The notes beneath the pieces are model-generated. The model worked only from the letters and a program-made list of their open reading frames with translations, made no database searches and was not told the origin of the DNA. Source: an uncultured Lachnospiraceae bacterium (GTDB lineage Bacteria; Bacillota; Clostridia; Lachnospirales; Lachnospiraceae). From it: a DNA stretch of 33,305 nt. Location: NCBI GenBank assembly GCA_947382625.1, contig CANDAG010000040.1:1-33305 (forward strand), in the 5' to 3' direction. Position 1 is the first letter of the stretch. Every line of letters starts with the position of its first letter. Shown here in pieces: positions 1-33,305 of this stretch. Position numbers and translations under genes: made by a program.

Positions 1-180
1 CTTCTCTTCTTGAATTTTCAGGGTCGCATTGCTGTTTAGTTGTCAAGGTGCTTTTTGGTTGCATCTGTGTTGTTCAAATGCAACTCTGACATATTACCAC
101 GACTTTCCAACCGCGTCAAGACATTTTTTAAAAATTTTTTACATTTTTTTCAGCTGTCCATCAGCCTTCCATGCCGTGGG
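1..180 (-). other. Leader-like region, probably of a leftward rRNA operon (gene itself off the window)
   Basis: No convincing protein is encoded here. Read on the minus strand, the stretch around bases 30-55 contains GCACCTTGACAACTAAAC, which resembles the leader/spacer sequence that precedes 16S or 23S rRNA in many Clostridia, and it lies downstream of a strong minus-strand promoter at 186-215. I infer the end of a leftward rRNA operon leader, but no rRNA sequence is inside the window, so this rests on resemblance from memory only. Confidence 0.35.
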
Positions 181-185
181 TTTAT

Positions 186-215
186 ATAATAACATCATTT
201 TCATTTTTTTGTCAA
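186..215 (-). promoter_or_regulatory. SigA-type promoter reading left
   Basis: On the minus strand TTGACA (210-215) is followed after 18 bp by TATTAT (186-191), or after 17 bp by TTATTA. The AT-rich spacer and the perfect -35 suggest strong transcription toward the left edge of the window. Confidence 0.6.
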
Positions 216-251
216 CACTAAAAATAAAAAAATTAAAATTAAAAGATAACA

Positions 252-280
252 TTGACAAATATCCTTTGCTTATGTATAAT
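252..280 (+). promoter_or_regulatory. Consensus SigA promoter of tRNA-Ser
   Basis: TTGACA at 252-257 and TATAAT at 275-280 with an exact 17-bp spacer: a full consensus promoter. Transcription should start near 287, about 45 bases before the mature tRNA. It is divergent from the leftward promoter at 186-215. Confidence 0.85.
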
Positions 281-331
281 AACACTTGCGTTTAACGCAT
301 ATAATATTGATAGCTTATAATTCAGAGTCAT

Positions 332-419
332 GGAGAAATACTCAAGAGGCTGAAGAGGCGCCCCTGCTAAGGGTGTAGGTCGTTCACGCGGCGCGAGGGT
401 TCAAATCCCTCTTTCTCCG
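332..419 (+). tRNA. tRNA-Ser (anticodon GCU)
   Basis: The cloverleaf closes with GGAGAAA (332-338) and TTTCTCC (412-418) plus discriminator G419. The anticodon loop TGCTAAG carries GCT, reading the AGC/AGU serine codons. The T arm contains GGTTCAAATCC and there is a long variable arm, as expected of a class II tRNA; the total is 88 nt. The 3' CCA is not encoded, so it needs the CCA-adding enzyme found at 21978-23324. Confidence 0.95.
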
Positions 420-436
420 TTTTGCTATCACCGATC

Positions 437-470
437 AAGAAGCATCGAAGAGATGCTTCTTTTTATTTTT
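437..470 (+). terminator. Intrinsic terminator of tRNA-Ser
   Basis: A 10-bp stem, AAGAAGCATC (437-446) with GATGCTTCTT (452-461), has a 5-nt loop and is followed by a T-rich run to 470. Confidence 0.85.
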
Positions 471-499
471 TGCTTTTCTATGAGATTACTATCTTCTTA

Positions 500-528
500 T
501 TGAAAAACCCCACTTCATTTGCTAAACT
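500..528 (+). promoter_or_regulatory. Possible promoter of pgi
   Basis: TTGAAA (500-505) is followed after 17 bp by TAAACT (523-528). This would give a leader of about 90 nt that includes the palindromic repeat at 544-581. The match to consensus is only moderate. Confidence 0.3.
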
Positions 529-543
529 TTACTTGACTGATGT

Positions 544-581
544 ATCAAACGCCGCCACGCTCCGCGAGTCGGCTTATTGAT
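544..581 (+). repeat. Palindromic intergenic repeat, copy A
   Basis: A 38-bp imperfect palindrome bounded by ATCAA and TTGAT. Inside are a stem GCCGCC/GTCGGC, an A-A pair, then CGC-TCC-GCG. It matches copy B (2044-2081, opposite orientation) at 34 of 38 positions, and its 31-bp core matches copy C (12767-12797). It lies just before pgi, probably in its 5' leader. Confidence 0.7.
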
Positions 582-622
582 TAAAAATCATGTTTTTAAT
601 AACAAAAGGAGAGTGCATCATT

Positions 623-1969
623 ATGAACAAAGTTACATTTGATTATTCCAAAGCAGCCTCTTTCATCCAGGAGCATGAAGTAGACTCCATGAAGAAGCTG
701 GCACTGGATGCCAAAAGCGTATTAGTTTCCAAGACAGGGGCAGGCAATGACTTCCTTGGCTGGATCGATCTGCCGGAAGATTATGACAAGGAAGAATTTG
801 CCCGGATCAAAAAGGCCGCAGCCAAGATCCAAAACGATTCCGAGGTCCTTCTGGTCATTGGCATCGGCGGTTCTTATCTTGGCGCAAGGGCAGCCATTGA
901 ATTTTTAAGGCACAGCTTTTACAACACAGTAAGCAAAGAAATAAGAAAGACGCCCGAAATTTATTTTGTTGGAAATTCCATTAGTTCTACCTATATTAAA
1001 CATCTGATGGATGTTATAGGCGAAAGAGATTTCTCCATCAACATGATCAGCAAGTCCGGCACCACCACAGAGCCCGCCATTGCCTTCCGCGTATTCAAGG
1101 GAATGCTGGAAAAGAAATACGGCAAGGAAGAAGCCGCCAGAAGAATCTACGCTACCACCGATAAGGCAAGGGGTTCTCTGAAAAACCTTGCCACGGAAGA
1201 AGGATATGAAAGCTTCGTTGTTCCTGACGATGTGGGCGGACGTTTCTCCGTGCTCACCGCAGTAGGTTTACTTCCTATCGCTGTCAGCGGCGCAGATATT
1301 GACAAATTGATGGAAGGCGCACAGGCCGGACGCAAAGCCGCCCTGGAAGCTCCTTTTGAAGATAATGATGCACTTAAGTATGCCGCTGTGCGGAATATCC
1401 TTTTAAGAAAAGGAAAAGCCATCGAAATCCTTGCCAATTATGAACCCAGTGTACATTATGTTTCTGAATGGTGGAAGCAGCTCTACGGCGAAAGCGAAGG
1501 CAAAGATCAAAAGGGAATATTCCCGGCAAGTGTTGACCTGACCACAGACCTGCATTCCATGGGACAGTTTATCCAGGACGGTTCCAGAAATCTGTTTGAA
1601 ACCGTGATCAATATTGAAACCAGCAGGGAAGAAATTCTCCTTGAAGAAGAACCTGTAGATCTGGACGGATTAAATTATCTGGCCGGAAAGAGCGTTGATT
1701 TTGTCAACAAGAGTGCAATGAACGGCACGATTCTTGCCCATACCGATGGCCAGGTTCCCAATTTAATGGTAACTGTGCCGGAAGTAAATGAGTATTATCT
1801 GGGCCAGCTCTTTTACTTCTTTGAGTTTGCCTGCGGCGTGAGCGGCTATCTTTTGGGTGTAAATCCCTTTAATCAGCCCGGAGTTGAAAGCTATAAGAAG
1901 AATATGTTTGCGCTTCTTGGCAAACCCGGTTACGAAGCCCAGAGAGAAGAGCTTCTGAAACGGCTGTAG
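623..1969 (+). CDS. pgi: Glucose-6-phosphate isomerase
   Basis: Interconverts glucose 6-phosphate and fructose 6-phosphate in the cytoplasm (glycolysis/gluconeogenesis). The 448-residue protein has the family hallmarks in order: the sugar-phosphate-binding SIS-like region with [11 protein letters not shown], then [11 protein letters not shown], the PGI signature around [17 protein letters not shown], the catalytic-region segment [16 protein letters not shown] and [12 protein letters not shown]. The length suits the shorter Firmicute/Thermotoga class. I chose ATG 623, not the upstream ATG at 590, because AAAAGGAG lies at 605-612 and the extra 11 residues do not resemble the family. It is monocistronic: terminators lie on both sides, and inverted copies of a palindromic repeat flank it. 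Confidence 0.97.
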
Positions 1970-1996
1970 TCTCTGAAACCCAAATTTGATTCAAGC

Positions 1997-2045
1997 CCCC
2001 GGAAAGAGAGATCCCCGAAAAGATCTTCTTTCCGGGGATTTTTAT
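1997..2045 (+). terminator. Intrinsic terminator of pgi
   Basis: A 16-bp GC-rich stem with one bulged base (1997-2013 with 2022-2037, ends CCCCGGAAAG and CTTTCCGGGG) is followed by ATTTTTAT. The T run lies only on the plus-strand side, so it mainly serves pgi. Confidence 0.85.
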
Positions 2046-2081
2046 CAATAAGACGACTCGCGAAGCATGTCGGCGTTTGAT
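2044..2081 (-). repeat. Palindromic intergenic repeat, copy B
   Basis: On the minus strand this is the same 38-bp element as copy A, including the ATCAA and TTGAT ends, with 4 differences. It begins at the T tract of the pgi terminator and lies between the 3' ends of pgi and the oxidoreductase gene. Confidence 0.7.
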
Positions 2082-2119
2082 CTGCGGCGGCAGATCCTTC
2101 TGCCCTTTACGATTGCCCA

Positions 2120-3385
2120 TCAGGCATGACATTCCTTCATTAATTTTTCCTTCAGCTCATCCACATCTACCGTCTCCCCGGTCAGTCTTGACTGCTCTGC
2201 CGCATATGCCATGATATGGCTTTCAATAGAATTCTTGATGGCAGTTCTGCTCTCTGCGGAATCATTTTCAAAATTCCCGATAAAATCTTCCATCAGCAAC
2301 GCATCTCCGCCGCCATGTCCGGCTCTGGGCACTGCGGTACGGATCACTTTCTTTTCTACCGGATCAACGGCATTAGAGGAAAACTTCGTAATCTCTACTA
2401 TATTTCCATCATCCTCTGCCCGGATCTCTCCCTGTTCGCACATGATCTTCATGGTGCGGCATACCCTGTCGGTAAATCCGCTTAATGTAAAGCTGGCATG
2501 AACGCCGTTTTTAAACTCAATGATCGTTACCTGGTGGTCGCATACTGTATTGTCGCAGCGGTATACACATCTGCCGTAAGGGCCTGTCTTCAGCGCCTCC
2601 ATGATCCCCTCTTCTGTCTGATCCGGGGTCAGGACACTGGCCGGCCAAGAGCCCCGTACCGGCAGATAAGCACGGACAGCATTATAATGGCATTGCTCAG
2701 CCACCGCACAATCCAGACATCTGGCAGCACTTCCGGCAGGCGCATTCTCCTCCTTGAAATGCGAAAGGCTCCCAAAGGAAGAAACCTTTTTGGCCTCGCT
2801 TCCTGCAAACCACGCCAGAATATCCATATCATGACAGGACTTCTGTATGATGATAGGACTGCTGGTGTCGCTCCTTCTCCAGTTTCCGCGCACAAAAGAA
2901 TGGGCAATGTGATAATTTCCTACATTTTCATTGTGCTGGATGGCAACAATACGTCCCAGTTCTCCCGAATCCAGTATCCTTTTGATGGTACTGAAAAAAT
3001 CCGTATAGCGCAGCACATGACAAACCGTAATGCTTCTGCCCCGCTTTTCCGCTTCTTCACAAATGTGAAGACATTCCTTCGGATCCGGTGATATGGGTTT
3101 TTCCAGTAAAATGTCATACCCCTTCTCCAAAGCCGCCATGGCCTGCCGGAAATGATCTTTATCCATAGTGGAAATAATAACGGCATCGCAAAGCTTTTCT
3201 TCCCCGAAAAACGCCTCTGCGTCCGGATACTGCCGTTCCTCCTTTATGGAAAATTTTTCTGCGGCGATCTGTCTTCTCTTCTCATCCGGCTCCGCCACTG
3301 CCATGATTTCAATTCCTTTTTTGAAGCAGGCATACTCCGAATAGATCATTCCTCTCTGCCCTGCTCCAATTAATGCAAGCTTCAT
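2120..3385 (-). CDS. Gfo/Idh/MocA-family NAD(P)-dependent oxidoreductase
   Basis: Predicted to oxidise or reduce a sugar, inositol or related polyol; the substrate cannot be told from sequence. Of 421 residues, the N-terminal Rossmann fold starts at once with the dinucleotide loop GAGQRG (7-12), and the family motif EKP is at 95-97. The C-terminal alpha/beta domain has SCHDMDIL (183-190), where the His is the usual proton donor/acceptor region. An unusual cysteine group, CX2CX5C (223, 226, 232) and CX3CX4C (273, 277, 282), interrupts the second domain and could bind a metal. I chose ATG 3385 because GGAGG sits about 9 bases upstream; the longer reading frame adds 12 residues before the Rossmann strand. 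It follows trpA on the same strand with a gap of about 135 bases and no metabolic link to it. Confidence 0.85.
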   Translation of the reverse strand: MKLALIGAGQRGMIYSEYACFKKGIEIMAVAEPDEKRRQIAAEKFSIKEERQYPDAEAFFGEEKLCDAVIISTMDKDHFRQAMAALEKGYDILLEKPISPDPKECLHICEEAEKRGRSITVCHVLRYTDFFSTIKRILDSGELGRIVAIQHNENVGNYHIAHSFVRGNWRRSDTSSPIIIQKSCHDMDILAWFAGSEAKKVSSFGSLSHFKEENAPAGSAARCLDCAVAEQCHYNAVRAYLPVRGSWPASVLTPDQTEEGIMEALKTGPYGRCVYRCDNTVCDHQVTIIEFKNGVHASFTLSGFTDRVCRTMKIMCEQGEIRAEDDGNIVEITKFSSNAVDPVEKKVIRTAVPRAGHGGGDALLMEDFIGNFENDSAESRTAIKNSIESHIMAYAAEQSRLTGETVDVDELKEKLMKECHA

Positions 3386-3469
3386 TTCCTTTTCCTCCGA
3401 ATTTCTTTTGATTTTGTACAATGTTCCGGTTCCGATACATGATACCCTTATTTAATCATATTCCTTCGG

Positions 3470-3509
3470 AAAAGTCTATATCCAGGCACAGCACAACTGC
3501 ATTATAGAC
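3470..3509 (-). terminator. Possible weak terminator after trpA
   Basis: On the minus strand GTCTATA and TATAGAC (3503-3509 and 3474-3480) can pair around a 22-nt loop that holds a small CAG/CTG stem, followed by TTTT. The stem is AT-rich and the loop is long. The TATAAT at 3501-3506 (minus strand) may instead be a -10 box for the downstream oxidoreductase gene, but no good -35 was found. Confidence 0.3.
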
Positions 3510-3519
3510 AACTCCGCTG

Positions 3520-4287
3520 TTACAGTGCATCTTTCATTTTCTTTACGTATTCCCCTACCGGCTCTGCCGCCTCTCTTCCATATTTCTCCACCAGTCTGAC
3601 AATGGCCGAACCGACAATGGCGCCGTCCGAAACTGCGGCCATCCTTGCCGCCTGTTCGGGAGTTGAAATGCCAAAGCCGACCGCACAGGGAACTGAAGCG
3701 TTCTCCCGTACTACTCTGACCAGAGCCGAAAGATCGGTGGTGATCTCACTTCGGACGCCTGTCACACCCAGGCTGGAAACAATATAGATAAAGCCCCTGG
3801 CTTTACTGGCGATCATGGCGATCCGGTCCGCGGATGTAGGCGCTATGAGAGAAATAAGATCTACTTCATGCGCCAGACAGATTTCTTCAAATTCTCCCTT
3901 TTCCTCAAAGGGCAAATCCGGAAGGATCAATCCGTCTATCCCAATTTCCTCACAGGTGCCGATAAACCTTTCCGCACCATAGGAAAACACCACATTTGCA
4001 TAGGTCATAAACACCATGGGAATGGCTACATCCCTCCGAAGCTGCCTTACCATATCAAAAATTTTGTCAGTGGTAACGCCTCCTGTTAACGCCCGCAGAT
4101 TGGCCCCCTGTATTACAGGGCCTTCCGCCGTGGGATCGGAAAAGGGAATCCCCAACTCTATCAGGTCGGCTCCGTTTGCCGCCATGCTGCGGACAATCCT
4201 TTGGGTTGTCTCAAGATCTGGATCACCGCATGTAATAAAAGGTATAAAAGCTTTACCACCGGCAAAAGCCTGAGAAATTTTACTCAT
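3520..4287 (-). CDS. trpA: Tryptophan synthase alpha chain
   Basis: Cleaves indole-3-glycerol phosphate to indole and glyceraldehyde 3-phosphate, handing indole to TrpB through the alpha/beta tunnel. The 255-residue TIM barrel has FITCGDPD near residue 18 and [12 protein letters not shown] (41-52) with the catalytic Glu (44). The second catalytic acid, Asp60 in E. coli, aligns with Glu55 in PTAEGPVIQ, a conservative change. GFGIS near the C-terminus is the phosphate-binding region. I chose ATG 4287, supported by GGGGAGG just upstream; it overlaps the end of trpB by 8 bases, which suggests translational coupling. It is the last gene of the trp operon. Confidence 0.95.
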
Positions 4288-5470
4288 GGATATCCTCCCC
4301 TCTGTAACGGGCAATCGCGGCACAATCCTTATCGCCACGCCCCGAAATCGTAATCACTATGATCTTATCCTTCTCATATGCAGCCGCTATCTTCATTGCA
4401 TGGGCTACGGCATGAGCGCTCTCAATGGCCGGAATAATACCCTCCGTGCGGGAAAGATATTCAAAGGCCTTCACCGCCTCTTCGTCTGTGACCGGAACAT
4501 ACTCCGCCCTTCCCGTGTCGTGAAGCCATGCATGCTCCGGACCGATCCCCGGATAATCAAGTCCTGCGGAAATGGAGTAAACCGGCGCGATCTGCCCGTA
4601 ATCATCCTGACAGAAATAGGATTTCATTCCATGGAATATTCCCAACCGTCCGGTACTGATGGTTGCTGCCGTCTCAAAGGTATCGATTCCCCGTCCTGCC
4701 GCCTCACACCCGATCAGCTTCACGTTTTCTTCCTCTATAAAATGGTAAAAGGTGCCCATGGCGTTGCTGCCGCCGCCCACACAGGCCATCACCACATCCG
4801 GCAGACGGCCCTCCTTTTCCATCATCTGCTGCCTGATCTCCCGGGAGATCACCGCCTGAAAATCACGTACGATCGTGGGAAAAGGATGCGGTCCCATAAC
4901 GGAGCCAAGACAGTAATGGGTATCGTCGATCCGGCTGGTCCATTCCCGCATGGCCTCTGATACGGCATCCTTCAAGGTTGCAGTCCCGGTCTTTACAGAT
5001 ATGACATCTGCTCCCAAAAGCCGCATCCTGTAAACATTAAGAGCCTGACGCCTGGTATCCTCCTCCCCCATAAAAACCACACATTCCATGCCAAGCAGCG
5101 CTGCCGCAGTGGCGGTGGCAACCCCATGCTGTCCCGCCCCGGTCTCAGCGATCAGCCGGGTCTTCCCCATCTTCTTTGCAAGGAGAGCCTGACCCAAAAC
5201 ATTATTGATCTTGTGGGAACCAGTATGATTCAGATCCTCCCTTTTCAGATAGATTTTTGCACCTCCTAAATCCTTTGTCATCTTTGAGGCATAGTATAGC
5301 CGACTTGGCCGTCCTGCATATTCATTAAATAATGTTGTAAGCTCCCGGTTAAATTCCGGGTCCTCCTTATAAAAATTATAAGCATTTTCCAGCTCTATCA
5401 CGGCGTTCATAAGCGTCTCGGGAATATACTGCCCGCCGTGGACCCCGAAACGTCCCTTTGAATTTGTCAT
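4280..5470 (-). CDS. trpB: Tryptophan synthase beta chain
   Basis: PLP enzyme that condenses indole with serine to make tryptophan. The 396 residues match the usual TrpB1 length. HTGSHKINN (82-90) carries the PLP lysine (Lys87), ETGAGQHG (109-116) the catalytic Glu and the carboxylate-binding loop, and [10 protein letters not shown] the phosphate-binding loop. It begins with the typical [21 protein letters not shown] and AAGGAAGG lie before the ATG. It follows trpF by 26 bases and overlaps trpA, so it is in the middle of the T-box-controlled operon. Confidence 0.98.
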
Positions 5471-5496
5471 AATCCTTCCTTCTCCTGTTTTAATCT

Positions 5497-6099
5497 TCAG
5501 CTTTTACTGCGCACCATTTCTATAAACGCCTTCATCTTATCATAATCCTTCCGGCCATCCGTTTCCACCCCGGAGCTGACATCCACGCCATAGGGATGGA
5601 CGTCGGAAATCGCACGTATTACATTGTCCGGGTTTAACCCTCCCGCCAGAAAAAAGGGTCTGTTCATACCCTTAAGCAGCGACCAGTCAAAGGTCTCTCC
5701 TGTTCCCTGACCACTATCCAGCAACAGATAATCTGCAGGAAATGTACGGGCTTTTTCCACATCGGCAGAGGTCCTGATGACAAAAGCTTTAATCACAGGC
5801 CTGTCACACAGCTGCTTTAATCTCTTCACATAATCTTCATCCTCACAGCCATGAAGCTGGATCATCTGTACCGTTCCTTTCTCTAAAAGCCCGGCTACCT
5901 CCTTAATCGGCGCATCCACAAACACACCCACGCTTTGAATTTTTTCATCCAGCTTTGTTCTGAGCAGATCGGCATCCCTGGGAGAAATATAGCGGCGTCT
6001 TCCCTTTACAAATACGAATCCGATATAATCCGGCTTCAGCTCATTTACCCGGGAAATATCCTCTTCTGAACGCAGGCCGCAAATTTTGATCTTTGTCAC
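5497..6099 (-). CDS. trpF: Phosphoribosylanthranilate isomerase
   Basis: Converts N-(5-phosphoribosyl)anthranilate to the 1-deoxyribulose form (Amadori step). The 200-residue TIM barrel begins KIKICGLR, where Cys7 is the usual catalytic base; [15 protein letters not shown] contains the catalytic Asp; [12 protein letters not shown] and [10 protein letters not shown] are the phosphate-binding motifs. The start is GTG at 6099: AAGGAGG lies six bases upstream and the family normally begins right before KICG. A longer reading from ATG 6132 would overlap the trpC stop as ATGA but adds 11 basic residues without family support. Confidence 0.94.
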
Positions 6100-6128
6100 A
6101 GCATTCCTCCTTCTTTGCTCCACTGTCT

Positions 6129-6938
6129 TCAACCCTGCACTTTCTGCACATGCCTCTGACCCTTCAATTCTTCCAACGCGGCCTTCTTATCCTTCGCCCG
6201 CATAAGAGCCTCTCCTACCAACACCGCATCCACCCGGGCCTTTTCCAGGGCTTCCACATCCGTCCTGCTGTGAATACCGCTTTCCGCCACAAAAAGAATA
6301 TTCTCAGGCACAAGGCTGCGCAGTCTTTTGCTGTTATTCACATCTACCGTAAAATTCTTCAGATTCCGGTTATTCACTCCAATGATATGGGCACCTGCTT
6401 CTACGGCATCCATAATTTCATTCTCATCATGGGCTTCCACCAACGCAGATAGTCCCAGCTCACGGCTGATCGCAAGATATTCACCCAGTTCCTCCCGGGA
6501 CAACAGAGAGCAGATCAGCAGAACAGCACTTGTCCCCAACAGCTTTGCCTCATAGATCATATATTCATCTACTGTAAAATCCTTTCGAAGGCAGGGGATG
6601 GACACCTCCGCCGTAATCTCCTTTAAATATTCATCTTTTCCAAGAAACCATTTGGGCTCCGTAAGCACGGAAATACATGCCGCACCCGCCGCCTCATATT
6701 CCTTTGCTATGGAAAGATACGGAAATTCTTCCGCAATAAGCCCCTTAGAAGGGGAGGCTTTTTTACACTCACAGATGAAGCTCATCCCATCCACCGCCAG
6801 AGCCTTCTCAAACGGAAAGCCTGTATGGCAGTTTTTTTCCAAAGCCATCTGTCTCAGTTCGTTCAGAGAACGGATTTCCTTTGCTTTCGCTACTCTTTCC
6901 CTGGCATATTCCGCTATTGTATTCAAAATCGCCGCCAT
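6129..6938 (-). CDS. trpC: Indole-3-glycerol phosphate synthase
   Basis: Closes the pyrrole ring of indole-3-glycerol phosphate, the substrate of TrpA. The 269-residue TIM barrel has ECKKASPSKG (57-66) with the catalytic Glu and Lys, CLRKDF for the second catalytic lysine, IIGVNNRNL and VAESGIHS for later active-site and phosphate-binding strands. It is a single-function enzyme, not fused to trpF as in enteric bacteria. It starts two bases after the trpD stop, preceded by GGAGAG inside the trpD end. Confidence 0.97.
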   Translation of the reverse strand: MAAILNTIAEYARERVAKAKEIRSLNELRQMALEKNCHTGFPFEKALAVDGMSFICECKKASPSKGLIAEEFPYLSIAKEYEAAGAACISVLTEPKWFLGKDEYLKEITAEVSIPCLRKDFTVDEYMIYEAKLLGTSAVLLICSLLSREELGEYLAISRELGLSALVEAHDENEIMDAVEAGAHIIGVNNRNLKNFTVDVNNSKRLRSLVPENILFVAESGIHSRTDVEALEKARVDAVLVGEALMRAKDKKAALEELKGQRHVQKVQG

Positions 6939-6940
6939 AG

Positions 6941-7957
6941 TTATACGTTGCTCTCCTTCCGAAATGTCTCTAACGCTTCAAATGCTTTTCCTGAATCAAT
7001 CAGCTCTCCGGCTAACGCCACCCCTTCAGCCATAGAGCCTGCCTTATCCGCAATATAAAGAGCCGCACCGGCATTTAAAAGCACCGCATTTCTCTTAGGT
7101 CCCTTTTCTCCCTTTAATATAGAAACTGTGATCGCTGCATTTTCCGCTGGCGTTCCACCCACCAGCTCCTCCTTCCTGCATCTTTCCAGTCCGAAATCCT
7201 CCGGGGAAACAGTGTAAGTGTTGTATTTTCCCTGACGAAATTCGCAGATAAGCGTAGGTGCACTGGCTGAAATCTCATCCATTTTATCCATACCATAAAC
7301 TACCATACCGTTTTTCACCCCCAGACTGGTAAGCACCTTCGCAAGGGGCTCCACCAGGGATTCATCATAGACTCCAAGAAGCTGCCTTTCCGGAGATGCA
7401 GGGTTGGTAAGAGGCCCCAAAATATTGAATACCGTACGGATCCCCAGTTCCTTCCTGATAGAACCAACATATTTCATGGAGGTGTGATATTTCTGGGCAA
7501 AGAAAAAACAAATGCCGGCCCTCTTCAGCAGCTCCACACATTTTTCGGGAGACTGGTCTATATTGACTCCCAGAGCCTCAAGGCAATCCGCGGTTCCGCA
7601 TTTGGAGGAAGCCGCCCGGTTGCCATGCTTGGCCACTTTAACGCCGCCGGCTGCCGCCACCAGCGCCGAGGTTGTGGAAATATTAAAGCTCTGCGCACCA
7701 TCTCCCCCGGTTCCCACAATTTCGAGAACCTCCATATCGTGAGGCACCTTTATAGCATGATCCCGCATAGCGGCAGCACAACCTGCGATCCCCTGAATCG
7801 TTTCCGCCTTTGTGCTCTTGGTGGAGAGCGCTGCCAGAAAAGCGGCGTTCTGTGTAGGAGTGGTTTCGCCGCTCATAATTTCGTTGATCACAGCATAAGC
7901 CTCATCGTAAGTCAGGTCCTGTTTGTCTACAATTTTGACGATTGCTTCTTTTATCAT
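6941..7957 (-). CDS. trpD: Anthranilate phosphoribosyltransferase
   Basis: Transfers the phosphoribosyl group of PRPP to anthranilate. The 338 residues show the class's GTGGDG (82-87) pyrophosphate loop, [23 protein letters not shown] and [11 protein letters not shown]. It is the first coding gene of the operon; GGAGAGG precedes its ATG, and the T-box leader ends only about 70 bases upstream. There is no trpE or trpG between leader and gene, so anthranilate must come from genes elsewhere or from outside the cell. Confidence 0.97.
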
Positions 7958-8027
7958 CTCTCTATCCTCTCCTTTATGTGTTTAAAATCAATTAACTGTT
8001 CATTTACACTTACACGGGTCTGCGCAT

Positions 8028-8319
8028 AAAAAAAGTCCCTGACAGAAAAATCTGTCAAGGACGAATAATAGCTTTATCCGCGGTGCCACCTTGATTTACA
8101 GCCTGCGCTGTACACTTAACGAGATACCTGCATATCCCCGGCAACTGACGTATGCCCTACGTTGCAGGATACTTGGCAGAACTTATGATCTGCCTTTCAC
8201 TGCACCCTCAGCGGTCCATTTGATGACTTGTTTTCCACCCGTTCTCAGCAATCCGGGCTCTCTGTGGGAGCATCATCACCTTTATCTCCGCCTCAACGGT
8301 TTAGATGATATAAATAATT
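8028..8319 (-). promoter_or_regulatory. T-box riboswitch, tryptophan-specific, controlling the trp operon
   Basis: Minus-strand leader RNA. A stem I with AGAGAGCC and GCUGAGA-type distal motifs is followed by the specifier region AAAUGGACCGCUGAG, whose UGG (8218-8216) is the Trp codon. The T-box bulge sequence AAGGUGGCACCGCGG ends near 8078. UCAAGG can pair with CCUUGA to make the antiterminator; the alternative is an 11-bp terminator (8035-8045 with 8052-8062) followed by seven Us (8028-8034). Uncharged tRNA-Trp is therefore expected to allow transcription into trpD. Confidence 0.95.
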
Positions 8320-8325
8320 TTTAAC

Positions 8326-8354
8326 ATCATACCCCCTGAAAAAAGAATTGTCAA
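8326..8354 (-). promoter_or_regulatory. Promoter of the trp operon
   Basis: On the minus strand TTGACA (8349-8354), 17 bp, TATGAT (8326-8331). The start near 8319 fits the 5' end of the T-box leader. Confidence 0.85.
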
Positions 8355-8385
8355 TTAATATCTGTTCAAACCCCGATTTTTTTTA

Positions 8386-8391
8386 TATAAT
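8386..8391 (+). promoter_or_regulatory. -10 box of the dehydrogenase/SAH-recycling transcript
   Basis: TATAAT preceded by a run of Ts; the best -35 at 17-bp spacing is the weak TGTTCA (8363-8368). The promoter is divergent from, and close to, the trp promoter. Confidence 0.5.
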
Positions 8392-8428
8392 GATAAAAGA
8401 TTGTACGATATTTTTAAGGAGGAATCTG

Positions 8429-9385
8429 ATGAAAATAGTTGTTTTGGAACGAAACAGCGTAGGACTGGATGTTTCTGTCGACGGGATTGCCGCACTTGGC
8501 GACGTTACAATATATCCGAATACCACCGCCGCCGATGTAAAAGAAAAGATCACCGATGCGGACATTATTGTCGCCAACAAAGCCCCCCTGAATGAGGAAA
8601 CCCTGAAGGATGCTCCTAATGTAAAGCTGATCTGTGAATTTGCCACAGGCTATGACAACATTGACCTTTCCTATTGCCAAAGCCGTGGGATCAAGGTTGC
8701 CAATGTAGTCAACTATTCTACAGATGCGGTAGCACAGCATACCTTTGCCCTCTGTTTTTATGTTCTCGAAAAGCTCCGTCACTACGACGAATATGTGAAA
8801 TCCGGCGCCTATGCGGCCCAGGATCGTTTCTCAAATTTTGATATCCCTTTTACAGAGCTTGCAGGAAAAACCTGGGGCATTGTGGGAATGGGGAATATCG
8901 GGAGAAAGGTTGCCGCAATTGCCCGGGCCTTTGGCTGCAAGGTTATTTTTTATTCTGCCTCCGGTCAAAGCACCTGTACAGAATACGAGAGGGTAGATTT
9001 CGATACTCTCCTTAAGGAGTCCGATTTCCTGTCCCTCCATTGTCCGCTAAGCGACAAAACCAGAAATCTGATCGATCTGGATGCCCTTAAGAAAATGAAA
9101 AAAAGTGGAATCCTGATCAATGTGGCGAGAGGACCGGTGGTAAATGAAAATGATCTGTATACTGCCCTGACAGAAAATCTCATTGCAGGTGCCGGTCTTG
9201 ATGTAATAAGCGCCGAGCCCATCCGCAAGGATAATCCTTTGGGCAGCATTATGGACAGCAATAAACTGATCATTACTCCTCATCTTGCCTGGGCAAGTAT
9301 TGAAGCCCGAAACCGCTGTGTTTCAGAAACCTGCCTGAATATTGAAGCGTTTCTTAAGGGTGAAGACAGAAATATTGTGAATTAA
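8429..9385 (+). CDS. D-isomer-specific 2-hydroxyacid dehydrogenase (glycerate dehydrogenase-like)
   Basis: NAD(H)-dependent reduction of a 2-keto acid such as hydroxypyruvate, in the cytoplasm. Of 318 residues, the split catalytic domain surrounds a Rossmann domain with GMGNIG (153-158). The catalytic triad is Arg234 (NVARGPV), Glu263 (SAEPI) and His285 in TPHLAWAS, a context typical of glycerate dehydrogenase/hydroxypyruvate reductase rather than of D-lactate dehydrogenase; there is no C-terminal ACT domain as in long SerA forms. ATG 8429 follows AAGGAGG by five bases. Only 22 bases separate it from the deaminase gene, so the two are probably co-transcribed, though the metabolic link is unclear. 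Confidence 0.88.
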   Translation: MKIVVLERNSVGLDVSVDGIAALGDVTIYPNTTAADVKEKITDADIIVANKAPLNEETLKDAPNVKLICEFATGYDNIDLSYCQSRGIKVANVVNYSTDAVAQHTFALCFYVLEKLRHYDEYVKSGAYAAQDRFSNFDIPFTELAGKTWGIVGMGNIGRKVAAIARAFGCKVIFYSASGQSTCTEYERVDFDTLLKESDFLSLHCPLSDKTRNLIDLDALKKMKKSGILINVARGPVVNENDLYTALTENLIAGAGLDVISAEPIRKDNPLGSIMDSNKLIITPHLAWASIEARNRCVSETCLNIEAFLKGEDRNIVN

Positions 9386-9407
9386 CGAAACAGAAAGGAA
9401 CTGTTAA

Positions 9408-10751
9408 ATGGGAATCTTATTGCATAATATACTGGCTGTATTGCCGGCAGAGCCGGTATCATCGCGCCCTGCAGACCAGCCTTATCATCAAAAAAACATT
9501 GTAAAAGAAACTGACATTTATATTGAAGGCAATCGGATCATCGCCATCGGTAATGCGCCGGAAGGCTTTTCGGCCGATAAGGTGATCGACGGAAAGGACA
9601 GGCTTGCCATTCCGGGGCTTATCAATTGCCACACCCATTCTTATATGTCTTTTATGAGAAATGTGGCGGATGACTTAAGCTTTATGGACTGGCTTTTCGG
9701 AACCATCGATCCCATTGAACAGAAGATGACGGATGAAGATACCTATTGGGGCGCCTGCCTTGCCATCATTGAGATGATGAAGAGCGGAACCACCTGTTTT
9801 AACGATATGCAGATGAACATTCATCAGACCACCCGGGCCGTGAAAGAATCCGGCATGCGTGCCGTTATTTCCCGGGGACTGGTGGGGAGTGGAAACGATG
9901 AGGGAGGTCAGGAACGGCTCAGACAGGCTTATGAGGAAAGAGACGCCGCCAAAGACTGTGACCGGCTTACCTTTATGTTAGGCCCCCACGCCCCTTACAC
10001 CTGTGATGATGCCTATATGCGCATTGTATCTGAGGAAGCCCAAAAGAATCATATGGGAATCCATGTCCATCTTTCGGAAAGTGAAAGTGAGATCCAGCAG
10101 ATCAAAGAAAAATACGGGATCTCCCCTATCGAAATGGCAGACCGGAACGGTCTGTTTGACGTGCCGGCTATCGCCGCCCACTGTGTACAGATCACCGACA
10201 GCGATATGGACATCCTGAAAAGCAAAAATGTCAGCGTTGTGACCAATCCTGCCAGCAACATGAAGCTTGGAAACGGCTTTGCGCCTGTTCCCGCCATGAT
10301 GGCAAAGGGCATCAATGTCTGCCTTGGCACCGATGGTGCGGCCAGCAATAACAGCCTTAATATGTTCCATGAGCTGAACCTTCTGGCTCTGATCCACAAG
10401 GGTGTAAGGAAAACACCCCAGTGCATCAGCGCAGGGGATGTCTTCCGGATCGCAACCATAAACGGCGCAAGAGCATTGGGACTTGAGACTGAAATCGGCT
10501 CCTTGGAAGAAGGGAAAAAGGCGGATATCGCTATCCTTAACTTAAATACCCCTTCTCTTACCCCCAGAAATAATCTGATCGCCGGACTTTCTTACTCTGC
10601 TAACGGCTCTGAGGTTGAAACCGTTATTATCGATGGGAAGGTAACCATGGAAAACAGAAAGGTCCTGACCATGGACGAGGAACTGGTATATCAAAAGGTA
10701 AACGAGATCATAGCCCGCATGGATATTTCCTTTGAGGGTGTTGATGCATAA
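9408..10751 (+). CDS. mtaD: SAH / 5'-methylthioadenosine / 5'-deoxyadenosine deaminase (amidohydrolase)
   Basis: Deaminates the adenine ring of SAH, MTA or 5'-deoxyadenosine to the inosyl product. The 447-residue metal-dependent amidohydrolase has PGLINCHTHSYM with the HxH pair (75, 77), GPHAPYTC (His194), HVHLSE (219-224), AAHC (His258) and GTDGAASNN (Asp309). These are the features of the Thermotoga Tm0936 / Methanocaldococcus DadD group. A stretch near residues 14-30 looks like a small insertion in the N-terminal sandwich domain. The next gene is SAH hydrolase, which supports a path SAH to S-inosylhomocysteine to inosine plus homocysteine. An alternative is general salvage of 5'-deoxyadenosine from radical-SAM enzymes. 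Confidence 0.9.
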   Translation: MGILLHNILAVLPAEPVSSRPADQPYHQKNIVKETDIYIEGNRIIAIGNAPEGFSADKVIDGKDRLAIPGLINCHTHSYMSFMRNVADDLSFMDWLFGTIDPIEQKMTDEDTYWGACLAIIEMMKSGTTCFNDMQMNIHQTTRAVKESGMRAVISRGLVGSGNDEGGQERLRQAYEERDAAKDCDRLTFMLGPHAPYTCDDAYMRIVSEEAQKNHMGIHVHLSESESEIQQIKEKYGISPIEMADRNGLFDVPAIAAHCVQITDSDMDILKSKNVSVVTNPASNMKLGNGFAPVPAMMAKGINVCLGTDGAASNNSLNMFHELNLLALIHKGVRKTPQCISAGDVFRIATINGARALGLETEIGSLEEGKKADIAILNLNTPSLTPRNNLIAGLSYSANGSEVETVIIDGKVTMENRKVLTMDEELVYQKVNEIIARMDISFEGVDA

Positions 10752-10801
10752 AATTACGTGAAACAAAATGCTGCCAGAGCAGCGGAATGTGAGGTTAAAA
10801 A

Positions 10802-12049
10802 ATGAACAGCGAGATCAGGGACATTAATTTGTCCGAATCAGGAGAAAGAAAAATTGAATGGGTGAAGAGAAATTGTGACCTTCTTCGTACCCTGGAAACA
10901 GAATTTGAACAGTCCAAGCCCTTTGCCGGCAAAAAGATTGCCCTTTCTGTTCATCTGGAGGCCAAGACTGCTTATCTTTGCCTTGTGCTGAAGGCTGGCG
11001 GTGCGCAGATGTTTGTCACCGGCTCCAATCCTTTATCCACCCAGGATGATGTGGCCGCCGCGCTGGTCAAGGCCGGTCTCGAGGTACATGCATGGTATAA
11101 CTGTACCCCGGAAGAATATGAATCCCATATCCGTCACGTACTTGAGGCAGGCCCCAACATCATCATTGATGACGGCGGTGACCTGGTAAATATGGTCCAC
11201 ACACAGATGCCCGAATTGATTCCTGCCATTATCGGCGGCTGCGAAGAAACTACTACCGGAATCATCCGTCTGGAAGCCATGAACCGGGCAGGTGAGTTAA
11301 AATTCCCTATGGTACGGGTAAACAATGCAGACTGCAAGCATCTCTTTGACAACCGCTACGGCACCGGCCAATCTGTATGGGATGGTATCAACCGTACAAC
11401 AAATCTGATCGTTGCCGGTAAGATCGTAGTAGTTGCCGGTTATGGATGGTGCGGTAAAGGAACAGCCATGCGTGCCAAAGGACTTGGCGCAAGAGTTATC
11501 GTCACAGAGATCGATCCCATTAAGGCCATAGAAGCTGTTATGGACGGATTTGATGTAATGCCCATGAACGAGGCCGCTAAAGTAGGTGATTTCTTTGTAA
11601 CCGTAACCGGATGCGATAAGGTAATCGATGAAGAAGATTTTAAAGTAATGAAGGATGGAGCAATCCTCTGTAATGCCGGTCATTTTGACTGTGAGATCGA
11701 TATGGCGCGGCTTCGTGAAATCGCTTTGGAAACCAGGGAGCAAAGAAAAAATATTATGGGTTACAAGCTCCCCAGCGGCCAGTGGATCTTTGTTCTTGCA
11801 GAGGGCAGACTCGTAAATCTTGCCGCCGGCGACGGCCATCCGGCAGAGATCATGGATATGAGCTTCGCCATTCAGGCCCTGTCCGCAAAATATCTGGTAG
11901 AGCACGGAAGCGAGCTCACAGAAAAACTGATCGACGTTCCCAGGGAAGTAGACCATGATGTAGCCAGGAGAAAGCTGGCCTTCCTTGGCAAAGAAATCGA
12001 TGTTCTCACCCCCGAGCAGGAAAAGTACTTAAACAGCTATACACTGTAA
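10802..12049 (+). CDS. ahcY: Adenosylhomocysteinase, archaeal/Thermotoga type, possibly S-inosylhomocysteine hydrolase
   Basis: Hydrolyses SAH, or its deaminated form, to a nucleoside and homocysteine using bound NAD. The 415 residues include DDGGDLVN (123-130), EETTTG (148-153), the catalytic Lys179 and Asp183-Asn184, the NAD loop GYGWCGKG (213-220), GHFDCEID (His294) and EGRLVNL with GHP (His346). STQDDVAAAL and the shortened C-terminus, which ends without the Lys/Tyr tail of mammalian enzymes, mark the archaeal type. The segment HLEAKTA (51-57) replaces human HMTVETA, so the adenine-contacting Glu59 is Lys55 here. With a deaminase directly upstream, an inosyl substrate is plausible. GAGG precedes the ATG; 50 bases separate it from the deaminase gene. 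Confidence 0.93.
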   Translation: MNSEIRDINLSESGERKIEWVKRNCDLLRTLETEFEQSKPFAGKKIALSVHLEAKTAYLCLVLKAGGAQMFVTGSNPLSTQDDVAAALVKAGLEVHAWYNCTPEEYESHIRHVLEAGPNIIIDDGGDLVNMVHTQMPELIPAIIGGCEETTTGIIRLEAMNRAGELKFPMVRVNNADCKHLFDNRYGTGQSVWDGINRTTNLIVAGKIVVVAGYGWCGKGTAMRAKGLGARVIVTEIDPIKAIEAVMDGFDVMPMNEAAKVGDFFVTVTGCDKVIDEEDFKVMKDGAILCNAGHFDCEIDMARLREIALETREQRKNIMGYKLPSGQWIFVLAEGRLVNLAAGDGHPAEIMDMSFAIQALSAKYLVEHGSELTEKLIDVPREVDHDVARRKLAFLGKEIDVLTPEQEKYLNSYTL

Positions 12050-12068
12050 TTACCCATTTCAAAACAAC

Positions 12069-12093
12069 GGATAACACGCCCTGCGAGTTATCC
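12069..12093 (+). repeat. Hairpin between ahcY and the PRTase gene, possible fourth member of the palindromic repeat
   Basis: GGATAAC (12069-12075) pairs with GTTATCC (12087-12093) around ACGCCCTGCGA, followed by TTATG. Copies A-C have the same plan: a stem, ACGC-NNN-GCGA, the opposite stem, then TTAT. Here the outer stem has a different sequence that still pairs. There is no T run, so it is not a plain terminator. Confidence 0.45.
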
Positions 12094-12121
12094 TTATGTT
12101 AATCAAAAGGAGGTATTTTCT

Positions 12122-12763
12122 ATGCAAGAAGCTATTAAGATCAGATCCAAACGCCACCCTGATGTAGTTTTGCACACCATTCCGGGGCACTTTGTGACAC
12201 CCAACTCCCATGTAAATTATTTTCTGGATATGACCACATTAAAGTCCAGACTCAGCGAGGCTTCCGCTGCCGCAAAGGCTCTCAGCGAGCATATATCGGC
12301 GACCACCATTGTAGATACTATTGTCTGCATTGAAGGCTGTGAGATCATTGGAGCACTTCTGGCAGAGGAGCTCACCAAAGCAGGAATTTATTCCATGAAT
12401 TCTCACAAGACTATCTATATCGTGACTCCCGAATATGTAAATTCAGGTCAGCTTGTTATCAGAGAGAATATGCTCCCTATGATCAAGGGTAAGAATGTAC
12501 TTCTGCTTCTGGCATCTGCTACTACCGGACAGACTATTGTAAAAGCAAGCCGTGCTCTTACCTACTACGGAGCCAAGATCAGCGGTATCAGCGCTGTTTT
12601 CAGTGCTGCCAACAGTCTGATGGGTATCCCGATCAATGCCTTGTTTACTATCGCAGACATTCCTGATTACAGGACCTACGAACCGGAAGGATGTACCCTG
12701 TGTAAAGAAAACAAGCCAATCGATGCCTTTGCAAACGGATTTGGGTATTCTAAGATCAATTAG
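12122..12763 (+). CDS. Phosphoribosyltransferase-fold protein, PyrE-like, with altered PRPP motif
   Basis: 213 residues with a type I phosphoribosyltransferase layout. The PRPP loop region is LLLASATTGQT: the TTGxT half is kept (134-138), but the two acidic residues normally four and three places before it are Leu130 and Ala131. The C-terminus has CTLCKENKPIDA (191-202), resembling the CPLC end of many orotate phosphoribosyltransferases. An AAAGGAGG ribosome site precedes ATG 12122. It is the last gene of the SAH-recycling transcript, before repeat C and a strong terminator. The substrate is unknown; it could salvage a purine from SAH breakdown, or bind a nucleotide as a regulator without catalysis. 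It should not be taken as a second pyrE. Confidence 0.75.
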   Translation: MQEAIKIRSKRHPDVVLHTIPGHFVTPNSHVNYFLDMTTLKSRLSEASAAAKALSEHISATTIVDTIVCIEGCEIIGALLAEELTKAGIYSMNSHKTIYIVTPEYVNSGQLVIRENMLPMIKGKNVLLLLASATTGQTIVKASRALTYYGAKISGISAVFSAANSLMGIPINALFTIADIPDYRTYEPEGCTLCKENKPIDAFANGFGYSKIN

Positions 12764-12766
12764 AGA

Positions 12767-12797
12767 AAACGCCGACACGCTTCGCGGATCGGCTTAT
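12767..12797 (+). repeat. Palindromic intergenic repeat, copy C
   Basis: The 31-bp core shared with copies A and B (starts AAACGCCGAC, ends ATCGGCTTAT), with the inner CGC-TTC-GCG hairpin. It starts three bases after the PRTase stop codon; the ATCAA/TTGAT ends of A and B are not present. Confidence 0.65.
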
Positions 12798-12804
12798 GAA
12801 ACAA

Positions 12805-12842
12805 AGATGGCGAATGTGAAAACACATTCGCCATCTGTTTTT
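12805..12842 (+). terminator. Strong terminator between converging transcripts
   Basis: A perfect 14-bp stem, AGATGGCGAATGTG (12805-12818) with its complement (12823-12836), a 4-nt loop, then GTTTTT. On the minus strand the stem is followed by CTTTGTTT, so it may also end the rubredoxin transcript. Confidence 0.9.
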
Positions 12843-12867
12843 GGCATAAGCTGCAGCCTGCAAAAGT

Positions 12868-13041
12868 TTAGTTGTAATTATTAATGCAAGGCTGGAACAT
12901 GCTCTTATTTACACCGCATAAAGGGCAGCACCAGTCATCCGGAAGATCTTCAAAAGCTGTACCCGGAGCGATTCCGTGCTCAGGATCTCCCTTTTCAGGA
13001 TCATACGTATACCCGCAAGGGTTACAAAAATATTTTTGCAT
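12868..13041 (-). CDS. Rubredoxin
   Basis: Small iron-sulfur-free FeCys4 electron carrier that donates electrons to rubrerythrin-type peroxidases. The 57 residues start [15 protein letters not shown] and contain [18 protein letters not shown] and CCPLCGVNK, giving the two CXXC ligand pairs (6/9 and 39/42) with the usual aromatic core. An extra Cys38 lies next to the ligand, and the tail (residues 44-57) carries one more Cys. Start ATG 13041 with AAAGGAGAG upstream; it ends at TAA 12868-12870. It is third in the perR-rbr-rubredoxin operon, 73 bases after rubrerythrin. Confidence 0.95.
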
Positions 13042-13114
13042 TGTAATACTCTCCTTTCAGTGTTCTTTTTAGCTTAAACCGTCTTTTCTTTAACGGTAAA
13101 AACTCTGATAAATT

Positions 13115-13654
13115 TTAACCGAAATATCTCTTAAGAAGTCCCTCGAAAGCCTTGCCGTGTCTAGCCTCGTCACGAGCCATCTCATGAACGGTGTCATGGA
13201 TCGCATCAAGGTTGGCAGCCTTAGCTCTCTTGGCAAGGTCAAACTTACCGGCAGTTGCGCCGTTCTCAGCCTCTACTCTCATCTCCAGATTCTTCTTGGT
13301 GGAATCGGTAACTACTTCTCCGAGCAATTCTGCAAATTTAGCGGCATGCTCTGCCTCTTCGTAAGCAGCCTTTTCCCAATACAGGCCGATCTCAGGATAT
13401 CCCTCTCTGTGAGCAACTCTTGCCATTGCAAGGTACATACCAACCTCTGTACACTCCCCGTTAAAGTTAGCTCTTAAGTCTGCCATAATGTCTTCACTTG
13501 CACCCTGGGCAACTCCTACCACATGCTCTGCAGCCCATGTCATCTCCGCATCCTGAGCGGTAAACTTCTCAGCGGGCGCATTACAAACGGGACATTTCTC
13601 CGGCGCTGCATCTCCCTCGTAAACATAACCACATACCTGACATACAAATTTCAT
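13115..13654 (-). CDS. rbr: Rubrerythrin, reverse-domain type
   Basis: Non-haem di-iron peroxidase that reduces H2O2 in anaerobes. Of 179 residues, the rubredoxin-like domain comes first (CXXC at 5/8 and 21/24), followed by the four-helix ferritin-like domain with EEAEH (99-103) and RDEARHG (161-167) as di-iron ligands. This order is reversed compared with classical rubrerythrin, as in the clostridial reverse rubrerythrins. AAAGGAGATAG lies before the ATG. It is between perR and rubredoxin, a coherent peroxide-defence operon. Confidence 0.95.
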
Positions 13655-13706
13655 AGCTCTATCTCCTTTTCTTTAATAAAATAATATATCCAATGCGGTC
13701 TGATTT

Positions 13707-14102
13707 TCAGACCGGCATTTGTTCCCCTGTACAATCGGCGCAGCATCCGTAAAAATAAGTCATCTGGCCTTCAATCTCGCCCGAAAAGCACTCCTTCGCC
13801 TCTTCTGTAAGCCCTGCATTAAACGGAAGCTTCAGATCCTCAACGCATCCGCACTGAGAACAGACAAAATGATAATGGGGCGAAGTGTCATAATCAAAAT
13901 GATCCACCCCGTCTCCCACCCGGAGCCGCATGATCTCGCCTATATCCGCCAAGAGAGTCAGATTCCGGTACACGGTACCCAGACTGATATTCGGGAAGCT
14001 CTGCCTGACTCCCATATATACAACGTCTGCAGTAGGGTGATCCTTTCTGGTAGCCAGAAATTCTTTTATGGAATCCCGCTGTCTGCTGTGCTTCAGATTC
14101 AT
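13707..14102 (-). CDS. perR: Peroxide-sensing Fur-family repressor PerR
   Basis: Metal-dependent DNA-binding repressor of peroxide-defence genes. The 131-residue protein has the winged helix near 35-60 and then the metal sites. Every B. subtilis PerR ligand is found at a constant offset of 15: His22 (37), Asp70 (85), His76 (91), His78 (93) and Asp89 (104) for the sensing metal, and Cys81, Cys84, Cys121, Cys124 for structural zinc. Asp at the 104 position is the mark of PerR rather than Fur. It heads the perR-rbr-rubredoxin operon, and the palindrome over its promoter suggests autoregulation. Confidence 0.93.
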   Translation of the reverse strand: MNLKHSRQRDSIKEFLATRKDHPTADVVYMGVRQSFPNISLGTVYRNLTLLADIGEIMRLRVGDGVDHFDYDTSPHYHFVCSQCGCVEDLKLPFNAGLTEEAKECFSGEIEGQMTYFYGCCADCTGEQMPV

Positions 14103-14127
14103 ATAAGTTCCTTCCTGGTTTAAAAAT

Positions 14128-14174
14128 AGTAATTGTTACTGTTTTTATTATATATGGTTCTGCAACAAAGTCAA
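14128..14174 (-). promoter_or_regulatory. Promoter of perR operon with overlapping PerR-type operator
   Basis: On the minus strand TTGACT (14169-14174), 16 bp, TATAAT (14147-14152). The palindrome AGTAA-TTG-TTACT (14128-14140) covers the predicted start site, as expected of an autoregulated PerR operon. Confidence 0.75.
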
Positions 14175-14251
14175 GGGACAATTTACTTTAATATTTTTTA
14201 TAAAATTTTTAGAGTTTGTTCTATTCTTTAATACTCCCAGTCTTTTCCTTA

Positions 14252-14260
14252 TGGTATAAT
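14252..14260 (+). promoter_or_regulatory. Extended -10 promoter of the two-component operon
   Basis: TGGTATAAT (TG at 14252-14253, TATAAT at 14255-14260); no good -35 is seen. The start near 14267 leaves a leader of about 50 nt before the kinase gene. Confidence 0.55.
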
Positions 14261-14315
14261 TAGGAAGCGCACTGATGTGTGCGTAGGTCATATTTCTTTT
14301 TATGTGAGGCTTATC

Positions 14316-15794
14316 ATGAAATTTAAAACCAGACTGGTAATTACATTTCTTACAATCATCCTGCTGCCCCTGGTGCTTGCCTGCACAGCGTTTCTCTGCA
14401 TCGGCGCTTTTTTGATCCGTGAACAGGAGGAATACGGCTTCCGCAATAATGACTATAATATGCTCATAGATCCTACTCAGGTTTTTCAGATCATCTCAGA
14501 TGAGATATTCCTGGAAGTTGAGGATATCCTCAACACAGATCCCGCCTCCCTGGAAAATTCAGAGGTCCTTGACAGCATCAACGAAAAGATCGTTAACAGA
14601 TCTTCTTATATTATGGTGCGGAAGCAGGATACTCTTTACTATGCCGGAAATGAACTGGCTGCCCAGCAGATTTTTAATGTCCTGCCGGCCTTTCAGGAAT
14701 CCAACGTCAAAAAGGGGCAGGAGCAGAGCATTTACTATAACTCCATGAAAAAGCTGGTACGCCAGATGGATTTCTACTTTCTTGACGGAAGTGAGGGCAG
14801 CTTTTTCATCATAACCCGTGCCAACTCTATTTTGTCCCGAAAGCTGTTTGTGGATATGGCCATTGCGATCATGGTGATCCTGATCTTTACAAGTCTCTTT
14901 TTAACAAACTGGATCAGCAGAGGGGTTTTTGTCCCTATCAACCAGCTCAATATTGCCATGCAGAATATTGCGGAGGGCAATCTTGAATATATGCTTCCGG
15001 ATAAAGACGATGGAGAGATCGGCGAGCTTTACCGCAATTATGAAGATATGAGACTCCGCCTTAAAGAATCCACTGACGAAAAGATTTTGGCCGAAAAGCA
15101 GAATAAAGAGCTGGTCAGCAACATTTCCCATGACCTGAAAACTCCCATTACCGCCATCAAGGGATATGTGGAGGGTATTATGGACGGTGTCGCAGACACT
15201 CCCGAAAAAATGGACAAATATATCAGAACCATATATAATAAGGCCATAGATATGGACAGGCTTATTAATGAGCTGACTGTCTATTCAGGTATTGATTCTA
15301 ACCGGATCCCCTATCATTTCCACAAAATAAATATTTCCGAATATTTCGGGGATTGTATTGAAGAGGTGGGATTAGATCTGGAATCCAAAAATATCGCGCT
15401 GGATTATTCTAATCTGGTTGCTCCGGACACACTGATCATTGCCGACCCGGAGCAGCTCAAAAGAGTGATCAACAACATTATAGGAAACAGCATTAAGTAT
15501 CTGGACAAGGCCAATGGCCAGATCGATATCCGGATATTGGATGAACTGGATTCCATACGCGTTGAGATAGAAGACAATGGAAAAGGGATTGCCGCCAAAG
15601 ATCTTCCCAAAATATTTGAGCGTTTTTACCGGACAGACGCTTCCAGGAACTCCGCTCAGGGCGGTAGTGGGATCGGACTTTCCATTGTGAAAAAGATCAT
15701 TGAAGACCATGGGGGATATATCTGGGCCACCAGCAAAGAAGGGGAAGGAACCTGCATGCATTTTGTAATACGGAAATATCAGGAAGCAGAATAA
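14316..15794 (+). CDS. Membrane sensor histidine kinase
   Basis: Autophosphorylating sensor of a two-component system. Of 492 residues there are two membrane helices (about 7-34 and 178-200) with an extracytoplasmic domain of about 145 residues between them, a HAMP linker (200-255), the H box SNISHDLKTPITAIKGYVEG with phosphorylated His272, an N box around NNIIGNSIKYL, the D box EDNGKGIA and the G box GGSGIGLSIVKKI. I chose ATG 14316 because GAGG lies six bases before it; the longer frame adds 13 residues before the first helix. It comes before its response regulator, the less usual order. The signal is unknown. Confidence 0.93.
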   Translation: MKFKTRLVITFLTIILLPLVLACTAFLCIGAFLIREQEEYGFRNNDYNMLIDPTQVFQIISDEIFLEVEDILNTDPASLENSEVLDSINEKIVNRSSYIMVRKQDTLYYAGNELAAQQIFNVLPAFQESNVKKGQEQSIYYNSMKKLVRQMDFYFLDGSEGSFFIITRANSILSRKLFVDMAIAIMVILIFTSLFLTNWISRGVFVPINQLNIAMQNIAEGNLEYMLPDKDDGEIGELYRNYEDMRLRLKESTDEKILAEKQNKELVSNISHDLKTPITAIKGYVEGIMDGVADTPEKMDKYIRTIYNKAIDMDRLINELTVYSGIDSNRIPYHFHKINISEYFGDCIEEVGLDLESKNIALDYSNLVAPDTLIIADPEQLKRVINNIIGNSIKYLDKANGQIDIRILDELDSIRVEIEDNGKGIAAKDLPKIFERFYRTDASRNSAQGGSGIGLSIVKKIIEDHGGYIWATSKEGEGTCMHFVIRKYQEAE

Positions 15795-15812
15795 TAAACG
15801 GGAGGAATACAG

Positions 15813-16502
15813 ATGAGCAGAATTTTAATTATTGAAGATGAAGAAGCGATCGCCGATTTAGAGAAGGATTATCTGGAGCTGAGCGGATTTGAGGTGACGA
15901 TCTGCAACGAAGGCGAAACAGGTCTGAAGACAGCTTTATCTGAGGAATTTGACCTCATTGTCCTTGATCTTATGCTGCCGGGAATGGATGGATTCGAGAT
16001 CTGCAAGCATATCCGGAAAGAAAAAAACATTCCTATTATCATGGTATCCGCCAAAAAAGACGATATCGACAAGATCCGCGGTCTTGGCCTGGGCGCCGAT
16101 GATTATATGACCAAGCCCTTCAGTCCCAGCGAGCTGGTTGCCCGTGTAAAGGCTCACATGGCAAGATATGACCGCCTGGTAGGCTCTAATCAAAAAAATA
16201 ACGACATTATAGAGATCCGCGGTATCCGCATAGACAAAACTGCGCGCAGGGTGATCGTTGACGGCACGGAAAAGGCTTTCACCGGCAAGGAATTTGATCT
16301 GCTCACCTTCCTGGCCGAGCATCCCAACCACGTATACACCAAGGAAGAGCTTTTCCGGGAAATCTGGGATATGGATTCTATCGGAGACATTGCTACGGTT
16401 ACTGTACACATCAAGAAAATACGCGAAAAGATAGAATACGATTCCGCCAAACCCCAATATATCGAGACCATCTGGGGTGTGGGCTATCGCTTTAAGGTCT
16501 GA
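15813..16502 (+). CDS. OmpR/VanR-type response regulator
   Basis: DNA-binding partner of the kinase 18 bases upstream. Of 229 residues, the receiver domain has EDEE (8-11), the phosphoacceptor Asp52 in VLDLMLPGMDG, Ser79 and Lys101 (TKPFSP). The C-terminal winged helix (about 130-229) has FTGKEFDLLTFLAEHPNHVYTKEEL-type recognition and ends IETIWGVGYRFKV, typical of OmpR/PhoB. GGGAGGA precedes the ATG. The target genes are not visible in this window; the kinase operon lacks a repeated promoter site that I could recognise. Confidence 0.95.
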   Translation: MSRILIIEDEEAIADLEKDYLELSGFEVTICNEGETGLKTALSEEFDLIVLDLMLPGMDGFEICKHIRKEKNIPIIMVSAKKDDIDKIRGLGLGADDYMTKPFSPSELVARVKAHMARYDRLVGSNQKNNDIIEIRGIRIDKTARRVIVDGTEKAFTGKEFDLLTFLAEHPNHVYTKEELFREIWDMDSIGDIATVTVHIKKIREKIEYDSAKPQYIETIWGVGYRFKV

Positions 16503-16525
16503 AATACGGAAAGCTGGGACATTCA

Positions 16526-17347
16526 GTGCAAAAAAATATTCTCTTTGAAGATCAACATATCATAGTCGTTTACAAGCCTGCAGGCATCGCCACACAGACA
16601 GCCCGGCTCAGCCAGCAGGACATGGTCAGCGAGCTGAAGAATTACCTGTCAGGAAAGACTCCCCACAGGGAGCACACTGCACATCCTGCAGGCCGGATAA
16701 AGGAAACTCCCTACCTCGGAATCGTACACCGGCTGGATCAGCCGGTTTCCGGGCTGCTTGTATTCGGAAAGACAAAGGCTGCTTCTGCCGGTCTAAGCCG
16801 GCAGATCACCCAGGGCGAAATGCAGAAGTACTATTATGCCGTTATTCTGGGCTGTCCTTCAAATACGCAATGCCGGCTGACGGATCATCTTTACAAGGAT
16901 CCCAGGACCAATCAGTCCCTGATCGTAAAGGAGGACTTCCCCGGAGCCCAAAAGGCTGTTTTAGATTATCGGCTTCTTCAGACTCTGATCGTATTAGAGG
17001 ATGAAAATGGTTACAAAGAATACCAAAACTATGCCCGGCGCATTTCCGGGAAATGCCCTGCCGATTTTCCCGCAGATCATGAAATTTCCCTTGTAGAAAT
17101 TTCACTGATCACCGGACGTCATCATCAGATCCGCGCTCAGATGGCACACGCAGATATGCCTCTTATGGGAGACAACAAATACGGCACTCCGGCCTCCAAA
17201 GCCCTCAGCCAGAAAACCGGCTGCCGGAATGTTGCCTTATGTGCAAGCAGGCTGGTCTTTCGCCATCCTGTGACCCGCGAAGAGCTTTCCTTTGAAAGAA
17301 AACCGGAAGACGGACTTTTTCTTCCTTTCTTTACCAAAGGGATATAA
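16526..17347 (+). CDS. RluA-family pseudouridine synthase
   Basis: Isomerises uridine to pseudouridine in rRNA or tRNA. The 273 residues begin at the catalytic domain (ILFEDQHIIVVYKPAG), without an S4 domain. GIVHRLDQPVSGLLVFGKT carries the catalytic Asp71, and LITGRHHQIRAQMA is the RluA-family RNA-binding motif. The start is GTG 16526, the only start that fits the family; the ribosome site (GGAAAG, GGGAC) is weak. It lies 23 bases after the response regulator and is probably in the same transcript. The target nucleotide cannot be told. Confidence 0.9.
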   Translation: MQKNILFEDQHIIVVYKPAGIATQTARLSQQDMVSELKNYLSGKTPHREHTAHPAGRIKETPYLGIVHRLDQPVSGLLVFGKTKAASAGLSRQITQGEMQKYYYAVILGCPSNTQCRLTDHLYKDPRTNQSLIVKEDFPGAQKAVLDYRLLQTLIVLEDENGYKEYQNYARRISGKCPADFPADHEISLVEISLITGRHHQIRAQMAHADMPLMGDNKYGTPASKALSQKTGCRNVALCASRLVFRHPVTREELSFERKPEDGLFLPFFTKGI

Positions 17348-17376
17348 AAATATTTCATCATATTTTAACTAAAATT

Positions 17377-17421
17377 ACCCATACTACCAATAATACTCCG
17401 TATCATTGGCAAAGTGTGGGT
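17377..17421 (+). promoter_or_regulatory. Long hairpin covering the ribosome site of the next gene
   Basis: The outer 8-bp stem ACCCATAC (17377-17384) with GTGTGGGT (17414-17421) encloses an inner 10-bp stem CCAATAATAC (17387-17396) with GTATCATTGG (17400-17409), one A-C mismatch, loop TCC. The 3' arm contains the purine-rich GTGGGT that would serve ATG 17429. No T run follows, so it does not look like a terminator. Confidence 0.6.
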
Positions 17422-17428
17422 GATTTCT

Positions 17429-18487
17429 ATGTTAAAGGTAAATATGACGCAAACCGGCAAAAAATATCTGACAGCAGCAATCGTAAGTCTTCTGGTATAT
17501 CTATCCATGAAATATATCAGTCCTATTGCTTCCCCTTTTCTTCTTGCCTTTTTGCTTTCCGGTCTTTTAAATCCCTTAGCTTCGATGCTCCATCAGAAAA
17601 TCAGGATCAAAAAATCTGTTCTTGCAGGCATTATCCTTTTTATTGTCAGCATCCTTTTTGTGGTACTCTTATGGCTTTTGTTTTCTGCTCTTTTTACGGG
17701 CGGCGGCAGATTAGCCTGTCATATACCCGACTTCCGGAACGAGCTCTGCCTGCTTCTGGGTAGCTGCTGTGACATGATGGAACAGCAATTTGGCGTGGAC
17801 GGCGTACAGATCGAACATTTTGTAATGGAGCAGGTAAATATCCTGATTGAAAATCTCGAGGTGAATGTCCTGCCTGCGGTTATGGGTAAATCCATGGACT
17901 ATGCCAAAAATATTGCCGGCTTCGTAAGCTTTATTGTAGTAATGATCATCGCCGCACTTTTGATCATCAAGGATTACGACCTCCTGCTGCATACACTGAA
18001 AACAAAAGAGGATTTCAAAGCCGTCCGCGAGGTGGGAAGGAAGATCATTCTCTACGTCAAAACCTTTATCCGTGCCCAGCTGATCATCCTCTGCATCATC
18101 AGCGCTTTATGTGCTTCTGTCCTGACCCTGACCGGAATGAAGGGCGGCATTCTGTACGGGATCATAACAGGCGTTATGGATATGCTTCCCTTTATCGGCA
18201 CCGGCATTATGCTCATTCCGCTTGCTCTCTACCGGTTGATCAGCGGGTACTATCTGGAGGCCTTTGTGTGCTTTGGTCTCTATGCCATATGCGCTCTGAT
18301 CCGGGAATTTCTGGAGCCAAAGCTGATCGGGGAGCGGGTAGGGGTATGGCCTGTGGGTATTTTATTTGCTGTTTTTGCTGGCCTGCATCTGTTCGGGATC
18401 TGGGGCATCATCAAAGGTCCCCTCTCTCTGGTGATCATTTGTGAAACCTGCAAATATCTCTGGAAAAATCCTGCTGCCGGGCCTTAA
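17429..18487 (+). CDS. AI-2E family membrane protein, YtvI-like
   Basis: Polytopic membrane protein of the PF01594 family, 352 residues from ATG 17429. Two N-terminal helices (about 12-60), a third near 70-95, a soluble middle segment of about 85 residues, then a hydrophobic helix near 165-185 and four to five C-terminal helices with the family's GxxxG-rich block (MLPFIGTGIMLIP) and FLEPKLIGERVGVWPVGIL. The length and form resemble YtvI, a sporulation membrane protein of Bacillus; substrate transport by this family is not settled. A GTG at 17414 is a possible alternative start, but it lies within the hairpin stem. The gene stands about 80 bases after the pseudouridine synthase. Confidence 0.85.
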   Translation: MLKVNMTQTGKKYLTAAIVSLLVYLSMKYISPIASPFLLAFLLSGLLNPLASMLHQKIRIKKSVLAGIILFIVSILFVVLLWLLFSALFTGGGRLACHIPDFRNELCLLLGSCCDMMEQQFGVDGVQIEHFVMEQVNILIENLEVNVLPAVMGKSMDYAKNIAGFVSFIVVMIIAALLIIKDYDLLLHTLKTKEDFKAVREVGRKIILYVKTFIRAQLIILCIISALCASVLTLTGMKGGILYGIITGVMDMLPFIGTGIMLIPLALYRLISGYYLEAFVCFGLYAICALIREFLEPKLIGERVGVWPVGILFAVFAGLHLFGIWGIIKGPLSLVIICETCKYLWKNPAAGP

Positions 18488-18504
18488 GCCGCCTTGCAGG
18501 TTTT
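18470..18504 (+). terminator. Possible terminator at the end of the YtvI-like gene
   Basis: CCTGC (from 18470) and GCAGG (to about 18500) can pair around an inner GGC-CTTAA-GCC hairpin, followed by TTTTCC. The stem is interrupted, so it may be weak. Confidence 0.4.
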
Positions 18505-18513
18505 CCTCCTCCC

Positions 18514-18522
18514 TGTTATAAT
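18514..18522 (+). promoter_or_regulatory. Extended -10 promoter of the O-antigen-ligase-like gene
   Basis: TGTTATAAT, with TATAAT at 18517-18522; no clear -35. It lies between the preceding stop codon and TTG 18551 and supports the shorter start for the next gene. Confidence 0.5.
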
Positions 18523-18550
18523 CAATTCAAAAAGAAGGCAGGGAAACATA

Positions 18551-20125
18551 TTGATAAAAAAAGCAGGCAATCTGTTCGCAGCTGCATACCTGATACTGAT
18601 CTTTGGCGTATACCCCTTTTATATGAAAGAGGGGTACGTAGACATTGGCAAAGCAAAATATCTTTTTTTTCTCTGCTGTTCCCTTGCGGCGACAGGAATC
18701 CTTACCCTGATCGGCATCATCTGCAAAATCCAGTCCCTTCTTTTACAGTACAAACAAAATAAACTCCATTTCCCGGACTTAAGCGGCCTGTCCTCTACAG
18801 ACATGTTCGTAATGCTCTTTGCCACAGAGCTTTTTCTTTCCTTTGTATATTCCGATCACCGCCAGGAAGCTCTTTGGGGCACTGAAGGCTGGTATATGGG
18901 CCTGGTTCTCTTCCTTTCATTATGCGCCTTATACTTTCTCATTTCCAGATTCTGGAGGGCAGGCTCTCTGGTCTGGTATACAGGGATTGTCGTATCCGGA
19001 ATCGTATTTTTGCTGGGCATTCTGGATCGCTTTTCCCTTTATCTGATTCCCTTGGAAATACGGCAGTCCGGCTTTATTTCCACCCTGGGAAATATCAACT
19101 GGTTCTGCGGATATCTTTCCGTCCTGGCTCCCCTTGGCACCTGCCCTCTTATTTTTCAGGAGTCATCGGATGTTCTCAACCATCAGCCCCAAAGGCTGAT
19201 CTGTACGGTCTACACTCTGATCGCCTTTACCGCCGGATTCTGTCAGGGCAGCAGCAGCATTTTTCTGTTCTGGGCCGCTTTATTTTTTGGTCTTCTGTGG
19301 ATAGCCGCCCCCAGAAGGCTCTGGCTCATCAATTGCCTTCTGCCGTTCTCTCTGTGGTGCTTCTCTGCCCAGCTGATGCGGATATTGCTCTTTTTATTTC
19401 CCGGCGGCTATAATTACGAAAAGGATAACCTTTGTCTGCGTCTGGCCGGGTCTGACGGCATTCTCCTGATCGGCACAGCCACCCTGATCCTGTTTCTATT
19501 TTTGAACAAAAAAAGTAAGACGGCCACAAACAATGCCCTGTCTGGAATCAGCTCCGGAAAAACCACCCGCAGAGTACTGGCAGGTCTTTTACTTGCCGCG
19601 CTGTCAGCATGGCTTTGTCTGTCCTGCATTAATACCAGCCATGGAATTTCTTTTCTCTCCGATAACAGCCTGTTTCTGCTTGATCCCTCCTGGGGAAACG
19701 GCAGAGGCGCCGCCTTAAAGGCCGGTTATCAGCTGTTTGTCCGGATGCCTCCTCTCAAAAAGGTATTAGGCGCAGGCCCGGACTGCTTTTCCTCCTTAGC
19801 CTACTCTATCCCGGAGGTGGCTGCAGAGCTGAACAATGCCTTTGGGGGAAGCAGGCTGACAAATGCCCACAACGAGCTGCTTACCTGTCTGGTAAATACA
19901 GGGATCGCCGGCACCTTCTTTTATCTGGGTATTTTCCTGTCCTTTACAGGAAGATGCATAAAAAGGGGGGACAGGCAAAAGGCGCTGTATCTTTTGGCTG
20001 TATCTGCATTCTGCTATCTGACCCACAATCTGGTAAGCTTTTCCCAGGTGCTTAATCTTCCCTTTATCTTTCTGCTCATGGGAATGGGTGAGGCCATCCT
20101 TCGGCAGGGCAAAAGTAACAGTTGA
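18551..20125 (+). CDS. O-antigen ligase / Wzy-polymerase-like membrane protein
   Basis: Probably joins or polymerises a cell-surface glycan on the outer face of the membrane. From TTG 18551 it has 524 residues with about 11-13 hydrophobic helices. A Wzy_C-type motif is in the large external loop (residues about 440-470): NAHNELLTCLVNTGIAG, in which the His is conserved in the family. I chose TTG because the extended -10 at 18514-18522 and the purine-rich AAGAAGGCAGGGA lie between it and the more upstream TTG 18494. No glycosyltransferase genes surround it, so its polysaccharide is unknown. The stop codon overlaps the -35 box of the proS promoter. Confidence 0.8.
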   Translation: MIKKAGNLFAAAYLILIFGVYPFYMKEGYVDIGKAKYLFFLCCSLAATGILTLIGIICKIQSLLLQYKQNKLHFPDLSGLSSTDMFVMLFATELFLSFVYSDHRQEALWGTEGWYMGLVLFLSLCALYFLISRFWRAGSLVWYTGIVVSGIVFLLGILDRFSLYLIPLEIRQSGFISTLGNINWFCGYLSVLAPLGTCPLIFQESSDVLNHQPQRLICTVYTLIAFTAGFCQGSSSIFLFWAALFFGLLWIAAPRRLWLINCLLPFSLWCFSAQLMRILLFLFPGGYNYEKDNLCLRLAGSDGILLIGTATLILFLFLNKKSKTATNNALSGISSGKTTRRVLAGLLLAALSAWLCLSCINTSHGISFLSDNSLFLLDPSWGNGRGAALKAGYQLFVRMPPLKKVLGAGPDCFSSLAYSIPEVAAELNNAFGGSRLTNAHNELLTCLVNTGIAGTFFYLGIFLSFTGRCIKRGDRQKALYLLAVSAFCYLTHNLVSFSQVLNLPFIFLLMGMGEAILRQGKSNS

Positions 20126-20150
20126 CAAACAGAAAAATTTTATCTACAAT
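20122..20150 (+). promoter_or_regulatory. Promoter of the proS T-box leader
   Basis: TTGACA (20122-20127), 17 bp, TACAAT (20145-20150). The TGA within the -35 box is the stop codon of the preceding gene. Confidence 0.85.
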
Positions 20151-20156
20151 CATGGT

Positions 20157-20475
20157 ACAAATAAAGACACATCAAACGTGACGAAGAAAAGGACCAGTAC
20201 GTACACGGAAGCCATCAGAGAGAGAATCCCGAAAGGAGCTGAAAGATTCTTTGGTGAAAGGTTCGGAACCTGCCTTGGAGTCCTGTATGAAAATACAGCG
20301 TAGCGCCGGCGATAACGGTCAGAAGCATCTGGATTTGACTTTTTATCAGTCCTCCTTATGCAAGAGAGAATGTTTATGGCAGTTTTTATTTTGAAGTCTG
20401 CTTGTGCATTAATCAGGGTGGTACCGCCGGTTTCCGGTCCCTTATGGGTTGGAAGCAGCGCGCCGCCCTTTTATA
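20157..20475 (+). promoter_or_regulatory. T-box riboswitch, proline-specific, controlling proS
   Basis: The leader has AGAGAGAAUCCC-type stem I sequence and the specifier region GGAACCUGCCUUGGAG, in which CCU (20269-20271) is a Pro codon. The T-box sequence AGGGUGGUACCGCCGG is at 20415-20430. AGGG can pair with UCCCUU for the antiterminator. The competing terminator may pair AGGGUGG with CCGCCCU (20463-20469), followed by UUUU. Uncharged tRNA-Pro should switch on proS. Confidence 0.92.
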
Positions 20476-20545
20476 ATGCCCAGAGGCATCCATCAAAAGC
20501 GATCATCAAAACAGTCTGCAGAAATGCAGCGGAAAAGAGGAGAAA

Positions 20546-21976
20546 ATGGCAGAAAAAAAATTAGTGGAAGCGATCACATCCATGAACGAGGATTTTGCAC
20601 AATGGTATACGGATGTGGTGACGAAGGCGGAGTTGATCGATTACTCCAATGTGAAGGGCTGTATGGTCATCAAGCCTGCCGGATATGCGATCTGGGAAAA
20701 CATCCAGAAGCGGTTAGACGAACGCTTTAAAGCATCCGGCGTAGAGAATGTCTACATGCCCATGTTCATCCCTGAAAGCTTACTTCAAAAAGAAAAGGAC
20801 CATGTGGAAGGCTTCGCGCCTGAGGTTGCCTGGGTTACCCATGGAGGCTTAAACCCTCTTCAGGAAAGAATGTGTGTGAGACCCACCTCGGAAACCCTTT
20901 TCTGTGATTTCTATAAAGGAGATATCCATTCCTACAGAGATCTGCCCCGGGTCTATAACCAGTGGTGCAGCGTTGTCCGTTGGGAAAAGGAAACAAGACC
21001 CTTCCTTCGTTCCCGCGAGTTTTTGTGGCAGGAGGGTCACACTGCCCACGCCACCGCCGAAGAGGCCGAGCAAAGGACTGAGCAGATGCTGAACGTATAT
21101 GCGGACTTCTGCGAAGAGGTACTTGCCATCCCTGTGGTCAAGGGACGTAAAACCGACAAAGAAAAATTTGCAGGTGCAGAAGCTACTTATACTATAGAAG
21201 CATTGATGCATGACGGCAAGGCACTGCAGTCCGGCACAAGCCACAACTTCGGTGACGGCTTTGCGAAGGCCTTCGGCATCCAGTTCACTGACAGAGACAA
21301 TCAGCTTAAATACGTACATCAGACCTCCTGGGGCGTGTCCACCAGGATCATCGGAGCCATCATCATGGTTCACGGAGATGATTCCGGACTGGTACTGCCT
21401 CCCGAAATCGCTCCTACCCAGGTAATGATCATTCCGATCCAGCAGAAAAAAGAAGGCGTTCTTGACAAGGCCTATGAGCTGCGGGATAAGCTGGGGAACT
21501 TCCGGGTAAAGGTGGATGACAGCGATAAGAGCCCCGGCTGGAAATTCTCCGAGCAGGAAATGCGCGGAATTCCCGTCCGTGTAGAGATCGGCCCCAAAGA
21601 TATCGAGGCCGGCAAGTGTGTGATCTGCCGCCGGGATACCAGGGAAAAGATCGAGGTCTCACTGGATCAGCTGGAACAGACCATTGCCGAACTGCTGACA
21701 AAGATCCAGAGCGACATGCTCTCTAAGGCCAAACGCCACCTGGAGGAACACACCTATTCGGCAAGCGCGTGGGAAGAATTTGTAAAGGTATTTGAAGAAA
21801 AGTCCGGCTTTGTAAAAGCCATGTGGTGTGGGGATCAGGCCTGTGAGGATACCATCAAAGAAAAACTCAGCGTTACCAGCCGCTGCATGCCATTTGAGCA
21901 GGAGCACATTGCCGACACCTGCGTATGCTGTGGAAAGCCTGCCAAAAAAATGGTTTACTGGGGAAAAGCTTACTAA
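20546..21976 (+). CDS. proS: Prolyl-tRNA synthetase, archaeal/eukaryal type
   Basis: Charges tRNA-Pro with proline. The 476-residue class II synthetase has VRPTSETL (111-118), the motif 2 region [20 protein letters not shown] (145-164) and QSGTSHNFG, then the anticodon-binding domain and a C-terminal zinc-type domain with CVIC and [18 protein letters not shown]. It lacks the INS editing insertion of the long bacterial (E. coli-like) form and ends in Tyr, as archaeal/eukaryal-type ProRS do. AGAGGAGA precedes the ATG. It is controlled by the T-box upstream and is followed after one base by cca. Confidence 0.97.
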
Positions 21977-21977
21977 G

Positions 21978-23324
21978 ATGTCTGAATCTGTTACGATCTT
22001 ACTGCCCGAAAAAGTCAGATATATCATAAACAGGATCACGGAAGCCGGCTACGAAGCTTATGCCGTAGGCGGCTGTATCCGTGATTCTATTTTAGGCAAT
22101 GCTCCGGAGGACTGGGATATCACCACCTCCGCCTCTCCCTATCAGGTCAAAGACCTTTTCCGCCGGACCTTAGACACCGGCCTCCAGCACGGGACCGTAA
22201 CTGTCATGCTGGACAGGGAGGGCTTTGAGGTGACCACCTATCGGATTGACGGGGATTATGAAGACGGAAGGCATCCCAAGGAGGTTACCTTTACTGCCAA
22301 TCTCATGGAAGACCTAAAAAGAAGGGACTTTACAGTCAACGCCATGGCCTATAATGATCAGACAGGACTGGTGGATGCCTTTGACGGCATCAGGGATCTG
22401 CGGGAAGGGATCATCCGCTGTGTGGGAAGTCCTATGGAACGCTTCTCAGAGGATGCATTGCGTATGCTGAGAGCCGTACGCTTCTCTGCCCGGCTGGGAT
22501 ATGAGATCGAGTCCGGCACCTTAGACGCCATCCAAAGGCTGGCTCCCAATCTGGTGCATATCAGTGCAGAAAGAATCCAGGCCGAGCTCACAAAACTGCT
22601 GGTCTCTCCTCATCCCGAAAATCTCCGGATTGCCTACGAGACAGGGATCACCAGGATCATCCTGCCGGAATTCGACACCTGCATGGAAACCGCCCAGAAT
22701 AATCCACACCACTGTTACAGCGTAGGAGAGCACATCCTGCACTCCATGCAGGAAATAAAGCCTGACAGGCTCCTGCGCCTTGCCATGCTTTTTCACGATA
22801 TCGGTAAGCCGTCCACACGGACGGTAGACGAGAAGGGGATTGATCATTTTCACGGACACCCTTCCGTTTCTGCTGAAATAGCCTGCTCAGTTTTGAAGCG
22901 GCTGAAATTTGACAACCATACGGTCTCTACGGTAACAAGCCTTGTGAAATACCATGACCAGAAGGTCTTACCTGAGCCCAGATATGTAAGACAGGCGATA
23001 AACCGGATCGGAGAGGATATTTTCCCCCTTCTGTACGATATAAAGCTGGCCGATCTTAAAGCCCAGAGCACTTATGAGCGTCAGGAAAAGGAGGAGATCC
23101 TGGAGGCTGTTTATCAGATCTATCATCAGATCATAGACGAAGCCCAGTGTGTTTCCCTGAAAACTCTGGCCGTCACGGGACGGGATCTGATGGAATATGC
23201 CGGCATGAAGCCGGGCCGGGAGGTCGGCGTCCTTCTCCAGCGGCTGCTCGATATGGTGATCGAGGATCCTTCTCTGAATGACCGGGAAACCCTGTTAAAA
23301 TTGGCTTTCCGCAGCACTTCATAA
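21978..23324 (+). CDS. cca: CCA-adding tRNA nucleotidyltransferase with HD domain
   Basis: Adds or repairs the 3' CCA of tRNAs. The 448 residues include the nucleotidyltransferase motif AVGGCIRDSILG (29-40), the metal-binding acids DWD (45-47), the base-recognition region around SEDALRMLRAVRFSARLGY, and a C-terminal HD phosphohydrolase domain (LFHDIGKPST, His273-Asp274). I chose ATG 21978, one base after the proS stop, because the longer frame (from 21828) lies inside proS and carries no family sequence. It is translated together with proS, and the encoded tRNA-Ser without CCA shows the need for it. Confidence 0.95.
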   Translation: MSESVTILLPEKVRYIINRITEAGYEAYAVGGCIRDSILGNAPEDWDITTSASPYQVKDLFRRTLDTGLQHGTVTVMLDREGFEVTTYRIDGDYEDGRHPKEVTFTANLMEDLKRRDFTVNAMAYNDQTGLVDAFDGIRDLREGIIRCVGSPMERFSEDALRMLRAVRFSARLGYEIESGTLDAIQRLAPNLVHISAERIQAELTKLLVSPHPENLRIAYETGITRIILPEFDTCMETAQNNPHHCYSVGEHILHSMQEIKPDRLLRLAMLFHDIGKPSTRTVDEKGIDHFHGHPSVSAEIACSVLKRLKFDNHTVSTVTSLVKYHDQKVLPEPRYVRQAINRIGEDIFPLLYDIKLADLKAQSTYERQEKEEILEAVYQIYHQIIDEAQCVSLKTLAVTGRDLMEYAGMKPGREVGVLLQRLLDMVIEDPSLNDRETLLKLAFRSTS

Positions 23325-23389
23325 TTTAAGTAATACTTTATAGCGGTTACTCATATGATAGGATATGACACAATTTGGGGGTAATCGCT

Positions 23390-24379
23390 GTGAACGACAG
23401 AAGCGTCAGTCTGCTGGAAAATTATGATATCGAGGTGCTTCGTACCTGGAAGGGGCGGGGCGCTATTCTTTGTGAAACACCGCAGGGAACATTAATATTG
23501 AAGGAATACGCCGGGCATAAAGAGAAGGCTTTATTTCAGGATGCTCTGCTTAACATGGTACGGGACAAAGGCTTTGAGAATGTAGAGAATATTCTGAAAA
23601 ACAAGGATCAGGAGCTTCTGACCCAGGATCAGGACGGAACTTACTATGTCCTTAAGACCTATTTTGAAGGACGGGAATGCAATGTCAGAGATATGAATGA
23701 GTGTTCTCTTGCCATGAACACCCTTGCCCGATTTCATAATGCCGCCTGCAGGGACACCCCTCTGCCCGGCGCTTATGCTGCCCGCCCGGCTCATGCGGAA
23801 TTTGAACGACATAACAAAGAACTTCGCAGAGTCCGGAAATATCTGAAGGATCGAAGCCAGAAAACGGATTTCGAGATCTGCCTGCTTCAGAATTATGATT
23901 ATTTCTTTAACCTTGCACTGCAGATCACAGAGGAACTCCGGTTTTTCCAAAATGAAGCGCTCCGAAAACAGGAAAAACATTTTATCTGTCATGGAGACTA
24001 TCAGCATCATAACATCATAGTCTGTGAAGGCGGGATCCATCTGATCAATTTTGAAAAATGCGCTTCCGACAGCCCTGTCAGAGATTTATATTTGTTTATG
24101 AGAAAGCTGCTTGAAAAAAACAACTGGGCTGAAAAGATCGGGTTTGAACTGGTAAGCTCCTATGATAAAATAAGACCTATGGAAAAGGAAGAATACAGAC
24201 AGCTGTACTATCGCCTTGCCTATCCCGAAAAATTCTGGAAAATTGTAAATTTTTATTACAATTCCGGAAAGGCCTGGATCCCGGGGAAGAATCTGGAAAA
24301 GCTAAGCAAGGTCACCGGTCAGGAACCGGAAAAACAGGCTTTTCTGGAAAAATTTAAGACCAGATACGGACTATCTTAG
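23390..24379 (+). CDS. CotS-family spore coat protein, kinase-like fold with altered metal motif
   Basis: Protein of the CotS/aminoglycoside phosphotransferase-like fold, found in the spore coat of Bacillus and relatives. The 329 residues show an N-terminal lobe with ILKEYAG (the lysine strand) and the catalytic loop HGDYQHHN (near residues 200-207). The next motif reads LINFEKC: the Asp of the DFG-equivalent motif is Asn, so phosphotransfer may be lost. I chose GTG 23390 since GGGGGT lies about eight bases before it; TTG 23375 is the alternative. It follows cca by 65 bases. It fits the sporulating character of the organism. Confidence 0.82.
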   Translation: MNDRSVSLLENYDIEVLRTWKGRGAILCETPQGTLILKEYAGHKEKALFQDALLNMVRDKGFENVENILKNKDQELLTQDQDGTYYVLKTYFEGRECNVRDMNECSLAMNTLARFHNAACRDTPLPGAYAARPAHAEFERHNKELRRVRKYLKDRSQKTDFEICLLQNYDYFFNLALQITEELRFFQNEALRKQEKHFICHGDYQHHNIIVCEGGIHLINFEKCASDSPVRDLYLFMRKLLEKNNWAEKIGFELVSSYDKIRPMEKEEYRQLYYRLAYPEKFWKIVNFYYNSGKAWIPGKNLEKLSKVTGQEPEKQAFLEKFKTRYGLS

Positions 24380-24402
24380 TCCTTTCATTATTGCGCTTTA
24401 CG

Positions 24403-24411
24403 TGCTATACT
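24403..24411 (+). promoter_or_regulatory. Extended -10 promoter of the PEGA lipoprotein gene
   Basis: TGCTATACT (TG at 24403-24404, TATACT at 24406-24411), about 36 bases before the start codon; no clear -35. Confidence 0.45.
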
Positions 24412-24446
24412 TAAGAAACAGATTTTTCTGAAAAAGAGGTATGATA

Positions 24447-25853
24447 ATGAAAATAAAGAAAAATATACCACAGATGACCCGGCTGACTCTTTGCGGCCTG
24501 TGCCTCATCCTGACAGGATGCGGCGCTGCCAGCCTGGCCCAGGAGTCAACCTTTGAGAGTGCCTACGAAAACAGCGGGGAGGAAGAACCTGTCAACATTT
24601 ACACCTCCTCTGCCTCTGTGATCGTGGCCTCTGTTCACGAAGATGTACAATCCATTTCCCTCTTCGGGATCGAGCGCAATGAAGCTATGGAGCTTGGCTA
24701 TGATGGCGCTACCGTTGTACAGGATAAGTATGGAAGCCCCATGTCCATGGCCCAGCTGAAGGAAGGCGACATTGCCGTGATCACCTACAACCGGGAGCTG
24801 GAAAGGCTGGGTACGATCTCTCTCTCAGGAGACGCCTGGCGCTATGAAGGCGTTGCCAGATACAGCCTTAACCAGGGAAACGGCAGCGTTACCATCGGTG
24901 AAGAAAGCTTTGGCATGGAAAGCAATCTTTTTGCTTTTTCAAACGGACAGCCCATCGATGTGGGACAGATCATCCATCAGGATGTACTTACCTTTAACGG
25001 AATGGGAAATAAAGTTATGAGCATCACCGTGGATCAGGGACACGGCTATCTGGAGCTGATCAACGATGAAGCTCTCCTTGGCGGCTGGATCGAGGTAGGA
25101 CAAACCCTGATCTCCCAGATCGCACCGGATATGCTCCTCACCATACCGGAAGGCTCCTACACCGTCCGCTTAAGCAGCGATCAGATCGATGAGACCAGGG
25201 ATATCACCATAGAGCGGGATAAGATCACATCTCTGGATCTGGGAGACATTGAGCTTCCCGCCCCTGAAAACGGCGTTGTGATTTTTGAGGTTACCCCGAC
25301 TACCGCCAAAATTTCCGTAGATAATGAAAGTGTGACCACTACCTACCCTGTCAGACTTTCTTTAGGGCTTCATATGGTAACTGCGGAGGCTTCCGGATAT
25401 GACAGCCTCTCTCAGTACATTCAGGTAGACGGCAACGAAACTCTCACTGTCAAAATGGATCTGGCACAGCAGACTACCGTTTCCGCAAACAGCCTTTCCA
25501 CCTCTGATGAGAGCAGGCAGGCTCAGATCACCATCGAAGCTCCGGAGGGTGCGGATGTTTACCAGGATAACCTTTATATGGGAATTGCTCCTGTAACCTA
25601 CGCCAAAACTCCCGGCGACCACACCATCACTCTGCGCAAGGCGGGATACATCACCAGAAGCCACAACATCATTGTTGCAGATGACGATAAGGATGTTTCC
25701 TATTCCTTCCCCGATCTGGACCAGGATGGCGCTTATGGACAGAATACAGTCAGCGGTAATTCCGTCAAGTCAGATAAGACAAGTACCGTCAGCGGGAATA
25801 CTGTCAGCGGTAATTCGGTTAGTGATAACTCTCTTACCGATAATTCCAATTAG
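24447..25853 (+). CDS. PEGA-domain lipoprotein with repetitive Ser/Asn/Val tail
   Basis: Surface lipoprotein of unknown function, 468 residues. The signal peptide has the lipobox LTGC with lipidated Cys25. Residues about 50-270 form a beta-rich region. Two PEGA repeats follow, at about 276-340 (NGVVIFEVTPTTAKISVD) and 359-424 (ITIEAPEGADVYQDNLYMG), a domain often found in proteins that bind the cell surface. The tail (434-468) repeats TVSGNSV-like units. I chose ATG 24447, the second of two close ATGs, because GAGG is seven bases upstream of it and only one base from the first. It has its own promoter. Confidence 0.88.
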   Translation: MKIKKNIPQMTRLTLCGLCLILTGCGAASLAQESTFESAYENSGEEEPVNIYTSSASVIVASVHEDVQSISLFGIERNEAMELGYDGATVVQDKYGSPMSMAQLKEGDIAVITYNRELERLGTISLSGDAWRYEGVARYSLNQGNGSVTIGEESFGMESNLFAFSNGQPIDVGQIIHQDVLTFNGMGNKVMSITVDQGHGYLELINDEALLGGWIEVGQTLISQIAPDMLLTIPEGSYTVRLSSDQIDETRDITIERDKITSLDLGDIELPAPENGVVIFEVTPTTAKISVDNESVTTTYPVRLSLGLHMVTAEASGYDSLSQYIQVDGNETLTVKMDLAQQTTVSANSLSTSDESRQAQITIEAPEGADVYQDNLYMGIAPVTYAKTPGDHTITLRKAGYITRSHNIIVADDDKDVSYSFPDLDQDGAYGQNTVSGNSVKSDKTSTVSGNTVSGNSVSDNSLTDNSN

Positions 25854-25927
25854 TATCCTCAAAAGAAAAATGCAGGAGAAAAGAGACTTCCCCCACTTGG
25901 AAATCTCTTAAAATGGGCAAATTTACC

Positions 25928-25956
25928 TTGACAAACATATCCAAAGACGATATATA
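25928..25956 (+). promoter_or_regulatory. Promoter of the HU gene
   Basis: TTGACA (25928-25933), 17 bp, TATATA (25951-25956). A stem of about 10 bp (AAGAGACTTCC with GGAAATCTCTT, about 25881-25911) just upstream may end the lipoprotein transcript, though it has no T run. Confidence 0.75.
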
Positions 25957-26022
25957 TAGATATAGGCGTTTCAAAAGAGACATCTAAGAAAAAATCACTC
26001 ATATAAAGAGGAGGAGTTCAAT

Positions 26023-26298
26023 ATGAACAAAACAGAATTAGTTGCAGCTATGGCAGAGCAATCTGGTTTATCAAAGAAAGATGCAGAAAAGGCTTTAAAG
26101 GCTTTTACTGATGTTGTTTCAGAAGAATTACAGAAGGGCGGAAAGGTTCAGTTGGTTGGATTCGGTACTTTCGAGGTATCCCAGAGAGCAGCCAGAGACG
26201 GCAGAAATCCTCAGACCGGCGAGGTTATGCCTATTGCAGCTTCCAAGGCTCCCAAGTTTAAAGCAGGCAAGGCTTTAAAGGATTTAGTTAACGCTTAA
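26023..26298 (+). CDS. hup: DNA-binding protein HU
   Basis: Small nucleoid protein that bends DNA as a dimer. The 91 residues match the family along the full length: MNKTELVAAMAEQSGLSKKDAEKAL, GGKVQLVGFGTFEVSQRAARDGRNPQTGEVMPI, then KAPKFKAGKALKD. The segment RNPQTGE is the DNA-intercalating arm. AGGAGGAG lies before the ATG. It has its own promoter and terminator and heads the rqcP-ftsH block. Confidence 0.97.
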   Translation: MNKTELVAAMAEQSGLSKKDAEKALKAFTDVVSEELQKGGKVQLVGFGTFEVSQRAARDGRNPQTGEVMPIAASKAPKFKAGKALKDLVNA

Positions 26299-26306
26299 GG
26301 ATCGCA

Positions 26307-26331
26307 GTCCCTGACAGGGACGCTTCATAAG
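26307..26331 (+). repeat. Palindrome GTCCCTG-A-CAGGGAC and its tail
   Basis: GTCCCTGACAGGGAC (26307-26321) followed by GCTTCATAAG. A related sequence, CAGGGACACTTTTAAG with the partner TGTCC, lies at 31266-31288 between hpt and ftsH. The two may be members of another small intergenic repeat family. Confidence 0.4.
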
Positions 26332-26342
26332 AATCATTCAAA

Positions 26343-26367
26343 GGACCTGCCATGGCAGGTTCTTTTT
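26343..26367 (+). terminator. Terminator of the HU gene
   Basis: A 9-bp stem, GGACCTGCC (26343-26351) with GGCAGGTTC (26354-26362), followed by TTTTT. Confidence 0.85.
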
Positions 26368-26424
26368 GTCCATAAAAATATAAATACAGAGTATGCGCGT
26401 CAGAGCGCGCAGATGGGAGTATCT

Positions 26425-26664
26425 ATGAGATTAGACAAATATTTAAAGGTTTCCCGGCTGATCAAGAGAAGGACGGTGGCAAACGAAGCCTGTGATGCCG
26501 GCAGAGTTCTTATCAACGACAAGCCTGCCAAAGCGTCTGCCAATGTAAAGGAGGGGGACATCATCACGATCGCCTTCGGCAACAAGGATGTCAGGGTGGA
26601 GGTTTTAAGCGTCCAGGAAACCGTCCGCAAGGAAGAAGCCAAGGAATTGTTCCGCTATTTATAA
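26425..26664 (+). CDS. rqcP: S4-domain ribosome quality-control protein RqcP
   Basis: Binds the free 50S subunit with a stalled peptidyl-tRNA and works with RqcH in C-terminal alanine tailing of stalled chains. 79 residues; an S4 RNA-binding fold (MRLDKYLKVSRLIKRRTVANEAC, GRVLINDKPAKAS) with a short tail ending RYL. I chose ATG 26425, since GGGAG is about six bases upstream; an ATG at 26413 adds four residues. The Bacillus counterpart (yabO) is in the same order before yabP, yabQ and divIC. rqcH itself is not in this window. Confidence 0.9.
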   Translation: MRLDKYLKVSRLIKRRTVANEACDAGRVLINDKPAKASANVKEGDIITIAFGNKDVRVEVLSVQETVRKEEAKELFRYL

Positions 26665-26737
26665 AAATTCTGAGAATCTGATTCTATAATCCCCTATCCC
26701 TTAATATAATCTCTTAGAGGAAAGGGCATGGTGCATT

Positions 26738-27028
26738 ATGGAAGATTTGACCAATATCAATAAACGGGCGCATAAGGTGACTCTCTCCAACAGGAGAACT
26801 TGTAATTTAACAGGCGTAAACGACGTCCTGTCCTTTGACGAAAATGAAATCATACTGGAAACCGAACAGGGGATGCTGATGATCAAGGGGGCTGAGCTGC
26901 ATGTAAACAGGCTTACCTTAGATAAGGGGGAGGTAGATGTTGACGGACGGGTCGACAGCTTTACCTACTCTGAGCAGGCCGGAATGAACGGCAAGGGGGA
27001 ATCCCTGCTTGCCAGACTGTTTAAGTAG
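26738..27028 (+). CDS. yabP: Sporulation protein YabP
   Basis: Small protein needed for sporulation in Bacillus; its molecular role is unknown. 96 residues, beta-rich, with the family pattern HKVTLSNRRTCNLTGVNDVLSFDENEIILET and MIKGAELHVNRLTLDKGEV. AGAGGAAAGGG lies about 11 bases before ATG 26738, and a TATAAT at 26705-26710 may be a -10 box, but no sporulation-sigma promoter was clear. It is followed by yabQ, six bases later. Confidence 0.9.
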   Translation: MEDLTNINKRAHKVTLSNRRTCNLTGVNDVLSFDENEIILETEQGMLMIKGAELHVNRLTLDKGEVDVDGRVDSFTYSEQAGMNGKGESLLARLFK

Positions 27029-27034
27029 GCGTTT

Positions 27035-27526
27035 ATGAGCCAGAACATTGTCAATGAAGTAACCTTTTTTCTGCATTCCTTTTTTATGGGTATTATCATC
27101 ACCTTTATGTATGACGGATTTTTGATCCTGCGCCGTTTGATCCGGCACAGCGATCTTCTTATTTCCTTAGAGGATATGGTATTCTGGATCGCCTGTGCCA
27201 TCGGTGTTTTTTACATGTTATATGAAGAGAACAACGGCATCCTGCGATGGTTTGCCGTGTTTGGCGCCGCCCTTGGGATGATCGCCTACAAAAAAAGTAT
27301 CAGTACACTGATCATTAATTTTATATCAGGGCTGATCGGGCGCATCTTCCGTATCTTCTTTGATATTCTCCGTTTTATACTGCGTCCGGTCAGATTTTTA
27401 GCTCGAAAAATAGTTAAATTTTCAGCGTTTTTCTCAAGAAAGGGAAAGAAAGTCGGAAAATGCGCAAAAAATAAGTTGACGGGGAAAATGAAATTACTTA
27501 AAATAACACTATGCAGGCATTCATAG
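27035..27526 (+). CDS. yabQ: Spore cortex biosynthesis membrane protein YabQ
   Basis: Membrane protein required for the spore cortex in Bacillus; the exact function is unknown. 163 residues, with about four hydrophobic segments in the first 115 (FFLHSFFMGIIITFMYDGFLILRR, MVFWIACAIGVFYML, FAVFGAALGMIAY, IINFISGLIGRIF) and a basic tail of about 45 residues. The start ATG 27035 is within a few bases of the yabP stop, so coupling is likely; the ribosome site AGTAGGCG is weak. Confidence 0.88.
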   Translation: MSQNIVNEVTFFLHSFFMGIIITFMYDGFLILRRLIRHSDLLISLEDMVFWIACAIGVFYMLYEENNGILRWFAVFGAALGMIAYKKSISTLIINFISGLIGRIFRIFFDILRFILRPVRFLARKIVKFSAFFSRKGKKVGKCAKNKLTGKMKLLKITLCRHS

Positions 27527-27568
27527 ACGGCCATCATGCGGATGGCTATAACAGATAAAGAGGGAACC

Positions 27569-27874
27569 ATGGCAAAAAAAGCAGCATATAGGAAGAGGCG
27601 GCAGAACCGTTTTGGTATGTTTCTGGCTTACATCGTAGTCATCATGCTGCTGATCGTGGTAGCCTTCGACAGCATCCAGCTCAAAGCGAAGAAGGACATG
27701 TACCGTCAAAAGGAAGCGGCGCTGGAGCAGCAGATCGAAGCGGAAGAAAAACGCACTCTTGAAATTGAAGAATTCGAAAAATATACCCACACCAAGAAAT
27801 ATGTGGAGGAAGTAGCCCGGGATAAATTAGGACTGGTATACGAGGGCGAAATCCTATTTAAAAACGAAAATTAA
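27569..27874 (+). CDS. divIC: Septum formation initiator DivIC/FtsB family protein
   Basis: Bitopic division protein that joins FtsL and DivIB/FtsQ at the septum. 101 residues: a short basic cytoplasmic end (KKAAYRKRRQNRF), one membrane helix (16-34), a coiled coil (about 38-68) and the terminal segment YVEEVARDKLGLVYEGEIL, typical of the family. I chose ATG 27569, with AGAGGG upstream; the longer frame adds 11 residues without a ribosome site. The position after yabQ matches Bacillus. Confidence 0.92.
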   Translation: MAKKAAYRKRRQNRFGMFLAYIVVIMLLIVVAFDSIQLKAKKDMYRQKEAALEQQIEAEEKRTLEIEEFEKYTHTKKYVEEVARDKLGLVYEGEILFKNEN

Positions 27875-27907
27875 GCAGGCATTGCGATCAGGCATCGCCT
27901 GCTTTTT
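27873..27907 (+). terminator. Terminator after divIC
   Basis: AAGCAGGC (27873-27880) pairs with GCCTGCTT (27897-27904), followed by TTT. The stem begins at the divIC stop codon. Confidence 0.8.
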
Positions 27908-27943
27908 CTTTGCCAAAAAATTTTGTGTAGGCATCGCGTTTTT

Positions 27944-27976
27944 TTGACATACTTTCCGGATTTTTCTTTGTATAAT
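27944..27976 (+). promoter_or_regulatory. spoIIE promoter with 21-bp spacing (Spo0A-type)
   Basis: TTGACA (27944-27949) and TATAAT (27971-27976), both perfect SigA boxes but 21 bp apart. The -35 lies in TTTGACA, which read on the minus strand is TGTCAAA, one base from the Spo0A box TGTCGAA. In B. subtilis the spoIIE promoter is known to have this long spacing and to need Spo0A-P. Confidence 0.65.
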
Positions 27977-28001
27977 GTTCTCCTACAAGAGAATATTTAT
28001 G

Positions 28002-28027
28002 AACGGTTCAGCCTTGCCTGAGCTGTT
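28002..28027 (+). other. Hairpin in the spoIIE leader
   Basis: AACGGTTCAG (28002-28011) pairs with CTGAGCTGTT (28018-28027), ten pairs including two G-T pairs, loop CCTTGC. It lies between the predicted start site and the ribosome site, which is AGGAGGG just before ATG 28052; it does not cover that site. Confidence 0.5.
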
Positions 28028-28051
28028 ACATATTTTACTGCAGGAGGGCAT

Positions 28052-29254
28052 ATGAAAAGACAAATGGCAGGCGAAAGAGAGGAATTTAACAGCATATTAC
28101 CGGAATACGGCAGACGAAAGCTGCTTACCTACGCGGACTCTATCCGGGAGCTGGCAGAAAGCTTCCGGGATTCCGAAAACAGCAGGGAACGCATGCCGGG
28201 GGAATTTGACTCAGACCGGAGGGATTATATCTGGCAGAAGCGTCTGAACGAGAATAAGGGCCTTATGATAGAGCATCTCCGGGAAATGGCTCAGATCATG
28301 ACTCAGCTTGCAGACGAGTCCAGAAGATGTATCCCTATGGGGGAGAGGCGTTTTAAGCAGATCTCCCATGCACTCCGTGAGGTGGATATCCAACTGAAAA
28401 ACCTCTATTTGATCGAAAATGAAGCGGGACGAATGGAGGTTTCCCTTACCATGAAAAATCTGAAGAAGAACTCCCTTTCCTCGGAGGAGGTGGGCGATCT
28501 TTTATCCGTTCTTCTGAATATGCATCTCGTGAGCGCCCAGGATAACTCCTTCTTTGTGGGGGAGGGCTGGCAGACCTACTTTTATGTGGAGGAGGCCAAA
28601 TTTCATGTGCTCACCGGTGTGGCAAAGGCTGTGAAGGAGACCGAAAAGATCTCCGGAGATAACTATGCTCTTTTTGAAACAGAAACAGGAAACCTTACCG
28701 CCGTTTTATCCGATGGTATGGGATCCGGAGACAAGGCCTGCACTGACAGTACCATGGTGGTGGAGCTGATGCAGAAGTTCCTGGAGGCCGGCTTTCAGAT
28801 GGATATTGCCATCCAGATGATCAACAGTGCCTTACTGGCAGGAGGCGATACCTCCAATATGTCCACTCTGGATCTGTGCAGTATGGATCTCTACAGCGGG
28901 GAATGCCGCTTTGTAAAGGTGGGCAGCGCTGCCTCCTACATCAAAAGGCAGCATCTCGTAGACCGGATCTCCTCCGGGAATCTGCCTCTGGGTATTTTTC
29001 AAAAAACCGAGATCGAGGCTGTAGGACGTACCCTTTTGGACGGGGATTATATCGTAATGGTATCTGACGGTATCTTAGACGCCCTCTCCCAGGGCATCGG
29101 AGAAGACATGCTCTCCGAGCTCATTGGCAGCACGGATCTGGAAAACCCGGGAGAGATGGCCAATTCCATATTAAATTTCTGCATCCATCAGGCCCGGGGA
29201 CGTATCCGGGATGATATGACGGTGCTTGTCATCGGGATATGGAAAAAAGAGTGA
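28052..29254 (+). CDS. spoIIE: SpoIIE-type PP2C phosphatase without the membrane domain
   Basis: Serine phosphatase that in Bacillus dephosphorylates SpoIIAA to release SigF in the forespore. Here 400 residues, compared with about 830 in B. subtilis. Residues about 1-180 correspond to the regulatory middle region and are charged; 185-399 are the PP2C domain with DGMGSG (221-226), GDTSNMSTLDL, VSDGILDA (337-344) and RDDMTVLVIG (386-395), the metal-binding acids. No hydrophobic helix precedes it; AGGAGGG and ATG 28052 follow a clear promoter, so it is not simply a missed upstream start. Location in tilS-hpt-ftsH context matches spoIIE. Alternatively it is a related SpoIIE-domain phosphatase. 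Confidence 0.85.
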   Translation: MKRQMAGEREEFNSILPEYGRRKLLTYADSIRELAESFRDSENSRERMPGEFDSDRRDYIWQKRLNENKGLMIEHLREMAQIMTQLADESRRCIPMGERRFKQISHALREVDIQLKNLYLIENEAGRMEVSLTMKNLKKNSLSSEEVGDLLSVLLNMHLVSAQDNSFFVGEGWQTYFYVEEAKFHVLTGVAKAVKETEKISGDNYALFETETGNLTAVLSDGMGSGDKACTDSTMVVELMQKFLEAGFQMDIAIQMINSALLAGGDTSNMSTLDLCSMDLYSGECRFVKVGSAASYIKRQHLVDRISSGNLPLGIFQKTEIEAVGRTLLDGDYIVMVSDGILDALSQGIGEDMLSELIGSTDLENPGEMANSILNFCIHQARGRIRDDMTVLVIGIWKKE

Positions 29255-29306
29255 ATCTTTTGTATTTCTCTTCCCTTTTTTTCAAAATTCCGTTATATTA
29301 TTAAAT

Positions 29307-30698
29307 ATGGTCAACAAAGTGCTGGAATATGTCAAAAAGTATCATATGATCGAGCCAGGAGATACCATAGCGGCAGGAATTTCAGGAGGCGCAGATTCTG
29401 TTTGCCTCCTTTTTATGCTGTTGGAAATCCGTTCCAAAATCCCCTTCTCCCTTCGGGTATGTCATGTTAACCACGGTATCCGCGCAGACGCCTCCGGGGA
29501 TGCCTGCTATGTGAAGGAGCTCTGCGAAAAACAGGAAATCCCTTTTTTCCTCGTAGAGGAGGATATCCGCCAGAGGGCTGCGGAGCATGGCCGCTCCGAG
29601 GAGGAGGAAGGCCGCATTGTCCGGTATGAGGCCTTTGAAAAGACGCTGGAGGGTCGGAAGGGCAAGATTGCTGTGGCCCATAACAGCAATGACCGGGCGG
29701 AAACCATGCTCTTCCATCTGTTCCGCGGAACAGGCCTTAAGGGAATGAGCGGAATTCCCCCGATAAACGGAAAGATCATCCGCCCTCTGCTGTGCCTGGA
29801 GCGGAGCGAGATCGAGGACTGGCTGAAAGACAAAAATATCCCCTTCTGCCATGACAGCACCAATGATCTGGACGATTATACCCGAAACCGGATCCGTCAT
29901 CACATCCTTCCTTACGCGGAAAAGGAAATCTGCCGGGGGACGATTGCCCATATGTCCCAGGCCGCAGACCAGCTTTTGGCGGCAGAGGATTATCTCCGAC
30001 GCCAGACAGAGGCTGCCATGGAACGATGCCTGCAGACCGACGCTGCTCCCAGGAAGATCCTGATCCATATTCCTGCTTTTTTCGGGGAGGACGAATATCT
30101 GCGAAGCCGGATCCTTTTAAACGCCATGGCGTTGGTCTCCGGGAGCAAAAAAGACATTACCTCGGCGCATATCAAAAGCCTGGAAGCATTCCTTAGGGGA
30201 ACCGGCAGCGGAGAAATCCATCTTCCCTATGGACTTGTGGTTTACAGGAAATATGATCTGGGTATGATACAAAAAAGGAGTTCTCAAAATCCTGCTTCCC
30301 CGGAGCCGGAAGAGATCAGGATAAGCCTCCCCTCCAGGCTTCTCCTTCCTTCTTTGGGAAAAGCCGAATTTACAGTATTTCCGCGGGATTATTCACAAAT
30401 AATTCCACGAAAAACATATACGAAATGGTTTGATTATGATAAAATAGCATCGGTTGTTTCATTTCGCACCAAAAGACCCGGTGATTATCTCACCATTGAC
30501 CGGAATATGGGACGCAAGTCCCTGCAGGATTATTTTGTCAACGAAAAGGTGCCCCGTCAGGAGCGGGCAAATATTTATTTTCTTGCAGAGGATTCCCATG
30601 TGATCTGGATCCCCGGCTTTCGGATCAGCGAATACTACAAGGTAGATGAAAACACCAGCACCATTTTACAGATAAGTTTTCCGGACAAGGAACCATAG
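29307..30698 (+). CDS. tilS: tRNA(Ile)-lysidine synthase
   Basis: Modifies C34 of tRNA-Ile(CAU) to lysidine so that it reads AUA and accepts isoleucine. 463 residues with the ATP pyrophosphatase P-loop SGGADS (26-31), VCHVNHGIRADASGD, AHNSNDRAETMLFHLFRGTGLKGMSGI and the C-terminal domain (from about 375) containing DYLTIDRNMGRKSLQDYFVNEKVPR. ATG 29307 suits the family start, but there is no ribosome site: an AT-rich TTATATTATTAAAT directly precedes it, so the message may be leaderless or initiate poorly. The upstream TTG 29226 overlaps spoIIE and lacks family support. Confidence 0.93.
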   Translation: MVNKVLEYVKKYHMIEPGDTIAAGISGGADSVCLLFMLLEIRSKIPFSLRVCHVNHGIRADASGDACYVKELCEKQEIPFFLVEEDIRQRAAEHGRSEEEEGRIVRYEAFEKTLEGRKGKIAVAHNSNDRAETMLFHLFRGTGLKGMSGIPPINGKIIRPLLCLERSEIEDWLKDKNIPFCHDSTNDLDDYTRNRIRHHILPYAEKEICRGTIAHMSQAADQLLAAEDYLRRQTEAAMERCLQTDAAPRKILIHIPAFFGEDEYLRSRILLNAMALVSGSKKDITSAHIKSLEAFLRGTGSGEIHLPYGLVVYRKYDLGMIQKRSSQNPASPEPEEIRISLPSRLLLPSLGKAEFTVFPRDYSQIIPRKTYTKWFDYDKIASVVSFRTKRPGDYLTIDRNMGRKSLQDYFVNEKVPRQERANIYFLAEDSHVIWIPGFRISEYYKVDENTSTILQISFPDKEP

Positions 30699-30727
30699 AT
30701 ACCATTTTGAGGAAAGGAGTCATTATT

Positions 30728-31252
30728 ATGGCTGAAACAATTAAAGAACTATTTTCAGAGGAGACAGTAGATGCCAGGATCAGAGAACTGGGCGAGCAGA
30801 TCAGCAAAGATTACGCCGGCAAGGAGGTGCATCTGATCTGTGTTCTCAAGGGCGGCAGCTTTTTTATGTGCGAGCTGGCAAAGAGGATCACCGTACCGGT
30901 CTACCTGGACTTTATGTCGGTCTCCAGCTACGGAAGCGAAACCACATCCAGCGGCGTTGTAAAGATCGTCAAGGATCTGGATTCTCCTCTTAAAGGAAAA
31001 GACGTGATCGTGGTAGAGGATATTGTAGATACCGGTCATACCTTAAGCTACCTTTTAGGAATGCTTCAGAGCAGAGAACCTGCAAGTCTCAGGCTCTGTA
31101 CCCTGTTAGACAAACCTGACCGCCGGGTAGCGGAGGTTCCCGTAGACTATATCGGCTTTACCATCCCCGACAAATTTATTGTAGGATACGGTCTGGATTA
31201 TGATCAAAAATACAGAAATCTTCCCTATATCGGAACGGTAGAATTCGAATAG
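30728..31252 (+). CDS. hpt: Hypoxanthine phosphoribosyltransferase
   Basis: Converts hypoxanthine (and guanine) to IMP (GMP) with PRPP. 174 residues with CVLKGGSFF (38-46), the region SVSSYGSETTSSG and the complete PRPP motif VIVVEDIVDTGHT (93-105), including the two acidic residues missing from the PRTase-fold protein at 12122. LLDKPDRR and FIVGYGLDYDQKYRNLPYIG are the C-terminal family motifs. Start ATG 30728 with AAAGGAG upstream; 29 bases after tilS. The tilS-hpt-ftsH order is the Bacillus one. It could salvage the base from inosine produced by SAH recycling. Confidence 0.96.
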   Translation: MAETIKELFSEETVDARIRELGEQISKDYAGKEVHLICVLKGGSFFMCELAKRITVPVYLDFMSVSSYGSETTSSGVVKIVKDLDSPLKGKDVIVVEDIVDTGHTLSYLLGMLQSREPASLRLCTLLDKPDRRVAEVPVDYIGFTIPDKFIVGYGLDYDQKYRNLPYIGTVEFE

Positions 31253-31265
31253 GCGGTAAACGTCC

Positions 31266-31288
31266 TGTCCCAGGGACACTTTTAAGTG
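31266..31288 (+). repeat. Small palindromes between hpt and ftsH
   Basis: TGTCC-CAG-GGACA (31266-31278) overlaps CACTTTTAAGTG (31277-31288). The first could act as a weak terminator with the TTTT, and its CAGGGACACTTT resembles the sequence after the palindrome at 26307. Confidence 0.4.
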
Positions 31289-31313
31289 AAACAACAGACA
31301 CGAGGTAGCAGCA

Positions 31314-33152
31314 TTGAATAAGAGAAATAGAGGATATAACGCGTATTTTGTATTGGTGTTTCTGTTGCTTGCCCTTTTGGTCATCCCCAGTCTTTTAGAC
31401 AATAATCAGGTGGAATATACCAGAGGCGAGCTCATAGCAGATCTTGAGGCGGGCAATGTAGTCTATGCCAGCATAGCCCCCAGCCGGGAAACACCTACCG
31501 GAGAAGTAAACTTTATATTAAGCAGCGGCCCTGCAAGAACCCTGTATGTGACGGATGTGTCGGAAATAGAACAGCTTCTCATTTCCTACGACATAGACCC
31601 GGAGGTCAAAAAGGTGCAGGAGGAAAGCTGGTTCCTTACCAGTGTATTTCCTGTTCTTCTGGCCATCATCGTCATGGTATTCTTCTTTGTGATGATGAAC
31701 AGCCAGAATGCCGGCGGCAGTAATAAAATGATGAACTTCGGAAAGAGCCGGGCAAAGCTCTCTGTAGGGGATGGCAAGATCACCCTGAAGGATGTGGCCG
31801 GCCTGAAGGAAGAAAAGGAAGAATTAGAGGAGATCGTAGAATTCTTAAGAGACCCTGCCAAATTTACAAAGGTAGGCGCCAGGATCCCCAAGGGCGTTCT
31901 GTTAGAGGGCGCTCCCGGTACCGGAAAAACTTTGCTTGCCAAGGCCATTGCCGGAGAGGCCGGCGTTCCCTTCTTCAGTATTTCCGGATCGGATTTTGTT
32001 GAAATGTTTGTAGGTGTGGGCGCTTCCAGAGTCCGCGACCTGTTCGAGGACGCCAAGAGAAACGCTCCCTGTATTGTATTTATCGATGAGATCGACGCTG
32101 TGGCAAGACGCCGGGGAACCGGTATGGGCGGCGGTCACGATGAAAGAGAGCAGACCTTAAACCAGCTCCTGGTGGAAATGGACGGCTTCGGCGTCAATGA
32201 GGGCATCATCGTTATGGCCGCCACCAATCGGGTGGATATCCTGGATCCCGCCATTCTCCGTCCCGGACGATTTGACCGTAAGATCAGCGTGAACCGGCCG
32301 GATGTGGGCGGACGCGAGGACATTTTGAAGGTGCATGCCAAAAACAAGCCTCTGGCTGAGGATGTGAATCTGAAGCAGATCGCCCAGACCACTGCAGGCT
32401 TTACCGGGGCCGATCTTGAAAATCTCTTAAATGAGGCCTCCATCGCAGCTGCCAAAGCAGACAGAAGCTATGTGATCCAGGAGGATATCCAGAAGGCCTT
32501 TATTAAGGTTGGGATCGGCGCAGAAAAGAAGAGCCGCATCATCACCGACAAAGAGAAAAAAATTACCGCCTACCACGAAGCCGGGCATGCTATCTTGTTC
32601 CATCTGCTTCCGGATGTGGGGCCTGTTTATACCGTATCCATTATCCCTACGGGATTAGGCGCGGCAGGATATACCATGCCTTTGCCTGAAAATGATGAGA
32701 TGTTTATCACCAAAGGCAAAATGCTCCAGGATATCATGGTATCCCTTGGGGGGCGGATCGCCGAAGAGATCATTTTCAGTGATATCACCACAGGCGCTTC
32801 CAGCGATATCAAGAAGGCTACCCAGGCGGCCAGAGACATGGTGACCCGCTACGGAATGTCTAAGAATATCGGCGTTATCAATTACAACAGTGACGATGAC
32901 GAGGTCTTCATCGGAAGGGATCTTGCCCATACCAAGAGCCACAGTGAACTGATCGCAGGCGAAATCGACAAGGAAGTGCGGAGTATTATCGATGATTGTT
33001 ATGAGAAGGCCCGGGCGATCATTCTCGAGCACACAGACGTGCTCCATGACTGCGCTGCTCTCCTTCTCGAGAAGGAAAAGATCGGCAGAGAAGAATTTGA
33101 ATCCCTTTTCCATCAGACAGACAATTCTCCGGAAGCGTTTTTTAAGAATTAA
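31314..33152 (+). CDS. ftsH: ATP-dependent zinc metalloprotease FtsH
   Basis: Membrane-anchored AAA+ protease that degrades misfolded and regulatory proteins. 612 residues: two membrane helices (about 11-28 and 109-128) around an extracytoplasmic segment; the AAA domain with Walker A GAPGTGKT (199-206), Walker [10 protein letters not shown] (253-261) and the arginine region RPGRFDR (316-322); the zinc site HEAGH (421-425) and a distal Asp in the helical protease domain. The start is TTG 31314, with GAGG about eight bases before; no ATG is available nearby. It is preceded by hpt and by small palindromes that may reduce read-through. Confidence 0.97.
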
Positions 33153-33305
33153 TTGGTCAAAATGTACAAAAACAAACGTCCAAATTTGTGATATTTGTTA
33201 ATCGTGAGTATTTACGCAAAAGGGGGCATATGCTATTATAATACTCGTAACCCCCCAATACATTATATAGTTTTTTGCTATACCCCATAAGAAAGAAATA
33301 CCTTC
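33153..33305 (+). promoter_or_regulatory. Promoter region of a gene beyond the window
   Basis: TTTACG (33211-33216), 17 bp, TATTAT (33234-33239) with TGC before the -10 (extended -10); TATAAT overlaps at 33237-33242. The predicted start is near 33246, and the remaining bases are an AT-rich leader with a small TATAG/CTATA hairpin. No terminator for ftsH was clear, and no coding sequence is seen in these 153 bases. Confidence 0.5.

Follow-up and report, generated by a model that had tools for sequence, protein, structure and literature searches.

The window analysed here, a stretch of 33,305 nucleotides from a gut Lachnospiraceae genome (assembly GCA_947382625.1, contig CANDAG010000040.1) whose genus is probably Parablautia, contains four consecutive open reading frames on the plus strand (Table 1), the identities of which are backed by family searches against Pfam and NCBIfam. 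An ORF check confirmed the four genes, their coordinates and the intergenic gaps given in a preliminary description of this DNA (22 bases between DH and DAD1, 50 between DAD1 and SAHH, and 72 between SAHH and PRT), and the terminator that had been placed after the last gene corresponds to a 14-pair hairpin, which may also be used by the convergent gene. No strong promoter was listed before DH by our promoter scan, in which the lone plus-strand site at this position (8321-8348) had 9 of 12 matches and the total of 13 sites compares with 11.0 expected by chance. The possible -10 element before DH was recognized by eye and had no good -35 box on the same inspection. A single transcript for all four genes is plausible. 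Searches with Rfam at gathering thresholds returned only a tRNA in the window and thus no riboswitch before the operon, while the sole match of a laxer scan of positions 7900-8450 was a T-box leader on the opposite strand (8305-8054), which scored 88.9 bits against a cut-off of 93 and lies before the divergent trp genes. Riboswitch control of the operon was dropped as a candidate.

Table 1. Features of the probable SAH-recycling locus and of the HPRT gene in the window
Feature	Position	Strand	Basis
D-2-hydroxyacid dehydrogenase (DH), 318 aa	8429..9385	+	NCBIfam NF006263; ATG preceded by AAGGAGG
Deaminase (DAD1), SAH/MTA/5'-deoxyadenosine-type, amidohydrolase superfamily, 447 aa	9408..10751	+	Pfam Amidohydro_1, solved relatives
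Archaeal-type S-adenosyl/S-inosylhomocysteine hydrolase (SAHH), 415 aa, HLEAK	10802..12049	+	NF004005, solved relatives
PRTase-fold protein (PRT), non-acidic PRPP loop LLLLASATTGQT, C-terminal CxxC	12122..12763	+	predicted fold, alignments
14-pair hairpin, intrinsic-terminator-like	12805..12836	both strands listed	terminator scan
TATAAT, possible -10 element before DH	8386..8391	+	by eye; absent from promoter-scan list
Hypoxanthine phosphoribosyltransferase (HPRT), outside operon	30749..31243	+	TIGR01203, 223.2 bits vs cut-off 150

The hydrolase scored 657.8 bits against NF004005, and its closest solved relatives are 7r37 (P. furiosus) and 7r3a (M. maripaludis). The HxExK nucleobase motif of S-inosylhomocysteine (SIH) hydrolases is present in the window protein as HLEAK, aligned with HLEMK of 7r37 and HLEAK of 7r3a. 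A second trait of SIH hydrolases, the lack of a 40-residue segment in the catalytic domain combined with a short C-terminus, was also found, the window protein aligning nearly end to end and without a 40-residue block with 7r37, 7r3a, 5tov and 3x2e, of which the last two are presumably from Thermotoga maritima. HLEAK occurred in 32 of the 33 SAHH proteins of the family, the 33rd missing this stretch from the ORF that was taken, and in all 53 of the SAHH proteins scored beside DAD1. Close copies of the window hydrolase exist in Parablautia muri (96% identical) and P. intestinalis (95%). According to an excerpt of PMC10978960, those homologues studied that carry HxExK prefer SIH and those that carry HxTxE(Q) prefer SAH.

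The best solved relatives of DAD1 are 4f0r, an MTA/SAH deaminase, and TM0936, in which we take H55, H57, H200, H228 and D279 to be the metal ligands and R136 and R148 to be the substrate-site arginines. The equivalents of the five metal ligands and of R136 are kept in 80/80 DAD1 relatives; the position of R148 is occupied by Gln in the window protein, and among the relatives by Gln in 74 and by Arg in 6 of 80. None of the 25 families listed, out of 56 matched, gave a score at its curated NCBIfam cut-off, with 280 bits against NF012037 (MTA/SAH deaminase, cut-off 779) and 347 bits against NF005557 (5'-deoxyadenosine deaminase, cut-off 522). Because the HLEAK fingerprint is accompanied by the metal ligands and the substrate-site arginine of DAD1, a putative SIH route for the pair is well supported at the level of sequence.

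Our survey of 150 genomes of the family detected SAHH in 33 and luxS in 108 of them, and since the two genes co-occurred in only one genome, the DAD1/SAHH pair appears to stand in for LuxS. In the genus, luxS was present in 1 of 37 genomes, a genome without SAHH, and SAHH was absent from 6 of 37. No luxS was found in the source genome, and its best pfs/MTAN match (E 2.7e-7) did not figure among those that exceeded the family cut-off, although these absences are not certain because the genome is 88% complete. In an excerpt of a 2004 survey of 138 genomes, Pfs/LuxS is assigned to all Firmicutes that were included, and the preliminary description had considered the present route unusual for this phylum. 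The rarity of the HxExK hydrolase in Firmicutes had to be rejected, as 132 of the 398 phylum genomes sampled gave a match to the HLEAK signature in a pattern search; the reversed-pattern control gave 0 among the matches listed, and the signature lay in an SAHH gene at 30 of the 30 loci returned (including that of the window itself and one cut by a contig end).

DAD1 or a paralogue (E up to 1e-60) was present in all 33 SAHH genomes of the family compared with 32 of 117 genomes without SAHH, and DAD1 itself (at least 380 bits) in 15 of 33 compared with 1 of 117. The two genes lay within about 4 kb of each other at 13 of the 33 family loci, at one of them on opposite strands, and SAHH was labelled near DAD1 at 54 of 80 named DAD1 loci; no SAHH was seen at the remaining 26, where some stretches end at contig edges. 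Across the phylum, the HLEAK hydrolase had no deaminase in the surrounding 6 kb or so at 30 of 39 loci, again with some stretches ending at contig edges.

The SIH route is known from some archaea and from one thermophilic bacterium. In its Methanocaldococcus jannaschii form (DadD and SIHH, EC 3.13.1.9), to which the deaminase/hydrolase pair had initially been likened, it shares with the present locus a DadD/MtaD-kind deaminase, an HxExK hydrolase and the lack of a detected luxS, and the motif, the luxS search and the linkage data given above all fit this comparison. In contrast to M. jannaschii, the two genes occur here in a gut bacterium, are adjacent and have DH in front, and the route is predicted from the genes. 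The deaminase TM0936 and the SAHH of Thermotoga maritima (5tov, 3x2e) have in common with the window proteins HLEAK, the metal site and the R136 equivalent, but differ in that DAD1 has Gln in place of R148. From gene content, motifs, distribution and linkage we infer a deaminase-first SAH-recycling operon, a reading to which we assign a probability of about 0.65. Weighing against it are the Gln at the R148 position and the sub-cut-off scores of DAD1, the loci at which only one of the two genes was seen, the family genomes with SAHH but no DAD1, the genus genomes lacking SAHH, and the residual SAH cleavage of HxExK enzymes. SAH produced by methyltransferases would be deaminated by DAD1 to SIH, which the NAD-dependent HxExK hydrolase would split into homocysteine and inosine. 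Homocysteine could then be converted to methionine, and inosine to IMP by PNP followed by HPRT. A PNP gene was found on contig C66 of the same genome, where it forms a run with genes for another deaminase and for a cytidine deaminase, and HPRT is encoded within the window. Methylthioadenosine and 5'-deoxyadenosine are probably further substrates of DAD1. The Pfs/LuxS route has the same input, SAH, and the same output, homocysteine, but makes the AI-2 precursor, whereas the source genome yielded no luxS and only a sub-cut-off pfs match. If the deaminase and hydrolase operate in place of Pfs/LuxS, the organism should therefore make no AI-2 by LuxS.

Alternatively, the HLEAK enzyme might mainly cut SAH directly to adenosine and homocysteine in vivo, with the deaminases acting on adenosine, methylthioadenosine or 5'-deoxyadenosine. 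Some SAH activity is indeed reported for every enzyme tested, HxExK enzymes included, in the excerpt of PMC10978960, and 18 of the 33 family genomes with SAHH lack DAD1. We fetched the best paralogue copy from 17 of these 18 genomes, together with the paralogue of the source genome itself, and the R136 equivalent was absent in 18/18. A PNP gene lay near 14 of these 18 copies, an arrangement that suits the conversion of adenosine to inosine. Genomes with only such a paralogue therefore have a hydrolase that acts on SAH, or they obtain SIH in some other way. However, the same source ties HxExK to SIH preference, and the deaminase that stands beside SAHH is DAD1, with the R136 equivalent, so that we consider predominantly direct hydrolysis unlikely at the locus described here.

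Still less probable, in our judgement, is that the deaminase serves mainly to dispose of methylthioadenosine and 5'-deoxyadenosine arising from polyamine and radical-SAM reactions, with SAHH adjoining it for general disposal. SAHH and a deaminase occurred together at 9 of the 39 phylum loci, 8 of which had a PNP/MtnP-like and 8 an MtnA-like gene (names taken from one locus, L338), and these loci resemble the 5-deoxyribose salvage clusters presented in an excerpt of PMC6079011. A tblastn search of the 80 named DAD1 loci with the MtnP, MtnA and class II aldolase of L338 (E up to 1e-8), though, gave 0 matches, and DAD1 beside SAHH thus does not travel with this salvage set here.

Within the deaminase-first reading, the roles of the two flanking genes differ. 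DH scored 391.9 bits against the general family NF006263 (cut-off 389), the only one of 21 matched families over its cut-off; its nearest solved chain is 5tx7, and it carries GxGxxG as well as the R, E and H motifs, whose residues are presumably catalytic. In some genomes its orthologues are found close to SAHH, in others close to luxS/pfs, as counted by hand in part from regions (L105-L121) that had been fetched because they showed linkage; pgi and murG are among the other neighbours of DH. The initial view of the dehydrogenase as a member of this SAH cluster is thereby modified, in that it does recur near SAH-recycling genes, but near those of both routes. DH may consequently serve SAH recycling by whichever route is present, or the linkage may be inherited synteny. 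In the deaminase-first reading it would be an accessory 2-oxoacid reductase. A more specific and rather speculative possibility is a route-independent partner in Lachnospiraceae, kept while Pfs/LuxS was exchanged for the deaminase and SIH hydrolase, which would act as an overflow or redox valve for the methyl cycle by reducing a 2-oxoacid derived from homocysteine or methionine (e.g., 2-oxobutyrate or 4-methylthio-2-oxobutyrate).

PRT matched Pfam with 22.0 bits, below the gathering cut-off of 26.3, and its profile matches to orotate PRTases were weak. Its predicted structure (pLDDT 91.7) has a PRTase fold, with Foldseek TM scores (query) of 0.55 to 5zgo and 0.63 to 4paw. Class I phosphoribosyltransferases have an acidic pair in the PRPP-binding loop. 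PRT would share the fold of the orotate/adenine type, but its loop (LLLLASATTGQT) lacks this pair, both acids were found in 0 of 48 aligned members and one in 7, and a C-terminal CxxC is present in 83/83 sequences (duplicates included). Since the window encodes a normal HPRT and the PRT family lacks the acidic pair, a role of PRT in hypoxanthine salvage was rejected. Although PRT had initially been listed in the SAH cluster, the family data do not support its membership in the pathway, given that it occurs in 20 of the 33 family genomes that have SAHH and in 55 of the 117 that do not (Fisher p 0.24). It lies beside SAHH at none of the other 32 family SAHH loci, and a family-wide four-gene operon was rejected on these grounds. 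Within the genus PRT is located behind SAHH, at most 3 kb away by coordinates in 22 of 25 PRT-bearing genomes. Gene maps drawn with a simple longest-ORF caller showed DAD, SAHH and PRT in succession at 19 of 20 fetched genus loci, 7 of which had a gene inserted between SAHH and PRT (574-605 aa in 6, 244 aa in 1). The four-gene order expected in relatives therefore holds in part of the genus and fails at the other family loci, and PRT would be a separate family-wide gene that the genus has kept behind SAHH. That all four genes make up a single conserved pathway in which the PRTase and the dehydrogenase are dedicated steps, a view to which the order in the genus would lend itself, is highly improbable in view of this independence, the SAHH-PRT gap of 23 bases up to an inserted gene, and the presence of DH in front at 13 but its absence from 6 of the 19 loci.

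Among the literature matches listed, no title or abstract opening dealt with an SIH route of Lachnospiraceae; most subscription journals lay outside the search. Our data reveal an almost clean split of this gut family between LuxS and the HxExK hydrolase, the signature of which is found in a third of the sampled phylum genomes. This split predicts which gut Lachnospiraceae cannot produce AI-2 by LuxS, and named strains, among them those of Parablautia muri and P. intestinalis, now allow the SIH route to be tested.

The four genes claimed in the preliminary description are all present, with 22, 50 and 72 bases between successive genes, and the strong hairpin described lies 3' of the last of them. 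By family models the first encodes a D-2-hydroxyacid dehydrogenase (DH), the second an amidohydrolase-type deaminase (DAD1), the third an adenosylhomocysteinase (SAHH) and the fourth, on a weak match, a phosphoribosyltransferase (PRT). The source genome comprises 4.18 Mb on 113 contigs, of which the window is one in its entirety. In the proposed route, SAH would be deaminated by DAD1 to S-inosylhomocysteine (SIH), which SAHH would cleave to inosine and homocysteine; PNP, encoded on another contig of the same genome (C66), would then convert inosine to hypoxanthine, and HPRT would take hypoxanthine to IMP. The genes of this route are present, while their substrates and the flux through them are what we infer. 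The chief doubt about it is that DAD1 is absent from 18 of the 33 SAHH-bearing genomes among the 150 Lachnospiraceae genomes sampled.

Coordinates of features, in the window unless another locus is named
Feature	Coordinates	Strand	Remark
T-box leader	8054-8305	-	before divergent trp genes; 88.9 bits, slightly below the Rfam cut-off of 93
PRT	12122-12763		
HPRT	30749-31243		
DAD-like ORF of genome G039	L163:3467-4744		in one run with luxS and pfs

The best solved relatives of SAHH were 7r37 and 7r3a, followed by 5tov/3x2e, which we take to be T. maritima entries, and the nucleobase motif aligned as HLEAK in the window's SAHH, in 7r3a and in 5tov/3x2e, and as HLEMK in 7r37. The study that names P. 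furiosus as the source of 7r37 and M. maripaludis as that of 7r3a reports a preference for SIH among its homologues with HxExK, and for SAH among those with HxTxE(Q) (PMC10978960). HLEAK occurs in 32 of the 33 family SAHH proteins (bits >500), the 33rd being without that stretch in the ORF taken, and in all 53 proteins scoring >300 bits from 80 DAD1 loci of named relatives, 54 of which carry an SAHH label; Parablautia muri and P. intestinalis are among these relatives. The metal-ligand positions of TM0936 are all conserved in DAD1. Of the two substrate-site arginines of TM0936, the R136 equivalent is invariably Arg among the 80 relatives of DAD1 (80/80), and the R148 position is occupied by Gln in 74 of them and by Arg in the other 6. 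The source genome also carries a second deaminase gene, which on C66 forms a run with those for PNP and a cytidine deaminase. In 18 copies of this paralogue (that of the source genome and those from 17 of the 18 SAHH genomes without DAD1, with G034 left out and only the best copy of G015 used), the R136 equivalent was absent throughout, and a PNP gene was nearby in 14. DAD1 is probably the SAH-capable enzyme and the paralogue a nucleoside deaminase. In G039, three metal-ligand histidines of a DAD-like ORF are replaced by Asn, Asn and Tyr, and this ORF is probably a pseudoenzyme retained next to luxS.

Across the family, luxS was found in 108 of 150 genomes, together with SAHH in only one, and ten genomes had neither; MTAN exceeded the cut-off in 7 of the 33 SAHH genomes compared to 101 of the 117 others. 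The Fisher p values for this co-occurrence ignore shared descent. In the window's genus SAHH is present in 31 of 37 genomes and luxS in one, which is without SAHH. Earlier work already describes the two routes as mutually exclusive (PMC524169). The genus genomes G166 and G167 (97% and 96% complete, respectively) gave no match to luxS and none to SAHH at E values up to 1e-60. An MTAN-like gene stands 3' of SAHH on the opposite strand in six named loci (L224, L225, L226, L228, L229, L231), and Pfam assigned the L224 copy to a phosphorylase-superfamily protein.

A midpoint-rooted tree built from the 33 SAHH proteins of the family and 39 from the phylum united 31 of the family proteins and a single protein from another family in one supported group. 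Since those of G013 and G058, which likewise have HLEAK and a deaminase adjoining SAHH, branched apart from this group, SAHH seems to have been acquired by the family more than once. An exact DNA pattern for HLEAKT[AG][YF]L matched 132 of the 398 genomes sampled from the phylum (presumably Bacillota, to judge by the family), belonging to 92 of the 267 genera, with no reversed-pattern control match among those listed; all 30 loci listed for the pattern, including the window's own and one partial, fall inside SAHH genes. SAHH was callable in 39 of 40 phylum regions fetched, and DAD lay within ~6 kb of it in nine, eight of which had a PNP/MtnP-like gene and eight an MtnA-like gene.

DH recurs as a putative partner of the SAHH/deaminase operon; it is present in 48 of the 80 named loci and jointly with DAD and SAHH in 42. 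In a hand tally of the 76 family genomes in which DH scored 290 bits or more, it lay within 10 kb of an SAH-recycling gene in 24 and not so in 52, relative to a roughly estimated chance expectation of ~1 in 76, although these counts come from related genomes and are not independent. Within 10 kb, the neighbour was SAHH in six (G000, G060, G112, G086, G107, G100) and luxS and/or above-cut-off MTAN in 18, and in G064, G128 and G045 DH, luxS and pfs are consecutive on the same strand. Old synteny could explain this linkage, because the genomes are related and DH is also frequently found beside pgi (glucose-6-phosphate isomerase) and murG. After its second strand DH carries a Ser at the position usually occupied by Asp in NAD enzymes, and this residue may indicate use of NADPH. 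In L209, L211, L236, L238 and L244 and in six genus loci (L196, L197, L198, L200, L202, L204), genes of ~715-746 and 372-381 aa stand before DAD1 instead of DH; in L209, the locus examined, a lacto-N-biose phosphorylase gene is paired with one for an APH-type kinase.

PRT occurs in 75 of the 150 family genomes, 20 of the 33 with SAHH and 55 of the 117 without, and in 25 of 37 genus genomes, in 22 of which it lies by coordinates no more than 3 kb from SAHH. The four-gene order put forward in the preliminary description recurred in 13 of 20 genus loci fetched (DAD-SAHH precedes PRT in 19, DH being absent in six) but did not extend to the other 32 family SAHH loci, in none of which PRT adjoins SAHH. 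Among the 80 named loci, 13 contain all four genes within the stretch. Between SAHH and PRT, a gene of 574-605 aa is inserted in six genus loci and one of 244 aa in another; the L209 copy of the large gene encodes a chemotaxis-receptor-like protein. The confident structure model of PRT (pLDDT 91.7) matches adenine and orotate PRTases. Of the 48 members aligned, none carries both acids in the PRPP loop, seven carry one, and 40 retain TTG; CxxC lies near the C-terminal end in all 83 sequences, some being the same gene twice. What marks the PRT family (e.g. L079, L096 and the window's copy) is a PRTase fold in which the non-acidic character of the PRPP loop is conserved, along with a C-terminal CxxC. 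In some loci PRT stands 3' of two genes of ~175 and 340 aa; guessing by their length and by weak hits, these could be ilvN and ilvC.

In the literature open to search, no SIH-type operon was described for Lachnospiraceae or the phylum. The locus makes sense as an operon, and its type of pathway is a known one; the enzyme pair is in itself ordinary and is useful as a test case.
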